Origin: Flavobacteriales bacterium
GTDB taxonomy: Bacteria > Bacteroidota > Bacteroidia > Flavobacteriales_E > Vicingaceae
Reading direction: 5' to 3'
Length of the DNA: 64,000 nucleotides
NCBI GenBank assembly: GCA_002706365.1
Contig: PALM01000008.1
Location: forward strand, 1 to 64,000
Both the position numbers and the translations under genes were made by a program. Shown piece after piece: positions 1 through 64,000 of this stretch. Every line of letters begins with the position of its first letter. Within the stretch, counting starts at the first letter, position 1. The notes beneath the pieces were generated by a model. It had not been told where the DNA came from. It ran no database searches and worked only from the letters and a program-made list of their open reading frames with translations.

Positions 1-8
1 GAAAGAAG

Positions 9-34
9 TCTTTCTGGAATTAATTCCAGAAAGA
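9..34. repeat. 26-bp perfect palindrome at left edge
   Basis: Positions 9-34 read the same on both strands, with AATT at the centre and TCTTTCTGGAATT as the half-site. No T-run follows on either strand, so a classical intrinsic terminator is not evident. It could be a transcript-end hairpin of a gene left of the window or a protein-binding palindrome. Short open frames run through it from the left edge to stops at 59-61 and 67-69, but too little is visible to assign either. Confidence 0.6.
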
Positions 35-96
35 TCATCACTATCTTTAACAATGAATTAGTAACCTAAAACGGTCAACACTAATCAGGCAAGCGC

Positions 97-141
97 ACAA
101 ATCCCAAATCCCATATCCCATATCCTAACTCCCCTATCTAA
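97..141. repeat. Heptad array at 3' end of BNR gene
   Basis: Degenerate 7-bp tandem units (AAATCCC, ATATCCC, AACTCCC type) run about six units. The stop codon of the minus-strand gene (134-136) lies inside the array. On that gene's sense strand the units are purine-rich (GGGATAT type). Confidence 0.75.
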
Positions 142-3100
142 CATATGGTGCCTTTGCTTTGATCAATGCTTCTTCCAAAGCGGGAATCTCTTCATTCACA
201 ATCTTATCTAAGTCCGCCTTTAGGGCTTTATATTGCTTTTGAGCGATTGCTAGGCTCTCTTTGTGCATTTGGCTTGGGCCATAAGTACTATTTGTTGTGC
301 CCATAGATGCAACTCCTACTCTACGTCCTATCGTTGGTTGATATTTTTCCCCTACTTCATTGCGCAAGGGATCACCATTCAATTGTTTATTCAAAAGGCT
401 GAGCTTTGATTGCAATTCATGTAATTGTTTATCAAGCTCTCCTGGATTTGATCGACTGCGATTAAGCGCTATTGCCATTCGCTCAAGTTTTTCTCGAGCA
501 TCATTCATCACTACATTGGTTCCGCTCAATTGGAGATTGATATCCTCTAATTCTCTCCAGAAAGCTGCAACTGCATCCGTACTACTTCCTTCAAGAGCAC
601 CTTTTTTCAATCGCTTGACAGTAAATTTTTGGGGTGCAGATAATTCTGTACTTACTCCATCTATCAGTTTGATCAGTGTAGCCGTGTAATCTCCCGGAGC
701 TGCCATTAATCCCTTTGGTAGATCATCTGGATCCTTTGGCAGTTTCGTATTTCTTATTGCATCTGTATATGGATACCTCAAGTCCCAAGCTACTCTGTGT
801 ATACCTTTTTTATTTGAAGCCTCAATTCTACGGACCACATTGCCCTCTAGATCTTTGATTACCACATAAACTTCGGGCTTCTGCTCTAACTTCTCCTTTT
901 CCAGTTCTTCCCAGCCTGGGAATGGAATATCTTCATCTTTTTTAGCCTTCTCAGTTTCTTTCCTTTGTTCAGTTAGGGATTTGTAATCCTCTGCCAAATA
1001 ATAGGTAATAATTGCTCCGAAATCGGGATTAGGAGCCACATAGTGATCAGCCCCTTGAGAACCCTTTCCTCCGAAGCTCAATACTGGTCTTGGTATATAC
1101 CACCAAGCATCTCTAATTGGAAACAAATGACCTTCTTCCTTGAAAGTTTCTTCGCTCACTTCTCTCAATGCGCTGTAATCGTCCAGTACATAGAAGCTTC
1201 TTCCAAAGGATGCTCCAACTAGATCATTTTCTCTTTTCTGAATAGCAAGGTCTCTAAAAGAAATAGTTGGCAGACCGCCTTTCAACTGATGCCACTTGTT
1301 GGCAGCATTGAAGGTGGCATAGATTCCAAACTCAGTAGCTAGGAACATCAATTCCTTCTTTTCATGATCTTGAACCATACGCCAAACCAAAGTTCTCTCA
1401 GGCAATCCATTGGTCAATTTCTTCCAAGACTTGCCCTTATCTGTACTCTTGTAGAAGTATGGTTTGAAATCACCGTACTTATGGTTATCTAGACTCACAT
1501 AAACCGTATTGGCATCATATAAATCGGCCTTAATATCATTAACAAAGGCTGTTGCCGGTGCTCCAAGGGCTGAAACTGGAATCTTTTTCCAGCTATCGCC
1601 GTCATTCTCGGAGATTTGGATTAATCCATCATCTGTACCTGCGTATAGCAATCCTTTTTTAATTGGCGACTCAGCTAAAGAAGTGATCGTGCTGTAATTA
1701 GACATGGCGTAGATATCCCATGGATTATCCCAGCTTTGTTTCTTGCCCATTATTGGCAGTTCAATTCGTTCTAAATCCTTAGTTAGGTCTCCTGAAACTG
1801 CTGTCCAGCTGTCGCCCCTATTAGTCGATTTCCATACTCTCTGAGAAGCAAAATAAATGGTTTTAGGGTCGTGCGGACTCACCAAGATGGGAGCATCCCA
1901 ATTAAAACGCTCTACCGGATCACCTTCAGCTGGCTGTGGCTGGATGTAGACGATCTCACCAGTTGTTTTATCTACTCTTGTCAGATTTCCTTGCTGCCAT
2001 TCCGCATAAACGATATCGGGATTACCCGGCTCAGTCGCAGGTTGATGTCCATCCCCAAAAAGCACCACATACCAATCTGAATTCATGATACCATGTACAT
2101 TGTCGGTTCTAGAAGGCCCGCCTTGTGTATTATTATCCTGAGTTCCTCCGTAAATATTGTAGAAAGGCTCAGCATCATCTACTGCTACTTTGTAGTACTG
2201 AGTAAGCGGCAAATTGGCCATAAAACGCCAGTTTTGACCTAAGTCGAAGGACTCATAAACTCCCCCATCACAACCAAAAAGCAAATAATTAGGGTCATCT
2301 TTTCTAAATGCCATCGCGTGATTGTCGCTGTGCTTATGCTCTTCAGGCATGCGATTGAAGGTCTTTCCACCGTCTTCACTCACTTGCGCCCTTACATCCA
2401 TTAGATAAAGTCTATCGAATTGATGAGGAGAGGCATACAGTTCTTGATAATAATGCGGCCCGGTTGCTCCGGATACCGTTTCAGACATCTTCTTCCAGCT
2501 TACACCATAATCTTCACTTCGATAAACTGCCCCGGACCTGCGATCCAATTCTATGGCAGCGTACAGTACATTGTTCTTTTGCGGACTAATAGCCAAACCG
2601 ATCTTACCTAGATTTCCCTTTGGAAGACCGCTTTTCAACTGAGTCCATGTCTTACCTCCATCGGTACTCTTGTGCAAGCCGGTTCCAGGACCACCTCCCA
2701 TATAGGCTGCCACTGTACGATGACGGTCCCATGTAGCCGCATAAAGTACATCTGGATTAGTATGATCAATGGCAATATCAGTTACACCTGTCCACTCTTC
2801 ATTTCCCAGTGTTTTCTTCCATGTCTTTCCACCGTCTGTAGTCATATAGAAACCTCGTTCACCACCTTTAGACCATAAAGGCCCCTGAACAGCGACAAAA
2901 ACGATATTGGAGTTTTCAGGATGGACGATGATCTTAGAGATTCGCTCAGACTTTGTTAATCCCATATTCTTCCACGACTTGCCTCCGTCTGTACTCTTGT
3001 ATATCCCATCTCCCCAACTTATATGTCGGCCACCCACATTCTCACCTGTTCCAACCCAAATAGTTGTTGGTTGATTTGGATCTATGGTCACACATCCTGT

Positions 3101-3364
3101 GCTGTAAACTTTTTGATCGTCAAATAATGGCTCCCATGTTACACCGCTATTCAAAGTGCGCCAAACTCCTCCTGAACCAACTGCGATATACCAAGTATTA
3201 TCGTTTTCTGGATGTATTGCGATATCAGCAATACGGCCCGACATAAATGCTGGTCCAATACTGCGAAACTTCAAGCCGCTTAAGCTTGTATCGCTAATGT
3301 TTTGGGCTTTTATCTGAAGAGAAAGAAGAGTAATGATCAAGAGAGGTAGTATGCGTCTGAACAT
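134..3364 (-). CDS. Secreted BNR/VPS10-type beta-propeller protein
   Basis: A 1076-residue exported protein that starts with a clear signal peptide (hydrophobic stretch ending in KAQ). The body carries at least nine Asp-box (BNR) repeats of the form S-x-D-x-G-x-S/T-W, for example STDGGKSWK and TTDGGKTWK. These are typical of sortilin/VPS10-like and sialidase-like propellers. The last ~250 residues hold a beta-sandwich-like segment and a probable coiled coil rich in Lys, Glu and Leu. This size and layout match the large WD40/YVTN/BNR-like glycosyl-hydrolase-annotated family common in Bacteroidota. No catalytic residues could be assigned, so the substrate is unknown. It probably acts in the periplasm or at the surface. 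No type IX sorting tail is seen at the C-terminus. Confidence 0.85.
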   Translation of the reverse strand: MFRRILPLLIITLLSLQIKAQNISDTSLSGLKFRSIGPAFMSGRIADIAIHPENDNTWYIAVGSGGVWRTLNSGVTWEPLFDDQKVYSTGCVTIDPNQPTTIWVGTGENVGGRHISWGDGIYKSTDGGKSWKNMGLTKSERISKIIVHPENSNIVFVAVQGPLWSKGGERGFYMTTDGGKTWKKTLGNEEWTGVTDIAIDHTNPDVLYAATWDRHRTVAAYMGGGPGTGLHKSTDGGKTWTQLKSGLPKGNLGKIGLAISPQKNNVLYAAIELDRRSGAVYRSEDYGVSWKKMSETVSGATGPHYYQELYASPHQFDRLYLMDVRAQVSEDGGKTFNRMPEEHKHSDNHAMAFRKDDPNYLLFGCDGGVYESFDLGQNWRFMANLPLTQYYKVAVDDAEPFYNIYGGTQDNNTQGGPSRTDNVHGIMNSDWYVVLFGDGHQPATEPGNPDIVYAEWQQGNLTRVDKTTGEIVYIQPQPAEGDPVERFNWDAPILVSPHDPKTIYFASQRVWKSTNRGDSWTAVSGDLTKDLERIELPIMGKKQSWDNPWDIYAMSNYSTITSLAESPIKKGLLYAGTDDGLIQISENDGDSWKKIPVSALGAPATAFVNDIKADLYDANTVYVSLDNHKYGDFKPYFYKSTDKGKSWKKLTNGLPERTLVWRMVQDHEKKELMFLATEFGIYATFNAANKWHQLKGGLPTISFRDLAIQKRENDLVGASFGRSFYVLDDYSALREVSEETFKEEGHLFPIRDAWWYIPRPVLSFGGKGSQGADHYVAPNPDFGAIITYYLAEDYKSLTEQRKETEKAKKDEDIPFPGWEELEKEKLEQKPEVYVVIKDLEGNVVRRIEASNKKGIHRVAWDLRYPYTDAIRNTKLPKDPDDLPKGLMAAPGDYTATLIKLIDGVSTELSAPQKFTVKRLKKGALEGSSTDAVAAFWRELEDINLQLSGTNVVMNDAREKLERMAIALNRSRSNPGELDKQLHELQSKLSLLNKQLNGDPLRNEVGEKYQPTIGRRVGVASMGTTNSTYGPSQMHKESLAIAQKQYKALKADLDKIVNEEIPALEEALIKAKAPYVR

Positions 3365-3442
3365 GCCTGAGTAATTTTAGTGAAAGGAATACAAGGATAA
3401 GAAATTTGAGGAATAAAGCTTTCTTGGTTTAATTGGACCTAG

Positions 3443-4744
3443 TCAAAGTCTTGGATCCACAAGTCCCGTGCTTACAGTAGCCCCGATCTTATTCAACAAT
3501 TGATACAAACCGAAATAAGTGCGATTGAAATAGATGAAATGTCTTGAGCCTCTAGCTGATAATCCGCGTAAAGCGGGATCCTTAGACAAGGAATCACCTT
3601 GCTTGAAGATGGACTGAAAATACTCATCATCAGAAAAATCAAAAGTTTCGCTAAAGAAGGGCTTGCCTACCAATTGGAACATTCCACGAAAAGTAGAAAG
3701 TATTAACTCACGCGCTATGTCCTTATCATTTTCATTCAACAATTCCAGTTTGAAAAGAGCATCTTCAAAATCATCTGATTGCACATTCTTCTCGCCCGAC
3801 TTGAGAAGTTCCATATAGGCCAGATAAAAATCTTCAGGTAAAGCTTTCACACAACCAAAGTCGATAACCCCCAATTTTCCCGATTCTGTGACAATGAAGT
3901 TTCCTGGATGAGGATCTGCATGCATGAACTTCAACTGATGTATCTGATGCTGATAAAAATCCCAAAGAACCTGGCCAATAGCGTTTCTTTGCTCCTGATC
4001 TGGATTGCTTTTGATCCATTCACTAAGCGATAGTCCATTCATCCAACTCATCGTGATGACTCGATCATTAGAAAGGTCCTTCAAGAAAGTTGGAAATTCG
4101 AGCATTTCAATTGACTTACAACCCTCAATTATCACTTCTGAATTGGTTAGCTCGAGTTGATAATTGGTTTCTTCCATCAATTTAGCCTCCACTTCTTCAA
4201 AATAGGGTGTGATCTCGCTCTTCTTTAAACCGAGAAATCGGATTGCAATTGGAGTAATCATTTTGAGGTCTGATTGCAATGAATCTGCAACTCCTGGATA
4301 TTGAATCTTTATGGCATATTCCTTCCCATTCTTAGTAGCCTTATGCACTTGCCCGATAGATGCCGCATTCACAGCTTCTCTGCTAAAACTGTCGAATAGC
4401 TCTTCTGGGTACTGATCAAATGCTTGTTTGAACATTTTTCTCACCAGAGGATATGAAAGAGGATCAACTTGGTTTTGAGCTCTTGAAAACTGGTCGACAA
4501 ATGATTTTGGCAAGACCTGATCTCCCATACTCAACATTTGAGCAACCTTAAGCGGTCCGCCTTTTAACTCGCTAAAAGCTTCATAGATATCTCTTGCATT
4601 ATTTTCCTCAAGCTCCTCTCTAGAAGTCTCTTTAAGTAAACGCTTGGCGTAATACTTCATATAATTGCCACCCACTTTGGCTCCGGTATTTACAAGCTTA
4701 CCTGCTCTGCCTAATTTGCTTACCGCAATCTTATCCTGACCCAT
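3443..4744 (-). CDS. ABC1/AarF/UbiB-family atypical kinase
   Basis: A 433-residue member of the UbiB/ADCK/COQ8 family. Visible motifs are the N-terminal KxGQ-like motif, here K-V-A-Q around residue 66, the Ala-rich loop AASIGQVH, the nucleotide-binding Lys in YAIKIQYPG, the catalytic HADPHPGNF loop and the metal-binding IDFG. Family members act as ATPases or kinases in isoprenoid-quinone homeostasis. Bacteroidota use menaquinone, so the exact substrate here is unclear. The KxGQ Gly is replaced by Ala, which may alter nucleotide preference. The gene lies 73 bp downstream of a TetR-fold gene on the same strand, and the two are probably co-transcribed. I leave out a gene symbol because orthology to ubiB is not shown. 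Confidence 0.9.
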   Translation of the reverse strand: MGQDKIAVSKLGRAGKLVNTGAKVGGNYMKYYAKRLLKETSREELEENNARDIYEAFSELKGGPLKVAQMLSMGDQVLPKSFVDQFSRAQNQVDPLSYPLVRKMFKQAFDQYPEELFDSFSREAVNAASIGQVHKATKNGKEYAIKIQYPGVADSLQSDLKMITPIAIRFLGLKKSEITPYFEEVEAKLMEETNYQLELTNSEVIIEGCKSIEMLEFPTFLKDLSNDRVITMSWMNGLSLSEWIKSNPDQEQRNAIGQVLWDFYQHQIHQLKFMHADPHPGNFIVTESGKLGVIDFGCVKALPEDFYLAYMELLKSGEKNVQSDDFEDALFKLELLNENDKDIARELILSTFRGMFQLVGKPFFSETFDFSDDEYFQSIFKQGDSLSKDPALRGLSARGSRHFIYFNRTYFGLYQLLNKIGATVSTGLVDPRL

Positions 4745-4753
4745 CCTTTTAAA

Positions 4754-4816
4754 CTACAATCTAAATCCTTACACCTTAATCCTTGCTCCTTACTACTTAC
4801 TCCAAGCTACACCCTC
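4754..4816. repeat. Heptad array between the TetR-fold and ABC1 genes
   Basis: Nine consecutive 7-bp units in register, including CTTACAC, CTTAATC, CTTGCTC and CTTACTC, fill the spacer between two minus-strand genes. On the sense strand they read as purine-rich units of the GGAGTAA type, directly 3' of the TetR-fold gene. Confidence 0.8.
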
Positions 4817-4817
4817 A

Positions 4818-5471
4818 TCAACTAAACATCTTGCTCTTCCCTCTCGAGTACATGAACTTTCCCAGATCAAGGAAGCTATGCAGCGTAGAGGTATCTGTTA
4901 GCTTGAAAAGTAGGTCTGTGGTCTTTTCGATGTAGGCATCAGTATCCTGCTTATCCTTGCTTTTATCTTCAATGCTAAAAAGCATGCAACTGATGGCATG
5001 ATTGATCAAAAGGCTGCGCTTCGGATTGATATTTAGATCATCTACAAAATCAGGGCGCCAGTTCTTCAATTTGGCCCAAGACAACTCTTTATGGTTGAGT
5101 GCTTTCTGAAGATCTACGAAAAATGAAGCATCTCCCCTCTTAGACCTTTTGAAGATGCGCAGGAAGAGTTCATCCTTACTGATCAACTCCATCAAGAGGT
5201 AGAGAAAGGCCAGATGCTGATCCTTCACTTCCATTTTACTCGCCTCTTTATCCTTATCCAGGACTTTTAAAGCCTTATTGAAGTAATCTTCGATCACAGC
5301 CACTTCAATGTCTTGAAGTTCATCGAAGAGCTCACCAAATTGCACGAATGGCTGTTCAGTATAATCCAATAATGACTTGGTGTCTTTTGCGGTCTCACCG
5401 TATTGAAGCACATAATCTTTGTACGCTTTTATCCAGTCGACCTTGCGGTACTTTTTCGTCTTTTTTGCCAT
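4818..5471 (-). CDS. TetR-fold protein (COQ9-like partner of ABC1 kinase?)
   Basis: A 217-residue, all-helical, charged protein. The N-terminal 75 residues resemble a degenerate TetR helix-turn-helix region: a helix beginning WIKAYKDYV, then FGELFDELQDIEVAVIEDYF, which resembles the helix entry after a TetR recognition helix. The remainder looks like a TetR C-terminal domain, as found in Bacteroidota proteins annotated TetR C-terminal domain-containing. The HTH is poorly conserved, so DNA binding is doubtful. It sits just upstream of the ABC1/UbiB kinase gene. In mitochondria COQ9, a TetR-fold lipid-binding protein, works with the COQ8 kinase, and this pair may be a bacterial analogue (inference). 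It begins with a Lys-rich MAKKTKKYRK segment and has no signal peptide. Confidence 0.7.
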   Translation of the reverse strand: MAKKTKKYRKVDWIKAYKDYVLQYGETAKDTKSLLDYTEQPFVQFGELFDELQDIEVAVIEDYFNKALKVLDKDKEASKMEVKDQHLAFLYLLMELISKDELFLRIFKRSKRGDASFFVDLQKALNHKELSWAKLKNWRPDFVDDLNINPKRSLLINHAISCMLFSIEDKSKDKQDTDAYIEKTTDLLFKLTDTSTLHSFLDLGKFMYSRGKSKMFS

Positions 5472-5539
5472 AGCTATTATTCTAAAAGATTAACAGCTAT
5501 ATCTGAGAATTTGTTGGTGAGAGTTGAAAAAAAGAGGAT

Positions 5540-7990
5540 CTAGCTTCTACTCTTAAGATTGAGATAGTCTATAAAGTAAAGAATACGAATAGAGAAATTA
5601 TTCAATTGGGGTGCATTCAATGTCTCTTCAAGATTTTGATAATAGTTGAGATCCAGTGGGTCTCCACTTTGTAGGATGATATTCTTCCACACCACCGAGA
5701 TCTCACTTCCAGGAGCAAAGCGCCAATTAAAAGCCAGGTCAATATTGAAGGCATTGAAACTAATATCGTGGATGCTTGATCCATCATCATTGAATCCGGG
5801 GTAATCTGTTTCCAGTAATTCTCCATTATCGGGGTCTACTTGATTGAATCTATTGTAAGTAGCTTCTGACCAATAGTGTCTGAAGACCAAGTTCAAAGCC
5901 ATACGATTGTTGAAGATGTAATTCCCTTCAATGGAAGTCTCATTTTCGATCACATCCCTCCTACCAAAGATCACTGATTCGCTCACATTATTGACAAAGC
6001 CAATATCATTAATACTCTGCCTGTTTTGATAGGATATCACAAAGAACAGTTTGTCGTTTGGACGAAAACGCGGAGCGATCTCATAGGAATGAAAACGTCT
6101 GCCTGGCTCATCGAAATAGCGGTTATTGAATCTCACATCGAGAGCGAAAAGCCGACTGTAATCCGATGAAAAGAATCCTCCAAACCAGAAGTTTCGGGGG
6201 TAATCATAATAAAGGTCAAAGTTTCGGGTCTCAAAGTAATCATTGGTATTGATGGGCTCTAAACCCGCATTCAAGCTGAGGGCGTGGAACGATTGCAAAC
6301 GATATACGGTAAACCAGGAGAAGCCCAGATTCAGAAAATCATTGGGTTGCTGGAGTCTTTGATAGATCAATTCGAATTCATGACGGTAGAAATTGAAGAC
6401 CGAGAAATTCTCGTATTTGACCAATTGGGCAAACAAGGTGCTGTTCTGGACATTGCGGATTGTTTGAAAACCAAGGTCATTCGGATCGTAGTCGCGACCG
6501 ATCACTTCTTGCGAAAGTTCAAAGGTGAAATTGCCCGAGATCTTACCCACTGCTGCTCTCCAACTCTCACCCGACTGCAAACTGCCGTCTTCTTGCCACA
6601 GATGGCTCATACTGGCAAAACCACTTACGGCAAATTTATTCTGCTTGTCGGCCAGTTTAAGATCCAAGCGAGCCACATTAGCATCTCTTGCTACACCATC
6701 TCTTATGGTATTGGTATTTGTAAGCGTGACAAAAGAATTGTTTCGAAGTACCTGATCTAGCACCAATACATTGTAGTTGGTGTATGGATTCGTTTTAATC
6801 CTTTCTTTAGTTCCCAGTTCTTGATTCTCGATTACAGCATAGCTTTCATCATCAAAGGCATTGAAAAAACCAACTCCCAAGCCTTTTTCGGTTCTACCGG
6901 AAATCTTGGTAGCATTTAGCAGCTTAGATTGAACTGGATTTTCGATTATACGCTCATTCGAATCTAGGGAAGAAAAAACAGCATTTGAATTATAAGGTCG
7001 TCCTCCTATACGCCTAGAATAAAAGATTCCGGCCTTATTGAATAGCTCTACTCCTTCTGTAAAGAATTGTCGGTTCTCATCAAACTGCACCTCAAATGGA
7101 GTAAGATTGAGCACTTGGTCATCAAAGCGCACTTGCCCAAAATCCGGAATTAGGGTCATATCCAAAGTAAAAGCATCATTGATCCCGTATTTCACATCCA
7201 TTCCGCCATTGATGGAAGAATTGTCGGGTGCTCCCTCGGATGAGTTCACCTCATAATAGGTAGAAGCATAAGGGAAGAAGAAGAGACGAGTTGGTGGTTG
7301 GATGTCTTTGATTCCCTGAACCTTTCCAGCTTGAGTCAGAAATCCATCTACAGCAGGATCAACCGAGCTCCACCAATCTCTTTCTCGATTCCTGCGAATC
7401 TCACGACCGAAATTTATACCCCATTCTTGTACTGCCGTTTCCGGGAAACGCAATGCTGAATAAGGTATCTTCATTTCAACCGTCCACCCCAGTTCATCAA
7501 TATGGGTAGCGCTTTCCCAGACTGCATCCCAAGTGTTACTTTCATCGTTAAGCGAGTACTTGATGTCGATTTGCACATTGGAAGGAGTGACTGCAAAACC
7601 ATCTCCGTTTATGCCATCTTTGTATGGATTAAAGACGGCTATGAAGAAATCTGCATTACCAAAATCGTCGCGCTCGGTTAGAAAATTATAAATGCTATCG
7701 GTATTTCGCTCATACATGCGAGCGGCAATATAAATAGCCTCATCATCATAGATCATTCGAACCTCAGTCTTCTGAGTGCCCTTAACTTTTGGGATAGGTG
7801 TGTTTTGAATGAAATTGCTCAGCACCTCTGCCCCTAACCATGCCTCATCCGAGATTTTGCCATCGATGATGGGAGCTTCTATTTCAATGCGATTAGCCTT
7901 AAAGCTACGTTTGCTCAGAACTACCTCTGAAGCAAGGGCATTAAAGCTAAATGAGAAGCCTAAAATAATGTAGAGAAGTGTGCGCAACAT
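5540..7990 (-). CDS. CBM9-like / DUF5916 outer-membrane protein
   Basis: An 816-residue exported protein. The signal peptide (hydrophobic core, cleavage near ALA) is followed by a CBM9-like sugar-binding beta-sandwich at about residues 35-215, with motifs such as DGKISDEAW and VEMKIPYSALRF. A long DUF5916 region then runs to the end, rich in alternating aromatic and polar strands as expected of an outer-membrane beta-barrel. This two-part arrangement is common in Bacteroidota and of unknown function, and carbohydrate binding or transport is usually proposed. No type IX tail is seen. The gene stands alone, divergent from the yceI-like gene across a 522-bp repeat-filled spacer. Confidence 0.85.
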   Translation of the reverse strand: MLRTLLYIILGFSFSFNALASEVVLSKRSFKANRIEIEAPIIDGKISDEAWLGAEVLSNFIQNTPIPKVKGTQKTEVRMIYDDEAIYIAARMYERNTDSIYNFLTERDDFGNADFFIAVFNPYKDGINGDGFAVTPSNVQIDIKYSLNDESNTWDAVWESATHIDELGWTVEMKIPYSALRFPETAVQEWGINFGREIRRNRERDWWSSVDPAVDGFLTQAGKVQGIKDIQPPTRLFFFPYASTYYEVNSSEGAPDNSSINGGMDVKYGINDAFTLDMTLIPDFGQVRFDDQVLNLTPFEVQFDENRQFFTEGVELFNKAGIFYSRRIGGRPYNSNAVFSSLDSNERIIENPVQSKLLNATKISGRTEKGLGVGFFNAFDDESYAVIENQELGTKERIKTNPYTNYNVLVLDQVLRNNSFVTLTNTNTIRDGVARDANVARLDLKLADKQNKFAVSGFASMSHLWQEDGSLQSGESWRAAVGKISGNFTFELSQEVIGRDYDPNDLGFQTIRNVQNSTLFAQLVKYENFSVFNFYRHEFELIYQRLQQPNDFLNLGFSWFTVYRLQSFHALSLNAGLEPINTNDYFETRNFDLYYDYPRNFWFGGFFSSDYSRLFALDVRFNNRYFDEPGRRFHSYEIAPRFRPNDKLFFVISYQNRQSINDIGFVNNVSESVIFGRRDVIENETSIEGNYIFNNRMALNLVFRHYWSEATYNRFNQVDPDNGELLETDYPGFNDDGSSIHDISFNAFNIDLAFNWRFAPGSEISVVWKNIILQSGDPLDLNYYQNLEETLNAPQLNNFSIRILYFIDYLNLKSRS

Positions 7991-8204
7991 GAGGCTGCAA
8001 AATTCCTGATTTTGTCAGCTTTATAAGCGACAAAGAGGCAAAATGTTCGCGGAGAAGTTGGGAGCGTTGCACTGAGCGTAGACGAAGTGTGCACTAATCC
8101 TTCTACTCCGTCGACTGGGCGCCTGCGCTAAAGCTTCTGCGACAGCGTGCGGATACGAAGGACAAGGAGTGCGCTAGAGTTGGGGAAAGTTTATAGCAAT
8201 GTTC

Positions 8205-8283
8205 TCTCGATACAATTCAATAAGCTTGTCGAGTGATTCCGATGAAATCGGAATAGTATCGAGACATGCTGAATCACTCGAGA
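8205..8283. repeat. Nested palindromic repeat, copy 1 of 3
   Basis: Outer arms TCTCGATAC (8205-8213) and GTATCGAGA (8256-8264) enclose an inner hairpin TTCCGAT/ATCGGAA. A further arm pair GAGTGATTC/GAATCACTC extends it to about 8283. Close copies lie at 19922-19979 (same orientation) and 31386-31447 (opposite orientation). Confidence 0.8.
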
Positions 8284-8292
8284 ACCTAAATT

Positions 8293-8341
8293 CAGATTTC
8301 ATATCTCATATTTCACATTTGTCTAGATTCTAGGCTAGGTT
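8293..8341. repeat. Heptad array upstream of yceI-like gene (a)
   Basis: Seven 7-bp units in register, beginning CAGATTT, CATATCT, CATATTT, CACATTT and shading into CTAG-containing units. It is pyrimidine-rich on the strand of the downstream gene. Confidence 0.7.
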
Positions 8342-8383
8342 CCTGAGCCTGCGCCGTACTGAGCTTGTAGAAGTGTTGAAGGA

Positions 8384-8425
8384 CTAGGTTCTAAGTTCTT
8401 CTCCCTTCTCCCTTAATTCAAGCTT
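8384..8425. repeat. Heptad array upstream of yceI-like gene (b)
   Basis: Six 7-bp units in register (CTAGGTT, CTAAGTT, CTTCTCC twice, CTTAATT, CAAGCTT) about 90 bp upstream of the yceI-like start codon. Confidence 0.65.
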
Positions 8426-8512
8426 CAAAAAAAAATACATGTATAAACATATATTATTTTAGGTTGTTACTATGGCATTAAAAAACAAATCAAAATTTAA
8501 AGCCTAAATCAA

Positions 8513-9064
8513 ATGGAAAATCAAAAATGGAACATCGATGATACTCATTCAGAGATCATCTTCAAGGTAAAGCACATGATGGTATCGAATGTGAGTGGTG
8601 CGTTTGAGAAGTTCGAAGGAACTGCAGAATCAAATGACGATGACTTCAGCAATGCGAAATTTACTTTTAAAGCCAATATCGACAGTATCAATACCAGAAA
8701 TGCAGATAGGGATGCGCATTTGAAATCAGATGATTTCTTCAATGCAGAATCTTATCCTCAATTGAAATTTGAGTCAACTTCTTTTGAAAAAGATGGAGAT
8801 GATTACAAACTCAAAGGAGACCTTACCATTAGAGATGTAACCAAAGAGGTTGAATTAGATGTAGAGTTCAATGGCGTGGCTGTTGACCCTTACGGACAAA
8901 CCAAAGCTGGATTTGAACTTAGTGGAAAGATCAACCGCAAGGATTTTGGATTGAAATGGAGCGCGGTTACAGAAGCCGGGTCAATTGTAGTAAGTGATGA
9001 AGTGAAGCTATCGCTCAATGTACAATTGGTGAAGCAAGAAGTAGCTGAGAGCGTGGAAGCCTAG
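8513..9064 (+). CDS. YceI-family lipocalin-like protein
   Basis: A 183-residue YceI-domain protein. It has the typical start (WNIDDTHSEIIFKVKHMMVSN), the middle D-x-H-L-K-S-x-D-F-F-x-A-x-x-Y-P-x-L-x-F motif and the late DFGLKWS segment. YceI proteins form an eight-stranded barrel that binds long isoprenoid or amide lipids. Many homologues are periplasmic, but this one has no signal peptide, so it is predicted to be cytosolic, like the shorter Bacteroidota paralogues often linked to stress responses. It is a single gene followed at once by a strong hairpin terminator, and the 14-bp palindrome CTAGTTTAAACTAG covers its stop codon. Confidence 0.93.
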   Translation: MENQKWNIDDTHSEIIFKVKHMMVSNVSGAFEKFEGTAESNDDDFSNAKFTFKANIDSINTRNADRDAHLKSDDFFNAESYPQLKFESTSFEKDGDDYKLKGDLTIRDVTKEVELDVEFNGVAVDPYGQTKAGFELSGKINRKDFGLKWSAVTEAGSIVVSDEVKLSLNVQLVKQEVAESVEA

Positions 9065-9088
9065 TTTAAACTAGATATTATAATGAAG

Positions 9089-9118
9089 GGTCGATTGGTT
9101 CATCAATCGGCCTTTTTT
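9089..9118 (+). terminator. Intrinsic terminator after yceI-like gene
   Basis: A 9-bp stem GGTCGATTG/CAATCGGCC (one G-T wobble) with a 6-nt loop is followed by six T residues at 9113-9118. It lies 25 bp after the stop codon. Confidence 0.88.
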
Positions 9119-9207
9119 GTTTTATAGATGCCAGAATCCTGAGCCCAGTAATAAGTTTACCTCCGTGGTCCCCTGTGTATCCCCTGTGTTTCCCTGTGGG
9201 CTGAAAC

Positions 9208-10083
9208 CTAATCATTTCGTTTCCCAAAGCCATACAAATTCTGCCCTACAAAATCCTTTGGAAACTTATCATCTCCCTCAAATCCCAAAAGGGTTTCGCC
9301 GTCCTCATTCGGAATATGGGCCGTTTTGAAGATATAATCCCAAAGACTTAAGCTGATCCCATAATTCACTCCATAACTCCCCTTCGGTAAGTGATAAGCG
9401 TGATGATGCAAATGCATCACTGGATTATTGAAGATGTATTTAAAAGGACCGTATGTCAGTTTGATATTCGCATGATTGAGGTGTCCGATAGAGATAGCTA
9501 CAAAATGCACAATATAGGCCTGCTCTGGCTCAAAGCCTCCGATCAGCATCACTACCAGCGTTTTTAATGGTTTATACAGGATATTTTCCATCCAATGATA
9601 GCGCAAATGAGCTGCAAAACCCATTTCCTTCACAGAGTGATGTACTTTATGAAAGGCCCAGAAGGTGGGAACTCTATGCAGTAAGACATGAGTGAACCAT
9701 TGCACAAAGTCGAGCATGACAAAGAAGATCAATAGCTCAGCCCATATAGGAAGAGAAGAGAGGTCCATGAGGCTTATACTATTCAGTTTTAGTCCAAATG
9801 CCGAAAAACCCAACTCCATCCATTTGTAAAAGCCACTAATGAATATGGAGAAGATGAAGAAGTTGAAGAACATATAGAATCCATCCAACCAAAAATCCTT
9901 TCGAATAATCTTCTGCTCTTTTCTCCATGGAAAGGCAATCTCAAGGCCCCAAACCAATAGAGAGATCAGGATTAATCCCCAGAAATAATTCTGATACCAG
10001 GGAACTTCAAAAATGATCGAATTCCATGTCCAATTCAAACTTCCGCTTAGGGATTCAACAAATGCATTTAGATACTTTTCCAT
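9208..10083 (-). CDS. Sterol desaturase / fatty acid hydroxylase family membrane protein
   Basis: A 291-residue integral membrane di-iron enzyme of the fatty-acid-hydroxylase superfamily. It has four or five hydrophobic segments and the diagnostic histidine clusters: HVLLH near residue 127, HKVHHS near 143, and HLHHHAYH near 223. These ligate two irons and use O2 to hydroxylate or desaturate lipids. The bacterial substrate (carotenoid, hopanoid or fatty acyl chain) cannot be told from sequence. The gene is convergent with the yceI-like gene and stands alone. It starts at an ATG preceded by an AT-rich stretch. Confidence 0.9.
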   Translation of the reverse strand: MEKYLNAFVESLSGSLNWTWNSIIFEVPWYQNYFWGLILISLLVWGLEIAFPWRKEQKIIRKDFWLDGFYMFFNFFIFSIFISGFYKWMELGFSAFGLKLNSISLMDLSSLPIWAELLIFFVMLDFVQWFTHVLLHRVPTFWAFHKVHHSVKEMGFAAHLRYHWMENILYKPLKTLVVMLIGGFEPEQAYIVHFVAISIGHLNHANIKLTYGPFKYIFNNPVMHLHHHAYHLPKGSYGVNYGISLSLWDYIFKTAHIPNEDGETLLGFEGDDKFPKDFVGQNLYGFGKRND

Positions 10084-10200
10084 ATCGCTATTATTATAAC
10101 AAAAGTAAACAGCGATTTGATTTGAGAAGGTAACTTTTGTTACTTGAAGAAGTGCACTAGAGTGAGCTAGAGTGCAGCTAGAGTGCCTAAAGTTGAAAAT

Positions 10201-10256
10201 AGTCTAACTCTAGGTTCCTTTTTCAGATTTCTGATCTCTGATTTCTGATTTTCTCC
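10201..10256. repeat. Heptad array at 3' end of type IX cargo gene
   Basis: Eight 7-bp units in register (AGTCTAA, CTCTAGG, then TTCTGAT-type units) end at the stop codon of the minus-strand gene (10256-10258). They are purine-rich on that gene's sense strand. Confidence 0.8.
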
Positions 10257-11236
10257 TAATATCCCAACTTCATCAACTTCACGGTCTCTTCTATTCCCGT
10301 ACCTCGAATCTTTAAGATATATAGTCCTCCAGGTAAATCGAGCAGACTAACTCTATAGTAACCCTCATGTACTTTTTCAACTTCTAATGGAAAGACTTCT
10401 CTGCCGATCTTATCAAATACATAAAAACTTAGGTCCATGGCTCCTTCATAATAGATCTGAATTCTATCGGAAACTGGGTTTGGATAGATCTTGAAAGGAC
10501 CTTCATATTTAGGTTCAACAATTGGCTCTTCGAAATCGAAAGTGCTATCACAATAACCTAAATACAAATCATCAAAGTAATAATAAGTGTTCTGGTAGAA
10601 TTCATCTTTACCACCACCTACATATGAAGTATCGACCCGACTGCTGCTCCAAAAATTCCCCAAAGTCAGATAGCGCTCTCCTCCCCTTGCCTCATATTGC
10701 ACATCATACTGAACCCAATTCTCCTTATCTATGATATACTCTTCTTCAGAAATCAACACATCAGGGTCTGTAATGATTCTATTATACCCAGGCTGGTATA
10801 TTGCTTGATCCGTAAAATAGAGCGCAAAAATGCCTTTCGATCCGAAATTGGAAGAATCACCTAGGCTTATGTTAATCCTGAAACAATACATGCTATCGGC
10901 CTTTAAGGGCTCTGCTAATTCATTTTGAAGGAACTCTCTAAATGAAACTGCAGCTTGATTATACAGAGCGTAGAGCTGGAGTCCGGCGTAATTCTTTCCA
11001 CTTCTTGCCTGCTGATAACCGGCAAAATTCGAAGGAGCCATTCTACTTGGAAACAAGGTGTTATAGGGAGTGAAGATATCTGGGGTCCCATCATTTGCCG
11101 ATTCCCAATGTCGGGCCTTAAATACCTCTAAAGGCCTAGCAATAGTGTCTTCAAAAGAAGGATTTTGAATTAGATTCTGGCTATAAGCATCCATCACCAA
11201 TCCTATCAGTAAGCACAAGATTAGAAGCCTTGTCAT
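10256..11236 (-). CDS. Secreted protein with type IX sorting domain
   Basis: A 326-residue exported protein. I place the start at the Met preceding TRLLILCLLIGLVM, because this gives a normal signal peptide ending in YSQ; a longer open frame reaches 11317. The central ~200 residues form a Bacteroidota-type beta-sandwich (NLIQNPSFEDT at the N-terminus, as in carbohydrate-binding or OmpA-associated surface proteins). The last ~75 residues are a type IX sorting domain: KIYPNPVSDRIQI, a middle FDKIGREV segment and a GGLYILKI plus Lys-rich end. It is predicted to be moved across the outer membrane by the type IX system, of which porQ is present in this window. Its binding target is unknown. Confidence 0.82.
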   Translation of the reverse strand: MTRLLILCLLIGLVMDAYSQNLIQNPSFEDTIARPLEVFKARHWESANDGTPDIFTPYNTLFPSRMAPSNFAGYQQARSGKNYAGLQLYALYNQAAVSFREFLQNELAEPLKADSMYCFRINISLGDSSNFGSKGIFALYFTDQAIYQPGYNRIITDPDVLISEEEYIIDKENWVQYDVQYEARGGERYLTLGNFWSSSRVDTSYVGGGKDEFYQNTYYYFDDLYLGYCDSTFDFEEPIVEPKYEGPFKIYPNPVSDRIQIYYEGAMDLSFYVFDKIGREVFPLEVEKVHEGYYRVSLLDLPGGLYILKIRGTGIEETVKLMKLGY

Positions 11237-11436
11237 AATTCTAAGGTACGACTTAATGAGTAAATGTCTTGAGCGCCTTTGGTTTAGGATTCTCCTTAAA
11301 GACGAAATCAAGATCAAAAATGACCGCTACTAAGTCCAAAACATTTCTGATAAATAAGGATAAGAATGAATTTTAATGTGAACCCTTCTATTTACCACAG
11401 CTATTTCATAAGTTAGTACACTCAAAATCAAATACA

Positions 11437-11658
11437 ATGAAAAAGAGAGTTATCAATTGCTTTTTAATCGCTTTGGCAATTTCATTATCAGCTTGCGGTG
11501 GTGAGAGTAAGTCAAATGAAGAAATGAATACCGATGTGGGACAAGAAATGAAGGACGAGATCATCGAACTTGAAGTAGAGACAGCCAATATGGATAGTCT
11601 TAAGAATGAGATCGATGACGCATCAGAAGAGGTCGACAACATCCTGGAAGAACTTTAA
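11437..11658 (+). CDS. Small acidic lipoprotein
   Basis: A 73-residue protein with a lipoprotein signal (MKKRVINCFLIALAISLSAC, lipobox LSAC) followed by an acidic, Asp/Glu-rich helix with coiled-coil character. No known family is recognised. It ends 19 bp before a Lys/Glu-rich coiled-coil gene, and the two very likely form one transcript. Confidence 0.72.
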   Translation: MKKRVINCFLIALAISLSACGGESKSNEEMNTDVGQEMKDEIIELEVETANMDSLKNEIDDASEEVDNILEEL

Positions 11659-11677
11659 ACAATCAAACTAAATTGAA

Positions 11678-12382
11678 ATGAAGATTTTAACTACCCTATT
11701 TACATTAATTCTCTGCTTGTTCTTATCCCAATCAATCCAGGCCCAAAAAGGCAAGGAAATGAAAAAGGAGAAGATGGAACTAGAAAAGAAAGAGAAGGAG
11801 GCAAATAAGAAAGCCGAAGAAGCAAAAGAGAAGGCCAAGAAAGCCGAGGAAAAAGCCGATGAAGCCAAAGAGAAAGTAAAGGAAGAAAAGGAGAAGTATG
11901 AAGATGATGACGATGACGAGGACGAAGACGAAGGCCAAGATGGAGATGGAAACGAAAATGAAAAGGGCAAGTCCAAGGCAAAGGAGAATAATGGAAAAGG
12001 CAATGCTTATGGCAAAGATAAAGGAGATCTGAGCGGAAAAGAGTTCGGACAAAAGCGTGCTGAAGAAGCCAGACAAATGAAGGAAGAGAAGAAACAGGAA
12101 TTGAATGAATCAGCTTCAAAAGCCAAGGAAAAGGTAAAAGCCGCTAAAGAGAAAGTAGCTGCCGCTAAAGCAGATTTAGAAGCCAAGAAGAAGAATGCCG
12201 AAATGACCGCAGAGCAAGTAAAGGAGAAAGAAGAGCAGATCAAGAAAGCTGAAGCAGCAATTAAGCAGCTTGAAGATAAGATCAAGGCAGCTGAAGAAAT
12301 GGAGGGTTCCGGAGAAGTAAAAGAAGAGTCGGAAGCGAAAGAGGAAAAGGAGTCCAAAGAAGCGGTGGAAGGAGTTAACTAA
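11678..12382 (+). CDS. Exported Lys/Glu/Ala-rich coiled-coil protein
   Basis: A 234-residue exported protein. A signal peptide ending in IQAQ is followed by long charged coiled-coil heptads (K-E-x-A type). A pure Asp/Glu run near residues 70-90 comes next, then a Gly/Asn-containing block around GNAYGKDKGDLSGKEFGQ that looks less repetitive and may be the conserved core. A second coiled-coil half closes it. Composition is extreme (about 60% K, E and A). No enzymatic motif is seen. Together with the preceding lipoprotein it could form a periplasmic fibrous or tethering structure (inference). Reverse-strand open frames here are artefacts of the biased composition. Confidence 0.78.
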   Translation: MKILTTLFTLILCLFLSQSIQAQKGKEMKKEKMELEKKEKEANKKAEEAKEKAKKAEEKADEAKEKVKEEKEKYEDDDDDEDEDEGQDGDGNENEKGKSKAKENNGKGNAYGKDKGDLSGKEFGQKRAEEARQMKEEKKQELNESASKAKEKVKAAKEKVAAAKADLEAKKKNAEMTAEQVKEKEEQIKKAEAAIKQLEDKIKAAEEMEGSGEVKEESEAKEEKESKEAVEGVN

Positions 12383-12483
12383 ACACCATCCCTACAAAAA
12401 AACTCGAATACAAGATCGATATATACCAGACCAATGCGGATAATTCAGTCCGCTTTGCTCTGGGTATAGATTGTAAAAGGCCT

Positions 12484-12939
12484 TTGATTGGGATTGGCTT
12501 GAATCCAAGCACAGCCGACGACAAAAAACCTGATCAAACTATTTCCAGAATGATGGGCTTTGCCCAAAGATGCGGCTTTGATGGCTTCATTATGCTGAAC
12601 CTATATCCAAAGCGCACCCCCTTCCCTAATAAACTGCCAAAACGATCAAATGCCGAGATGGCAGATGAAAACCGCCGACTCATTAAAGATTTCCTCAAAA
12701 ATTACCCTAATGGAAGCTTATTAGCCGCCTGGGGATCCAACATTGAGGTAAGACCATACCTTAAAACCGAACTGAAAAGGATCGTATCAGATACACAGGA
12801 TTCTAATCATCAATGGCTACAAATTGGCGACTTAACAAAATCCGGACACCCCAGACACCCTTCTAGAGCGGCTTATTCAATGGGACTGAATGAATTCGAT
12901 ATTGAGGCTTATCTTGAGATGTTAGATGTTAGATGTTAG
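12484..12939 (+). CDS. DUF1643 protein with missing normal start
   Basis: A DUF1643-family protein of unknown function: LIGIGLNPSTAD, GFIMLNLYPKR and GHPRHPSRA are its characteristic blocks. The listed TTG start cuts off the conserved N-terminal strand. The frame stays open back to 12379 and reads LEYKIDIYQTNADNSVRFAL, as expected for the family, yet contains no ATG, GTG or TTG. The most likely true start is the ATC codon at 12388, six bases after the preceding gene's stop, which suggests an ATG-to-ATC change or a rare non-canonical start. The C-terminus (EMLDVRC) is encoded by the first units of a heptad array. Confidence 0.75.
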   Translation: MIGIGLNPSTADDKKPDQTISRMMGFAQRCGFDGFIMLNLYPKRTPFPNKLPKRSNAEMADENRRLIKDFLKNYPNGSLLAAWGSNIEVRPYLKTELKRIVSDTQDSNHQWLQIGDLTKSGHPRHPSRAAYSMGLNEFDIEAYLEMLDVRC

Positions 12940-13020
12940 ATAGTTCCAAAAAAGTCTAAAATCTAATATCTTCCTTCACATTTCACATTTCATAATTCAC
13001 ATTTCGTAACTATCTTCACT
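12916..13020. repeat. 15-unit heptad array spanning a gene end and the next promoter
   Basis: Fifteen 7-bp units in unbroken register. The first units (GAGATGT, TAGATGT twice, TAGATAG) include the last codons and stop of the DUF1643 gene and are purine-rich. Later units (AAAATCT, AATATCT, CATTTCA twice, TAATTCA, CATTTCG) are pyrimidine-rich and end 16 bp before the SPFH start codon. The two halves are partly complementary and could pair in RNA. Confidence 0.9.
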
Positions 13021-13036
13021 AAAAATAATTTAACCC

Positions 13037-13975
13037 ATGGATCCCCTATTTATTCTGCTCATCATTGGAGTCATTATCTTACTCCTATCATTCTTTATCG
13101 TAAAGCAACAAACTGCCGCCATCATTGAAACCTTTGGTCGCTTTAGCAGTGTGCGAAACTCTGGTTTGCAATTAAAGATCCCTTTGATCCAAAGAGTTGC
13201 AGGTCGTATAAGTCTAAAGATCCAACAGCTTGATGTGATCGTAGAGACCAAAACCAAAGACGATGTATTTGTGAAGCTCAAAGTTTCTGTACAATACAAA
13301 GTGATCAATGATAAAGTTTATGATGCATTTTACAAGCTTGATTATCCTCAAGATCAGATCACTTCTTATGTATTTGATGTAGTGAGAGCTGAAGTTCCAA
13401 AGATGAAATTGGATGATGTGTTCGTAAAGAAAGATGATATCGCTATCGCAGTGAAGAGCGAACTCAATGATGCCATGCTCGATTATGGATATGATATCAT
13501 TAAGACCCTTGTAACCGACATCGACCCTGATGCACAAGTAAAAGCTGCAATGAACCGCATCAATGCTTCTGAGCGTGAAAAGATCGCCGCTCAATTCGAG
13601 GGTGATGCGGCTAGGATCCTTATTGTGGAGAAAGCAAAGGCCGAGGCTGAGAGTAAGCGTCTGCAAGGACAGGGAATTGCGGATCAAAGAAGAGAGATTG
13701 CCAGAGGTCTTGAAGAGTCTGTTGAAGTACTTAACAAAGTAGGTATCAATTCTCAAGAAGCTTCTGCTCTAATTGTAGTTACTCAACACTATGACACCTT
13801 GCAGTCGATTGGAGAAGAGACCAACACCAATTTGATCCTTCTTCCTAATTCACCTCAAGCCGGTTCTGATATGCTCAACAATATGGTAGCTAGCTTTACT
13901 GCAAGTAACCAAATTGGTGAAGCCATGAAGCAACAGAAAGCAAAAAAAGGCAAAGGTGGAAGTACTGAAGCCTAG
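13037..13975 (+). CDS. SPFH/Band 7 (stomatin-like) membrane protein
   Basis: A 312-residue prohibitin/stomatin-type protein. One N-terminal transmembrane helix (about residues 1-20) is followed by the SPFH domain (QQTAAIIETFGRFSSVRNSG, then a TKTKDDVFVKLKVSVQYKV core). A coiled-coil helix with IAAQFEGDAARILIVEKAKA and a Gly/Lys-rich tail end it. Family members assemble into large membrane-associated rings or cages that organise microdomains and regulate proteases. The gene is followed after 12 bp by a bestrophin-type channel gene, so a shared membrane role is plausible. Confidence 0.92.
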   Translation: MDPLFILLIIGVIILLLSFFIVKQQTAAIIETFGRFSSVRNSGLQLKIPLIQRVAGRISLKIQQLDVIVETKTKDDVFVKLKVSVQYKVINDKVYDAFYKLDYPQDQITSYVFDVVRAEVPKMKLDDVFVKKDDIAIAVKSELNDAMLDYGYDIIKTLVTDIDPDAQVKAAMNRINASEREKIAAQFEGDAARILIVEKAKAEAESKRLQGQGIADQRREIARGLEESVEVLNKVGINSQEASALIVVTQHYDTLQSIGEETNTNLILLPNSPQAGSDMLNNMVASFTASNQIGEAMKQQKAKKGKGGSTEA

Positions 13976-13987
13976 TAAGAAGCTTAA

Positions 13988-14851
13988 ATGATAAAGTACA
14001 ATCCACGTGAATGGTTCGGACTGATCTTTCAGTTCCACAAGAGCGATACCCTTCGAAAAATGTTTGGGGTCTTGATCTTATTTGCAATCTGTTCAGGAGG
14101 GATCGTATATGCAGAGCTGCATTATCAGTCATTGTTCGTCTTCTCCAATAGTATTCAGATCCATTCCCTACTGGGTTTTGTAATTGGTTTGTTGTTGGTA
14201 TTTCGAGCGAATTCGGCATATGATCGCTGGTGGGAAGGCCGACAACAATGGGGAGCTTTGGTAAATTACTCTCGGAATTTTAGCATAAGGCTCATTTCTT
14301 ATTTAGGTGCTGAAGAGAGTAGACCACTTATTCGAAGCACTTCCAATTTCGTCTATGCATTCAAAGAGCACTTGAGAGATGGTGTGAAATTCGAAGAACT
14401 CGACCCTAATGGACTTAGCGATATTGAGCAACTGAGAACTACAGACCATGTTCCAAATATGATAAGCCTTGAAATGAGCAATAAGATCAATCAGTATTAT
14501 GAAGAAGGTAAGATCAGTGGGGAACAATTGATAAACTTAGACCACTACCTCAGATCATTCTTAGATATCTGTGGAGCTTGCGAACGAATTAAAAACACCC
14601 CCATCCCCTATTCTTACAACCTCTTCTTAAAGAAATTCATTTTTACCTATTGCTTTACCTTACCTTTTGGCTTGGCCCACGACTTTCATTATTGGACTAT
14701 TCCAATTGCTACCTTTATTCTTTACATCTTCGGCAGCCTAGAACTTTTAGCCGAGGAAATTGAAGAGCCATTTGGCTTAGACGACAACGATCTGGCCACC
14801 GATGAGCTTGCAGAAACAATTAAACGTAATCTCAATGAGCTTTCTAAATAG
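13988..14851 (+). CDS. Bestrophin/UPF0187-family ion channel
   Basis: A 287-residue bestrophin-family protein: YNPREWFGLIFQFHKSDT at the N-terminus, then the hallmark RANSAYDRWWEGR, about four transmembrane helices and an acidic C-terminus. Bacterial bestrophins form pentameric channels, often cation-selective, unlike the animal chloride channels. The gene lies between SPFH and the PHM-like lipoprotein gene, whose start codon overlaps its last 17 bp, which indicates translational coupling in one operon. Confidence 0.9.
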   Translation: MIKYNPREWFGLIFQFHKSDTLRKMFGVLILFAICSGGIVYAELHYQSLFVFSNSIQIHSLLGFVIGLLLVFRANSAYDRWWEGRQQWGALVNYSRNFSIRLISYLGAEESRPLIRSTSNFVYAFKEHLRDGVKFEELDPNGLSDIEQLRTTDHVPNMISLEMSNKINQYYEEGKISGEQLINLDHYLRSFLDICGACERIKNTPIPYSYNLFLKKFIFTYCFTLPFGLAHDFHYWTIPIATFILYIFGSLELLAEEIEEPFGLDDNDLATDELAETIKRNLNELSK

Positions 14852-15965
14852 AGTCCTAGTCGTATTCTTATGCTTTACTCTTTTCGCTTGCGACAATAGC
14901 AAGCCCGAATTCGAAGCATGGCATAAAAAGCAGAAAACTAAAAAGGGAAGTGAGGGAGAATCTTCTCTGAATTCAGCTGATTTCTATTCTACAGACTTGC
15001 TCATAGATAAAGTATATCGCTCTATGCAAGGTCCTTTTGAGATCAAAAGCGTTCAGGTCGACGCAGAAAAGGATGAGCTGCTCTGGATCGTGGGATACGA
15101 AAGTGAAGTATTGCAGGCCGAAAGTGATGTAGCCTTAGGTGCTGACTTCATGTGCCATAATAACCTAGATTATGCACATCCGGAAAACCTGCCCTGGAAA
15201 CTCAAAACTTCCGGTGCGAATCATCGCATATTCACATTAAGTCAGGGCCAAAGTGAACTGAAATTTCCCGAAGGATTTGGTATTCCCATTCCTGCAAATC
15301 AACCATTGAATATGGTTTCTCAAGTGCTAAATCACCATCGTCCGGAACTCTTCATAAACACTAGGCATCATGCACAATTGCATTATCTAAAAGAAAGCGA
15401 AGTAAAAGAAGAGATGACTCCCTTATATCAACAAGCAGTTTTTGTGACCAAGCAGATCGATGGTTCTGATGGTGCGCATGGACTCCCATTGACTTGTCTA
15501 CCCTATCATGATCATCCTGATAGTTCAGTAAAAGCAGATGTACAACACGATTGCTCAATCAAGTATGATGAAAAGGCCAAATACAATCCTTATGAGGATG
15601 AATATGGAAGAAAGTACACCGGACATTGGGTGTTGCCTAATGAACCTGAAACCCTTTCTACAGATGTGAGCCAAATGCTGGATCTAAAGGAAGACAGTCG
15701 CATTCATTTGATCAGTGTGCATTTGCACCCATTTGCAGAAGCACTTGAACTGTGGGATCGCACTAGCGACAGCTTGCTCTATGCGGCTAGCTTCAAAAAA
15801 GACAGCATCAATTTTGGATTTGAGTCGATCGACTATTACAGCAGTAAGACTGGTATCCCCGTTTTCAAAGACCATCAATATGAATTGATTAGCGCTTACC
15901 ACTGCACTGATACTTCTGATCAACATACTGCAATGGCAGTAATGTATCTTTATTTGAGAGATTAG
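14835..15965 (+). CDS. Lipoprotein resembling PHM-type copper monooxygenase
   Basis: A 376-residue protein with a lipoprotein signal (lipobox LFAC). The start at 14835 is chosen because it gives this signal; it overlaps the bestrophin gene. The second half resembles the C-terminal domain of peptidylglycine alpha-hydroxylating monooxygenase. H-L-H at residues 296-298 matches the His-x-His copper ligands, and a Met in TAMAVMYLYL (Met367) matches the Met ligand. Candidates for the other copper site are His108 in MCHNN and His183 in AQLHYL. A metal-dependent oxygenase or an inactive relative anchored to a membrane is therefore plausible. The match is by eye, overall similarity is low, and substrate is unknown. 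Confidence 0.6.
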   Translation: MSFLNRVLVVFLCFTLFACDNSKPEFEAWHKKQKTKKGSEGESSLNSADFYSTDLLIDKVYRSMQGPFEIKSVQVDAEKDELLWIVGYESEVLQAESDVALGADFMCHNNLDYAHPENLPWKLKTSGANHRIFTLSQGQSELKFPEGFGIPIPANQPLNMVSQVLNHHRPELFINTRHHAQLHYLKESEVKEEMTPLYQQAVFVTKQIDGSDGAHGLPLTCLPYHDHPDSSVKADVQHDCSIKYDEKAKYNPYEDEYGRKYTGHWVLPNEPETLSTDVSQMLDLKEDSRIHLISVHLHPFAEALELWDRTSDSLLYAASFKKDSINFGFESIDYYSSKTGIPVFKDHQYELISAYHCTDTSDQHTAMAVMYLYLRD

Positions 15966-15991
15966 AGTCTAGAATCTAGAGTCTAGACAAT
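15964..15991. repeat. CTAG heptad module on stop codon of PHM-like gene
   Basis: Units AGAGTCT, AGAATCT, AGAGTCT and AGACAAT start within the TAG stop codon (15963-15965). It belongs to the same module family as those at 19833, 20817, 31293 and 44516. Confidence 0.8.
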
Positions 15992-16098
15992 TTTCGTTTG
16001 AGAGAATAGTATAGTTCTATATTGTGCACGGAGTCTGGAGTCAATGTTCTAGACAAATTTAGTTTGAGAGAAAAGTTTAGTTCTAAATTGCGCACGGA
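15983..16098. repeat. 66-bp direct duplication
   Basis: Two imperfect copies (15983-16031 and 16049-16098, offset 66 bp) share TCTAGACAA, GTTTGAGAGA, AGTTCTA and a CACGGA end. They lie in the convergent spacer between the PHM-like gene and rpsA. Confidence 0.75.
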
Positions 16099-16112
16099 CA
16101 ACATGTCCGCGC
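16091..16112. repeat. 22-bp dispersed palindromic sequence, copy 1
   Basis: Contains CGGACA-ACA-TGTCCG, flanked by GC-rich ends. The exact reverse complement of all 22 bp lies at 54902-54923. Confidence 0.85.
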
Positions 16113-16133
16113 GAACACATTTAGTGCTGAATT

Positions 16134-16175
16134 AAATCTAGGTTCTAGGCTCTAGACTCTAGGTTCTAAACCTGA
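16134..16175. repeat. CTAG heptad array 3' of rpsA
   Basis: Six units (AAATCTA, GGTTCTA, GGCTCTA, GACTCTA, GGTTCTA, AACCTGA). On the rpsA sense strand it reads as TAGAACC-type units, in the same orientation to the gene as the modules at plus-strand gene ends. Confidence 0.8.
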
Positions 16176-16183
16176 CTTACTTC

Positions 16184-16218
16184 AAAAAAAATAGCCTGAC
16201 GAAATACGCCAGGCTATT
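16184..16218 (-). terminator. Intrinsic terminator of rpsA
   Basis: The stem AATAGCCTG/CAGGCTATT (16190-16198 with 16210-16218) is followed on the minus strand by eight T residues (A-run 16184-16191 on plus). It begins 20 bp after the rpsA stop. Confidence 0.9.
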
Positions 16219-16238
16219 AAATCTATCAGTTAAAAGAA

Positions 16239-18410
16239 CTACTTCTTCTTACCGCCTTTTTCCATTTCCTCCTTCAGACTTGAAAGGGCATCAAGATCAC
16301 CCAATGTGGTTTTCTCTTGTTTGCTCTTCATGTCTTTCATGACTCTCTGAGTAGCTTGGTTTTCAGCTTTCGCTTTACCACGTTTTGCTGCTCTTTCTTC
16401 ATATTCCACATCTTTGTGGATCTGAGTATGAGAGATGACGATCTTTCTGGCGTTCTTATTGAACTCCATTACTTTAAAGTCAAGCTCTTCATCCTTCTCA
16501 GCATATGAGCCATCTTCTTTCTGAAGGTTACGCTTAGTAGCAAATGCTTCCACACCATAAGGCATGATCACAGTTCCTCCTTTAGCAGTTACTTCTGAAA
16601 CAGTTCCTTTGTGGATGGTTCCGATTTCGAATACGCTTTCGAAAGTCTCCCAAGGGTTCTCTTCCAGTTGCTTGTAACCTAGACTTAGACGACGGTTTTC
16701 TTCATCAATTTCAAGGATCACAACCTCCATTTCTTCTCCAACAGAAGTAACTTCTTTCGGATGATTGATCTTCTTAGACCAAGAAAGATCAGAGATGTGT
16801 ACCAATCCATCAACTCCTTCTTCTAGCTCAACAAATACACCAAAGTCAGAGATGTTAGTCACTTTTCCTTTGTGCTTAGAGTCAACTGGGAATTTCTGTG
16901 CAATACCTTCCCATGGATCTGGAGTAAGTTGCTTCACACCTAGTGACATCTTTCTTTCTTCTCTATCAAGAGTCAAGATCTGAGCTTCTACTTCATCACC
17001 AACTTTAAAGAAGGCTTGAGCAGGCTGTAGATGATTCGACCAAGAGATCTCAGAAACGTGGATAAGTCCTTCAACACCTGGCTGAATTTCTACGAATGCA
17101 CCATAATCAGCAACTACAACAACTTTTCCTTTCACCTTATCACCAACTTGCAAGCTATCATCTAGCTTATCCCATGGGTGACCTTCCAATTGCTTCATAC
17201 CAAGTGCAATTCTCTTCTTCTCATCATCGAAGTCGAGGATTACCACTTTCACTTTCTCATCAAGACTTACTACTTCTTCTGGGTGATTTACTCTACCCCA
17301 GCTTAGATCGGTAATGTGAACTAGTCCGTCAACACCACCAAGGTCGATGAACACACCGTAAGAAGTGATATTCTTCACAGTACCTTCAAGTACCTGACCT
17401 TTCTCCAATTGAGAGATGATCTCTTTCTTCTGAACTTCAAGTTCAGCTTCGATAAGTGCTTTGTGAGATACTACCACGTTCTTGAATTCTTTGTTGATCT
17501 TCACAACTTTGAATTCCATGGTTTTATCTACATACATATCGTAGTCTCTGATAGGCTTCACATCAATTTGTGAACCTGGCAAGAATGCCTCAATACCGAA
17601 CACATCTACGATCAATCCACCCTTAGTTCTACACTTCACATGACCTTTGATCACTTCTTGTGTGCTAAGAGCATCATTTACTTTCTCCCAAGCTCTAAGC
17701 GCTCTTGCTTTCTTGTGAGAAAGAACCAATTGACCGTTCTTGTCTTCTTGCGATTCGATGAATACTTCAACAGTATCACCAACCTTCAGATCTTCTTTAT
17801 ATCTCAATTCAGACTTCGTGATTACTCCGTCTGATTTATAACCAATATTTACAACAACTTCTCTAGGAGTGATGCTAACAACTACTCCATCGATCACATC
17901 TTGCTCTTCAATTGAAGTCAAGGTTTCATTGTACATCTCCTCGAGCTTGGCGTGCTCGTCTTTAGAGTATACATCATCGAGTTTACCAATAGCATCCCAG
18001 TTGAAGTCTTTACGGAATTGTTCCATCTCCTTCTTGCGCTCTGCAGCGGTTTTTGGAGCTTCTTTTTCCTGTACTTCAGTAGCCTCAGTAGTCTTATCCT
18101 TAACGATAGCCTCTTTTCTACTTTCCACTTCTTTCGCGTCGGTAGTTTTCACTTTCTTCGCTTTTGCAGTGGTAGTTGAAGCTTTCTTAGTCGACTTCTT
18201 GTCGTCAGCTTTTGCCTCAGACTTAGCCTCTTTAGCTTTTGCTTCTACTGGATCTTTTTTGGGAGTTGCTTTAGGCTTGGTTGTTTTCTCAGCCTTTTCC
18301 TCAGCTTTAGGTGTAGCTTCGGTTTTTTTTGCGGTAGCAGTCTTTTTTTCGTCTGCTTTTTTTGGCGCTGTTTCTTTCTTATCAGCAGCCTTTTCTTTTG
18401 ATTCAGCCAT
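16239..18410 (-). CDS. rpsA: 30S ribosomal protein S1 with long basic N-terminal tail
   Basis: A 723-residue S1 protein with six OB-fold S1 repeats (roughly residues 170-680). Repeats 3 to 6 are clear from VDGLVHITDLSW, VEGLIHVSEISW and VDGLVHISDLSW motifs. S1 delivers mRNA to the 30S subunit. I start at the Met of MAESKEKAADKK, not the longer frame to 18515, because the upstream part is not S1-like and looks like leader DNA. The first ~125 residues are a low-complexity Lys/Ala/Glu/Thr tail reminiscent of histone H1. S1 of typical length lacks this. In a group that lacks Shine-Dalgarno sites a basic tail could add mRNA affinity (inference). A strong terminator follows. Confidence 0.95.
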   Translation of the reverse strand: MAESKEKAADKKETAPKKADEKKTATAKKTEATPKAEEKAEKTTKPKATPKKDPVEAKAKEAKSEAKADDKKSTKKASTTTAKAKKVKTTDAKEVESRKEAIVKDKTTEATEVQEKEAPKTAAERKKEMEQFRKDFNWDAIGKLDDVYSKDEHAKLEEMYNETLTSIEEQDVIDGVVVSITPREVVVNIGYKSDGVITKSELRYKEDLKVGDTVEVFIESQEDKNGQLVLSHKKARALRAWEKVNDALSTQEVIKGHVKCRTKGGLIVDVFGIEAFLPGSQIDVKPIRDYDMYVDKTMEFKVVKINKEFKNVVVSHKALIEAELEVQKKEIISQLEKGQVLEGTVKNITSYGVFIDLGGVDGLVHITDLSWGRVNHPEEVVSLDEKVKVVILDFDDEKKRIALGMKQLEGHPWDKLDDSLQVGDKVKGKVVVVADYGAFVEIQPGVEGLIHVSEISWSNHLQPAQAFFKVGDEVEAQILTLDREERKMSLGVKQLTPDPWEGIAQKFPVDSKHKGKVTNISDFGVFVELEEGVDGLVHISDLSWSKKINHPKEVTSVGEEMEVVILEIDEENRRLSLGYKQLEENPWETFESVFEIGTIHKGTVSEVTAKGGTVIMPYGVEAFATKRNLQKEDGSYAEKDEELDFKVMEFNKNARKIVISHTQIHKDVEYEERAAKRGKAKAENQATQRVMKDMKSKQEKTTLGDLDALSSLKEEMEKGGKKK

Positions 18411-18603
18411 TAATGACTTGTGTTTGTATTTCGTTTTCTTGACCGATATTAAAACGAAAGCGATTATTAAAAGCCCTAAACATCGGCTATAGGGCTCCTC
18501 AAAAGAGGGGCGCAAAGATAGTAAATTTTGCTGATTTTCAGCACTATTCCTTAAAATATACTAATGCTGAATTCAAGGGCAACATCTTCTCACTTCCTAT
18601 GTT

Positions 18604-18611
18604 TAATTTTG
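18604..18611 (+). promoter_or_regulatory. Probable -7 box of ispH
   Basis: TAATTTTG is a perfect match to the Bacteroidota sigma-ABfr -7 consensus TAnnTTTG, 13 bp before the ispH ATG. A convincing TTG at -33 was not found. Confidence 0.5.
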
Positions 18612-18624
18612 AAGCAAATCAGCT

Positions 18625-19854
18625 ATGAAGCAATTCGATATTCCCACTTTTTATCGCTCTTCTTTTATCAGCAAGATCAAAGAGAAGCGCAAGATTACAG
18701 ATCCTAGGAAGAAAGACTTCAGTCCTACCCTCATTCAGTTTGGGGAAGTTGAATTCCTTATTGCCCGTCATTTTGGTTTTTGCTATGGTGTGGAGAATGC
18801 CATTGAGATCGCTTATAAAGCGGTAGAGGAAAATCCCGGTAAAACCATTTACCTTTTGAGTCAGATGATCCATAATCCGGCCGTGAATAACGATCTAAGA
18901 GCAAATGGTATTCGATTTATTATGGATACTCAGGGCAATCAATTCATCCCCTGGGAAGAGATCCATTCTGATGATATCGTAATCATTCCCGCTTTTGGCA
19001 CTACAAAGGAAACAATGAAGATTCTCGAAGAAAAGGGCATCGAGGTACAACGTTATGATACCACTTGTCCGTTCGTGACCAAAGTCTGGAAACAATCTGA
19101 TAAGCTCGGAAAGAAAGGCTATACGGTTATCATTCATGGCAAACCTCGTCATGAAGAAACCCGAGCAACTTTCTCACATTCATCTGATTCTGCTAAGTCT
19201 ATTGTGGTGTGTGATATGAAAGAAGCTCAGATACTAGCTAAGTTTATCACAGGCGAACTGCCTCTTTTTGAATTCGAGAATTATTTCAAGGAGCAAATGA
19301 GCGAAGGCTTTGATCCGGAAATCGATCTGCAGAAAGTGGGCGTAGTCAATCAAACGACAATGCTGGCTTCAGATACACAGGCTATTGCCGACTTTTTTAA
19401 AGGAGTGATGCTGAGTAAATATGGCAATGAGAATATCGCAGAACACTTCGCCGACAGTCGCGATACACTCTGCTATGCTACTAACGACAATCAACAAGCA
19501 ACTTATGGTCTGCTTGAAGAGTCGGCAGATCTATCTATTGTAGTAGGAGGTTTCAATTCTTCAAATACTTCACATTTGGTAGAGCTATGTGAGGAAAAAC
19601 TTCCGACTTATTTTATTTCTTCCGCTGAAGAGATCGTTTCTGATCGATTAATTCGTCACTACGATTATCGTCGCAAAGTGATGCTAAGCACTAAGAATTA
19701 CCTAGGAGAGAATAGACCATTGCGCATCATCCTCACTTCCGGCGCTTCTTGTCCGGATGCAGTGGTGGATCGTGTTCTAGACCGCTTGTTGGCTTTCTTT
19801 GAGACGAACGTTTCTAAGGAGGAGATATTGGAGAACCTAGAATCAAGAACCTAG
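18625..19854 (+). CDS. ispH: 4-hydroxy-3-methylbut-2-enyl diphosphate reductase
   Basis: IspH/LytB, the last enzyme of the non-mevalonate (MEP) isoprenoid pathway, converts HMBPP to IPP and DMAPP with a 4Fe-4S cluster. At 409 residues it is the extended form usual in Bacteroidota. The three cluster cysteines are in HFGFCYGVENA, TTCPFVTKVW and SGASCPDAVVDR, and HGKPRHEET supplies the substrate-binding His. The last residues (NLESRT) and the TAG stop come from a CTAG heptad module, a tail shared with the next gene's unrelated product. It is divergent from rpsA and monocistronic. Confidence 0.96.
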   Translation: MKQFDIPTFYRSSFISKIKEKRKITDPRKKDFSPTLIQFGEVEFLIARHFGFCYGVENAIEIAYKAVEENPGKTIYLLSQMIHNPAVNNDLRANGIRFIMDTQGNQFIPWEEIHSDDIVIIPAFGTTKETMKILEEKGIEVQRYDTTCPFVTKVWKQSDKLGKKGYTVIIHGKPRHEETRATFSHSSDSAKSIVVCDMKEAQILAKFITGELPLFEFENYFKEQMSEGFDPEIDLQKVGVVNQTTMLASDTQAIADFFKGVMLSKYGNENIAEHFADSRDTLCYATNDNQQATYGLLEESADLSIVVGGFNSSNTSHLVELCEEKLPTYFISSAEEIVSDRLIRHYDYRRKVMLSTKNYLGENRPLRIILTSGASCPDAVVDRVLDRLLAFFETNVSKEEILENLESRT

Positions 19855-19867
19855 AGTCTAGACTCTT
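19833..19867. repeat. CTAG heptad module at ispH 3' end
   Basis: Five units in register: GAACCTA, GAATCAA, GAACCTA, GAGTCTA, GACTCTT. The in-frame TAG stop (19852-19854) is inside the module. Confidence 0.88.
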
Positions 19868-19921
19868 TGGTATCAAAGGAGACCTTTATTATTTCATTTT
19901 TACCGCAAGCTCGACTATCCT

Positions 19922-19997
19922 TCGATACAATTCCATCAGCTTCTCGACTAATTCCGATGAAATCGGAATAGTATCGAGACATACAGAATCACTCAGG
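19922..19997. repeat. Nested palindromic repeat, copy 2 of 3
   Basis: TTCGATAC and GTATCGAGA arms enclose the inner TTCCGATGAAATCGGAA hairpin. Like copy 1 it is followed by a GAATCACTC arm. Confidence 0.8.
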
Positions 19998-20120
19998 AGC
20001 CGTCGGGCCGCAATGGCGCTTCGCTCTACGCGGAGGACGCAGTGGTTTTAGATTAATAACAACATTGCGCCCTTTGCGAAAAACCATTGCGACCATTGCG
20101 GTTAAGGCGGATCTTATTCA

Positions 20121-20204
20121 ATTACGAATTATCAATTATGAATGACGAATGTCGGCCATCGATTATCGGCTATCGGTCTTGTATCTATACACTGTAATCT
20201 TCAA
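20121..20204. repeat. 12-unit heptad array
   Basis: Units drift gradually while keeping register: ATTACGA, ATTATCA, ATTATGA, ATGACGA, ATGTCGG, CCATCGA, TTATCGG, CTATCGG and onward. Confidence 0.8.
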
Positions 20205-20385
20205 ATCTGTACACTTTACTCTCCCGCAGATCTCGCTGATTCTCTCAGATTTAACCTTCGCATCTACACATTGTTTCATCTACACATTGATACATTAGTA
20301 ATATCCAAATTTCTAATCTATCACATCGAGTGGAGTCGAGATTTCTGATTTTACATTATCTTCATCATCCCCAAATCCAATAAAA

Positions 20386-20838
20386 ATGAAATACTCCCAT
20401 ACAATTACCATAGATCTCCCATTAGAGAAAGTTATTGAGCTGTTCGACAGCAAAGAGAATATGTACAAATGGCAAAAAGGACTGCAATCTGTAGAGCATA
20501 TTAGAGGTGATGAAGGCAAGGTAGGTGCAAAATCAAAGCTCTTCTACAAAATGGGTAAGCGTGAGATGGAAATGATCGAAACCATCACTAAGATGAACTT
20601 ACCTGATATGATGGAAAGCACTTATGATGCAAATGGAGTTCACAATATTCAACAGAATTACTTCAGAGATGCAGGAGATGGAAAAACCGAATGGCAGTCA
20701 GACAGTGAATTCCAATTCTCGGGCTTTATGAAATTCATCTATCCTTTGATGAAAGGGGCTTTTAAGAAGCAATCGTTGTCATTTATGAAGGATTTTAAGG
20801 AGTTTGCGGAAAATGAGAGCCTAGAATCTAGAACCTAG
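20386..20838 (+). CDS. SRPBCC/START-like lipid-binding-fold protein
   Basis: A 150-residue helix-grip protein of the SRPBCC (Bet v1/START) type. The N-terminal strand MKYSHTITIDLPLEKVIELF and the aromatic residue pattern ending in a long C-terminal helix fit this fold. Such proteins bind hydrophobic ligands in a central cavity, and the ligand is unknown. No signal peptide is present. It ends ESLESRT, where the last residues are encoded by the CTAG heptad module, as in IspH. It is convergent with cmk. Confidence 0.85.
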   Translation: MKYSHTITIDLPLEKVIELFDSKENMYKWQKGLQSVEHIRGDEGKVGAKSKLFYKMGKREMEMIETITKMNLPDMMESTYDANGVHNIQQNYFRDAGDGKTEWQSDSEFQFSGFMKFIYPLMKGAFKKQSLSFMKDFKEFAENESLESRT

Positions 20839-20851
20839 AATCTAGACTCTT
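20817..20851. repeat. CTAG heptad module at SRPBCC gene 3' end
   Basis: Five units: GAGCCTA, GAATCTA, GAACCTA, GAATCTA, GACTCTT. The TAG stop of the SRPBCC gene (20836-20838) lies inside. Confidence 0.88.
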
Positions 20852-20913
20852 TTCGGTTTTAGCTATAACACTGAGATTCGCTGAGCTTACTCGGAGTCTC
20901 GCAAAGTGGAATT

Positions 20914-20985
20914 GCATCCAAATTCCCAGTTTCTGATTTCAGATTTCTCCCTTCGACAGGCTCAGGGCGAAGGATTTCTGATTTG
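20914..20985. repeat. Heptad units with embedded CCTTCG hairpin 3' of cmk
   Basis: TTTCTGA/TTTCAGA-type heptads flank a hairpin with CCTTCG (20950-20955) and CGAAGG (20968-20973) arms and the GACAGGCTCAGGG motif common in Bacteroidota spacers. They are purine-rich on the cmk sense strand. Confidence 0.65.
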
Positions 20986-20991
20986 CTCCTA

Positions 20992-21675
20992 TCATCTTTC
21001 CGCAATCAACTTCAGCACAAAATCCAGCTGCTCTTCCTGATTCAGATATGAATTATCCAAGACAACAGCATCTTTAGCCTGTGTCAATGGGTTCTCTTTT
21101 CGATTGGTGTCGTTGTAGTCGCGGAGTTTGATATTTTCCTTTACTTCTTCAAAAGTGACATCTAAGCCTTTGGCTATTAGTTCATCGTAGCGACGCTTAG
21201 CTCTGATATCATGATCGGCAGTCATAAAGATCTTTAACTCGGCATTGGGGAATACCTTGGTGCCAATATCTCGTCCATCCATTACCAGACCTTTGTGCAA
21301 ACCGGCCTTTCTTTGCAATTCTACCATTCTTTCGCGAATGGTTTTGATCTGTGCTACCTCGCTTACCTTCTCAGAGACTTCCTTGCCTCTGATCTCATTC
21401 TCCACATTCTCACCATTCAAATAGGTTTCTGACTTCTCTTCTTTCTCATTCCAACTAAACTGAATGTCGATCTGATTTAGCACTTCTTTGATCTCTTTTG
21501 GTTTGAGATGATTTATGGGGATGTTATGTCGGATAATATACAAGCTTACAGCGCGATACATAGCTCCTGTATCCATATAGACATAACCCAACCGCTTTGC
21601 TAAGGCTTTTGCCAATGTGCTTTTACCGCAAGATGAATATCCATCAATTGCAATGATGATGGGATCTTTCTCCAT
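20992..21675 (-). CDS. cmk: (d)CMP kinase
   Basis: A 227-residue cytidylate kinase that phosphorylates CMP and dCMP. The P-loop GYSSCGKST, the YMDTGAMYRA substrate motif, the DGRDIGTKVFP block and the LID region RAKRRYDEL are all present, and length is typical. It lies 9 bp downstream of porQ on the same strand, a porQ-cmk arrangement found in many Bacteroidota. Confidence 0.96.
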   Translation of the reverse strand: MEKDPIIIAIDGYSSCGKSTLAKALAKRLGYVYMDTGAMYRAVSLYIIRHNIPINHLKPKEIKEVLNQIDIQFSWNEKEEKSETYLNGENVENEIRGKEVSEKVSEVAQIKTIRERMVELQRKAGLHKGLVMDGRDIGTKVFPNAELKIFMTADHDIRAKRRYDELIAKGLDVTFEEVKENIKLRDYNDTNRKENPLTQAKDAVVLDNSYLNQEEQLDFVLKLIAER

Positions 21676-21684
21676 CTGGCGAAT

Positions 21685-22731
21685 TTAATTGATAAAATCC
21701 GATAGTCGGGTAGATACAGAGAAGGTATTCGTTGCTCCGGCCTGATGGAAGGCGGAACGCGCATAACTGAGATGGAATTTTGATACCCTGAATCCCAATC
21801 CCCAGCTAAGACCTATAGTCCCCAACTCCTCGTCGATCTTAAGCTCTCTGCGATGGAAATAATTGTACCCCAATCTTATATTGAAGTTTTCTGAAATAAG
21901 GAACTCGGCATTGAAAATCAAATGTCTTTTCAAATTCTCAAAGAATGGATTTTCATTATTGTCGTTCTGACTATTATCTCCCAAAAGAGAATTGCCTTCT
22001 TGGATCTCATTGGGGTTCTCATAATTCAGATCCCAAACTTGTAAGTGTTGCCAGATCACACCCACCCTAAGAGGCACTCTTTTAAAGCGCTTGGTAAAAC
22101 CAATCTGCATTTCAAATGGCAAATCTTCTCGTAGATCGGCTTCTGTGTATGTAGTAAGTTGCCGGCCCATATTCTTGGCAACCATAGCCACTGTGAGTCT
22201 TCTCTTTCTAGAATAGTATGTCAGTCCTACATCCGCCCCTAAACCAAATGACTGATAATCGTACAATGAAGAGTATATTCCTTTGAGATTCGCTCCTACA
22301 GAGAAATTTGAATCGATCTGATATGCATATCCAATAAAATAGGCATACTCTCCAGCTGTAAATGATCCTATCTCATTCCCAGCCGCATCAGTCTCTGTAA
22401 AATCACCGTAGCTAATGTAATTGACTCCAATATTGAATGTTCCAACACTATCAAAATGCTTGGTATATGAAGCGAAGCCATAATTGATATCGCTTACATA
22501 ATCCAAATAGGTCATTGAGAGCTTATTATCCATCTCCTCATTCAATAAGGAGGGATTGTCTACCGCAAGAAAAGGATCATTATCCCTAACTGCTATCTGG
22601 TTTCCACCCAAGGCTGCTACCCTTGCAGAACTGCTCATTCTAAGAAAATTGTAGGTAGTATTACCAGTCACCTGAGCATTTAATGCCGCAGATGAAAGAA
22701 GGAATAGTAGACAGATTAGATAGTGTTTCAT
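21685..22731 (-). CDS. porQ: Type IX secretion system protein PorQ
   Basis: A 348-residue outer-membrane beta-barrel of the PorV/PorQ (FadL-like) family. The start is set at the Met before KHYLICLLFLLSS, giving a signal peptide cleaved after LNAQ; a longer frame extends to 22782. The early NYNFLR/SSARVAALGGNQ block and a DNDPFLAVDNPSLL segment are characteristic. PorQ is an accessory part of the type IX machinery that exports proteins with C-terminal sorting tails, such as the two found in this window. Identity is strengthened by adjacency to cmk. Confidence 0.88.
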   Translation of the reverse strand: MKHYLICLLFLLSSAALNAQVTGNTTYNFLRMSSSARVAALGGNQIAVRDNDPFLAVDNPSLLNEEMDNKLSMTYLDYVSDINYGFASYTKHFDSVGTFNIGVNYISYGDFTETDAAGNEIGSFTAGEYAYFIGYAYQIDSNFSVGANLKGIYSSLYDYQSFGLGADVGLTYYSRKRRLTVAMVAKNMGRQLTTYTEADLREDLPFEMQIGFTKRFKRVPLRVGVIWQHLQVWDLNYENPNEIQEGNSLLGDNSQNDNNENPFFENLKRHLIFNAEFLISENFNIRLGYNYFHRRELKIDEELGTIGLSWGLGFRVSKFHLSYARSAFHQAGATNTFSVSTRLSDFIN

Positions 22732-22828
22732 TACTGAGATTCTAAAATACGCTAAAGACAACTGAATATTGCCTTTGATCAAATAAAATATCCATTGAAT
22801 TACCTAACTTCAACAAAAAAATAGAGTT

Positions 22829-23470
22829 ATGACTTTAAGATATTTGACTTTTAGTTTGTGTTTGATTTTAGGATTCACTTCGCTTAATGCACAAAACTTG
22901 GAGCTTAGCGGCTTGTATGGATATCAGTTTGGAAGTCGCATCAATTACTATGGTGGTTATGTAAAAATAAAAGACGGTAGTGGATACAATGCTAGTTTAG
23001 GTTATAACACAGGATCCAACTATATCTTTCAATTGAATTACTATAGAAATACAGCAGACGTAAAGCTAAGAGATGCAGTTGTCTCTCCCTTTGAAACAAG
23101 AATTGCTTTTATTAATGCGGATTGGTTCTCAATTGGTGGAACTAGAACCACAGGTGATGGACCAGCTTATGGCTTTTTCGGAGCCGCTCTTGGTGTTTTG
23201 GTAACTACGCCAACTGACTTTAATCTAGATGTGTTGGATAGAGAACTAAGTAGTAAACAAAACTTCTACTTTGAATTTAAAGGCGGTGGAACTTATATGT
23301 TCAGTGATTATATCGGTTTCCGAGCCCAGGCCATACTACAATGTCCAATTGATTATGCTGGATTTTATGTATCAGCTGGAAGTGGGGGAACGTCTAGTGG
23401 CGTGAGTCTAAATAGTACGGTTGTATTCTTCTCTCTTCAAGGAGGATTGGTATTCACTTTACCGCAATAA
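22829..23470 (+). CDS. Predicted outer-membrane beta-barrel protein
   Basis: A 213-residue exported protein: signal peptide ending in LNAQ, then alternating hydrophobic/polar strands with many Tyr, Gly and Phe (SGLYGYQFGSRINYYGG) and a C-terminal GGLVFTLPQ strand. No specific family is recognised. It is divergent from porQ and followed immediately by a bidirectional terminator. Confidence 0.75.
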   Translation: MTLRYLTFSLCLILGFTSLNAQNLELSGLYGYQFGSRINYYGGYVKIKDGSGYNASLGYNTGSNYIFQLNYYRNTADVKLRDAVVSPFETRIAFINADWFSIGGTRTTGDGPAYGFFGAALGVLVTTPTDFNLDVLDRELSSKQNFYFEFKGGGTYMFSDYIGFRAQAILQCPIDYAGFYVSAGSGGTSSGVSLNSTVVFFSLQGGLVFTLPQ

Positions 23471-23493
23471 AAAAGGCGCACAAGGCGCCTTTT
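23471..23493. terminator. Bidirectional intrinsic terminator
   Basis: AAAAGGCGC (23471-23479) pairs with GCGCCTTTT (23485-23493) around a 5-nt loop, directly after one stop codon and 20 bp from the convergent gene's stop. A- and T-runs flank the stem on either side. Confidence 0.88.
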
Positions 23494-23513
23494 CTGTAAA
23501 ATTCTATTCGATC

Positions 23514-24053
23514 TTATTTGATCATTACTCCTGTAGCAACAAAAGTAGTTGCAATCTCAGGCTCAGTGATCGCAGCGATCTCCTCTTCAGTAGCACCGCC
23601 ATCTTGAGCATAATGTCTTAAATCTTCTACTGATGTAGTATCTAGGTAAGCTGTACCTTCCATTACTACTTCTTTTCCTGTAATATCCATAGGTACAAAG
23701 AAACCGTAGTCTTTAAAAGTTACGCGCATCATATCTCCAGAAGCTGTCTCAACCTTCATCCAACATCCTTTTTTCTTGCATACATCTTTAGCAACTGCTG
23801 CAATTTTGATGTTAAGACTATCCTTTCCTTCCATTCCAGTAGATAGGTCAGCCATTGTTTTTGCTCCTACTGCATCAATCATTTCACCAAAGTGAACTGA
23901 ATCGGCTTCCATATTTGCTTCAGCACCTTCTTCTACCGCTTCTTCTGTTTGAGTTGAATCTGTTGTAGAATCTGAATTCTCACTTTCTGCTTTTGGTCCG
24001 CATGCCCACACTGAAGTAGCAACTGCAACCAATACCAAGCTCTTTTTAATCAT
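23514..24053 (-). CDS. DUF4920 lipoprotein
   Basis: A 179-residue lipoprotein (lipobox VWAC) with a Ser/Thr/Glu linker, then a DUF4920 domain: SVHFGEMID, KDVCKKKGCWMKVE and RVTFKDYGFFVP, followed by an OB-like GKEVVMEGTAY block. DUF4920 proteins are small exported proteins of unknown role. The conserved Cys pair in VCKKKGCW suggests a disulphide or metal site. It lies 52 bp downstream of the OmpA gene and may belong to that minus-strand run. Confidence 0.85.
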   Translation of the reverse strand: MIKKSLVLVAVATSVWACGPKAESENSDSTTDSTQTEEAVEEGAEANMEADSVHFGEMIDAVGAKTMADLSTGMEGKDSLNIKIAAVAKDVCKKKGCWMKVETASGDMMRVTFKDYGFFVPMDITGKEVVMEGTAYLDTTSVEDLRHYAQDGGATEEEIAAITEPEIATTFVATGVMIK

Positions 24054-24105
24054 TGTAATCGAGATTTTGTAATTGTTAATTTGGCCGCAAAAATACAGAA
24101 TTCCT

Positions 24106-26109
24106 TTATTTGGAGAGGATTACGAATTCTGTGCGTCTATTTTTGGCTCTTCCTTCTGCTGTTTTATTAGTCGCAACTGGTTTGGTTTCGCCAAATCCTT
24201 TATACTCTAATCGAGCAGACGAGATACCCTCTAGAATAAGATAACTCATTACAGCCTTAGCTCTGTTGGTGGACAACTCAAGATTACTAGCATCGTCTCC
24301 TACATCATCGGTATGACCGTGAATAGCGACATTAACAGATGGGTTCTTTTCCAGGAAATCAATAAACTCATTTAGAATATTCATCACCTGCTCGTTTAGG
24401 AAGTACGAATCAGTCTCGAAGTTTATATTATTGATCCTATAGGTCTCACCAATCTCAATTGGATTCATCGAAATTGGCTCAGCCCTTCTAGGTTTGCCAA
24501 TTACATCCTTATTGGAATTGATGTATTGGGAAGTAAAGGCGTAGCCAGACTTCTTTGCCAGCATCATTACATCTTGCTTTTCAGACGCAGCTATAACAGC
24601 CACATATTCTCCTGTGCTTTCATCTACCACCCCTTCTACTGTTTCATTTGTAGCCATATTCTTGAGTTCTATGCTCATGCCCTTTGCTGCTTCCGGATCC
24701 TTGCTCTCCACTTTACCTTTCACAAAAACTACTTCTTTCGGCTTAGCCTTCTCTGGAAGATCGAAATAATAGATATCTAAGCCTTCCTTTGCCAAATTGG
24801 ATGAGAAGTACCCATATTGGCCATCAGTACTAACCATAAAACCATGTTCATCCAGTTTGGTATTGATTGGCACACCAATATTCACCGGGGTCTCGAACTG
24901 ACCAAATTCATTGATCTTGCTAAAGAAGATATCTTGTCCGCCTACACCTGGATGCCCATTAGATGAGAAGTAAAGGGTATAACTATCTGAATGCATAAAA
25001 GGCGATTTCTCATCGCCGGATGTATTGATAGTTGGACCTAGATTTTCAGGTTTGCTCCACTTGCCGGATTCAAGACGATTGACCTTATAGAGGTCCATCC
25101 CTCCATAATTATCCTCTCCTCTGGCAGATGCAAAATACAGGGTTTTATTATCTGCAGAAATAGATGGCTGACCCTCCCAAGTGCCACTGCCATTGATATG
25201 CTCCCCAATACTTTTTAGATCAGACCAAGAGCCATTTATAAATTCTGCATAATAGATATCCCCATTCGAGTATAGCGTTCCATCTCTAAGAGGAACCTGA
25301 TCAACTATAGTGATGAACAATAATTTATTATCTACCGATATGGTAGTTCCACCTTGATAAGCACCTTGATTGAAAGGCTCTGGCATAGGGATTCCACCCG
25401 AGTAAGTGCCATCATATCTTTTCCTGCTTTGAATGAACAGTTCCCTTTCCTGCTTGCCATACACACTTCTAGAATCAACTTCTGTGCGTCTTGTGAAGAA
25501 TAAATATTGGTTATCAGGAGATAACATCGGCAAATACTCATCATCAGCTTTTGAAGACACCCCTTCTACTTTCTTGGGGTCGAAGGGCACTGGATTCTTG
25601 AATATCTCTCTGTACTTTTCTATTCTTTTCCGCAATTCATTTGCCTCATCCAGATCATTGCCATCTTTGCTGCTGGCCTTTTCGGTATAGGTCTTTAAAT
25701 AGGGATATGCCTGATCGTAATTGCCAGCCTCATAATAATGTTTACCAAGCCAAAAGGCGGCTTCGTAATTCCTATATGAAGCACATGCCTCATGTGCCTT
25801 TTCGTAATACTTTCTTGATAGATTGAGCTTTTGTTGATCTGGTCCTCTCTTTGTATTGAGGTAACCAAGCATGGAAAGAGCCTCGACAAAATCGGGATCC
25901 TCCTCTATTGCATCAATGAGGAACTGATAACCCTGTTGACCACGAAATTTATACTGTGCTGCCTTATCGTAAAGTTTTTGAGCTTTCTTGGAGGCTTTCT
26001 TACAATCTTGGGCAAATAGACTGACCGTGGAGAAGTAAATCCCCATCACGACAACTAAAGTAAAGGTGTGTATAAATCTACTCTTCAAGCCCAAATTTTT
26101 CTTCGACAA
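24106..26109 (-). CDS. OmpA-family protein with TPR and PD40 repeats (PorE-like)
   Basis: A 667-residue exported protein. The order is: signal peptide (ends SLFAQ), TPR-like helices (about 40-150), WD40-like PD40 propeller (about 170-440), a carboxypeptidase-regulatory-like sandwich (about 445-540), and an OmpA C-terminal peptidoglycan-binding domain (about 545-667) with HGHTDDVGDDASNLELS and NRAKAV. This architecture is the one described for PorE, which tethers the type IX motor to peptidoglycan in Porphyromonas, but Bacteroidota carry several such proteins and a lipobox is not evident. It is in a run with an AsmA-like gene and a symporter gene. Confidence 0.85.
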   Translation of the reverse strand: MSKKNLGLKSRFIHTFTLVVVMGIYFSTVSLFAQDCKKASKKAQKLYDKAAQYKFRGQQGYQFLIDAIEEDPDFVEALSMLGYLNTKRGPDQQKLNLSRKYYEKAHEACASYRNYEAAFWLGKHYYEAGNYDQAYPYLKTYTEKASSKDGNDLDEANELRKRIEKYREIFKNPVPFDPKKVEGVSSKADDEYLPMLSPDNQYLFFTRRTEVDSRSVYGKQERELFIQSRKRYDGTYSGGIPMPEPFNQGAYQGGTTISVDNKLLFITIVDQVPLRDGTLYSNGDIYYAEFINGSWSDLKSIGEHINGSGTWEGQPSISADNKTLYFASARGEDNYGGMDLYKVNRLESGKWSKPENLGPTINTSGDEKSPFMHSDSYTLYFSSNGHPGVGGQDIFFSKINEFGQFETPVNIGVPINTKLDEHGFMVSTDGQYGYFSSNLAKEGLDIYYFDLPEKAKPKEVVFVKGKVESKDPEAAKGMSIELKNMATNETVEGVVDESTGEYVAVIAASEKQDVMMLAKKSGYAFTSQYINSNKDVIGKPRRAEPISMNPIEIGETYRINNINFETDSYFLNEQVMNILNEFIDFLEKNPSVNVAIHGHTDDVGDDASNLELSTNRAKAVMSYLILEGISSARLEYKGFGETKPVATNKTAEGRAKNRRTEFVILSK

Positions 26110-26134
26110 GCTGCAAAGAAAACCATTTCAATTT

Positions 26135-28816
26135 CTATTTAAAGAGTCCTTTCAATCTTTTCTTAGCTTCTTCTTCAGCTTTTTTCTTTGCCTCTTGCTT
26201 CGCTTTCTCTAACTCTTTCTTAGCTTGCTCTTCAAGCTCTTTCTTTTTGCGTTCAGCTTCTTCTTTAGCCTGTCTTTCAAGCTCCTTTTTCTTTTCTTCA
26301 AGCATCTCCTTTGCTTGATCCTTGATGGCCTCTTTCGCATTCTTTGCAGATGATGAGAAATCTGTTTTGATCTTAGGCTCAGTAACCGTACCCTCTACTT
26401 TTACCGCAATACTGATATTATCGGCCACATTCACATCTACTCCTTTTGAAGATGCCTGTGAAAGCAATCCATCAAGTGCTGAATTAGCTGCACCGCCAAA
26501 CTCCTTCCTTGGAATCTCAAAGTCGAGAGTATAATTAATTGACTGATCCAAGGAGTTGTAACCACTTATAGTCACTTTTGAATTGCCCACTTTTAGATCA
26601 AATGGCTCTACAAATACTTTTCCGCCGGCAATGGTGAACTTGATATTCACATCGTTTACAGCCAGAGGATTCAAATCATTGTACTTGATTGCTTTAGATA
26701 CCTGAACCAACGGTTTAAAGTCTTCGATCTGAATATTCTGAGTTAATAAACTTCCCTTTCCATTAAAGCTCTCAAATATTGGATTCATTCCTGAATCCAT
26801 AGCTCCATTAACTTTAAGATCTGTAGAGTATTTACCAGTGCTATGTTTGATGATTGGCGCTAACTTCTCAATGCTCACGAACTTCTCTGAAGTCTGCTTT
26901 ACATCGAAACCGTCGATATCCATTCCAAAGTCAAAAGTTGGACGAAGACTATCTGTGGTTTCGTAAAAACCATTCATTATCATCCTGCCTTCCAGTAAAT
27001 TCATGCTGGTATTGGCTAGACTTAATTTTTCATCCTTCAATACAATGGCACCACTAATATTCTTAATTACAATATCATCATAGATCAATTCTCCAATTAC
27101 TGCACTAGTTGTGAAATCAATTCGCTTAGGCAACAATAATGCTTCCATGCTTTCGCTGCTATCCGCCTCTGGAGTTTCAGCCTCTTCAGCGACATCTGAG
27201 CCATCACTTCCCGAAAGTTCATTTAGATCAAGCAGCTTAGAATTCAAGCTCAATTTACCCTTCAAAGTGGCTTTGTCTGTCAATGCATAACCAATGAAGT
27301 TCTCTAATCGACCATTGGCTTTAAGATCACTCTTTCCAATCAACATATCAAGATCATTCAACTCTGCAAATGCTGGTGTGAATTTAAGTTTCGCATGCTT
27401 TAGGTCAATTAGGTAATCCAATGAATCAGATGCATAGTGAAACTGATTTACCTCTAAATTACCCTCTGCTTTGAAGTCTTCATACTGCTCTTTTTCCAAA
27501 GTAGACACACGACCTTCAAGATTGATCTTGGCGATGAAAGTACCGGCCAGCTCATCGCCCTCAGGCAATGGGATCACATCTTTGATATTGTCGATCACTA
27601 TCTTGCCATCCATATTCGATCTCACAAAGGGATCCGACATGGGCTCACTTACATAAAGGTCGAATCTGAATGGGTTATCGGCCATTACAAAAGAGAAATT
27701 GCTCACATCCACAATGGTGTGGTCTAGATCTCCGTCGGCACTTTCCACACTCGCCTTTACATTGATCTTATCTACTGATTTCGGCAGATCCGGATATTTG
27801 AACATTCCATCATTCACCGCTAGATTCACCCCAAATGCAGGTAAAATAGAATCCAGATAAGTACCCTTTACATATCCGTCCAATGCCAGACTACCTGAAG
27901 TTTCTACTCCCTCCAGATCTTTAGCAAATTCCGCAGGAATCATAGAAAGTATCTCTTTGAATTCAGTCTCACTGGCTGCAAATTTAAAGTCCATATCAAT
28001 GGCATCATTGGGCATAGCCAACCATCCTTCAAAGCTCAATGGTAGCTCGTTCAGATTCAATTTATTATCTAAGAAGGTGAATTTCATCTCATCCAAATTC
28101 ATCCCAATGCCAGCATCCAGCACAACTTTAGCATCTCGTATATAGCCAATCCCATCAAAGTAGAAATCAACATCTGCAACCTCACCATGCGTTTGAAGAT
28201 TCGTCTGAGAGGCAGTCATATCTCCACTTAAACTAAGATCTAGATCGTGTAACCCCATTGACATTGGCATAGTACGATCTTCATAGACAAAGATTCCATC
28301 CACTATACTGATCTCCTTAAGGTCCATCTTAAATGCAGCCCCTTCTCCATCGTCTTCTTCCTCTTCCTCGTCTTGAACAGCAGTACTATCTGTTTTCGCT
28401 ATATCGTAATTCGCCATCCCATTTTCCAATACCAGTATATTGATATTCGGCTCTACCAATGAGATCCTTTTCAATTGAATGCTTTCTCCTTTGATCACCG
28501 ACATCAGATCGATCACCAGGTCAAGCTCTCCAATCCTAGCCAATTCCACTCCTTCAAACTCATCGATCCCGCTTACACTCACATCTTCAATGCTGAAGAA
28601 GAAATCGGGGAAAGATCTAAAAAGACTGAGGTTGAAATCCCCAAAATCTATCTTGGCATTTACTGCATTATTGCTCTCCTCTTTTGCTATGGCAATTAGG
28701 TCGTCCTTAAAGATCATCGGCAAGACAATCATGGCTGCAACGATTAGTACGACAAGGGCTCCGAATATCTTCAAAAAGGTTTTCATGGCTGGTTTCTTTG
28801 GTTTTCTAAGGGGCAA
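26135..28816 (-). CDS. AsmA-like inner-membrane protein
   Basis: An 893-residue AsmA/TamB-superfamily protein. One N-terminal transmembrane helix is followed by a very long beta-rich periplasmic region with the AsmA start signature (SLFRSFPDFFFSIEDVSV) and an AsmA C-terminal domain. It ends in a ~70-residue Lys/Glu coiled coil that is unusual for the family. Relatives bridge the envelope and carry phospholipids towards the outer membrane. An alternative start at 28786 (Met11) would shorten the basic N-terminus by ten residues. It is tightly packed between the symporter (9 bp) and OmpA (25 bp) genes. Confidence 0.85.
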   Translation of the reverse strand: MPLRKPKKPAMKTFLKIFGALVVLIVAAMIVLPMIFKDDLIAIAKEESNNAVNAKIDFGDFNLSLFRSFPDFFFSIEDVSVSGIDEFEGVELARIGELDLVIDLMSVIKGESIQLKRISLVEPNINILVLENGMANYDIAKTDSTAVQDEEEEEDDGEGAAFKMDLKEISIVDGIFVYEDRTMPMSMGLHDLDLSLSGDMTASQTNLQTHGEVADVDFYFDGIGYIRDAKVVLDAGIGMNLDEMKFTFLDNKLNLNELPLSFEGWLAMPNDAIDMDFKFAASETEFKEILSMIPAEFAKDLEGVETSGSLALDGYVKGTYLDSILPAFGVNLAVNDGMFKYPDLPKSVDKINVKASVESADGDLDHTIVDVSNFSFVMADNPFRFDLYVSEPMSDPFVRSNMDGKIVIDNIKDVIPLPEGDELAGTFIAKINLEGRVSTLEKEQYEDFKAEGNLEVNQFHYASDSLDYLIDLKHAKLKFTPAFAELNDLDMLIGKSDLKANGRLENFIGYALTDKATLKGKLSLNSKLLDLNELSGSDGSDVAEEAETPEADSSESMEALLLPKRIDFTTSAVIGELIYDDIVIKNISGAIVLKDEKLSLANTSMNLLEGRMIMNGFYETTDSLRPTFDFGMDIDGFDVKQTSEKFVSIEKLAPIIKHSTGKYSTDLKVNGAMDSGMNPIFESFNGKGSLLTQNIQIEDFKPLVQVSKAIKYNDLNPLAVNDVNIKFTIAGGKVFVEPFDLKVGNSKVTISGYNSLDQSINYTLDFEIPRKEFGGAANSALDGLLSQASSKGVDVNVADNISIAVKVEGTVTEPKIKTDFSSSAKNAKEAIKDQAKEMLEEKKKELERQAKEEAERKKKELEEQAKKELEKAKQEAKKKAEEEAKKRLKGLFK

Positions 28817-28825
28817 TTAAGTTAA

Positions 28826-30127
28826 TTATTTTTCTACTGGATGTGGTATCAATTCATTCTCGGTATAAGCAACCGTTGTGGCCACTGTAGCATCTCCCGT
28901 AACGTTTACAACTGTTCTGCACATATCGAGCGGACGGTCGACTGCAAAGATCAATGAGATTCCCTCCAATGGCACTCCCACAGAACCTAAAACAATGGCC
29001 AACATAATGATTCCGGCACCCGGTACGGCAGCCGATCCTATAGAGGCCAAAGTTGCTGTGAGCACAATAGTCAGCTGGTCGGCAAGATCAAGGTCCATGC
29101 CATAAACTTGCGCAATGAAAACTGCGGCTACGGCCTGATAACAGGAAGTGCCATCCATATTGATGGTGGCCCCCAATGGAAGTACAAAACTGGCTACCTT
29201 ATTCGACACCCCTAACTTCTCTTCACATCTCTCCATCGTCAGTGGCAAGGTGGCTGCTGAAGAGCTAGTTGAAAAGGCCAGTAATTGAGCGGGAGCAATT
29301 CCCTTGAAGAATTCGCGATAAGAGAAACCCGCAAGGAACTTCAAGATCATTGGGTAGATCAAGAAAACCATCAAGGCTAAACCTATAAGTACGGTTATTG
29401 AATAAATTGCGAGACCCTTCAAGATCTCCAATGCTGCTGCCGGATCCTCTCCAGCCAACTCGACCATGATGTTCCCCAAGAGGGCAAAGACCCCAATGGG
29501 AGCGAAATACATGATGATATCAACCATCTTTAAGATCACTTCATTGGCCCCATCAAAGAAATCCTTGACTGCCTGGGTTTTGGATGCATCGGGAGCAATG
29601 ATGAGCGCGATACCAAAGAGCAAGGCAAAGAATATCACTTGCAACATATTGCGGTTGTTTCCCGAAGCGTAAAAGATATTTGCCGGCACCATATCTACCA
29701 AGAACTGTAGTGGGCCGCTTTCTTTCTGTGCTTGGGCTTGCTCTTCAGTACTCTTTACTTTGGCCTCATTTTGAGCTACCATCTCAGTTCTCACTTCTTC
29801 TGAAAAGCTTTTCCCTGGTTTGATCACATTCACTACCAAGAGTCCGATAGTTACCGCAATCACGGTAGTTATTAGATAAAATCCAATGGTCTTTCCGCCC
29901 ATGGAAGAGAGCTGGGCAATGTCTTTTAAACCCGAAATACCATTCACCAAGGAGATCAATACCAAAGGCACGGCAATCATTTTTAGCATATTGATGAAGA
30001 TGGTTCCCCAAGGCGCGATCCAATCGGCCGTAAACTCTTGCCAGCCCGAATTAGCGGCTAAAAGGCCGTAAAGTAACCCAAGAACTAATCCAATAATGAT
30101 CTGCCAGTGTAGTGCTAATTTCTTCAT
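28826..30127 (-). CDS. Dicarboxylate/amino acid:cation symporter (DAACS)
   Basis: A 433-residue secondary transporter of the GltP/DctA family. The re-entrant loop TSSSAATLPLT, the TM7 motif NMDGT, and the TM8 segment DRPLDMCRTVVNVTGDA are all present, and these bind substrate and Na+ or H+. The Arg in MCRTVVN is the residue that favours acidic substrates (glutamate, aspartate or C4-dicarboxylates). An inserted charged loop after TM3 (about residues 105-130) is Gln/Glu-rich. It is first in a minus-strand run and divergent from aroC. Confidence 0.93.
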   Translation of the reverse strand: MKKLALHWQIIIGLVLGLLYGLLAANSGWQEFTADWIAPWGTIFINMLKMIAVPLVLISLVNGISGLKDIAQLSSMGGKTIGFYLITTVIAVTIGLLVVNVIKPGKSFSEEVRTEMVAQNEAKVKSTEEQAQAQKESGPLQFLVDMVPANIFYASGNNRNMLQVIFFALLFGIALIIAPDASKTQAVKDFFDGANEVILKMVDIIMYFAPIGVFALLGNIMVELAGEDPAAALEILKGLAIYSITVLIGLALMVFLIYPMILKFLAGFSYREFFKGIAPAQLLAFSTSSSAATLPLTMERCEEKLGVSNKVASFVLPLGATINMDGTSCYQAVAAVFIAQVYGMDLDLADQLTIVLTATLASIGSAAVPGAGIIMLAIVLGSVGVPLEGISLIFAVDRPLDMCRTVVNVTGDATVATTVAYTENELIPHPVEK

Positions 30128-30209
30128 TGAGAGCGTGAATAGTGAAGTCCGAAATTACGAAGCTAAATGAGATTCCTCCCCATGCTTTTCACTCAATTCT
30201 TTTTCCGCT

Positions 30210-30217
30210 TATCTTCG
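30210..30217 (+). promoter_or_regulatory. Candidate -7 box of aroC
   Basis: TATCTTCG lies 4 bp before the aroC ATG and resembles TAnnTTTG. If used, the transcript would begin at or next to the start codon. Confidence 0.4.
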
Positions 30218-30221
30218 CTTT

Positions 30222-31313
30222 ATGAAGGGAAATACATTTGGCAAAGCATTTCAACTCCACACCTTTGGTGAATCTCATGGCGAAGCTATTGGCGGCATGA
30301 TCGATGGCTGTCCGGCCGGAATCAAGCTAGACCTAGCTAAGATCCAGCTAGCGTTGGACCGCAGAAAGCCCGGACAATCAAAGCTGACTACCCAGCGAAA
30401 GGAAAGCGATAAGGTGCAATTCCTATCCGGCATCTTCGAAGGCCAAACTACCGGCACCCCAATTGGCTTTATCATCCCCAATGAAGATGCCAAGTCGAAA
30501 GATTACTCCCATATCAAAGACACCTATCGACCTTCCCATGCCGACTATGTATACGAAGCTAAATATGGCATTCGCGATTACAGAGGAGGCGGTAGAGCCT
30601 CTGCCAGAGAGACAGCTTGTAGGGTTGTAGGTGGAGCCATTGCTCAGCAAGTACTCGATCAAATTGGTGTGAAGATCTACTCTTATGTACAGCAGGTGGG
30701 GAATATCAGTCTGGTCAAGGATTTTAAGGAATTGGACCTAGATTCGATCTATGAGAATGATATGCGTTGTCCGGATGCGGATACCGAAAAGAAGATGGTC
30801 GATTTGATTGAAGCTGTTAGAAAAGAAGGCGACACCCTTGGTGGATGCATTCAAACCTTGGTTCAAGGTGTACCAGCAGGCTGGGGAGAACCGGTTTTTG
30901 ATAAGTTACACGCCGATCTGGCCAAAGCCATGATGAGTATAAATGCAGTAAAAGGATTCGAATACGGATCGGGATTTTGTTCAGCAGAGATGAAAGGCTC
31001 AGCACACAATGACCCTTTTGAGTTTGTGGATGATAAGATCAGGACCTCAAGCAATCTCTCCGGAGGTATTCAAGGTGGCATCAGCAATGGAGAAGATATT
31101 TATTTCAGAACAGCATTCAAGCCGGTAGCTACCATTATGAAAGACCAAGAATCAGTGGATAAGAGTGGCGCAAAAACCACGGTTAAAGGCAAAGGCCGAC
31201 ATGACGTATGTGTGCTCCCTCGTGCTGTTCCTATTGTAGATGCGATGACGGCTTTGGTGCTTGTGGAGCACTTCCTTCGTCAGCGCTCCCAGAACCTAGA
31301 ACCTAGAATCTAG
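30222..31313 (+). CDS. aroC: Chorismate synthase
   Basis: A 363-residue FMN-dependent enzyme that makes chorismate from EPSP in the shikimate pathway. The signatures [18 protein letters not shown], the [16 protein letters not shown] block and [13 protein letters not shown] are intact and length is standard. The C-terminal tail NLEPRI and its TAG stop are encoded by a CTAG heptad module, so the last residues are not native to the family. It stands alone in its transcription unit. Confidence 0.97.
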
Positions 31314-31327
31314 AGCCTAGACACTTC
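31293..31327. repeat. CTAG heptad module at aroC 3' end
   Basis: Five units: GAACCTA twice, GAATCTA, GAGCCTA, GACACTT. The aroC TAG stop (31311-31313) lies inside. Confidence 0.88.
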
Positions 31328-31385
31328 TGTTCTCTTATTCTCCCGCAGACCTGCCTATCCCGACGGCTCCCGTTGATCCCGCATG

Positions 31386-31447
31386 TCTCGATACTTTTCC
31401 GATTTCATCGGAAACACTCGACAAGCTGATGGGATTGTATCGAGGGA
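31386..31447. repeat. Nested palindromic repeat, copy 3 of 3 (inverted)
   Basis: TCTCGATAC (31386) and GTATCGAGG (31438) arms enclose the inner TTCCGATTTCATCGGAA hairpin and an ACAAGCTGAT segment. It is the reverse complement of copies 1 and 2. Confidence 0.8.
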
Positions 31448-31601
31448 TAGTCGGCGGCGAATAAAATCAGCGTTATCAGCAGAAAACTTAAAAAGATTCC
31501 ATCACATTTTCACATTGATACCCTTCGGCGGAGTTCATCCTGAGCTTGTCGAAGGGCTCAGGGCAAGCATTTCATATTTAATTCCAGTCTTTACTCTTTG
31601 A

Positions 31602-31678
31602 GATTTTAGATGTTAGAGTTTAGATATTAGACAATTCTAAAACCCTTCTAAACTCTAAAATCTAATCTCTAAGCTCTT
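31602..31678. repeat. Two-armed heptad array between aroC and hutI
   Basis: Eleven units in register. The first five (GATTTTA, GATGTTA, GAGTTTA, GATATTA, GACAATT) are purine-rich. The last six (CCTTCTA, AACTCTA, AAATCTA, ATCTCTA and so on) are pyrimidine-rich. TAGAGTTTAGA (31614-31624) is exactly inverted as TCTAAACTCTA (31647-31657). Confidence 0.88.
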
Positions 31679-31756
31679 TAACATTTTGCTTCCCTCCCAT
31701 TAATGTCTTAAATTCAGCAATACTATTTACCTTCACTAAACCAAAACAACCAAGCC

Positions 31757-32998
31757 ATGCTAATCAAGAATATCAAGAGTTTACTCCAAGTCAGAACCGC
31801 TGATGAACCTCTGCGAGGAAAGGAATTGGCAAAACTCCCCAGAATAGACAATGCCTGGATCCATATCAAAGATAATTTGATCCATGACTTTGGGAGCATG
31901 GATACCTGTCCGACCGTTAGCACTTGGAGCAAAACCATAGATGCCCAAGGAAAATATGTATTGCCGACCTGGGTTGACTCACATACTCATCTAGTGTTTG
32001 CAGAAACTAGAGAAGAAGAATTCAATATGCGCATCAAAGGCAAAACCTATGAAGAGATTGCCGAAGCCGGAGGGGGCATACTCAATTCAGCTAAAAAGCT
32101 AAGGCATACTTCTGAAGAGGATCTCTTTGAGAGCGCAAGGGAAAGGTTAAAACATTGCATTAGCATGGGTACCGGTGCCATTGAGATCAAAAGTGGCTAT
32201 GGTTTGGACCCAGCTTCAGAAATGAAGATGCTCAGGGTGATCAAAGAATTGAAAAATGTCTCTCCAATTCCGATCAAAGCGACATTCTTAGGAGCTCATA
32301 CCTATCCCGAACAGTTTAGGAATGATCATAAGACCTATGTGCATCAGATCGTTTATGATATGATTCCACAGATCGCAAAAGAAGGTCTTGCAGATTACAT
32401 CGATGTATTTTGCGAGCGAGTTGCCTTCAGTGCGGAAGAAAGTCAGAAAATCGTAGAGGCAGGAAGAGAGCACGGTTTAAGAGCAAAGGTGCATACCAAC
32501 CAATTCAACAGTATGGGAGGAATTGAGATGGCTATAAAGGAAGGAGCACTATCTGTAGATCATCTAGAGGTAGTGAATGATGCGGAAGCTGAGCTCCTTG
32601 GAAAGAGTGATATTATATCTACTCTATTGCCATCAGCCCCATTCTTTCTGAATGATCATTATCAGCCGGCTAGAAAATTAATAGATGCAGGAGCAGCTGT
32701 CGCTTTAGCTTCAGATTACAATCCAGGCTCTTCACCATCTGGGAATATGAATTTCGTGGTAGCACTTGCCTGTATTAAATTGGGAATGACACCGGAAGAA
32801 GCCATCAATGCCGCCACCATCAATGGAGCTTTCGCTTTAGAAATGACCAATAAAGTGGGTGAGATCGAAGCGGGAAAATTGGCTAATCTTATCATTACAG
32901 AAGAGATGCCTTCTATGACTTATCTTCCCTATTCATTTGGGGAGAATAATATTGAACAAGTAATCATTAACGGTAAAGAACACCAGCATGCCCCTTAA
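31757..32998 (+). CDS. hutI: Imidazolonepropionase
   Basis: A 413-residue amidohydrolase that opens 4-imidazolone-5-propanoate to N-formimidoyl-L-glutamate, the third step of histidine degradation. Seen: metal-binding DSHTHLVFA, the EIKSGYGLD block, THTNQFNS-like HTNQF and ASDYNPGSSPSGNM. It is first gene of hutI-hutG-ftcD-patatin; its 3' end overlaps hutG by 11 bp. The genes for the first two steps (hutH, hutU) are not in the window. Confidence 0.95.
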   Translation: MLIKNIKSLLQVRTADEPLRGKELAKLPRIDNAWIHIKDNLIHDFGSMDTCPTVSTWSKTIDAQGKYVLPTWVDSHTHLVFAETREEEFNMRIKGKTYEEIAEAGGGILNSAKKLRHTSEEDLFESARERLKHCISMGTGAIEIKSGYGLDPASEMKMLRVIKELKNVSPIPIKATFLGAHTYPEQFRNDHKTYVHQIVYDMIPQIAKEGLADYIDVFCERVAFSAEESQKIVEAGREHGLRAKVHTNQFNSMGGIEMAIKEGALSVDHLEVVNDAEAELLGKSDIISTLLPSAPFFLNDHYQPARKLIDAGAAVALASDYNPGSSPSGNMNFVVALACIKLGMTPEEAINAATINGAFALEMTNKVGEIEAGKLANLIITEEMPSMTYLPYSFGENNIEQVIINGKEHQHAP

Positions 32999-33995
32999 GC
33001 TTTTAGAGAAGAGCGACCTTGAAAAGCTCTGCAAGCGCAGAGAAGGTGAAACTAAATTAGGAGAAGGATTAAAATGTGGATCTGAATTGCAACTCTCAGA
33101 CCTCAATGAGGTCGATGCACGATTTGTCGTTATTGGTGTACCTGAAGATGCTGGTCCACGTGCAAATCACGGCAGAGCCGGTGCTGAAAGCGGATGGCAA
33201 TACTTTCTGAATGCCTTTCTGAATCTTCAAGAGAATCAATATCTCAAAAGTGAATCGATATTGATGTTGGGCGAGATCGACATTCGAGAAATGCCCAATT
33301 ATCATTCTACCGACATTACTAAGCTGCGTGCTTTGGTTTCAAAACTGGATCAGGAAGTTTCTGAGCTGATCGAAATGTTGGTTAAGGCAGGCAAAATCCC
33401 AATTCTAATCGGTGGTGGTCACAACAATGCCTTTGGTTTGATCAAAGGTTGCTCAAAAGCATTGGGAAAGACAATCAACTGCATCAATTTTGATCCGCAC
33501 ACCGACTATAGAGATATGGAAGGAAGACATTCCGGAAATGGTTTCAAATATGCCAGAGAAGAGGGTTATTTAGATCAATATCATGTGTGTGGATTGCATC
33601 AGAATTACAATTCGGCATCTATCTTGAAGCAATTTAGAGAAGATAAAGGTCTCGACTTCCACTCATTTGATTACAGTATTATTCAAGCTAATATGAGCTA
33701 TAAGAATATGCTCAAAGAAGGATTGGAATTTGTCTATGGAAAAGGTTTCGGAGTGGAGCTTGATTGCGATGGAATTCAACACTTTCCTTCCTCTGCAATT
33801 ACCAGCAGTGGATTCTCTCCAAACCAAGCCAGGATGTATGCGTATAAAAGTGGAACTTGTCATAATGCTCTATATTTTCACCTTACGGAAGCAGCTCCGG
33901 CTTTGGCAGGAGACAATGCTACAAAGTGGGGAAAATTAATGGCATATTTGGTGAGCGATTTCATCAAAGGCAAGACTCAACTTTTTTCAAAATGA
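32988..33995 (+). CDS. hutG: Formimidoylglutamase-like arginase-family hydrolase
   Basis: A 335-residue ureohydrolase-fold enzyme, placed as formimidoylglutamase by its position after hutI. Mn ligands are recognisable in GGGHNNAFG, FDPHTDYR and the later ELDCDGIQ, where canonical arginases have S-x-D-x-D-x-x-D-P. The last motif departs from the usual form, so substrate preference may differ. Notably, glutamate formimidoyltransferase follows directly, giving two alternative routes from formimidoylglutamate: hydrolysis, or transfer to tetrahydrofolate. This protein could instead act on another guanidino or formimidoyl compound. Confidence 0.8.
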   Translation: MPLKLLEKSDLEKLCKRREGETKLGEGLKCGSELQLSDLNEVDARFVVIGVPEDAGPRANHGRAGAESGWQYFLNAFLNLQENQYLKSESILMLGEIDIREMPNYHSTDITKLRALVSKLDQEVSELIEMLVKAGKIPILIGGGHNNAFGLIKGCSKALGKTINCINFDPHTDYRDMEGRHSGNGFKYAREEGYLDQYHVCGLHQNYNSASILKQFREDKGLDFHSFDYSIIQANMSYKNMLKEGLEFVYGKGFGVELDCDGIQHFPSSAITSSGFSPNQARMYAYKSGTCHNALYFHLTEAAPALAGDNATKWGKLMAYLVSDFIKGKTQLFSK

Positions 33996-34021
33996 TGGAA
34001 TAATTGAAAGAAAAACCTCTT

Positions 34022-34029
34022 TATCTTTA
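34022..34029 (+). promoter_or_regulatory. Candidate internal -7 box before ftcD
   Basis: TATCTTTA lies 5 bp before the ftcD ATG, in the 39-bp gap after hutG, with TTG at 34004. It suggests a second promoter inside the hut cluster, giving a leaderless or near-leaderless message. Confidence 0.4.
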
Positions 34030-34034
34030 GTCGC

Positions 34035-35036
34035 ATGGAAGAGCTTGTAGAATGTGTCCCCAATTTCTCAGAAGGAAGAGACCAAATAACAATTGCAGCC
34101 ATTGAAAGAGCTATAAAAGCTGTAAATGGCGTTTATTTATTACACACCGATAGTGGTGTAGCCGCCAATAGAACTGTTTACACATTTGTTGGTAGTGCTG
34201 AAGCAGTTATTGAAGCCGCCTTTCAAGGTGCTAAAGTGGCAGCAGAAATGATCGATATGGAGTACCATGGTGGAGAGCATCCACGCATGGGAGCATTGGA
34301 TGTTTGTCCCTTCGTTCCAATCAGCGGTATCAGCAAGAAACAACTGATCCCTATGGTAGAAAAGTTTGGCAAGAGGCTCAATGAAGAATTGGGAATTCCC
34401 GTTTTCTTCTATGAAGATTCAGCCAAGAAAAAGGAAAGACGGAATCTCGCCAATCACAGAAGCGGAGGTTATGAGCAGCTGGAAGAGCGAATGAAGAAAA
34501 GCTGGAAGGCCGATATTGGCAAAGAATTCAATCCAACTACCGGAGGAACCGTCTGCGGGGTGCGTGACTTCTTATTGGCTTTCAATATGAACCTCACCAC
34601 AAAATCTGTAGCTGTTGGAAAAGAAATCGCATACTCTTTAAGAGAATCCGGTTGGCCAAAAAGCAAGAGCAAAAATGCAATGGCCAAAAGGGCACTGCGA
34701 CTAAAAGCGGTAAAATCTATCGCCTGGCATATTTCAGATTTCGATAAAGTTCAAGTGTCTGTAAATCTGATCGACTACCATACAACACCTCTTTGGAAAG
34801 TGTTCGAAAGCTGTAAAATGCTTGCAGAAGAATCGGGCACTGAAGTTAGCGGAGCTGAATTGATCGGCTTGGTTACTTTAGAGGCCATACTAGACTGTGG
34901 AAAGCATTTCAATAAAGATGCGAATGCAACGGAAGCTGAACTAGTGCAGTCTGCTATAGAGACTTTAGGATTAGACGAATTGGCCCCATTTGATCCCCAA
35001 AAAAGAATTCTAGAGTATAGGATGAAGTCAATATGA
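34035..35036 (+). CDS. ftcD: Glutamate formimidoyltransferase
   Basis: A 333-residue enzyme that moves the formimidoyl group from formimidoyl-glutamate to tetrahydrofolate. The N-terminal CVPNFSEGRD, GGEHPRMGALDVCPFVP (catalytic His) and GVRDFLLAFNMNL blocks are typical. It is the stand-alone transferase, without the cyclodeaminase half found in animals. Its stop overlaps the start of the patatin-like gene by 4 bp (ATGA). Confidence 0.93.
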   Translation: MEELVECVPNFSEGRDQITIAAIERAIKAVNGVYLLHTDSGVAANRTVYTFVGSAEAVIEAAFQGAKVAAEMIDMEYHGGEHPRMGALDVCPFVPISGISKKQLIPMVEKFGKRLNEELGIPVFFYEDSAKKKERRNLANHRSGGYEQLEERMKKSWKADIGKEFNPTTGGTVCGVRDFLLAFNMNLTTKSVAVGKEIAYSLRESGWPKSKSKNAMAKRALRLKAVKSIAWHISDFDKVQVSVNLIDYHTTPLWKVFESCKMLAEESGTEVSGAELIGLVTLEAILDCGKHFNKDANATEAELVQSAIETLGLDELAPFDPQKRILEYRMKSI

Positions 35037-37315
35037 GTGATAAGGAAGAGAAGCAAAAAAAGCGCAGTGATCCCCGTAAATGGTGGGAGAAACTGCTGTA
35101 CTTCTTCCCACTGCAGCTCCTATTCGTACATCTGAAGAAGAATCAACAGATGTTGATCTTCTGGGTTTTCCTATTTCTGGTTATTACAGGAAATTTCGGA
35201 TCTAAGTTTGGCGTTCCCTACCTCTTTCTTGCACCTGAGTATCTTGGTGAAGTAAGTATCTGGAGCTTTGCCATATTTGGTTTCGCTCTAGGCGGATTTG
35301 TAATGGCATTCAATATTGCCAGCTATATCATGAATGGATTTCGCTTTCCATTCTTGGCTACTTTATCAAAACCATTTCTAAAGTATTCCATCAACAACTC
35401 TACTATTCCCGTGATCTTCATAGGAAGCTTTGTGTATTTGTCAAGCAGTTTCCTAATGGACAATGAAGGTTACAGTCAGGAAGAAGTGATCTGGCGACAA
35501 GTGGGATTCCTTGGAGGCTACTTTTCTTTTATCGTCTTTGCACTCACCTATTTCATGATGACCAATAAAGACTTTGAGAAGCTCTTTGGAAAGGAAATTG
35601 GAAAAGTAGTAAGCTCTGATACTAAAGGAGATGAACCCGCACGTATTCTCCTTCAAAAAAGAGAGAAAGAATGGTATAAAGAAGATCTAAGTGGCAAAAG
35701 TTGGAGGGTCGACACCTATATAGGATCTCGCTTTGCATTCAAACTGACCCGACCTTATGGACACTATGATCGCAGTATGCTATCCCAGGTGTTTCGACAG
35801 AATCATATCAACGCATCCTTTTTTGAGATCGTAGTTATTGCATCAATAATCATTCTCGGTTTATTTAGAGACAACCCAAGTTTCATTATTCCTGCTGCTG
35901 CCTCATTCTTCCTTTTACTTACCATGCTGATCATGTTTGTATCTGCGCTTAGAAGCTGGATTAGAGGGTGGACGGTAGTGGTGTTGATCGGTGGATTCCT
36001 TTTGGTGAACTATATTTCCAAGTACGAGGAGTTTTATTACATCAATCGTCTTTATGGACTCGATTATCAAGGGCAATCGGCAAACTATCCCCCAAAGCAG
36101 AAAAACGATAAGGAAAAACGACTGCTTGTCAATAAGGATCTTGAATTCAACCGCGAATTGCTATCTAAATGGGAAGCTAAGAATCTCGATGGAAAGAAAA
36201 AACCTAAAGCGGTATTCATTGCTTTAAGTGGTGGCGGCTCGCGCTCAGCATTGTGGTCGTTCTTGGCTTTACAACATTTAGATAGTCTCACAGATGGAGA
36301 ATTGATGAATCACAGTGTGATGATGACAGGTTCCTCAGGAGGTACTATTGGAGCCTCTTATTTTCGTGAGATCTGGAAGCGTGGACAGGAGAATGATAGT
36401 TTAGATCCATATTCTGAGAAATACCGATGGGATATGGGTAAGGATCTCCTAAATCCTATCATGTTCACCCTAACGGTGAATGATATTTTCGTACGGACGA
36501 AGAGTTTTATCTATCAGGGGCAAAGTCATTGGAAAGACAGGGGCTATGTATTTGAGAATACCCTTAATAAGAATAGTCGGGGTATGCTTGACAAACCTCT
36601 TGGGGATTATGCAGAAGCTGAACATGAAGCTAGAATTCCATTTATGATCATGTCCCCTTCTATCATAAATGACAGTCGGAGACTACTGATCTCCAATGTG
36701 CCTCTTTCCTTCATGAGCAACAGTCCAATGAATTCAGAGCTTCATGAAGAAAATGTGGAGTATATGAGGCTATTTGAGGAAAATAGTCCGGAAAATGCGC
36801 GCTATCTGAGTCTTTTAAGGATGAATGCCACCTTCCCTTACATCATGCCTTTGGTTGACATGCCCACAGAACCCAGAATAGAGGTCTTTGACTCCGGTTT
36901 AAGGGATAATTATGGCATTAAGACCGTATCGAAATACATCTTCAGCATGCGCGATTGGTTGAAGGAGCACACATCCGGAATTGTGATCGTACAATTTAGA
37001 AATGGCATTCAAAAGTTGAAAAATGAAGATATAGAGCGTAGAGGAATAGCAGAAGACCTAAGCTCACCTTTCGGCAGCCTTTATGGCAATCTATTTCAAG
37101 TGCAGGATTTCAATAATGACGAACTCTTGGAATATACCAAAGAGTGGTATCAAGGACCTGTAGATCTAGTGCGTTTCGAATTGCACAAAGACGAGAAGAG
37201 AAAGATCTCTTTAAGCTGGCATCTCACTTCTAGAGAGAAGGAAATGATACTTGTATCGCTTTTCACCAATAACAATCAGAAGGCAGCTGCGAAGTTGCAG
37301 AGACTTTTGGAGTGA
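35033..37315 (+). CDS. Multi-spanning membrane protein with patatin-like lipase domain
   Basis: A 760-residue protein. After a basic cytosolic start come about six or seven transmembrane segments in the first ~340 residues. The last ~370 residues hold a patatin-type serine hydrolase: oxyanion hole ALSGGGSRSALW, nucleophile elbow GSSGG, and FDSGLRDNYG supplying the Asp of the Ser-Asp dyad. Such enzymes hydrolyse acyl chains of membrane lipids. The ATGA overlap with ftcD makes it part of the hut transcription unit, with no obvious metabolic link. No start alternative is better. Confidence 0.82.
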   Translation: MSDKEEKQKKRSDPRKWWEKLLYFFPLQLLFVHLKKNQQMLIFWVFLFLVITGNFGSKFGVPYLFLAPEYLGEVSIWSFAIFGFALGGFVMAFNIASYIMNGFRFPFLATLSKPFLKYSINNSTIPVIFIGSFVYLSSSFLMDNEGYSQEEVIWRQVGFLGGYFSFIVFALTYFMMTNKDFEKLFGKEIGKVVSSDTKGDEPARILLQKREKEWYKEDLSGKSWRVDTYIGSRFAFKLTRPYGHYDRSMLSQVFRQNHINASFFEIVVIASIIILGLFRDNPSFIIPAAASFFLLLTMLIMFVSALRSWIRGWTVVVLIGGFLLVNYISKYEEFYYINRLYGLDYQGQSANYPPKQKNDKEKRLLVNKDLEFNRELLSKWEAKNLDGKKKPKAVFIALSGGGSRSALWSFLALQHLDSLTDGELMNHSVMMTGSSGGTIGASYFREIWKRGQENDSLDPYSEKYRWDMGKDLLNPIMFTLTVNDIFVRTKSFIYQGQSHWKDRGYVFENTLNKNSRGMLDKPLGDYAEAEHEARIPFMIMSPSIINDSRRLLISNVPLSFMSNSPMNSELHEENVEYMRLFEENSPENARYLSLLRMNATFPYIMPLVDMPTEPRIEVFDSGLRDNYGIKTVSKYIFSMRDWLKEHTSGIVIVQFRNGIQKLKNEDIERRGIAEDLSSPFGSLYGNLFQVQDFNNDELLEYTKEWYQGPVDLVRFELHKDEKRKISLSWHLTSREKEMILVSLFTNNNQKAAAKLQRLLE

Positions 37316-37555
37316 GGCTATCCTTCTACGCTAGCACTTAGGCTAAAGCTTCAGTGCTCGAGGAAAGCTTCGAAGGACGAGGAGTGCAGCTAAAGTGCAT
37401 GGTTTTTTATTAAAAACTTAGTCCTTTCTACACTGAGGACATTGAGAAGGCACTGAGATCACAGAGTTAAACTTTTAGATATGAGTCTGTCTTAATTCAG
37501 GATTTAATTCTAATTGATACATTTTCACATTTACTCATTGATATATTTCCTTACT

Positions 37556-37605
37556 CCTTACTCTTTCATCCTTCGAAGCTCAACGAGCGTAGAAGGACTT
37601 ACTCC
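37556..37605. repeat. 50-bp direct repeat, upstream copy
   Basis: Identical over 50 bp to 39401-39450. The core is a hairpin with CCTTC/GAAGG ends flanked by CTTACTC heptads. The two copies flank the arylsulfotransferase gene. Confidence 0.92.
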
Positions 37606-37657
37606 AAATTTCCGATTTCCGATTACAGATTTCAGATTTGATTTCCCTCCCATTCTT
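37602..37657. repeat. Heptad array upstream of arylsulfotransferase gene
   Basis: Eight units in register: CTCCAAA, TTTCCGA twice, TTACAGA, TTTCAGA, TTTGATT, TCCCTCC, CATTCTT. It is pyrimidine-rich on the sense strand. Confidence 0.8.
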
Positions 37658-37730
37658 CTAACTATTTCACCGTTTATGTATTCGTCATAAGGTTGAGGCA
37701 ACAAACAAGAAAATATAGAGTCTTTAGATC

Positions 37731-39302
37731 ATGAGATCTAAATTATTCTATTCTATACTAGTCATAATAATCATCTTAAATGCCTGTAAAGAGGAAGAAG
37801 AAGCAGAAATTGCCAATCATAACCTTTTTCCAGATGAAGGTATGCTAATGGATGACACTTTGATCTTAAATCCAATTGGCTATTCTCCCCTAAGTGCTAG
37901 ATTGATCCGCAATTACAACATACCTGTCAATCTAGAAATAGAGCTCACATCCAAAAACCCTACAGCTGAAAATCTAAAAAAGAAGTACACTGCATTTCGA
38001 AATCGATTTGACATCCCGATTCTGGGCCTATATGCAGCACATAACAATCAGCTAAGTATTAGAGCTATAGATCTCCAGGGAAATTTGGTCAAAGAGGAAA
38101 TCATCAACATACAAACTGATTCATTGCCAGATGGTATGCCAGAGATCATCATTGATAGACATATACCTTCAGAAAGTGTAGAAGGAATGAACCTATTGAG
38201 TTATTGGGGAATAGGCAGTCCTCAAATGCCTTTAATATTTGATAATAAGGGAGAAATTAGATGGTATCTAGATTTCAGTAACCACCCTAGCTTAAATCAA
38301 CTAGCCTATGACAATGGAATCGAACGATTGAAGAATGGCAATTTTTACTTTGGCGATATAGTTAGCGGAAGCATATATGAGGTTGATATATACGGTGAAG
38401 TAGTTGAATCCTGGTCATTGAATGGACATGAATTTCATCATAATGTACAAGAGAAAAGCAATGGAAATTTCCTAGTTACAACATCAAAACAAGGGAGTTT
38501 ACATCAGAATGGAAATTCTACAATAGAAGATTATGTTATAGAGATCGATAGAGCAAGTGGAGCAATTGTAAGTGAGTGGGATCTTAAAGAATCGCTGGAT
38601 GAATATCGAACTTCATGGACAAATCAACTCAATAGGGACCCTATTGATTGGTTTCATGGTAATGCAGTTATCGAAGGCTTAGACCAACAATCTATTGTTG
38701 TTTGTGGAAGAACCCAAGGCATTGTAAAACTCAGCAATCAAAATGATCCTATATGGATCTTGAGTACACATAATGGATGGAACATTAATCGTGATTCAGT
38801 TGACCTAAATCAATACCTATTGCAGCCAATTGATAATCAGGGCAGACCGATCACCGATTCCTCTATCTTAAATGGTTATACTAACCAATCAAACTTTGAA
38901 TGGGCATGGTATCCTCATGCGCCGGAATATCTGCCTAATGGTGATCTTCTGGTGTTCGACAATGGAGATAATCGCAATTACAATCAAAGTAGACAATATA
39001 GTCGTGCTGTAATCTATCGAATCGATGAACAAGCTATGACCATTGAACAGCTTTGGTCATATGGAAAGAATCGAGGAACAGAGACATTTGGACAGTATGT
39101 TTCAGATGTGGATTATCTTCCTTCTAAGAATAATATACTATTCTGTCCGGGATTTGGGACTGACAACTTCGGAGACATAGGTGGAAGAATAGTTGAAATC
39201 GATTATGGTACCAAACAAGTGGTATTTGAAGCATTAATCAACCCACCTCTAGGTAGTTTTGTGGCTTTTCATAGGGCAGAAAGAATTCCACTATATAATT
39301 GA
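37731..39302 (+). CDS. Arylsulfotransferase-family lipoprotein
   Basis: A 523-residue lipoprotein (lipobox ILNAC) with a six-bladed propeller of the aryl-sulfate sulfotransferase (ASST) family. Candidate catalytic His residues sit in EFHHNVQEKSNGN, DWFHGNA and YPHAPEYLPNGD, matching the family's H-x-N and H-A pattern. ASST moves sulfate between phenolic compounds without PAPS, and marine Bacteroidota may use it on sulfated plant or algal compounds (inference). By eye the gene is more AT-rich than its neighbours, and it is bracketed by 50-bp direct repeats, which may indicate a mobilised or inserted segment. Confidence 0.82.
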   Translation: MRSKLFYSILVIIIILNACKEEEEAEIANHNLFPDEGMLMDDTLILNPIGYSPLSARLIRNYNIPVNLEIELTSKNPTAENLKKKYTAFRNRFDIPILGLYAAHNNQLSIRAIDLQGNLVKEEIINIQTDSLPDGMPEIIIDRHIPSESVEGMNLLSYWGIGSPQMPLIFDNKGEIRWYLDFSNHPSLNQLAYDNGIERLKNGNFYFGDIVSGSIYEVDIYGEVVESWSLNGHEFHHNVQEKSNGNFLVTTSKQGSLHQNGNSTIEDYVIEIDRASGAIVSEWDLKESLDEYRTSWTNQLNRDPIDWFHGNAVIEGLDQQSIVVCGRTQGIVKLSNQNDPIWILSTHNGWNINRDSVDLNQYLLQPIDNQGRPITDSSILNGYTNQSNFEWAWYPHAPEYLPNGDLLVFDNGDNRNYNQSRQYSRAVIYRIDEQAMTIEQLWSYGKNRGTETFGQYVSDVDYLPSKNNILFCPGFGTDNFGDIGGRIVEIDYGTKQVVFEALINPPLGSFVAFHRAERIPLYN

Positions 39303-39400
39303 TACTGATAAGCACTCTGAAACTCTTTACCCTTTATCATTACTCCCTACTTATCACCCCGAGCGGAGCGCTGCACTGAGCCTGTCTAAGTGTCGAGGGG

Positions 39401-39450
39401 CCTTACTCTTTCATCCTTCGAAGCTCAACGAGCGTAGAAGGACTTACTCC
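39401..39450. repeat. 50-bp direct repeat, downstream copy
   Basis: Identical to 37556-37605. It lies 99 bp after the arylsulfotransferase stop codon. Confidence 0.92.
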
Positions 39451-39493
39451 CTTCTCCCTTCTCCCAAATCCCACATTTGCTTTATCTTAGCAA
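39445..39493. repeat. Heptad array leading into the TPR gene start
   Basis: Seven units: TACTCCC, TTCTCCC twice, AAATCCC, ACATTTG, CTTTATC, TTAGCAA. It ends 1 bp before the ATG and includes the putative -7 box. Confidence 0.75.
39483..39490 (+). promoter_or_regulatory. Candidate -7 box of TPR gene
   Basis: TATCTTAG lies 4 bp before the ATG at 39495, the same layout as before ftcD, yitT and the GNAT gene. Confidence 0.4.
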
Positions 39494-39494
39494 G

Positions 39495-40637
39495 ATGAAT
39501 AGATTTCTGCTTATAAGCATTGTAATTCTTACTACAGCCTTCCAAACACAAGCACAAAGCGAAGTAGACTCTTTAATGAAACTGCACCAATACGATCTTG
39601 CGATTGATGAATTGGAGGGTGCAGTCAGTCTCGATATACAGGGACAACAAAAGCTAGCTGAGGCATATTTGAAATCGGGTAGATTATATCGCGCACTTGA
39701 CAGCTACAAAAAGCTATATAAAGCAGATAGTAACAACTCACATTTACTTCAACAAGCTATCATACTTGAAAAGCTAGATGAAGAATCAGAAGCATTGAAG
39801 GTATATGTCAAACTAAATGGATTAGCTCCTAATAACGCCTACTACTGGAAGCTCACAGCTAAATCGGCCTTAAAGAATTCCGAATATCCATTATCACTCG
39901 CAGCATGGAATGCTGTACTTGAGAGGTCACCAAACGACCTAGAGGCAATCAACAAAATGGCATTGCTATACAACAAGCTTGACCAGGCAGAACTAGCAGA
40001 TAGTCTTTTAAAGGAGGGATTAAAGCTATCTCCAGAATCTAGATTCCTGAAAAGCAGTCGGCTTAAAGTTCTTTATAGGCAAAGAAAATACGCTGAAGCA
40101 GTTAAGATCTCAGAAGAATTATTTGCTCAAGCTGATAGTAATCTAGTACATCAAAAAGTAGCTGGAATATCTAATTATCATATTGAGAATTATCAAAAGA
40201 CTATTGATCTTTTGTCAAATGTGATTGAGGTCGAAACTGAATCAGATCTACTGCATTACTACATAGGATTAGCCTACCGTGATTCCGGGGATAAGGAAAA
40301 GGCGGCAGAATATTTAGAAAAGGCCATTGAATTGGGAGTGACAAAGAATCTTGGAAACTACTATACTCAATTGGCAGTGAGCTATGAAGAAGCAGGAGAA
40401 ACTGCCAAAGCCATTCAGGCCTATAAGGTGGCCTATTCCGAATCCAAAGACAAGGTCCTACTCTACCATTTGGCTCGCAATTACGACAGCTATTACAAAG
40501 ACAAAAAAGTGGCACTATCTTACTATGAGAAGTACCTTCAAGAGAAGGATACGGCCAATGAGTATTTGATGAATTATTCTAAGCATAGAATACAGGAGTT
40601 GAAGAATGCGGCGCATTTTGAAAACGGATCCTTTTAA
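39495..40637 (+). CDS. Exported tetratricopeptide-repeat protein
   Basis: A 380-residue protein with a signal peptide ending in QTQAQ and about nine to ten TPR motifs (A-x-x-x-x-x-A-x-x-x-P pattern, e.g. LNGLAPNNAYYW, AYRDSGDKEKAAEYLEKAIEL). TPRs mediate protein-protein contacts. It is predicted periplasmic and its partner is unknown. The start at 39495 is chosen over 39477 because it gives a cleaner signal peptide and a -7 box just upstream. Confidence 0.85.
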   Translation: MNRFLLISIVILTTAFQTQAQSEVDSLMKLHQYDLAIDELEGAVSLDIQGQQKLAEAYLKSGRLYRALDSYKKLYKADSNNSHLLQQAIILEKLDEESEALKVYVKLNGLAPNNAYYWKLTAKSALKNSEYPLSLAAWNAVLERSPNDLEAINKMALLYNKLDQAELADSLLKEGLKLSPESRFLKSSRLKVLYRQRKYAEAVKISEELFAQADSNLVHQKVAGISNYHIENYQKTIDLLSNVIEVETESDLLHYYIGLAYRDSGDKEKAAEYLEKAIELGVTKNLGNYYTQLAVSYEEAGETAKAIQAYKVAYSESKDKVLLYHLARNYDSYYKDKKVALSYYEKYLQEKDTANEYLMNYSKHRIQELKNAAHFENGSF

Positions 40638-40805
40638 ACTGTACCGCGAATGCTTGTCAATGAGGATCGAAGACGGAGATCGAGGACGGTACTTAGAGTT
40701 TACATTTATATATTAGAATAAAGCTGCTACCTAAGCATGCCGAAGTATCGAAGGCAGAGGTTAGGAATAAGAATCAAATACCACTTGATTTTAACCACGG
40801 CGAGC

Positions 40806-40823
40806 CTGCCTGCCGGCAGGCAG
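40806..40823. repeat. 18-bp GC-rich palindrome
   Basis: CTGCCTGCC joined to its exact inverse GGCAGGCAG. A degenerate relative, CCTGCTGAAGGCAGG, lies near 63495. Confidence 0.8.
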
Positions 40824-41004
40824 ACACAGCGGCATTACATTCCTATATTCCAGCCTATATTCCAGCTATCGGTTAAGGATTTTGAGCGACTAACACTCAG
40901 CGCAGTTAATTGAGTCAAAAAAACCTTACTCCTTAATCCTTGATCCTTTCTCATTAATTCATATTTCTAATTTCTGATTTAACCCTAATTCCACTTATGA
41001 AACC

Positions 41005-41012
41005 TAATTTTG
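41005..41012 (+). promoter_or_regulatory. Probable -7 box of lplA
   Basis: TAATTTTG matches TAnnTTTG exactly, 40 bp before the ATG, and shares its surroundings (AATTTTG-x-x-x-GCA) with the ispH box. Confidence 0.5.
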
Positions 41013-41052
41013 TTTGCACCAAATAGGTCAATTAAAATACGTATCCACACAA

Positions 41053-42033
41053 ATGCTTTGCATCCACCATACCTCAACTGATCCCTACTTCAATATTGCT
41101 ACAGATGAATACATCTTCAAGCATTTAAAGGAAGATTGCTTTATGCTCTGGCGTAACGACAATGCCATTATTGTAGGTAAGCATCAGAATACCCTTGCCG
41201 AGATCAATGTGGATTATGTAAAAGAGAAGGGAATCAAGGTGGTGAGAAGACTATCCGGTGGTGGAGCGGTATACCATGATCTTGGGAACCTCAACTTCAG
41301 TTTTACCAAGACAGGTGAGAATACAGAGATGGTCGATTTTAAGAAATACACTCAACCCATTATTGAAGTCCTGCAAAAACTTGGTGTAGATGCCAAGTTT
41401 GAAGGTCGAAACGACATCACCATCGATGGCAAGAAATTCTCCGGAAATGCTGAGCATGTATTCAAAAACAAGGTCCTGCATCATGGCACCATTCTCTTCT
41501 CTTCTGAGATGAAGGATGTGAGCGGTGCATTGAAGATCAATCCTCTCAAATACAAAGACCGAGCAGTAAAATCGATCCCAAAACGAGTGACCAATGTATC
41601 AGATCATTTAAAAGAACCATTGAGTTTAGAAGAATTCACCGAAATGATCATGCAGCATATCATCGATACCAATCCGGGCGCAAAGCGCTACGAATTCACA
41701 AAAGAAGATCTGGCTGAAATCCAAAAGATCAGGGATGAGAAATACGCCAAATGGGAATGGAATTTCGGTCATTCTCCAAATTACAACTTCCAACAAGGCG
41801 TGCGCACTGAAGGTGGCACCTTAGAGATGAACCTGGAAGTGAAAAAGGGCATGATCAAAGCTGCCAAGATCTATGGTGACTTCTTTGGCACCAAAGATAT
41901 AAGCGAAGTTGAAGAACTATTGGTTGGAACTCTTCATGAAGAAGAAGCCATTCGCAAGAAGTTGAGTTCAATTGATATTGAAAAGTACTTTCATAAGATG
42001 AAAGTGGATGATTTGATCTCGGTGATGTTTTAA
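41053..42033 (+). CDS. lplA: Lipoate-protein ligase A
   Basis: A 326-residue ligase that activates lipoate with ATP and attaches it to E2 or GcvH lysines. The large domain shows RRLSGGGAVYHDLGNLNFS and GRNDITIDGKKFSGNA, and a C-terminal accessory domain follows. The start at 41053 (MLCIHHTSTDPYFNIATDEY) fits the family N-terminus better than the longer frame. The stop codon is followed directly by purine-rich heptads. Confidence 0.94.
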   Translation: MLCIHHTSTDPYFNIATDEYIFKHLKEDCFMLWRNDNAIIVGKHQNTLAEINVDYVKEKGIKVVRRLSGGGAVYHDLGNLNFSFTKTGENTEMVDFKKYTQPIIEVLQKLGVDAKFEGRNDITIDGKKFSGNAEHVFKNKVLHHGTILFSSEMKDVSGALKINPLKYKDRAVKSIPKRVTNVSDHLKEPLSLEEFTEMIMQHIIDTNPGAKRYEFTKEDLAEIQKIRDEKYAKWEWNFGHSPNYNFQQGVRTEGGTLEMNLEVKKGMIKAAKIYGDFFGTKDISEVEELLVGTLHEEEAIRKKLSSIDIEKYFHKMKVDDLISVMF

Positions 42034-42081
42034 GTGGAGATTGGAGTAAGAAGTATGAAGTTTGAAGATTAAACTAATCTA
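42033..42081. repeat. Heptad array between convergent lplA and LamG genes
   Basis: Seven units: AGTGGAG, ATTGGAG, TAAGAAG, TATGAAG, TTTGAAG, ATTAAAC, TAATCTA. It begins with the last base of the lplA stop and reaches the LamG gene's last codons. Confidence 0.8.
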
Positions 42082-43299
42082 CCTCTTCACCATTTTCACT
42101 ACTTCTCGATTCCCATTCTCACTATAGATTTCTAGATAATAGATACCAGAAGGTGCATTTAGTTGAATAAACTCCTTATCTGTTTTGAGATTGACTTCTT
42201 GTACCAATCTACCATTCATACTTAGGATCCTTAGGCTTTTGACTTTTGTACTATTCAGTGGTTCAATAAAAAAGCCTTCCTCAAAAACATTAGGGTATAC
42301 TTTAAATTCTTTTTCATTTGCACTCTCCCCTATACCGACGGAAATAACATTGTAGCAGCGTGATGTATCTACACAGCTTCCTTTGGAAAGTGCCACTGCA
42401 TATGAGCCGCTACCGGGCACAACGAAGCTCTGTAGGGTGTCATTCATAAAAGGCGTATTGGTATTGCAATCTATCCATTGATATGATGCCCCAGCTTGAA
42501 CTGCAGTTAAGGTATCTGCATTCTGACTGATATTTGTATCCAAGTCGTTGGTGATAGTTGAATTTCCATTCACCCAATTGGAGATCATGCCAGATGAGAG
42601 ACTAAAATTCTTTAACACGCCATCATTATTACTTACTGAATAGTCAATTGCTATAGTATCATTTGTGTTGGTGCCATTAGCAATGCCTTCTTCGAGTTTA
42701 TAATATGCTACCAAGCTTGCTGGAGGAGTGCAATAAGAATTGAACATACTATTTCTAATCTGGCTAGTATTCAAAGCGATATCCCAAATCTTGATTTCAT
42801 CCATCTCTCCAACAAAATAGTTTACATCGTCAATTCTCTTGCCAATAGTAATTGGGACTGTATTGGCAGTATTAACTGCTAGGGTGAAGTTGCTGGCTGT
42901 GTCTAGCACGCCATCAATATAAATTGAAGCTTTAGTGGTAGCTGAATGATCATAAACCACAGCAAGATGATGCCATCTTCCATCATTTATCACTGCATTG
43001 CTATTAAAGCCATTGCCTCCAATCTCAATTCTAACCTTTCCATTTGCTATAGTGTTGAAGGTAAACCTTTGTCCTACTGTCATGTCGCCCCAGTTCACTA
43101 AAACCTGCTGGCTAGTGAGCGTACTTGTAGTTTTTATCCAACATTCAATTGTACGGTCTGAGGTACCTGTAGGACCGGCATTCGCAGCTATAACACAATC
43201 ATCCACTCCATCGTAATGCAGTCCGACTTGCGCCTTGGAAACAGTGAATAGAAATGAGAATACTAGAAGAATAAGGGTTTTGCCGAGTAGACTTTTCAT
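42079..43299 (-). CDS. LamG-domain secreted protein with type IX sorting tail
   Basis: A 406-residue exported protein. The signal peptide (VSKAQ) is followed by a concanavalin A-like LamG jelly-roll (about 25-210; DDCVIAANAGPTGTSDRTIE, WHHLAVVYDHS, GEMDEIKIWD) and a short Ig-like linker (SYQWIDCNTNTPFM). It ends in a type IX sorting domain (FKVYPNVFEEGFFIEP to a GIYYLEIYSENG end with basic MVKR). It is probably a surface-bound or released adhesin or glycan-binding protein. Confidence 0.88.
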   Translation of the reverse strand: MKSLLGKTLILLVFSFLFTVSKAQVGLHYDGVDDCVIAANAGPTGTSDRTIECWIKTTSTLTSQQVLVNWGDMTVGQRFTFNTIANGKVRIEIGGNGFNSNAVINDGRWHHLAVVYDHSATTKASIYIDGVLDTASNFTLAVNTANTVPITIGKRIDDVNYFVGEMDEIKIWDIALNTSQIRNSMFNSYCTPPASLVAYYKLEEGIANGTNTNDTIAIDYSVSNNDGVLKNFSLSSGMISNWVNGNSTITNDLDTNISQNADTLTAVQAGASYQWIDCNTNTPFMNDTLQSFVVPGSGSYAVALSKGSCVDTSRCYNVISVGIGESANEKEFKVYPNVFEEGFFIEPLNSTKVKSLRILSMNGRLVQEVNLKTDKEFIQLNAPSGIYYLEIYSENGNREVVKMVKR

Positions 43300-43357
43300 T
43301 TGTAAAGAGATTGGTTTGGTTGAGCTAAATGTAATGAGAATTTGAATTATTAGCTAT

Positions 43358-43406
43358 GGGCTTGGAGTATGGTGTTTGGAATTTGAAGTATGGAGTATGG
43401 ATTAAG
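43358..43406. repeat. Heptad array upstream of LamG gene
   Basis: Seven units: GGGCTTG, GAGTATG, GTGTTTG, GAATTTG, AAGTATG, GAGTATG, GATTAAG. It is pyrimidine-rich on the sense strand of the minus-strand LamG gene, as expected from the strand rule. Confidence 0.8.
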
Positions 43407-43586
43407 TTCTCTGCAAATTGCCGAACACCGAAAACCAGAAATTGAACCCAGTCTAAGTCTGTGTTTCTCTGTGCCTTCTCTGTGTAGACCTTCGCCAAAG
43501 GCGGAGGGCCTCTGTGACCTTGTAAAAAGCAAACTCTTCTTTTTACCACGATTTAACTAAATTTAGATTCAAATAGCCTTTTCAAT

Positions 43587-44516
43587 TTGAAGCAGAAAAC
43601 CATAAGTATTGTCGGTTTTGGAAATGTTGGCCGTTTTATTTGCGCCCAGCTAATACCATACACAAATAGCGCTTTAAAGATCAACTTGATGGATCCTGAT
43701 GAAAGTGTTCATGGTGCGATCTTGGATTTTCTGCATGGCTTAGAGTTATTCCCTGAGCATCAAATACACTTTAACGATGAAGAGCTCTTTAATAGCTCTG
43801 ATATAATTTTTCATTGCGCTGGGGCTTCAGTTCCTAAAGGACAAAGCAGGCTAATCAGTTGTACAGAATCTATTGCAATTGCAGAAGCTGTCTATTCAAA
43901 TTATCAAGCCAAAGAGTCGGCAAAGATCATAGTTGTGGCCAATCCAGTAGAGATCATCGCTTCAGTCAGTCGAAAGCTTAGCGGTCTTCCACATTCTCAT
44001 GTATTGGGTATTGGCACCTATTTAGACTCGATACGAATGGATTATTTGATTCGGGATTCAATGCCTGAACTGAATAATATCAATGCAGTTGTAATTGGCG
44101 AGCACGGTAGTACGGCCTTTTTGAGTAACAGCTTGTCGAGCATAGATGGAAAGCCAATCGAATCCATTCTGAATGTTGAAGAAATTGAAGATTTAGAAGC
44201 TAGAATGAGAACAGCCAAAGATGATATCAAAGCAACCCAAGCTGCAACCATTTATGGTGTTGGTTATTGCGCTATGCAGGTATTTTACGCTTTAATGGGA
44301 GATCTAGAACTAAAGGTAGCTGCATCGACAGCAATTCCAGATTTCTTAAGAAAGGATTTAGGTGAAGCTGACATCTACCTCAGCTTGTATTCTAGAATTA
44401 ATGAACATGGAATTCAGCCAATTGAACATAGCTATTCTGGGACTGAAATCGAGAAACTCAAGAAATCTCGTGATCTGATAGTCTCTTGTATTCCTAAGAG
44501 CTACTTGACTCCATAG
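43587..44516 (+). CDS. LDH/MDH-superfamily NAD-dependent 2-hydroxyacid dehydrogenase
   Basis: A 309-residue L-lactate/malate dehydrogenase-like protein. The Rossmann start SIVGFGNVG, NPVE, the catalytic LDSIR segment (Asp and Arg) and GEHGST (catalytic His) are all present. The substrate-specificity loop reads CAGASVPKGQSRL. The position that is Gln in LDH and Arg in MDH appears to be neither, so the keto-acid used is uncertain. There is no ATG, and the frame opens with TTG at 43587 after an in-frame stop at 43554. The stop codon abuts a palindromic CTAG heptad module. Confidence 0.8.
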   Translation: MKQKTISIVGFGNVGRFICAQLIPYTNSALKINLMDPDESVHGAILDFLHGLELFPEHQIHFNDEELFNSSDIIFHCAGASVPKGQSRLISCTESIAIAEAVYSNYQAKESAKIIVVANPVEIIASVSRKLSGLPHSHVLGIGTYLDSIRMDYLIRDSMPELNNINAVVIGEHGSTAFLSNSLSSIDGKPIESILNVEEIEDLEARMRTAKDDIKATQAATIYGVGYCAMQVFYALMGDLELKVAASTAIPDFLRKDLGEADIYLSLYSRINEHGIQPIEHSYSGTEIEKLKKSRDLIVSCIPKSYLTP

Positions 44517-44543
44517 AACCTAGAGTCTAGATTCTAGACTCTT
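44516..44543. repeat. Palindromic CTAG heptad module between convergent genes
   Basis: Four units: GAACCTA, GAGTCTA, GATTCTA, GACTCTT. AGAGTCTAGA (44522-44531) pairs with TCTAGACTCT (44533-44542). It touches the stop codons of both convergent genes and could serve as a shared 3' hairpin, though it lacks a T-run. Confidence 0.85.
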
Positions 44544-45141
44544 AGCGTCTACTTTTCGGATTCCACATCACAATGATCTGAACCATAATTGCCAACGCAA
44601 TTAGCACGTAGATCTCGATCTTAGTGAAGAGTTCCACATCCTCAATAGCCTTGCGACTTATATTGAGTTGCCTTTCCCCCTCTTCAAGTTGAATACTTGA
44701 TAGTATCCTTAGATCCTGATTGATCAATTCCAACTGTTTAATCACAGCCTTATCATCTGCATAACCATTCTTCTGATAAGCGCGTTCAAAACCTTCTAGT
44801 TCTTCTAGATGATCCTCAAAGTCTCTAAGTACTTTTTCTTCTTTCTGGGTGAGTTCTGTTTGTGAAAAACGGTCGACCAGATCCTTGATCTTCAAGCTAA
44901 CACTTTCATTCTTTGTCGAGAAAAATGCGGTATCTCCCTTGGCAACGGCCACTTCTTTCTCATTGACCTCAACGATTATATCGAAGATGTAACTTTTAGC
45001 CATCAATCTATCCTCATAGATGTTCTCAACCGATTCTTTCATTCGGAGATAACTGTCCTTATCGATCAGATTGGTTGCGGCAATAACCCCAAACACCATT
45101 AGAATTCCCAGGATCCATTTCACTTTATTAAAGAAGCTCAT
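44542..45141 (-). CDS. Membrane protein with MCP-like four-helix-bundle domain
   Basis: A 199-residue protein. An N-terminal transmembrane helix (about 8-27), a periplasmic four-helix bundle (about 30-170) like the ligand-binding region of chemoreceptors (4HB_MCP), and a second transmembrane helix (about 172-192) are seen, then only WNPKSRR in the cytosol. There is no HAMP or signalling domain, so it cannot act as a receptor alone. It may report through a partner or be a structural envelope protein. Confidence 0.78.
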   Translation of the reverse strand: MSFFNKVKWILGILMVFGVIAATNLIDKDSYLRMKESVENIYEDRLMAKSYIFDIIVEVNEKEVAVAKGDTAFFSTKNESVSLKIKDLVDRFSQTELTQKEEKVLRDFEDHLEELEGFERAYQKNGYADDKAVIKQLELINQDLRILSSIQLEEGERQLNISRKAIEDVELFTKIEIYVLIALAIMVQIIVMWNPKSRR

Positions 45142-45247
45142 ATCATATCATTTGTATTCTATAAATATAATCATGGAATTGTTCAATAGCTCAATAGCAG
45201 GAAACTCTCTTAGATCACCATTGAAAATTGCATAACATTAGGAACTA

Positions 45248-45922
45248 ATGTTAGTCCTAAAGAATTTACTTAGCTACAGCTTGATTTTTATTTCTCTAAG
45301 CCTCAGTGCCCAAAAGAATATAGAACTCAGTGGTGGTATGCTTCAGAACAATTTCAGAGACCCATTTGGTGAAGATGCACTCAGAAAGGAAACCAGCTAT
45401 ACTTCCGAATGGGGATATTCGATACGGTTCAGCATAGATGAAGTTCAAGTGGATTGGTTGAAAATGCGTTTCACTCTTGGATATAACTATTTAGGAGGAA
45501 GCTTTAAATCCAGCGATGGAAGTCAGGGCGGTAGCTTTAGTATTGATGCCAATTTCAATAAGTCGCTTTTGACCCTTGCTGTTTATCCGGCTCACCTTGA
45601 TATTGAAGGACTGTTAATTGATATTGGGGTTGAAATTGGAAGACTTTTATGGGAAGATTTTCGGGGGATAACTATCGCGAGCTCAAGAGGACAAGCAATA
45701 ATAACCGAGAATGTTGAAGAGCTATATGATGAATTTAATTCGAAAGCATATTTTGGACTAAATCTCAGATTCGCCTATGATATAAAGATCACAGAAAACT
45801 GGGCGCTCTCTCCTCAGTACAACCTATATTACGGGCTTAGCCAAGAGTTTTATGTCCCTCCAGAGACCAGTAGATCCTATCAACATTTCTTCGCTATCGG
45901 CCTGCAAAGAGCTTTGAAATAA
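45248..45922 (+). CDS. Predicted outer-membrane beta-barrel protein
   Basis: A 224-residue exported protein: signal peptide ending LSLSAQ, then repeated amphipathic strands (RFTLGYNYLGGSFKS, LRFAYDIKITENWALSPQYN) and a terminal HFFAIGLQRALK strand. This is typical of Bacteroidota PorT-like or outer-membrane beta-barrel hypotheticals. No specific family is recognised. It is convergent with the metalloprotease gene with only 7 bp between stops. Confidence 0.75.
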   Translation: MLVLKNLLSYSLIFISLSLSAQKNIELSGGMLQNNFRDPFGEDALRKETSYTSEWGYSIRFSIDEVQVDWLKMRFTLGYNYLGGSFKSSDGSQGGSFSIDANFNKSLLTLAVYPAHLDIEGLLIDIGVEIGRLLWEDFRGITIASSRGQAIITENVEELYDEFNSKAYFGLNLRFAYDIKITENWALSPQYNLYYGLSQEFYVPPETSRSYQHFFAIGLQRALK

Positions 45923-45929
45923 AACTTGC

Positions 45930-48362
45930 TTATTTCTCAGCTTTAAGGATTTCCTCGGCCTGATCGGCAATGGCTAGTAAATGATATCTATCTATTCCAG
46001 AATAAGAATTAGCTGAACGTCTCGCCATGCTTTGAATGCTCTTTAACTCAGCTCTAGCAGCGGCCCTTGCATCTCCCAGTCCAATATCCTCACTCTTTGC
46101 AAGCTCACCTAAAAGCTCAACATGCTTCTTTTGCAGGCTTCTTCGATAGACATTCATTGGACGAACACTTCTTGTTTCCGACCATAATCCGTTGCGCAAG
46201 TCTTCAAGCATTTCAGTCAGCTTGTATGCTCCACTTCCATTGTAGGCCTCGTTTTCTAACATTCTTTGCAGTCGCTCTTCATCCAATAAACCATTGAGGA
46301 ATCGGGCTTGCATCTTTTGAAGGCGCTCAACCAGATTATAAGGGTCGATGTTTCTCACTATCTCATCTTGAATAAGCCAATCCGGACTACTAAAGCCTTC
46401 TTTGATCAAGAAATCCATTGCTCTTTGCTGTTCAGCTTTATCAATGTGTGTATAGCGAACACCCTCTTGATCTGAGGTGAGTAATTCCTCATATACTCCA
46501 CCAATCACAGTGGTTACATGACCGAGATAATAGTACCATACATAGGTAAGTTCAGTGTACAATTCCTTAAGGTCATCATATCCCTGATCTGGTTTGGTAG
46601 TCCATTTCGCTAGATTCTCTGCAACGATCTTCAAATTGCTAATCCCATAGGCTGAAGATTTAACCGGATCATCACCCACACACTCTGTCTGTGAACTTGG
46701 ATCATAAGAATTCCTTGCCCCAAAAAGATACTTTGGATCTCCTTCATGCTCTTCTATCCATCCATTCAGAATTGCCACTTCATCATCAGCTGAGTTAGCT
46801 TCCGGAATGTATCTGTACCCCCAATTGATGACATAGAGATCATAGGGACCTAACATTCTCACCCAGCGCACCCCGCTATCTCCTGGCTGAGCCACATAAT
46901 TATATCTAGTGTAATCCATAATGGTACTTGCTAATCCCCACTTATTTGTAAAGCTGGGCGATCTTAAAGAGTCCGTAGGATAGGCATAGCTGGCTTTCAT
47001 ATTATGTGGTAGACCTAAGGCATGCCCTACTTCATGAGCAATTACCATGCGCACCATTTCACCAATGTCTTCCATGGGCGTCTCCAATGTTCTTGCTCGC
47101 GGATTAGCCGCTCCCGTTTCCAATAGGTATCTGTTTCTATAAGATCGCAAGTGATTATGATACCATACAATATCACTTTCTATGATCTCACCGGATCTTG
47201 GATCACTTACCGATGGCCCCATCGCATTACGCGTAGTTGTTGCCACATAGCGGATAGTTGAATATCTGGCGTCTTCAGCACTCCAATCGGGGTCTTCTTC
47301 TTTGCTTGGTGCATCTTTGGCTATGATGGCATTCTTGAAACCTGCTACTTCAAAAGCCTTTTGCCAATCTTCAATCCCCTGTTTGATATATGGTCTCCAT
47401 TTGTCGGGAGTTGCAGGATCTAGATAGTAAACAATCGGTTTAACAGGCTCAACTAACTCCCCTCTTGCATAAGCTTCGGGATCCTTAGGCTCCATTCTCC
47501 ATCTTCTTAGATATCTCTTCTCATCTGCTTTAAGTTCTTCTGAGCCAAAATCTACTTGGCGGACAGTAAACCAACCAACCCTTTCATCAAAAAGCCTTGG
47601 CTGCATAGGTTCTTCTGGTAAGAGATAGAATGACTGACTCATCTGCATGCTGATAGTCCCGCTATTGTAATCAGCTGGTGGTTTAGTGGCGTTGTAGGTC
47701 ATATCGTGCCTCACTTCCACATTTTCAGGATATGATTGCATGCGGCTGATAAAACTTCTGTCTTTATCTAGGTTTTTCACCTGATAAGCTTTTCTCATAC
47801 CGGCCGACATACCACTTAACGCACTCACATCACTCAAGAAAAGATCATTTACCTTGATCAAGGCAGCAGTTGAATCTTTATTCAAGGCCTCTAGCTTAAA
47901 TGCCGCAATTATGGGTGCATAATTATTGACTTCTACAGATTGATGGATGGGCAAGCTCTCATCTGCTACATTGGTGTAAGAGATAGATCGAAGCAATAAT
48001 TTGCTTCCTTCTCTACTCCATTGCACTACTTGCTGGTTGGTCTTAGATCCAGCATTCACATATCCTCCACCTAGGCCTTGTGGTATCTTAGCTATGCGAC
48101 TTACCAATAAGACATCTTTCTCGAGCTGTTCAAATGGTATCTCGAAATAATAATCCTCTTTGTTCTGATGCACTATGAATAAACCGCTATCAGTCTTGGT
48201 CTCTTTCGTGATCAATTCTGAATAGGACTTTAAACCGTCTGACTTCTTCTTTGCCGGGGCTTCAGATTCTTTTGATTTCTTCTTTTTCTTTTTTTGGGCT
48301 GATAGGTCGGCACTAAAGCCAAGCATAAATAGGCTTAAGGATAGGATGAGTAAGTTCTTCAT
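45930..48362 (-). CDS. Exported zinc metalloprotease (DUF5117/DUF5118 type)
   Basis: An 810-residue secreted protease. The start is at the Met before KNLLILSLSLFML, giving a signal peptide ending DLSAQ; a longer frame reaches 48398. A Lys-rich linker and a DUF5117-like region (about 100-330) precede the metzincin-like zinc site HEVGHALGLPHN near residue 440. A long helical C-terminal region with LLTSDQEGVRYTHID follows. This family is widespread in Bacteroidota; its natural substrates are unknown. Confidence 0.88.
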   Translation of the reverse strand: MKNLLILSLSLFMLGFSADLSAQKKKKKKSKESEAPAKKKSDGLKSYSELITKETKTDSGLFIVHQNKEDYYFEIPFEQLEKDVLLVSRIAKIPQGLGGGYVNAGSKTNQQVVQWSREGSKLLLRSISYTNVADESLPIHQSVEVNNYAPIIAAFKLEALNKDSTAALIKVNDLFLSDVSALSGMSAGMRKAYQVKNLDKDRSFISRMQSYPENVEVRHDMTYNATKPPADYNSGTISMQMSQSFYLLPEEPMQPRLFDERVGWFTVRQVDFGSEELKADEKRYLRRWRMEPKDPEAYARGELVEPVKPIVYYLDPATPDKWRPYIKQGIEDWQKAFEVAGFKNAIIAKDAPSKEEDPDWSAEDARYSTIRYVATTTRNAMGPSVSDPRSGEIIESDIVWYHNHLRSYRNRYLLETGAANPRARTLETPMEDIGEMVRMVIAHEVGHALGLPHNMKASYAYPTDSLRSPSFTNKWGLASTIMDYTRYNYVAQPGDSGVRWVRMLGPYDLYVINWGYRYIPEANSADDEVAILNGWIEEHEGDPKYLFGARNSYDPSSQTECVGDDPVKSSAYGISNLKIVAENLAKWTTKPDQGYDDLKELYTELTYVWYYYLGHVTTVIGGVYEELLTSDQEGVRYTHIDKAEQQRAMDFLIKEGFSSPDWLIQDEIVRNIDPYNLVERLQKMQARFLNGLLDEERLQRMLENEAYNGSGAYKLTEMLEDLRNGLWSETRSVRPMNVYRRSLQKKHVELLGELAKSEDIGLGDARAAARAELKSIQSMARRSANSYSGIDRYHLLAIADQAEEILKAEK

Positions 48363-48498
48363 AATAGAAAAATAAAAGACGCTCAAGATACTAATCAATT
48401 GGATTAAAGCTGAATGAGAATGAGTAGTTTAATAAACTTTAAGAGCTTTTAGGAGTTATCATGGTAGATTAAATCAATATGCCTAAAATCAGATCGAA

Positions 48499-49320
48499 AT
48501 GAAGAATGTTATACTAGTCACCGGCGCTTCAAGCGGAATAGGAAAGGCTACTGCCGAGCAATTGATCGCAGACGGACATATAGTCTACGGAGCAGCTAGA
48601 AGGATCGACAAAATGAAGGATCTTGAGCTAAAAGGTGGACATGCCATTCAAATGGACGTGACTAATGAGGCTGAAGTAAAAGCATGCGTTGATCAGATCA
48701 TCAAAGAGCAAGGCAGGATCGATGTTTTGGTGAACAATGCCGGTTATGCAGTTTACGGACCAGTAGAACAAGTTAGCTTAGATGATGCAAGACGACAATT
48801 TGAAGTCAATATATTTGGCCTAGCAGCCATTACTAAGGAAGTTCTTCCACATATGCGCGAGAAAAGAAGTGGAAAGATCATTAATGTGAGTTCCATGGGT
48901 GGAAAGATCTATACTCCTTTTGGAGCTTGGTATCACGGGACTAAGCACGCATTAGAAGGCTGGAGCGATTGCTTGAGATTAGAGTTGAAGCCATTTGGAA
49001 TAGATGTGGTGATCATTGAACCGGGCATCATTAAAACCGAATTCATGGATGTGATGTATGATCCTATGGTTGAAAGTGCGAAAAACAGTCCATACTCTGA
49101 AATGGCAACTAAAATTGCCAGCTCTTCAAAGGAAATGTATGAGAAACCAGGACAGAGTTCACCTCCAACTGTGATTGCAGAAGTAATATCCAAAGCGGTC
49201 AAAAGCCAAAAGCCCAAGATTAGATACGTTGCTGGCAAACTGGCTAAGCCCCTAATGTTCATGAGAAAGTGGTTTGGAGATCGAATCTTCGACAAGGGGG
49301 TGATGAGTCAGTTAAAGTAA
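48499..49320 (+). CDS. Short-chain dehydrogenase/reductase
   Basis: A 273-residue classical SDR: cofactor motif TGASSGIG, NNAGYAVYGP, catalytic Ser in INVSSMGGK, and Tyr/Lys in YHGTKHALEG. The residue after the second strand (AARRIDKM, with basic residues) favours NADPH. The C-terminal ~50 residues resemble those of SDRs acting on lipids or steroids, but the substrate is not predictable. It stands alone. After the stop a GTGCGCTAGAGTTGGG repeat shared with 8170 begins. Confidence 0.9.
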   Translation: MKNVILVTGASSGIGKATAEQLIADGHIVYGAARRIDKMKDLELKGGHAIQMDVTNEAEVKACVDQIIKEQGRIDVLVNNAGYAVYGPVEQVSLDDARRQFEVNIFGLAAITKEVLPHMREKRSGKIINVSSMGGKIYTPFGAWYHGTKHALEGWSDCLRLELKPFGIDVVIIEPGIIKTEFMDVMYDPMVESAKNSPYSEMATKIASSSKEMYEKPGQSSPPTVIAEVISKAVKSQKPKIRYVAGKLAKPLMFMRKWFGDRIFDKGVMSQLK

Positions 49321-49564
49321 GTGCGCTAGAGTTGGGAATTTTCACCCATAGATTTCGCAGAAATACGCAGATCCTAACTTAGCGACCTTTGCGCCTTCTT
49401 TGCGCCCCGACAGAGTCGGGGTTGTGGTTAAAATAGTCTTTCGATCTCAAGTCAATCACCCATATCCTTAGCACGCAATCCTTCATTCTTACATAATTTT
49501 CAAAAACGTATTATCCAATTAATTTTTGTTGCAATTTTGCTACCTTAAATAATAAAAAGGTTTA

Positions 49565-50971
49565 GTGAAGAATTCATATTTCGACCTCATTGAACAAAGC
49601 TTTTACTTCCCGCAGGAAGGCTTTGATCTGAAAAACGGATATCTCAGTTTTCACGGGGTCTCTTTAAAGCATTTGATCGAAAAGTACGGCACTCCTTTTC
49701 GCTTTATCTATCTTCCGAAGATCGGTGATCAGATCAAGAAGTGTCGCAATCTATTCAATCGCTCCATCAAAAAGCACAAGTACAAGGGCAATTATTACTA
49801 CTGCTATTGTACCAAGTGTAACCACTTTCAACATGTGGTAAATGAAGCTTTGAAGCACAATGTGAATTTAGAGACTTCTTCTTCTTTCGATATTGATCTG
49901 ATCTTGCATCTCTTCAAGAAAGGCAAGTTCAAGAAAGACATTGCAATCGTTCACAATGGCTATAAGACCAAGGATTATCTGAGAAAGATCGTGGATCTGG
50001 CTGAGATGGGGTTTAAGAATAATATTCTAGTGCTTGACAACCTTTCAGAGTTCGATCAATTGGTCGCCATGAAGCCTAAAATGAAGATCAATTTGGGTGT
50101 GAGACTAGCCATGAACGAAGAACCGCAGTCGGCCTACTACACTTCACGCCTCGGCATCCCTGCCAAAGAGATCATTCAACTCTATGAGGAAAAGATCAAG
50201 TCGAATGAGGGATTCGAACTAAAAATGCTTCACTTCTTTGTGGATTCCGGCATTAAAGACACGCCATATTATTGGGGCGAATTCCAAAGAGCCATGAAAT
50301 TGATGGTGGAATTGAAGAAGATCTGTCCTACCCTCAACTCTCTCAACCTCGGCGGAGGATTCCCTATTCGTAATGGTTTGGGCTTCGAGTACGATTATGA
50401 ATACATGATCAATGAAATCATTAGCAATATCAAGAAGACTTGTGAAGATGAGAATATCGATGAGCCGGATATCTTCACCGAATTTGGGAAATACACTGTG
50501 GGTGAAGCCGGAGCTATCGTATTTGAAGTATTGGAACAAAAGCAGCAAAACGATGCCGAGCTCTGGTACTTGATCAACAACAGCTTGATGAATACCATTC
50601 CAGATGCTTGGTCGATCCAAGAAAAATTCATTCTTCTGCCCATCAATAAATGGGACAATGAATACTCCCGTGTGAATATTGGCGGTATTAGTTGCGATCA
50701 TTCCGACTATTATAATTCAGAGGATTTCAATCAAGAGGTACTCTTGCCAAAATACTCCGATAAAGACAAAGAGCCGCTCTATGTAGGTTTCTTCCACACC
50801 GGTGCATATCAGGATTCGGTAAGCGGATATGGTGGTATCAAGCACTGTCTGATCCCCTCACCTAAACACGTGATCATCGATAGGGATGAGAAAGGCAATA
50901 TCGTTGATACGGTATACCGTGAGGAGCAGTCGGTTGATGAAATGTTGAGTATTTTGGGATATCAGTCATGA
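49565..50971 (+). CDS. speA: Biosynthetic arginine decarboxylase (PLP, alanine-racemase fold)
   Basis: A 468-residue decarboxylase with the type III PLP fold (barrel plus C-terminal beta domain), converting arginine to agmatine. The PLP lysine is probably in NYYYCYCTKCNHFQHVV; the phosphate-binding Gly loop is LNLGGGFPI. It is much shorter than E. coli SpeA and matches the compact Bacteroidota form. Ornithine or diaminopimelate decarboxylase are alternatives, but the following agmatinase gene argues for arginine. The start is GTG. CAATTTTG at 49532-49539 may be a weak -7 box. It is first of a three-gene polyamine operon with ATGA coupling to agmatinase. Confidence 0.85.
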   Translation: MKNSYFDLIEQSFYFPQEGFDLKNGYLSFHGVSLKHLIEKYGTPFRFIYLPKIGDQIKKCRNLFNRSIKKHKYKGNYYYCYCTKCNHFQHVVNEALKHNVNLETSSSFDIDLILHLFKKGKFKKDIAIVHNGYKTKDYLRKIVDLAEMGFKNNILVLDNLSEFDQLVAMKPKMKINLGVRLAMNEEPQSAYYTSRLGIPAKEIIQLYEEKIKSNEGFELKMLHFFVDSGIKDTPYYWGEFQRAMKLMVELKKICPTLNSLNLGGGFPIRNGLGFEYDYEYMINEIISNIKKTCEDENIDEPDIFTEFGKYTVGEAGAIVFEVLEQKQQNDAELWYLINNSLMNTIPDAWSIQEKFILLPINKWDNEYSRVNIGGISCDHSDYYNSEDFNQEVLLPKYSDKDKEPLYVGFFHTGAYQDSVSGYGGIKHCLIPSPKHVIIDRDEKGNIVDTVYREEQSVDEMLSILGYQS

Positions 50972-51822
50972 AGAATAACTACGCAGGCATAGAAGATAAA
51001 TACGCCAAATTCGAGAATGCAAAGATCCTTTTGCAGTCGATACCCTACGATGGCACATCTAGCTGGGGGAAGGGTGCCGACAAAGGTTTTGAGGCCTTTA
51101 TGCACGCTTCGGAGAATATGGAGATCTACGATATAGAGACCGACTCAGAAGTGTATAAAGAAGGCGTTCATATTTTGCCTGAAGTAAGCGAGGATAGCAG
51201 TCCAGAAGCAGTCTATGAAGCATGTCTTAAAGCGGGCAAAGAGGCATTGAAGACCGGTAAATTCCCAACCTTCTTTGGCGGTGAGCATTCCATTAGTATC
51301 GGCTTGATCGAAGCCTTTCGCGAAAAGTATAATGACTTAACTGTTTTGCAGTTAGATGCGCATACCGACCTTCGAAAAAGCTATATGGGCTCTGAATACA
51401 ATCACGCTTGTGCCTTGCACAAAGCAAGTAAAACCACCAATTTGATACAGGTGGGTATTCGCAGTATGGATGTGTCTGAAAAGCAGTATATCGACTGGTC
51501 GAAATGCTTTTTGGCAGAAGAAATGGATAGCGAAGAAGATTGGATGGATGCTAGCATTGCCATGATGGGAGATAAGGTATATCTAACCCTAGATTTGGAT
51601 GTATTCGATCCATCGATCATGCCTTCAACAGGCACCCCTGAGCCGGGTGGTATGGACTGGTATACTGTAATGCGCTATCTTAGAAAAGTATTTGAGCAAA
51701 AAGAGGTGGTTGGATTCGATATTGTGGAGTTAGCTCCGATCGAAGGACTATCTGCTCCGGAATTTCTGGTAGCCAAACTTTATTATAAATTACTCTCTTA
51801 TAAATTTCAGAAGCATGACTAA
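50968..51822 (+). CDS. speB: Agmatinase-like ureohydrolase
   Basis: A 284-residue arginase-family enzyme expected to cleave agmatine to putrescine and urea. The full Mn ligand set is visible: GGEHSIS, QLDAHTDLR and LDLDVFDPSIMP followed by GTPEPGG. It overlaps the decarboxylase by 4 bp and the deoxyhypusine-synthase-like gene by 8 bp, indicating translational coupling and stoichiometric expression. Confidence 0.93.
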   Translation: MKNNYAGIEDKYAKFENAKILLQSIPYDGTSSWGKGADKGFEAFMHASENMEIYDIETDSEVYKEGVHILPEVSEDSSPEAVYEACLKAGKEALKTGKFPTFFGGEHSISIGLIEAFREKYNDLTVLQLDAHTDLRKSYMGSEYNHACALHKASKTTNLIQVGIRSMDVSEKQYIDWSKCFLAEEMDSEEDWMDASIAMMGDKVYLTLDLDVFDPSIMPSTGTPEPGGMDWYTVMRYLRKVFEQKEVVGFDIVELAPIEGLSAPEFLVAKLYYKLLSYKFQKHD

Positions 51823-52783
51823 GATCAGCGACTTTATCCTAGAACATTTCAAACATTTTAATGCAGCCGCTTTAATTGATGCCGCAAAGGGCTATGAAGC
51901 TCAATTAAAATCCGGCAATAAGATGATGATCACTTTGGCCGGTGCAATGAGTACGGCTGAATTGGGAAAATCATTGGCTGAAATGATCCGTCAAGATAAG
52001 GTGCAGATCATTTCTTGTACCGGAGCGAATTTGGAAGAGGATGTGATGAATTTGGTAGCACACTCACATTACAAGCGCATTCCTGAATACAGGGATCTTA
52101 GTCCGCAAGAAGAAAGAGAATTATTGGATCAAGGATTGAACCGAGTCACTGATACTTGTATTCCTGAAGAGGAAGCCTTTAGAAGAATTCAATCGCACAT
52201 TCACAAGATCTGGAAAGAAGCTGAAGCCAAGGGTGAGCGCTATTTCCCGCATGAGTATTTATACAAGCTCTTGCTTTCAGGAGAGATGGAGCAATACTAT
52301 GAGATCGATCCCAAAAATAGCTGGATGTTGGCTGCAGCCGAAAAGAACCTGCCTATGGTTGTTCCGGGCTGGGAAGATTCTACTTTGGGTAACATCTTCG
52401 CTTCTTATTGCATCAAGGGAGAATTGAAAGCATCAACTATGAAATCGGGCATTGAGTATATGATGATGCTGGCCGATTGGTATACCGACAACACCCAAGA
52501 TAATGGCATTGGCTTCTTCCAAATTGGAGGAGGTATCGCAGGTGATTTCCCAATCTGTGTGGTTCCCATGCTTTATCAGGATATGGAGCGAGAAGACACC
52601 CCATTCTGGTCTTATTTCTGTCAGATCTCGGATTCCACCACCAGCTACGGTTCCTATTCCGGAGCGGTTCCCAATGAAAAGATCACCTGGGGTAAGTTGG
52701 ATGCCGATACACCAAAGTTCATCGTAGAATCCGATGCCACCATCGTAGCGCCTTTGATATTCGCCTACTTGTTAGGTTGGTAG
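51815..52783 (+). CDS. Deoxyhypusine-synthase-like protein (possible homospermidine synthase)
   Basis: A 322-residue member of the DHS family. The catalytic lysine is kept in ITWGKLDADT (compare VSWGK in eukaryotic DHS), and MITLAGAMSTAELGK and GSYSGAVPNE fit the NAD and substrate sites. The GGG-V-x-K-H-H motif of true DHS is replaced by GGGIAGDFPI, so the His acting on the eIF5A lysine is absent. Bacteria lack eIF5A hypusination. Following genes for putrescine synthesis, it probably moves an aminobutyl group to a free polyamine, giving homospermidine (inference), the typical polyamine of many flavobacteria. Confidence 0.85.
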   Translation: MTKISDFILEHFKHFNAAALIDAAKGYEAQLKSGNKMMITLAGAMSTAELGKSLAEMIRQDKVQIISCTGANLEEDVMNLVAHSHYKRIPEYRDLSPQEERELLDQGLNRVTDTCIPEEEAFRRIQSHIHKIWKEAEAKGERYFPHEYLYKLLLSGEMEQYYEIDPKNSWMLAAAEKNLPMVVPGWEDSTLGNIFASYCIKGELKASTMKSGIEYMMMLADWYTDNTQDNGIGFFQIGGGIAGDFPICVVPMLYQDMEREDTPFWSYFCQISDSTTSYGSYSGAVPNEKITWGKLDADTPKFIVESDATIVAPLIFAYLLGW

Positions 52784-53042
52784 TTAGGAGAGTTAAGAAT
52801 ACTTGAAGTATTTGAAATACTTGGAGTTTCTTTATTCTCCCGCAGATTAGCGCTGATGTGCTTAGGATTCCGCAGATCTTTTATTCGTTATTTAATTCGA
52901 TTTATAGCATTCCAAGAATCAGCGGGATTTGCGAAATAAATCTGCGAAATCAGCGGGAAAAAGACAAGCGTTATAATATTGTCAAATTTCATATCCCACA
53001 TCCCATCTCCCTTATCCGAAAATTCCGATCTATCTTTACCCC
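52784..53042. other. Spacer with purine then pyrimidine heptads
   Basis: No gene. After the stop codon, purine-rich units (TTAGGAG, GAGTTAA, TTGAAGT type) run to about 52835. A CCCGCAGATTAGCGCTGAT repeat and its inverted partner AATCAGCGGG (about 52839-52960) form a large imperfect hairpin. Pyrimidine-rich units (ATATCCC, ACATCCC, ATCTCCC) precede the GNAT start. Confidence 0.6.
53031..53038 (+). promoter_or_regulatory. Candidate -7 box of GNAT gene
   Basis: TATCTTTA lies 4 bp before the ATG at 53043. Confidence 0.4.
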
Positions 53043-53567
53043 ATGTCTTATCAAATCCGCATAGAAACCCCTCGCCTAATCATGCGCGAGTTCCGCGAAG
53101 AAGATGCAGAAGCCCTTTTCGAGATGGAATCCGACCCAATAGTGCTTACATATCTGGAGGTAGAACCATTAAAGAAGTTGGATGAGATCTACCCAATTAT
53201 TGAGCGCGTTCAAAAGCAGTATGAGGACAATGGAACCGGTCGTTGGGTGATGATCGAGAAGTCGAGTGGTGAACTAATGGGCTGGACTGGTCTAAAATTA
53301 GAGCCCTTGGAAACCAATGGGTTCACCAATTACTATGATCTGGGATACCGTATGATCCCACGCTATTGGGGGAAGGGCTATGCCACCGAGAGCGCCCTAG
53401 CCTCTGTAGACTATGGTTTTAATGAGTTAAATTTGGAGAAGATCAATGGTGGTGCGGATGTAAAGAACATTGCCTCTAATCGAGTATTGCAGAAAGCTGG
53501 ACTTGAATTAGTAGAAGTTTTTGATCATTGGAATAGACCCCATAATTGGTATGAACTAAATCGCTAA
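53043..53567 (+). CDS. RimJ/RimL-type GNAT N-acetyltransferase
   Basis: A 174-residue acetyl-CoA-dependent transferase. IETPRLIMREFREEDAEAL is the typical start. The acetyl-CoA pyrophosphate loop is YWGKGYATESA, and late NIASNRVLQKAGL is characteristic of the RimJ/RimL branch, which acetylates protein N-termini, amino sugars or antibiotics. The acceptor is unknown. Its stop is 2 bp before the next gene's ATG. Confidence 0.92.
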   Translation: MSYQIRIETPRLIMREFREEDAEALFEMESDPIVLTYLEVEPLKKLDEIYPIIERVQKQYEDNGTGRWVMIEKSSGELMGWTGLKLEPLETNGFTNYYDLGYRMIPRYWGKGYATESALASVDYGFNELNLEKINGGADVKNIASNRVLQKAGLELVEVFDHWNRPHNWYELNR

Positions 53568-53569
53568 GA

Positions 53570-54760
53570 ATGGCAAAAACGAAATTAGCGCTCGCTTTAT
53601 TTATAATCAGTCTAGCATACTCTTGCCTGCTTAAACCTCCAGTTGTGCTGCAATATGGTGGAGTATTGGAGAGCGATTATATAGATACGGTAAATGTAGA
53701 GCTGAGAAATCGACTTATCATCGTTCCTGTGACAATTAAGGGTAAATCGTATAGGTTCCTTTTTGATACCGGTGCTCCATTTAGTATATCTCGAGAGATC
53801 CAAGATGAATTCGACTTTAAGTTGATCAGCAAGGGGAATATCATCGACTCAGACAATAACCGTGAAAAGGTGGATTATGTGAGTGTGGGAAATACCATCA
53901 TTGGAAAAACTGAATTTATCGATCAAACTGCTTTTGTGGCTGATTTTAAAGCAAACGCCGTCCTGAATTGTTTTGAAATTGATGGTATAGTAGGGTCTAA
54001 TCTAATCCGACATGCAGATTGGTTGATCGATATGAGCAACAAACAGATCCTCTTTGGCAGTGATCTGAATGAGTTTTTCCAAGTCATGGAGGGGGAACAA
54101 ACGTTTAACACAGATTTTCAATACGATATAGAGCTCGATCTGCAGTTGGGTAGCGATGTCTTTAAGAAGATAAAATTAGATTATGGCTCCAATGGTGGAT
54201 TGGACCTCCCTAGGATTCAATTCCAATCGCTTGAGAATCATCATCTGATCCACCAAGGTTACGAGATCATTGGGGAAAAACAAACCGGTCTATTAGGTGA
54301 AGTGGTACAATCTGAACGCAAGCTTAGTATTAGTGATTCATTGCTATTGGGAGACCTACAGGTCAACGACATAGAAGTTCAGATCGGAGGTAATGATGTA
54401 ATTGGAACCCAAGCTTTGGAGAAGTTAGTCGTGGGAATAAATTTCAATGAGAAAAAGATTCACTTCTCCCCTTCCCTTGACTATGATAAACCATTCCGTA
54501 CTTATGGTTTCTATTCCGGTCACTCAGACGAAAAGGAAGTGTATGTTCTAGCCGTATTCAAAGGTACTGCAGCCGATAGTATTGGTTTGAATGGTGGAAT
54601 GCAAATCATGAAGGCAAATCAGCTCGACTTCGAAAATGGCAGTAACTTTTGTGATTACGTAGACCTGCTTGGCAAAGCTCCAGATTCTTTGATCTTGGAG
54701 GTTGTGGATGATAGTTTGGAGCGGAGAAAAGTGGTGTTGAGTTATTCAATACTGGAATAG
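53570..54760 (+). CDS. Retropepsin-like aspartic protease lipoprotein with PDZ-like end
   Basis: A 396-residue exported protein with a lipoprotein-like signal (SLAYSC). One pepsin-type half has the catalytic FLFDTGAPFSIS motif and the following GIVGSNLIRH (hydrophobic-hydrophobic-Gly). A second half has LDYGSNGGLDLP, where DTG is changed to D-Y-G, so it may be a degenerate lobe. Residues about 320-385 look PDZ-like (FKGTAADSIGLNGGMQI). A related DTG-plus-PDZ arrangement is common in Bacteroidota. It is coupled to the GNAT gene. The stop codon is the first unit of a 17-heptad array. Confidence 0.8.
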   Translation: MAKTKLALALFIISLAYSCLLKPPVVLQYGGVLESDYIDTVNVELRNRLIIVPVTIKGKSYRFLFDTGAPFSISREIQDEFDFKLISKGNIIDSDNNREKVDYVSVGNTIIGKTEFIDQTAFVADFKANAVLNCFEIDGIVGSNLIRHADWLIDMSNKQILFGSDLNEFFQVMEGEQTFNTDFQYDIELDLQLGSDVFKKIKLDYGSNGGLDLPRIQFQSLENHHLIHQGYEIIGEKQTGLLGEVVQSERKLSISDSLLLGDLQVNDIEVQIGGNDVIGTQALEKLVVGINFNEKKIHFSPSLDYDKPFRTYGFYSGHSDEKEVYVLAVFKGTAADSIGLNGGMQIMKANQLDFENGSNFCDYVDLLGKAPDSLILEVVDDSLERRKVVLSYSILE

Positions 54761-54876
54761 AGCTTGGAGTTTGGAGTAAGGTGTAAGGAAGCTAGATGCC
54801 GAAAGCTGGAGGCTAGAGATTCGATAGCCGATAGCCGATAGCCGATAGCCGATAGCCGATAGCCGATAGCCGAAAC
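54758..54876. repeat. 17-unit heptad array starting at a stop codon
   Basis: Seventeen 7-bp units without indel. It begins TAGAGCT (the TAG is the stop), then TGGAGTT, TGGAGTA, AGGTGTA, AGGAAGC, TAGATGC, CGAAAGC, TGGAGGC, TAGAGAT, then seven perfect CGATAGC units (54821-54869), then CGAAACT. Confidence 0.95.
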
Positions 54877-54901
54877 TTCAGAATTTTCATTTTGAACGAT
54901 A

Positions 54902-54923
54902 GCGCGGACATGTTGTCCGTGCG
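54902..54923. repeat. 22-bp dispersed palindromic sequence, copy 2 (inverted)
   Basis: Exact reverse complement of 16091-16112, with the CGGACA-TGT-TGTCCG core. A T-run (54925-54930) follows, so it may also act as a weak terminator. Confidence 0.85.
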
Positions 54924-54977
54924 AGTTTTTTAGTCAAATCAAAGTATCCAAAACCCTAATTTCACATTTACTCTATC

Positions 54978-56066
54978 ATGAAAAAAATCTTCTATCAAAT
55001 CCTTGTGCTCTTAGTTCTTCTATCGGCATGCAAAACGGATAACAATAAAATCACTACTACAGCTCCTTCACAAACTGAAGAGCTAAACATCGAGAAGAAA
55101 GAATGGGCTCTGGTAATTCATGGGGGAGCAGGAACCATCTTGAAAGAGAATATGACTCCTGAAAAGGAGAAGGCCTATCGCGACAAGCTCAGTGAAGTAC
55201 TGGCGAAAGGTGAAGAAATCCTGGCTTCAGGAGGTTCGGCTTTGGATGCGGTGGAACAATGCATACAGATCATGGAGGCTTCTCCCCTCTTCAATGCCGG
55301 GAAGGGAGCAGTTTTTACCAATGCCGGCACCAATGAAATGGATGCCTCAATCATGGATGGTAGTGATCTCAATGCGGGCGCTGTAGCAGGAGTAACTGTA
55401 GTGAAGAGTCCGATCGCAGCTGCCAGGAAGGTTATGGAAGCCTCTCCGCATGTGATGCTGAGTGGTAAAGGAGCCGATAAATTTGCCGAAGAAGAAGGCT
55501 TGGAGATCGTGGATCCCTCCTACTTCTATACCAAAGACCGCTTTGAATCCTTAGAAAGAGCGAAATCAAGGGAGCGTGAAAAGCAGGCCGATCAAATTGC
55601 AGAAGCTTCAGCATATTCTTCAGAAGACTATAAATTTGGGACTGTAGGCGTCGTTTGTCTTGATAAGAAAGGAAATTTGGCTGCAGGAACTTCAACCGGT
55701 GGAATGACTAATAAACGCTGGGGAAGAATTGGCGATTCACCCATTATTGGAGCAGGAACCTATGCCAACAATGAAAGTTGCGCAGTTTCTGCCACCGGAC
55801 ATGGAGAATTCTTCATCAGAGCCAACGTAGCCCATGAGATCAGCGCTTTATTTCTCTATAAAGAGTTGAGCATAGATTCAGCGGCTAATGAATTGATCCA
55901 CCACCGACTGATGGATATGGGAGCAGCCGGCGGTGTGATCGCTCTGGATAAATATGGCAATCATGCCATGCCTTTCAATACTCCCGGCATGTATAGAGGC
56001 TTTATCAATGCCGATGGAGAAAGCGGGGTGTTTTTGTATGAGAATGAAGCATGGAGTAAGGAGTAG
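54978..56066 (+). CDS. Isoaspartyl peptidase / plant-type L-asparaginase, lipoprotein
   Basis: A 362-residue Ntn-hydrolase of the IaaA/ASRGL1 type, which is cut autocatalytically before Thr222 in KFGTVGVV to give alpha and beta subunits. Substrate-pocket residues are in HGGAGTI, GAVFTNAGTNEMDASIMDG and TSTGGMTNKRWGRIGDSPIIG. It clears isoaspartyl dipeptides and asparagine. A lipoprotein signal (LLSAC) predicts a membrane-anchored periplasmic location. The end (ENEAWSKE) is encoded by purine-rich heptad-like sequence. Confidence 0.93.
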   Translation: MKKIFYQILVLLVLLSACKTDNNKITTTAPSQTEELNIEKKEWALVIHGGAGTILKENMTPEKEKAYRDKLSEVLAKGEEILASGGSALDAVEQCIQIMEASPLFNAGKGAVFTNAGTNEMDASIMDGSDLNAGAVAGVTVVKSPIAAARKVMEASPHVMLSGKGADKFAEEEGLEIVDPSYFYTKDRFESLERAKSREREKQADQIAEASAYSSEDYKFGTVGVVCLDKKGNLAAGTSTGGMTNKRWGRIGDSPIIGAGTYANNESCAVSATGHGEFFIRANVAHEISALFLYKELSIDSAANELIHHRLMDMGAAGGVIALDKYGNHAMPFNTPGMYRGFINADGESGVFLYENEAWSKE

Positions 56067-56175
56067 GAATTCTTTACTCAATAAAATAAATCTTCTATCG
56101 GCCTTTTAAGCTGTACCGCAGAGTCGCTCAGAGTTTTTTTTCAGAGTTTCACAGAGTAATTAAGCTAGAAGTTGA

Positions 56176-56484
56176 ATGGATAACCAAATTGTGATTGATA
56201 TTCTTGCTTACGCAGCCTTGCTAGGTCTTTTTATTTCTCCAGCAATGATCTTCTATTTATTGAGAAATAAAAGGTCTATGAGGTTTCTTATTTTCATCAT
56301 CACTTCTACATTGACACTAACCTTACTGGCTAATTATTTTGCTTATGTTCAAGATAATCCAGAAGATATGGGAATTGGCTGGCCATTGAAGGTCATCTTT
56401 CAAATTCCGATCATCATCATCTATTCTATCATAGTGTATTTTGTAGGAAGAGGAATTGAGAAGTATTTCTCTTTAAAAGATTAG
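56176..56484 (+). CDS. Small three-helix membrane protein
   Basis: A 102-residue protein with three predicted transmembrane helices (about 4-30, 35-56, 68-94) and a short charged end (GRGIEKYFSLKD). No family is recognised. It is not coupled to neighbours: 109 bp separate it from the peptidase gene and 231 bp from the efflux gene. Codon use and frame integrity support a real gene. Confidence 0.65.
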   Translation: MDNQIVIDILAYAALLGLFISPAMIFYLLRNKRSMRFLIFIITSTLTLTLLANYFAYVQDNPEDMGIGWPLKVIFQIPIIIIYSIIVYFVGRGIEKYFSLKD

Positions 56485-56559
56485 TCTGCTAAAATTGGCC
56501 ATTGGTCATTTAAGCTGTACCGCAAATTCTCGCAGACTTACACTTAGGATTGGATTCGC

Positions 56560-56671
56560 TTCTCCTTAATCCTTACTCCCACATCCCAACTCCTTACCCC
56601 TTACCCCTTACCCCTTACTCCATTCTTCTAACTAAATATTTCACATTTCACATCTGATCCTCATTATTCCC
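56560..56671. repeat. 16-unit heptad array upstream of the RND pump gene
   Basis: Sixteen units in unbroken register: TTCTCCT, TAATCCT, TACTCCC, ACATCCC, AACTCCT, TACCCCT three times, TACTCCA, TTCTTCT and onward to TATTTCA, CATTTCA. It is pyrimidine-rich on the sense strand and ends 44 bp before the start codon. Confidence 0.92.
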
Positions 56672-56715
56672 AAAAAATGATTTTACTTTTACTTATAGAC
56701 AACCGCTGACTTTCC

Positions 56716-59700
56716 ATGATAGACCAAATTATTCGTTTTAGTCTCAAGAACAAACTGCTGGTCTTTCTATTCAGTATGGCGATTGTGGCCTTTGGACTCT
56801 ACTCTTTGAGTCATATCTCAATCGGTGCGGTACCTGACATTACCAATAATCAGGTTCAGATCATTACCACTTCCAGAAACCTAGCCACAGAAGATGTAGA
56901 ACGATTTATAACCTATCCGATTGAGTTAGAGATGGCCAATCTTCCGAATGTGAAGGAGATCCGCTCAGTTTCCAAATTTGGGCTCTCGGTAGTAACCGTG
57001 GTCTTTGATGATGAGATTGGCACTTACCTGCCAAGACAGTTGATCGCTGAGAAGATCAAATCGGCTTCTGAGAATATTCCTGAGCAGTTTGGAAAACCCT
57101 TTATGGGACCAATCTCTACCGGTCTAGGTGAAATCTATCAGTATGTGCTCGAAGTAGACTCTGCTCATCAAGGTGATTATGATCTAATGGAGCTTCGAAC
57201 CATACAAGATTGGATCGTGAGACGTCAACTTTCCGGCATTCCCGGGGTAGTAGAGGTGAATACCTGGGGTGGTTATCTGAAACAATATGAGGTGGCAGTA
57301 GATCCGGTGAGGTTGAGAAATCTAAACCTCTCCTTAGCTGAAGTGTATCAAGCCCTTCAAAAAAATAATGATGTAGCGGGTGGAGGTTACATTGAGAAAG
57401 CTGAACAAAGCTACTTTGTAAGAGGTGAAGGTCTGGTTGAAAATCTGGAAGACATTGAACAGATCGTGATCAAAAATCGAAATGGAAACCCCATTTTTAT
57501 GCGAGATGTGGGAAAAGTGGGCTTTGGACATGCTATTAGATTTGGAGCCATTACCGGCAATGGTGAAGGAGAAAAAGTGATGGGACAGGTCATGATGCTC
57601 AAAGGAGCCAACTCCAAAGAGACCATTGATGCAGTTAAAGAACGAGTTGATCAGATCCAAGAATCCTTGCCACCGGGTGTAAGCATCAATGGGTTCCTTG
57701 AGCGCAGTGAATTAATCGGCAGAACCAGCTTTACCATTGCAGAAAACTTGATCCTCGGATGCTTGATCGTGATTTTCGTAGTGGTTATATTGCTAGGAAA
57801 CTTGCGCTCAGGTCTAGTAGTGGCCTCGGTAATTCCGCTAAGTTTACTCTTTGCACTTTCAATGATGTACTTATTCGGCATTGATGCCAATCTAATGAGC
57901 CTTGGAGCAATCGACTTCGGTATTATCATCGATGGAGCGGTGATCATTGTGGAGTTCATTTCCTTCAATATCAATTCAAAAAGAGAGGAGCTTGTCGCGC
58001 TTCCCTTGTCAGAGCGACAAGCATACAAGGATGGTATTGCAGAAAAGAGTGCTGAGAAAATGATGCACTCTGCAGTTTTCGGACAGCTTATCATTATCAT
58101 CGTATTCATACCCATCTTATCGCTGGTTGGTGTAGAAGGTAAAATGTTCAGACCAATGGCCATGGTCTTTTGCTTTGCCCTGGTAGGTGCCATGATGCTT
58201 TGTTTTACCTATGTGCCGGTGATGTCATCCTTGTTCATCAAGCCCTCCTCCCCTAACCCCAATTCATTTTACAACCGTCTTATCAGTTGGCTGCAAAGCA
58301 CCTATCGACCTATTATCCATTGGGCACTAGTTCGCAAGAAAATGGTGCTTAGCGGTGCCATTGCACTTTTGATTATTGCCGGCTTTATCTTTAGCAGAAT
58401 GGGTGGTGAATTCGTACCCACTCTGGACGAGGGCGACTTTGTGATCCAACCGGTGTTAAAGACCGGAACTTCCCTGGAAGCCACTGTGCAGATAATGACT
58501 AAAATCGAGGAGATCTTGATGGGATTTCCGGAGGTTGAGCAGGTAGTGAGCAGGATTGGAGCAGCTGAAGTCCCCACCGACCCTATGTCTATGGAGGAAA
58601 CCGATTGCATCATCAAACTGAGTCCGATCAGCGAATGGAAAAACGCAAGCAGTAAAGATGAATTGGCCGAAGTATTTAAAGACACCCTCAGTGTACTCCC
58701 TGGCATAGAATACGAATTCACTCAGCCCATAGAGATGCGCTTCAATGAATTGATCACTGGGGTAAGAGCAGACCTGGCCATCAAAATATTCGGTGAAGAC
58801 CTGGAGATCCTCTACGACAAAGCCCTAGAGGTAAGATCGATCATAGGGGGAATTGAAGGAGCTGCCGATATTACAGTGGAAAAGATCGAGGGATTACCGC
58901 AGATGACGGTTGATTATGATCGAAGTCGCATCGCTGCTTATGGATTGAACGTCAGCGATCTCAATCAGATCATCAGTATGGGATTTGCCGGTTTATCTGC
59001 CGGAACCGTATTGGAGGGTGAGAAGCTATTTGACCTAGTGGTACGGTTCGACAAAGAACATCATCAAAGTATAGAGGACCTTAGAAATGCGAGTATCCCT
59101 CTACCTAATGGCCGACAAATACCCTTGAGTGAGCTGGCAGATATTAGCTATCAGAAAGGTCCGGCTAAAATCTCAAGAGACGATACCAAGAGAAGGATCG
59201 TGGTGGGTGTGAATGTGAGAAACCGCGACCTGGAATCGGTGGTGGATGAGGCGAAGCAAAAAATTGCGAAAAATGTTAAACTTCCTGTTGGCTATAGTCT
59301 TGAGTATGGCGGACAGTTCGAAAATCTGGAAGCAGCTAGCAAGCGCCTTAGCTTAGCAGTACCAGTTGCCTTGCTCTTGATCTTTATCTTTCTATATTTC
59401 GCCTTCAATTCAACTAGAGATGCCTTGATCATATTCAGCGCAATTCCCCTCTCGGCAGTGGGTGGCATTATAATGCTTAGTTTAAGAGGAATGCCTTTTA
59501 GTATATCTGCAGGGGTGGGATTTATCGCACTCTTTGGTATTGCCGTACTGAATGGGATCGTACTAATTGAAGAATTCAAGGAGTTGAAAAATAAGGGCAT
59601 TGCAGACATCAATGAACGAATCATGCAAGGCACCCACAATCGACTCAGACCCGTTTTATTAACTGCCTCAGCAGCAGCTCTAGGATTCTTGCCCATGGCT

Positions 59701-61044
59701 ATATCTACATCTGCAGGTGCTGAAGTCCAACGTCCACTAGCTACAGTGGTCATCGGAGGCTTGATCTCGGCTACGGCCCTCACCTTGATCGTGCTACCTG
59801 TACTCTACTCCATCTTTGGCGATAAGAAGATAAAGCTTAAAGTAGGAAAAGGTTTAAGTCTCAAAAGTATTCTTCTGCTCCTAATTGCTTTGCCCACCTT
59901 TCTTAGCGCTCAGCAAAAGATAAATTTAGAGAAGGCTATTGAAATTGCACTGGAAAATAATCGCGGAATTGTAGCCAGTGAAGCAGCTTATGAATACAGT
60001 CAGGAAATGATTGGCAATGGATTCGATCTGGAGAAGACCGAGATCTATTATATGTTCGACGAGGCTAATATTGCGCCAAATAATGAAGCATTGGATGTGA
60101 TCGGCATCAACCAATCGTTTCGTTTCCCAACCATTTATTCATCGAGAAGAAAGATGCTCAAAGCAAAGAGCACGCTAAGCTTGGAAGATTATCGTCTAGA
60201 GAAGAGAAAGCTGAGTCTTGAGGTTTCTAAAGCATATTATGAGATCGTATACGAACAAGACAAGCTAAAGCACTACGTATACCTCGATAGTCTCTATAGT
60301 GAATTTGAATCGGCTTCAGAGAAGAAATACAAAAAAGGAGAAAGTAACTATTTGGAAAGCCTAATGGCGAGGAGCAAACGAAAAGAAGTAGAGATTGAAA
60401 TGAATCAGATCAGAGAGAGTTTGAACAAAGCCTACATCCAATTCAACTCCAAGCTTCAGGCAGACACCATTTATTTAGTAGAAGAAGACAGCTTAAAAGA
60501 GTTGGTGTACATAGGTTTAGATACCATAGACCATCCACAGCTTCAGTACTATGATCAAGCAGCTCAAGTCGCTGAAAGAGAATTCAAATTGGCTAAACAG
60601 CACCTTTGGCCCGATTTGAATGTATCTGTATTCAGGGGAAGCAACAATGCAGGCGGACAAGAAGTCTTTTCCGGATTTCAGTTAGGCGTAGCCATTCCCC
60701 TCTGGTTTGGTCCTCAAAAGTCGAAGATCGATGCGGCGCGCTCTAGCAACAGCATGATGAGAGCTAAGGCAGAAGACATCCGCATTCGTCTCCTGGCTCA
60801 GAGTATGAGCTTACAGTCCGACTTGAAAAAGTATAGAGAAGAGCTCGATTACTATCGAAAAAATGGAAAGCAATTGGCTATTGAACTTGAGACCCAGGCA
60901 ATCAAGGCTTATCGCTCTGGGGAGATCTCTTATCTGGAATACATTCAATCTCTAGAAAGTTCAAGAACGATCACTTTAAATTACTTACTCTCACTCTTTC
61001 AGTACAATATAACCGTATTGGAAGCCAACTATTTGATCAACTAA
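56716..61044 (+). CDS. CzcA/CusA-type heavy-metal RND pump fused to TolC-like domain
   Basis: A 1442-residue protein in two parts. Residues 1-1040 are a complete heavy-metal-efflux RND transporter with 12 transmembrane helices. The proton-relay helix GAIDFGIIIDGAVIIVEF contains the Asp pair of this subfamily. Residues 1066-1442 are an outer-membrane-factor (TolC/CusC) domain of helical repeats. Between them a signal-peptide-like segment (LSLKSILLLLIALPTFLSAQ) ends near residue 1065, so cleavage could release the TolC part. The fusion is known in Bacteroidota. With the adaptor 4 bp downstream it forms a tripartite exporter, probably for divalent or monovalent metal ions; the exact ion is unclear. 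Confidence 0.94.
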   Translation: MIDQIIRFSLKNKLLVFLFSMAIVAFGLYSLSHISIGAVPDITNNQVQIITTSRNLATEDVERFITYPIELEMANLPNVKEIRSVSKFGLSVVTVVFDDEIGTYLPRQLIAEKIKSASENIPEQFGKPFMGPISTGLGEIYQYVLEVDSAHQGDYDLMELRTIQDWIVRRQLSGIPGVVEVNTWGGYLKQYEVAVDPVRLRNLNLSLAEVYQALQKNNDVAGGGYIEKAEQSYFVRGEGLVENLEDIEQIVIKNRNGNPIFMRDVGKVGFGHAIRFGAITGNGEGEKVMGQVMMLKGANSKETIDAVKERVDQIQESLPPGVSINGFLERSELIGRTSFTIAENLILGCLIVIFVVVILLGNLRSGLVVASVIPLSLLFALSMMYLFGIDANLMSLGAIDFGIIIDGAVIIVEFISFNINSKREELVALPLSERQAYKDGIAEKSAEKMMHSAVFGQLIIIIVFIPILSLVGVEGKMFRPMAMVFCFALVGAMMLCFTYVPVMSSLFIKPSSPNPNSFYNRLISWLQSTYRPIIHWALVRKKMVLSGAIALLIIAGFIFSRMGGEFVPTLDEGDFVIQPVLKTGTSLEATVQIMTKIEEILMGFPEVEQVVSRIGAAEVPTDPMSMEETDCIIKLSPISEWKNASSKDELAEVFKDTLSVLPGIEYEFTQPIEMRFNELITGVRADLAIKIFGEDLEILYDKALEVRSIIGGIEGAADITVEKIEGLPQMTVDYDRSRIAAYGLNVSDLNQIISMGFAGLSAGTVLEGEKLFDLVVRFDKEHHQSIEDLRNASIPLPNGRQIPLSELADISYQKGPAKISRDDTKRRIVVGVNVRNRDLESVVDEAKQKIAKNVKLPVGYSLEYGGQFENLEAASKRLSLAVPVALLLIFIFLYFAFNSTRDALIIFSAIPLSAVGGIIMLSLRGMPFSISAGVGFIALFGIAVLNGIVLIEEFKELKNKGIADINERIMQGTHNRLRPVLLTASAAALGFLPMAISTSAGAEVQRPLATVVIGGLISATALTLIVLPVLYSIFGDKKIKLKVGKGLSLKSILLLLIALPTFLSAQQKINLEKAIEIALENNRGIVASEAAYEYSQEMIGNGFDLEKTEIYYMFDEANIAPNNEALDVIGINQSFRFPTIYSSRRKMLKAKSTLSLEDYRLEKRKLSLEVSKAYYEIVYEQDKLKHYVYLDSLYSEFESASEKKYKKGESNYLESLMARSKRKEVEIEMNQIRESLNKAYIQFNSKLQADTIYLVEEDSLKELVYIGLDTIDHPQLQYYDQAAQVAEREFKLAKQHLWPDLNVSVFRGSNNAGGQEVFSGFQLGVAIPLWFGPQKSKIDAARSSNSMMRAKAEDIRIRLLAQSMSLQSDLKKYREELDYYRKNGKQLAIELETQAIKAYRSGEISYLEYIQSLESSRTITLNYLLSLFQYNITVLEANYLIN

Positions 61045-61048
61045 TGCG

Positions 61049-62206
61049 ATGAGAATGATCTTCAAAAGCATGAATATAAAACTACTATCATTGTTCACTA
61101 TTGGCCTGACTCTATTCGCTTGTAATTCAGGTGATAGTGAGGTTTCTGAAAGTGAGTCAAGTGAATCGGTAGATGAAATCGTGATTAGCCGGACTCAATT
61201 CGAAGCAGCCGATATGGAAATTGGATCGATTGAGAAGGCCGTATTTTACAAGGAAGTACGGGCAACCGGAATTTTAGATGTTCCACCCTCAAGACGAGCA
61301 GAACTCAGTGTGTATTTCGGCGGATATGTGAAAGAGGTGGATCTACTTCCAGGTGATCGAGTTAAAGAAGGCGATGTGCTTTTTGTCCTGGAAGATCCGG
61401 CATACCTAGAAATACAAAGTGACTTCCTCCAAAGTCGGGATGCTCTCAAATACCTGAAGAATGATTTTGAGCGACAGAAATCACTAAGGGCCGATAGTAT
61501 CAGTTCTGAGAAGAAATATTTAAAAGCTGAAGAAGCTTATCAATCAGCCATGGCTAAGTATGAATCTCTTCGAGAAAAGGTAAAGCTGATGAACATTGAT
61601 CCAGATAGACTCTCTGCTCAATCGATTAGTAGTATTAGAAAAGTAAAGGCGCCGATCAGCGGTACCATTAGTGAAATGCATTTAAAATTAGGGAGCTACT
61701 TAAAACCTACCGAAAAGGCCATTTGCATCATCAATACCGAACACTTGCATGTGGAGCTTAAATTGTTCGAAAAGGATTTGAAGGAGATCAAAGAAGGACA
61801 AAAAATTCACTTCAGACTACAAAATGATCCTGAAAAAGAATATGAAGCAGAGGTTCATTTGATCAACCGACAAATTGATCCGCAAGAACGAAGCCTTCAA
61901 CTGCATGGCCATATAGCCGAAGACAGCACTTATGAAGATCTCTATCCGGGCATGTATGTAGAGGCTCAAATTCTCACCTCAAGCGACACCTTGCTTGCCA
62001 TAAGCAGCGAAGCAGTGGTGGAAAAGAATAACAGATTCTACATTGCCTTAGTAAAAGAAGAGAAGCAAGAGCAGCTTATAATCGAAGAATTGGAGATCCT
62101 ACCCCTAAAGAAAAGTGAAGAATTTGTAGCGATCAAAAACCTCAATGACATCCCCGAGAATGGAAAGTTCATTACCAAAGGAGCCTTTAATTTGATTCAA
62201 GAATGA
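61049..62206 (+). CDS. RND efflux periplasmic adaptor lipoprotein
   Basis: A 385-residue membrane-fusion protein (HlyD/CusB type) with lipobox LFAC. Barrel-sandwich hybrid halves (VYFGGYVKEVDLLPGDRVKEG and KVKAPISGTISEMHLKLGSY) flank an alpha-hairpin, with a beta-barrel after them. It joins the inner-membrane pump to the outer-membrane factor. Starts at 61049 and 61070 (MNIKLLSLF) both give a signal peptide; the second is more standard. It overlaps a 40-codon frame by ATGA at its end. Confidence 0.93.
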   Translation: MRMIFKSMNIKLLSLFTIGLTLFACNSGDSEVSESESSESVDEIVISRTQFEAADMEIGSIEKAVFYKEVRATGILDVPPSRRAELSVYFGGYVKEVDLLPGDRVKEGDVLFVLEDPAYLEIQSDFLQSRDALKYLKNDFERQKSLRADSISSEKKYLKAEEAYQSAMAKYESLREKVKLMNIDPDRLSAQSISSIRKVKAPISGTISEMHLKLGSYLKPTEKAICIINTEHLHVELKLFEKDLKEIKEGQKIHFRLQNDPEKEYEAEVHLINRQIDPQERSLQLHGHIAEDSTYEDLYPGMYVEAQILTSSDTLLAISSEAVVEKNNRFYIALVKEEKQEQLIIEELEILPLKKSEEFVAIKNLNDIPENGKFITKGAFNLIQE

Positions 62207-62325
62207 GATTACTAGGCCAGCTATTTTCCAATAGTATTGCAGTTAGGATTACTGTAGAAGACAGCAATGAATATCCCATCAGTTCACTGGGTTTAGGGTT
62301 TGGAATCAGCTATAAGATCATCTAA
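62203..62325 (+). CDS. 40-residue ORF resembling a beta-barrel C-terminus
   Basis: Starts ATGA-coupled to the adaptor stop and encodes 40 residues ending SSLGLGFGISYKII. The aromatic/Gly pattern is that of the last strand of a Bacteroidota outer-membrane barrel. No signal peptide is present. It may be a small coupled gene, or the 3' remnant of a deleted barrel gene that once followed the efflux operon. Too short for a firm call. Confidence 0.35.
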   Translation: MRLLGQLFSNSIAVRITVEDSNEYPISSLGLGFGISYKII

Positions 62326-62354
62326 GTAAGTTCTTAAGATAGAGCCTTTAGTCA

Positions 62355-62459
62355 CTCTCCTTACTACTTATTCCTTACTCCTTACTCCTTACTCCTTACT
62401 CCTTACTCCTTACTCCTAAATTCACATCTCATCTCCCAACTCCCAAATCCCTTATCTTT
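62355..62459. repeat. 15-unit heptad array ending at the yitT-like -7 box
   Basis: Fifteen units in register. TACTCCT is repeated exactly six times (62376-62417), followed by AAATTCA, CATCTCA, TCTCCCA, ACTCCCA, AATCCCT and TATCTTT. The last unit is the putative -7 box, and the ATG is at 62465. Confidence 0.95.
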
Positions 62460-62460
62460 A
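62453..62460 (+). promoter_or_regulatory. Candidate -7 box of yitT-like gene
   Basis: TATCTTTA lies 4 bp before the ATG and is formed by the last heptad of the upstream array. Confidence 0.4.
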
Positions 62461-62464
62461 CAAG

Positions 62465-63445
62465 ATGAATCCATTCTGGACAACGGTACTGCTAAAGCAG
62501 ATAAATAGAGGGAAATCAGCTAAAGACACGAAACAAAAAAGCAGCTCAGTTTCAGATTATCGACTGGGGAAAGCTTATCGAGAAATGAAGGTGGTTGCCA
62601 AGGGGAATGTCAAGGATTTTACCCTCATTCTCTTTGGTATTTTCTCCGCTGCTTTTGGCTTTAAAGGATTCTTGCTCACCAATCATTTCATTGATGGCGG
62701 AGCTACCGGTATTGCCCTGCTAACTTCCGCTGTAAGTGGCTACCCACTCTATCTTCTTATCATTCTGGTCAACCTTCCCTTTATCATCATGGGATATAAG
62801 ATCATGGGAAAACGCTTTACCGTCAAGACCGTCCTTGCCATTATCGGCTTGGCCATTATTCTTGCTTTAGTGGAATTTCCCAATGTCACCAACGATAATT
62901 TATTAGTTGCTGTATTTGGTGGCTTCTTTCTGGGAGCGGGCATTGGATTCTCGATCAGAGGAGGAGCAGTAATTGATGGTACAGAGATACTTGCCATTTA
63001 TATGAGTAGAAAGTTTGGAACTACCATCGGTGATATCATTATTATCATCAATGTGATCATCTTTCTTTCTGCGGCTTATCTTTTGGGTATCGATATTGCC
63101 CTATACTCCATGATCACCTATTTGGCAGCTTCAAGAACTCTGGATTTCATTGTAGAGGGATTGGATGAATACATTGGGGTAACCATCGTTTCAAATCACA
63201 GTGAAGACATTCGCAAAATGATCATCACCAAGCTGGGAAGAGGGGTAACCATTTATAAGGGTAAGAGAGGAATGACCAATCAGGGGGAAGATCAGGAAGT
63301 GGATATCGTCTACACTGTAATCACCCGTTTGGAAATCAACAAACTGAATTTGGAAGTCGAGAAGATCGAACCTTCTGCATTCATTGTCATGCATACCATC
63401 AAGGATACCAAGGGTGGTATGATCAAGAAGAAAGCGTTTAAGTAA
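62465..63445 (+). CDS. YitT-family membrane protein
   Basis: A 326-residue YitT (DUF161/DUF2179) protein. A basic cytosolic N-terminus of ~55 residues precedes about five or six transmembrane helices, with the family motif TNHFIDGGATGIALL and RGGAVIDGTEILAIY. The C-terminal DUF2179 domain has GRGVTIYKGKRGM. Function of the family is unknown; transport or sensing is proposed. The N-terminal extension with KQKSSSVSDYRLGK is longer than in Bacillus relatives. It stands alone. Confidence 0.9.
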   Translation: MNPFWTTVLLKQINRGKSAKDTKQKSSSVSDYRLGKAYREMKVVAKGNVKDFTLILFGIFSAAFGFKGFLLTNHFIDGGATGIALLTSAVSGYPLYLLIILVNLPFIIMGYKIMGKRFTVKTVLAIIGLAIILALVEFPNVTNDNLLVAVFGGFFLGAGIGFSIRGGAVIDGTEILAIYMSRKFGTTIGDIIIIINVIIFLSAAYLLGIDIALYSMITYLAASRTLDFIVEGLDEYIGVTIVSNHSEDIRKMIITKLGRGVTIYKGKRGMTNQGEDQEVDIVYTVITRLEINKLNLEVEKIEPSAFIVMHTIKDTKGGMIKKKAFK

Positions 63446-63640
63446 GATTATAGAGTTTAGCCATTTATAGTTCTTTGCGAACCTTTGAGCTTGCCTGCTG
63501 AAGGCAGGAAACCATTGTGAACCCTTGTGTCATAACAACATTTATAGCTATTTCACGAAGGTTCACTAAGGCGCTTCGCTTACTCAAGGGATCTCAAAGA
63601 GATTTTCAAAATATCTTATCGAACTCCATACCCTATTCGC

Positions 63641-63724
63641 CAAACTCAAACTCCAATCTTTCATATCTCATATTTCGTATTTCATCTCCCTTCTCCAAAC
63701 TCCAAAACAAGCCTTATATTTAGG
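63641..63724. repeat. 12-unit heptad array upstream of the last gene
   Basis: Twelve units: CAAACTC, AAACTCC, AATCTTT, CATATCT, CATATTT, CGTATTT, CATCTCC, CTTCTCC, AAACTCC, AAAACAA, GCCTTAT, ATTTAGG. The -7-like TATATTTA (63715-63722) lies in the last two. Confidence 0.85.
63715..63722 (+). promoter_or_regulatory. Candidate -7 box of the last gene
   Basis: TATATTTA followed by G resembles TAnnTTTG, 22 bp before the ATG. Confidence 0.4.
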
Positions 63725-63744
63725 ATCCATTTAAACAAAGAAAT

Positions 63745-64000
63745 ATGAAAGTCCTATTAAGCGCAATAATCATTCTTTTTTCTGCAACAACAATCATTGC
63801 ACAAGAAGAAGATAAAGGAATGAAGATTGAATTCAAGATCAGTGTGATCCAAACACCAGATAGTCTTTTACTCAATTGTGAAGAAGGCTGCAATTGGCAG
63901 AAATTAGCATTTAGCTATCAAGAAGGTGACATCTTCATGTTGGATCAAAAAGGTGGTGGTGCAGTTTCGTACAACAAAGATGGTACGATCAACTATGAGA
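63745..64000 (+). CDS. Exported protein of unknown function (cut by window end)
   Basis: Only the first 85 codons are seen. A signal peptide ending TIIAQ is followed by an acidic stretch (EEDKGMKIEFK) and a segment LLLNCEEGCNWQKLAFSY with two Cys residues four apart, possibly a disulphide. The frame is open to the window edge. No family is recognised. Confidence 0.7.
   Translation, partial: MKVLLSAIIILFSATTIIAQEEDKGMKIEFKISVIQTPDSLLLNCEEGCNWQKLAFSYQEGDIFMLDQKGGGAVSYNKDGTINYE

Follow-up and report, generated by a model that had tools for sequence, protein, structure and literature searches.

Five-triplet purine arms with 7-nt spacing at gene ends of a Flavobacteriales bacterium: conserved position and polarity, replaceable words, and hairpins in about half of cases

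Introduction

What are the seven-base arrays that lie at the ends of genes in this Flavobacteriales bacterium, and is it the hairpin that defines them? The question was raised by a 64,000-nt stretch of contig PALM01000008.1 (contig 8 of assembly GCA_002706365.1), referred to below, at its full length, as the window. The original prediction for this stretch was that purine-to-pyrimidine heptad arrays fold as long in-register RNA hairpins with similar loop-like middles, and that these hairpins may replace T-run terminators. Heptamer repeats at gene ends are known in Xanthomonas and in cyanobacteria, and they have no accepted function. Here we describe the arrays of the host genome, their placement, their pairing and their fate in related genomes.

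Materials and Methods

The window belongs to a draft genome of about 3.0 Mb, and 1.22 Mb of its 3.02 Mb was analysed in stretches. The final 387 kb of this sample was picked around CTAGARY or TTAGAT matches, so that rates are near-unbiased only for the first 836 kb, which is itself tilted toward contigs with TTAGAT matches. Genes were called with a simple hexamer model, and the uncurated gene ends are accurate up to start-codon choice. The comparison set consisted of 46 genomes of the host's own family; G001 is a congener, and G003 and G006 represent two further genera. Folding was compared with 200 dinucleotide shuffles per stretch. Purine and pyrimidine arms are called R and Y arms, respectively, and stretches with a 7-nt period are called lag-7 segments.

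Results

The periodicity of the arrays was specific to seven bases. At a score of 12, the first 836 kb contained 107 lag-7 segments and no more than 12 segments at each of the remaining lags of 4-13 and at 15; the whole 1.22 Mb, selected stretches included, contained 181 at lag 7, 17 at lag 6 and 0-9 at lags 4, 5, 8-13 and 15. Once aligned, these segments showed five triplets, AGA or AAA, with four bases between them, and their modal length was 31 nt (43 of 239 segments in the host and 12 of 67 in the congener G001). Runs of AGA at 7-nt spacing with four, five and six copies numbered 27, 93 and 5 in two samples combined (16, 44 and 4 in the first, and 11, 49 and 1 in the second), and 24, 90 and 5 when only spacers were counted, while ARA runs at spacings of 5, 6, 8, 9 and 10 showed no five-copy peak in the host. 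The corresponding counts in G001 were 15, 17 and 3, with the drop past five present and the peak less sharp than in the host; five-triplet arms also occurred in G003 and G006, mostly with GGA words. These length and copy-number statistics indicated that the basic object is the single arm and not the hairpin: a 31-nt unit in which a purine triplet, AGA in most cases and AAA or GGA in fewer, occurs five times at 7-nt spacing. The words filling it in the host include CTAGARY, TTAGANN, TGAAATN, AAATCNG and TAAGGNN, among others. AAATCAG and CAAGA words contain no stop codon, and the idea that one is present on every R strand was dropped for that reason. The window gave no match in Rfam.

Ordinary heptanucleotide microsatellites produced by replication slippage would have an exact 7-nt period, and heptamers are listed as the commonest long class of simple sequence repeats in many bacteria (Mrazek 2007, cited in PMC4679880). 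A few perfect or near-perfect runs were indeed found (CGATAGC x7.4, TTAGATG x7 and CTCCTTA x8), and in the TTAGA family identical neighbours were in excess (22% vs 13%), mainly through TTAGATG runs. Slippage is nevertheless contradicted for the AGA arms, because their copy number peaks at five with no fall-off and because adjacent CTAGARY units were identical in only 12% of cases, compared with 26% (sd 4%) after shuffling units among arrays; unlike neighbours are expected if copy number is held, and slippage predicts the opposite. The strict polarity and stop anchoring described below also speak against it. As an account of the arms we consider it very unlikely, and it may hold for the perfect runs. 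One of these, the CGATAGC x7.4 run at 54822-54873 of the window, is unlike the degenerate five-copy arms and is probably true slippage and may be a length-variable locus.

Arms of both types were mapped in the window. At the locus where the arrays were first described, an R arm with four AGA triplets and the TTAGATG word (12917-12940, plus strand) overlaps the 3' end of the upstream ORF (12484-12939) and provides its TAG stop. It pairs with a Y arm, GTCTAAAATCTAATATCT, at 12954-12971 (minus strand), and is followed by a second Y array with the word TTCACAT (12975-13005, minus strand), which is not its partner and lies upstream of the SPFH ORF starting at 13037. In the convergent spacer 15966-16238, a CTAGARY R arm with five AGA (15957-15987, plus strand) overlaps the stop at 15965, and its partner is a Y arm with five TCT (16137-16167, minus strand). 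Another pair is formed by a TTAGANN R arm with five AGA (31601-31631, plus strand) and a TCTAANN Y arm with five TCT (31647-31677, minus strand), and a compact palindromic CTAGARY array (44515-44542, plus strand) fills the entire convergent LDH/MCP spacer. Single R arms with five AGA on the plus strand contain the stop of the upstream ORF ending at 19854 (19832-19862) and a stop at 20838 (20816-20846), and another R arm with five AGA (31291-31321, plus strand) encodes the last residues of aroC, QNLEPRI, together with its stop. On the minus strand, a single arm with five ARA and the AAATCAG word (10221-10251) lies directly past the stop of a minus-strand gene ending at 10256. Minus-strand arms that read as Y on the plus strand precede genes: single arms with five RRA triplets at 39448-39478, just ahead of the gene at 39495, and at 52987-53017, ahead of the gene at 53043; an arm with five RGA triplets at 56563-56593, within a longer CTCCTTA array ahead of the gene at 56716; and two arrays at 62372-62457, CTCCTTA with seven triplets and CTCCCAA with five, ahead of the gene at 62465.

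Polarity was consistent across the sample. Among 167 arms near gene edges, the purine strand pointed outward from the gene in 145 and inward in 22, the ratio being 62:16 for single arms and 83:6 for arms of multi-arm spacers; in G001 it was 22:7 at 3' ends and 20:4 at 5' ends. An outward arm within 50 nt was present at 106 of 514 3' ends, at 35 of 334 5' ends in codirectional spacers and at 7 of 288 5' ends in divergent spacers. Array-free spacers had no purine skew, which ruled out a general purine/pyrimidine skew of spacers as the explanation. In 139 arm-bearing spacers between codirectional or convergent genes, a Y arm was never followed by an R arm, with the exception of one RYRY spacer. 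Measured from the end of the stop codon, arm starts clustered at -23, -2/-1, +3/+4 and +10, and the stop codon lay inside the arm in 35 genes, being TAG in 25 of them. The -23 class looks like arms in which the first in-array TAG was lost, so that translation would continue three heptads on to an in-frame TAG. Arm starts 23, 16, 9 or 2 bases ahead of the stop codon's end were seen, and several proteins, including that of the ORF at 12484-12939, seem to end in repeat-encoded residues.

With this polarity, RNA transcribed toward a gene carries the UC-containing Y strand, and Rho is encoded in the genome, as would suit a pyrimidine strand that serves as a Rho loading site and stops transcripts that arrive at a gene from elsewhere. 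CTAGARY arms are structured and not rich in C, arms are missing from divergent spacers, and single R arms at 3' ends give the sense RNA no Y strand, all of which makes such a role highly improbable.

Pairing between arms was then considered at the named spacers. The exact inverse pair, TAGAGTTTAGA at 31614 and TCTAAACTCTA at 31647, was found as claimed, as was the near-palindromic 21-mer AGAGTCTAGA-T-TCTAGACTCT at 44522-44542 in the LDH/MCP spacer. Stretches 12916-13020, 31602-31678 and 44517-44548 folded better than all 200 of their dinucleotide shuffles (z -4.2, -5.8 and -4.0, respectively). At the first of them the hairpin is confined to the first 55 bases (12917-12971), whereas the remaining array at 12975-13005 carries the TTCACAT word and does not match the purine arm. 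Nor is the pairing long and in register: since two positions per heptad vary independently between both arms, it consists of blocks of about 5 bp interrupted by mismatches of 1-2 nt. The middles, which had been described as similar, showed no general conservation; AGTTCCAAAAAA recurs only at 12942 and near position 108304 of contig C32.

Across the sample, two-armed spacers made up about half of cases, and a hairpin results when a spacer contains a second arm in inverted orientation. The arms of one spacer are related to each other: the R and Y arms used the same word family in 21 of 47 spacers, against 7.3 expected (reached in 0 of 10,000 permutations), and with all words considered same-locus arms paired better than permuted ones (-16.9 vs -13.9 kcal/mol; 42 of 10,000 permutations). 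The same comparison of pairing energies on 12 pairs of G001 was not significant. The spacer that precedes a pfkA-like gene shows a joint change of both arms, TTAGA/TCTAA in the host and AAAGA/TCTTT in G001, where a long REP-like palindrome lies between the arms, and all 13 TTAGA hairpin elements are ordered R to Y. Within one word family, by contrast, same-locus arms paired worse than cross-locus arms (permutation rank p = 0.006 for TTAGA and 0.008 for CTAGA), with the TTAGA deficit weakening to p = 0.08 when long TTAGATG runs were left out. Perfect 31-bp palindromes are unstable in bacteria, and this is a plausible reason for same-locus arms to avoid perfect pairing. Downstream complementarity was clear for arms with a partner (mean z -2.05) and slight for single arms (mean z -0.42, 16% at p<=0.05); none was detected on the wrong side of the arms. 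As a class, 3' ends with arrays were not more strongly folded than those without (mean z -1.28 and -1.56, respectively). Thus, the predicted purine-to-pyrimidine hairpin describes the named spacers and the R-then-Y order correctly and fails as a general rule, half of the arms having no complementary partner. With single arms partnerless, the hairpin is ruled out as a universal property; it is an optional extra in about half of cases.

Support for the replacement of T-run terminators was weak. Of 98 arm-bearing 3' ends, 13 had a terminator-like hairpin with a T-tract, as did 59 of 240 arm-free ones (p = 0.027), a modest reduction. Single and paired arms did not differ in this respect (12% and 15%, respectively), indicating that the replacer of terminators is not specifically the hairpin. 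No T-tract followed the Y arms (2.8 vs 3.1 T per 10 nt), and the spacer 15966-16238 contains its arrays together with a clear canonical T-run terminator (16190-16218, minus strand). Weighed against what an intrinsic terminator consists of, two-armed spacers have the stable hairpin, single arms do not, and the T-tract after the stem is absent. Two-armed elements share with bidirectional intrinsic terminators an A-rich 5' arm and a T-rich 3' arm between genes, and differ from them in a stem that is long, AU-rich and imperfect and has no T-tract; moreover, half of the elements are single-armed. These results suggest, weakly, that arms may partly stand in for terminators. That the elements are in essence long in-register RNA hairpins replacing intrinsic terminators, as originally predicted, is in agreement with the strong folds at the named spacers, the word family common to both arms, the joint change at the pfkA-like spacer and the uniform order of the TTAGA hairpins. 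The nearly partnerless single arms with the same terminator deficit, the ordinary folding of array-bearing 3' ends, the avoidance of perfect pairing and the missing T-tract make it unlikely.

Comparison with the congener separated the site from the word. In 167 reciprocal-best gene pairs, the two species shared 13 ends with arrays past the stop (odds ratio 20, p = 1.7e-7; the odds ratio ranged from 16 to 20 overall), and the association persisted when both spacers had to be at least 30, 60 or 90 nt long (p = 1e-5, 5e-4 and 8e-3, respectively). The words at these shared ends usually differed, CTAGARY in the host being replaced, for example, by CAAGA, AAAGA or GAAGT words in G001. Triple CTAGARY units numbered 193 in the host and 8 in G001, and the 44 remaining genomes of the family had none. 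Looser RGA pentads gave 54, 55 and 210 matches in G006, G052 and G031, counts that include long perfect runs, and were absent from some others. Around aroC, 31 loci in other bacteria were almost devoid of arrays, which indicates that array density is lineage-specific. Spacing, copy number, position and polarity are conserved, whereas the four bases that separate the triplets drift and, from one species to another, are exchanged wholesale.

The same comparison bears on an origin as dispersed selfish or insertion-derived repeats, in which 31-nt arms were inserted beside stop codons, where they do least harm, and serve no host function. In syntenic spacers with arms only in the host, the host spacer was a median of 86 nt longer than that of G001 (n=12), against 1 nt for arm-free spacers (n=43), and the CTAGARY counts mark a species-specific burst. 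Three-unit words common to different loci were somewhat above chance (13 vs 7.9, sd 2.9; 35 vs 25.5, sd 4.7), and the genome contains three Y1_Tnp matches, one of them with an internal stop. The genome has no RVT_1 match, so that an origin by reverse transcriptase was ruled out. Arms occupy the same gene ends in both species, no conserved middle or flank was found beyond the arm, and many word families share one architecture; in Xanthomonas and Nostoc, too, heptamer repeats were generally not associated with mobile elements (Rehm et al., 2015; PMC4692102). The tight stop placement and the copy number could, for their part, also stem from a specific insertion mechanism without host function. 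We regard insertion as a serious rival and rate it as somewhat improbable.

The closest published relatives are the GGGAATC repeats of Xanthomonas and the GGGGA(C/T)T repeats (GGGGAYT) of Nostoc PCC 7120 (Rehm et al., 2015; PMC4692102). They prefer four units, interpreted as forming a G-quadruplex, lie on the sense strand within 50 bp past stop codons or antisense upstream of ORFs, overlap stops and are scarce between divergent ORFs; those of Xanthomonas are often in convergent pairs. Sites are kept between two related species with changes of length, and in Xanthomonas transcript starts or stops were more frequent at heptamer repeats of the quadruplex type than at control repeats (PMC4692102). 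The host arms resemble the Xanthomonas repeats, which are taken here from the published description, and in part those of Nostoc, in the 7-nt period, the preferred fixed copy number, the polarity, the overlap with stops, the avoidance of divergent spacers, the convergent pairs (Xanthomonas) and the retention of sites in a related species. Unlike them, they are built on AGA, AAA or GGA, come in many word families in one genome with two degenerate unit positions, exchange their word between congeners and mostly have no capacity to form G-quadruplexes: the fixed copy number and positional polarity of the class are present and its G-tracts are not, with four GGG tracts in 3 of 227 arms and no GG at all in 141. 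That the same positional grammar is carried by words mostly unable to form quadruplexes speaks against quadruplex formation as its purpose. G-quadruplex elements of the kind proposed for GGGAATC, which this shared grammar would otherwise favour, are thus contradicted for most arms and scarcely credible as their explanation.

Other repeats are more distant. Excerpts of MacGregor (2015; PMC4679880) describe TAACTGA direct repeats in Beggiatoaceae, cyanobacteria and some Bacteroidetes, intergenic near gene ends and with indels in 7-nt steps, which in BOGUAY lie mostly just upstream of start codons. Unlike the host arms they are one fixed word, and those excerpts show no five-copy peak; TAACTGA was not among the array words of the host. 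The cyanobacterium Calothrix PCC 7601 is likewise cited in PMC4692102 as having tandem heptanucleotide repeats, a feature common to the host arms. REP/BIME elements are also dispersed, intergenic and at times in inverted pairs, whereas the host elements are periodic heptads with no GTAG-type tag seen, and REP-like palindromes occur separately in the same spacers.

Several further features were observed. A REP-like palindrome, CCTTCGAAGCTCAACGAGCGTAGAAGG, is embedded in CTCCTTA-type arrays with the same flanks at about 37550-37600 and 39395-39445 of the window, and an array edge similar to these loci is present near position 71240 of contig C20. A second palindrome family, around GGACAACATGTCC / GGACATGTTGTCC, occurs at about 16085-16110 and 54890-54915, in spacers that also have heptad arrays. 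The aroC gene (30222-31313), whose protein has its best named matches in Flavobacteriales and Cytophagales (60-66% identity), is inverted in place relative to its neighbour at 28826-30127, with the opposite orientation in G001, G003 and G006. Finally, G001 contains purine arrays with an 8-nt period (16 lag-8 segments, against 0 in the host at the same threshold), in stretches L132, L152, L154 and others, AAAGGAACAAAGGAAC being an example.

Discussion

We tentatively read the arms as gene-boundary elements distributed over the genome that would act at the transcript 3' end through a factor reading their spacing, the hairpin being optional, and assign this reading a probability of roughly 0.4. 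An arm would exert its effect at the end of the message, where a factor sensitive to the spacing and not to the word may read either the nascent purine-repeat RNA or the DNA repeat itself; Rho and a single RRM protein (C22:55833) are candidate readers encoded in the genome. Such reading could help to end or to stabilise the message. An inverted second arm in the same spacer would add an imperfect hairpin, possibly serving both directions. Against the boundary-element reading stand the 16 of 78 single arms near a gene edge that point the wrong way and the small size of the terminator depletion.

The host separates what is conserved in such repeats (spacing, count, direction and stop anchoring) from what is not (the word). 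New here is that the geometry, fixed count and polarity described for other gene-end heptamers are found with words that are mostly unable to form G-quadruplexes and are swapped between congeners. A bolder and more doubtful extension would be a word-independent boundary code, in which bacteria of different phyla mark gene ends by a set count of purine triplets at seven-base intervals, measured by a spacing-sensitive factor, while the words turn over like dialects. If this were true, the quadruplex reading of the Xanthomonas repeats would become a special case. The question of what reads these elements is directly testable in a cultivable relative.
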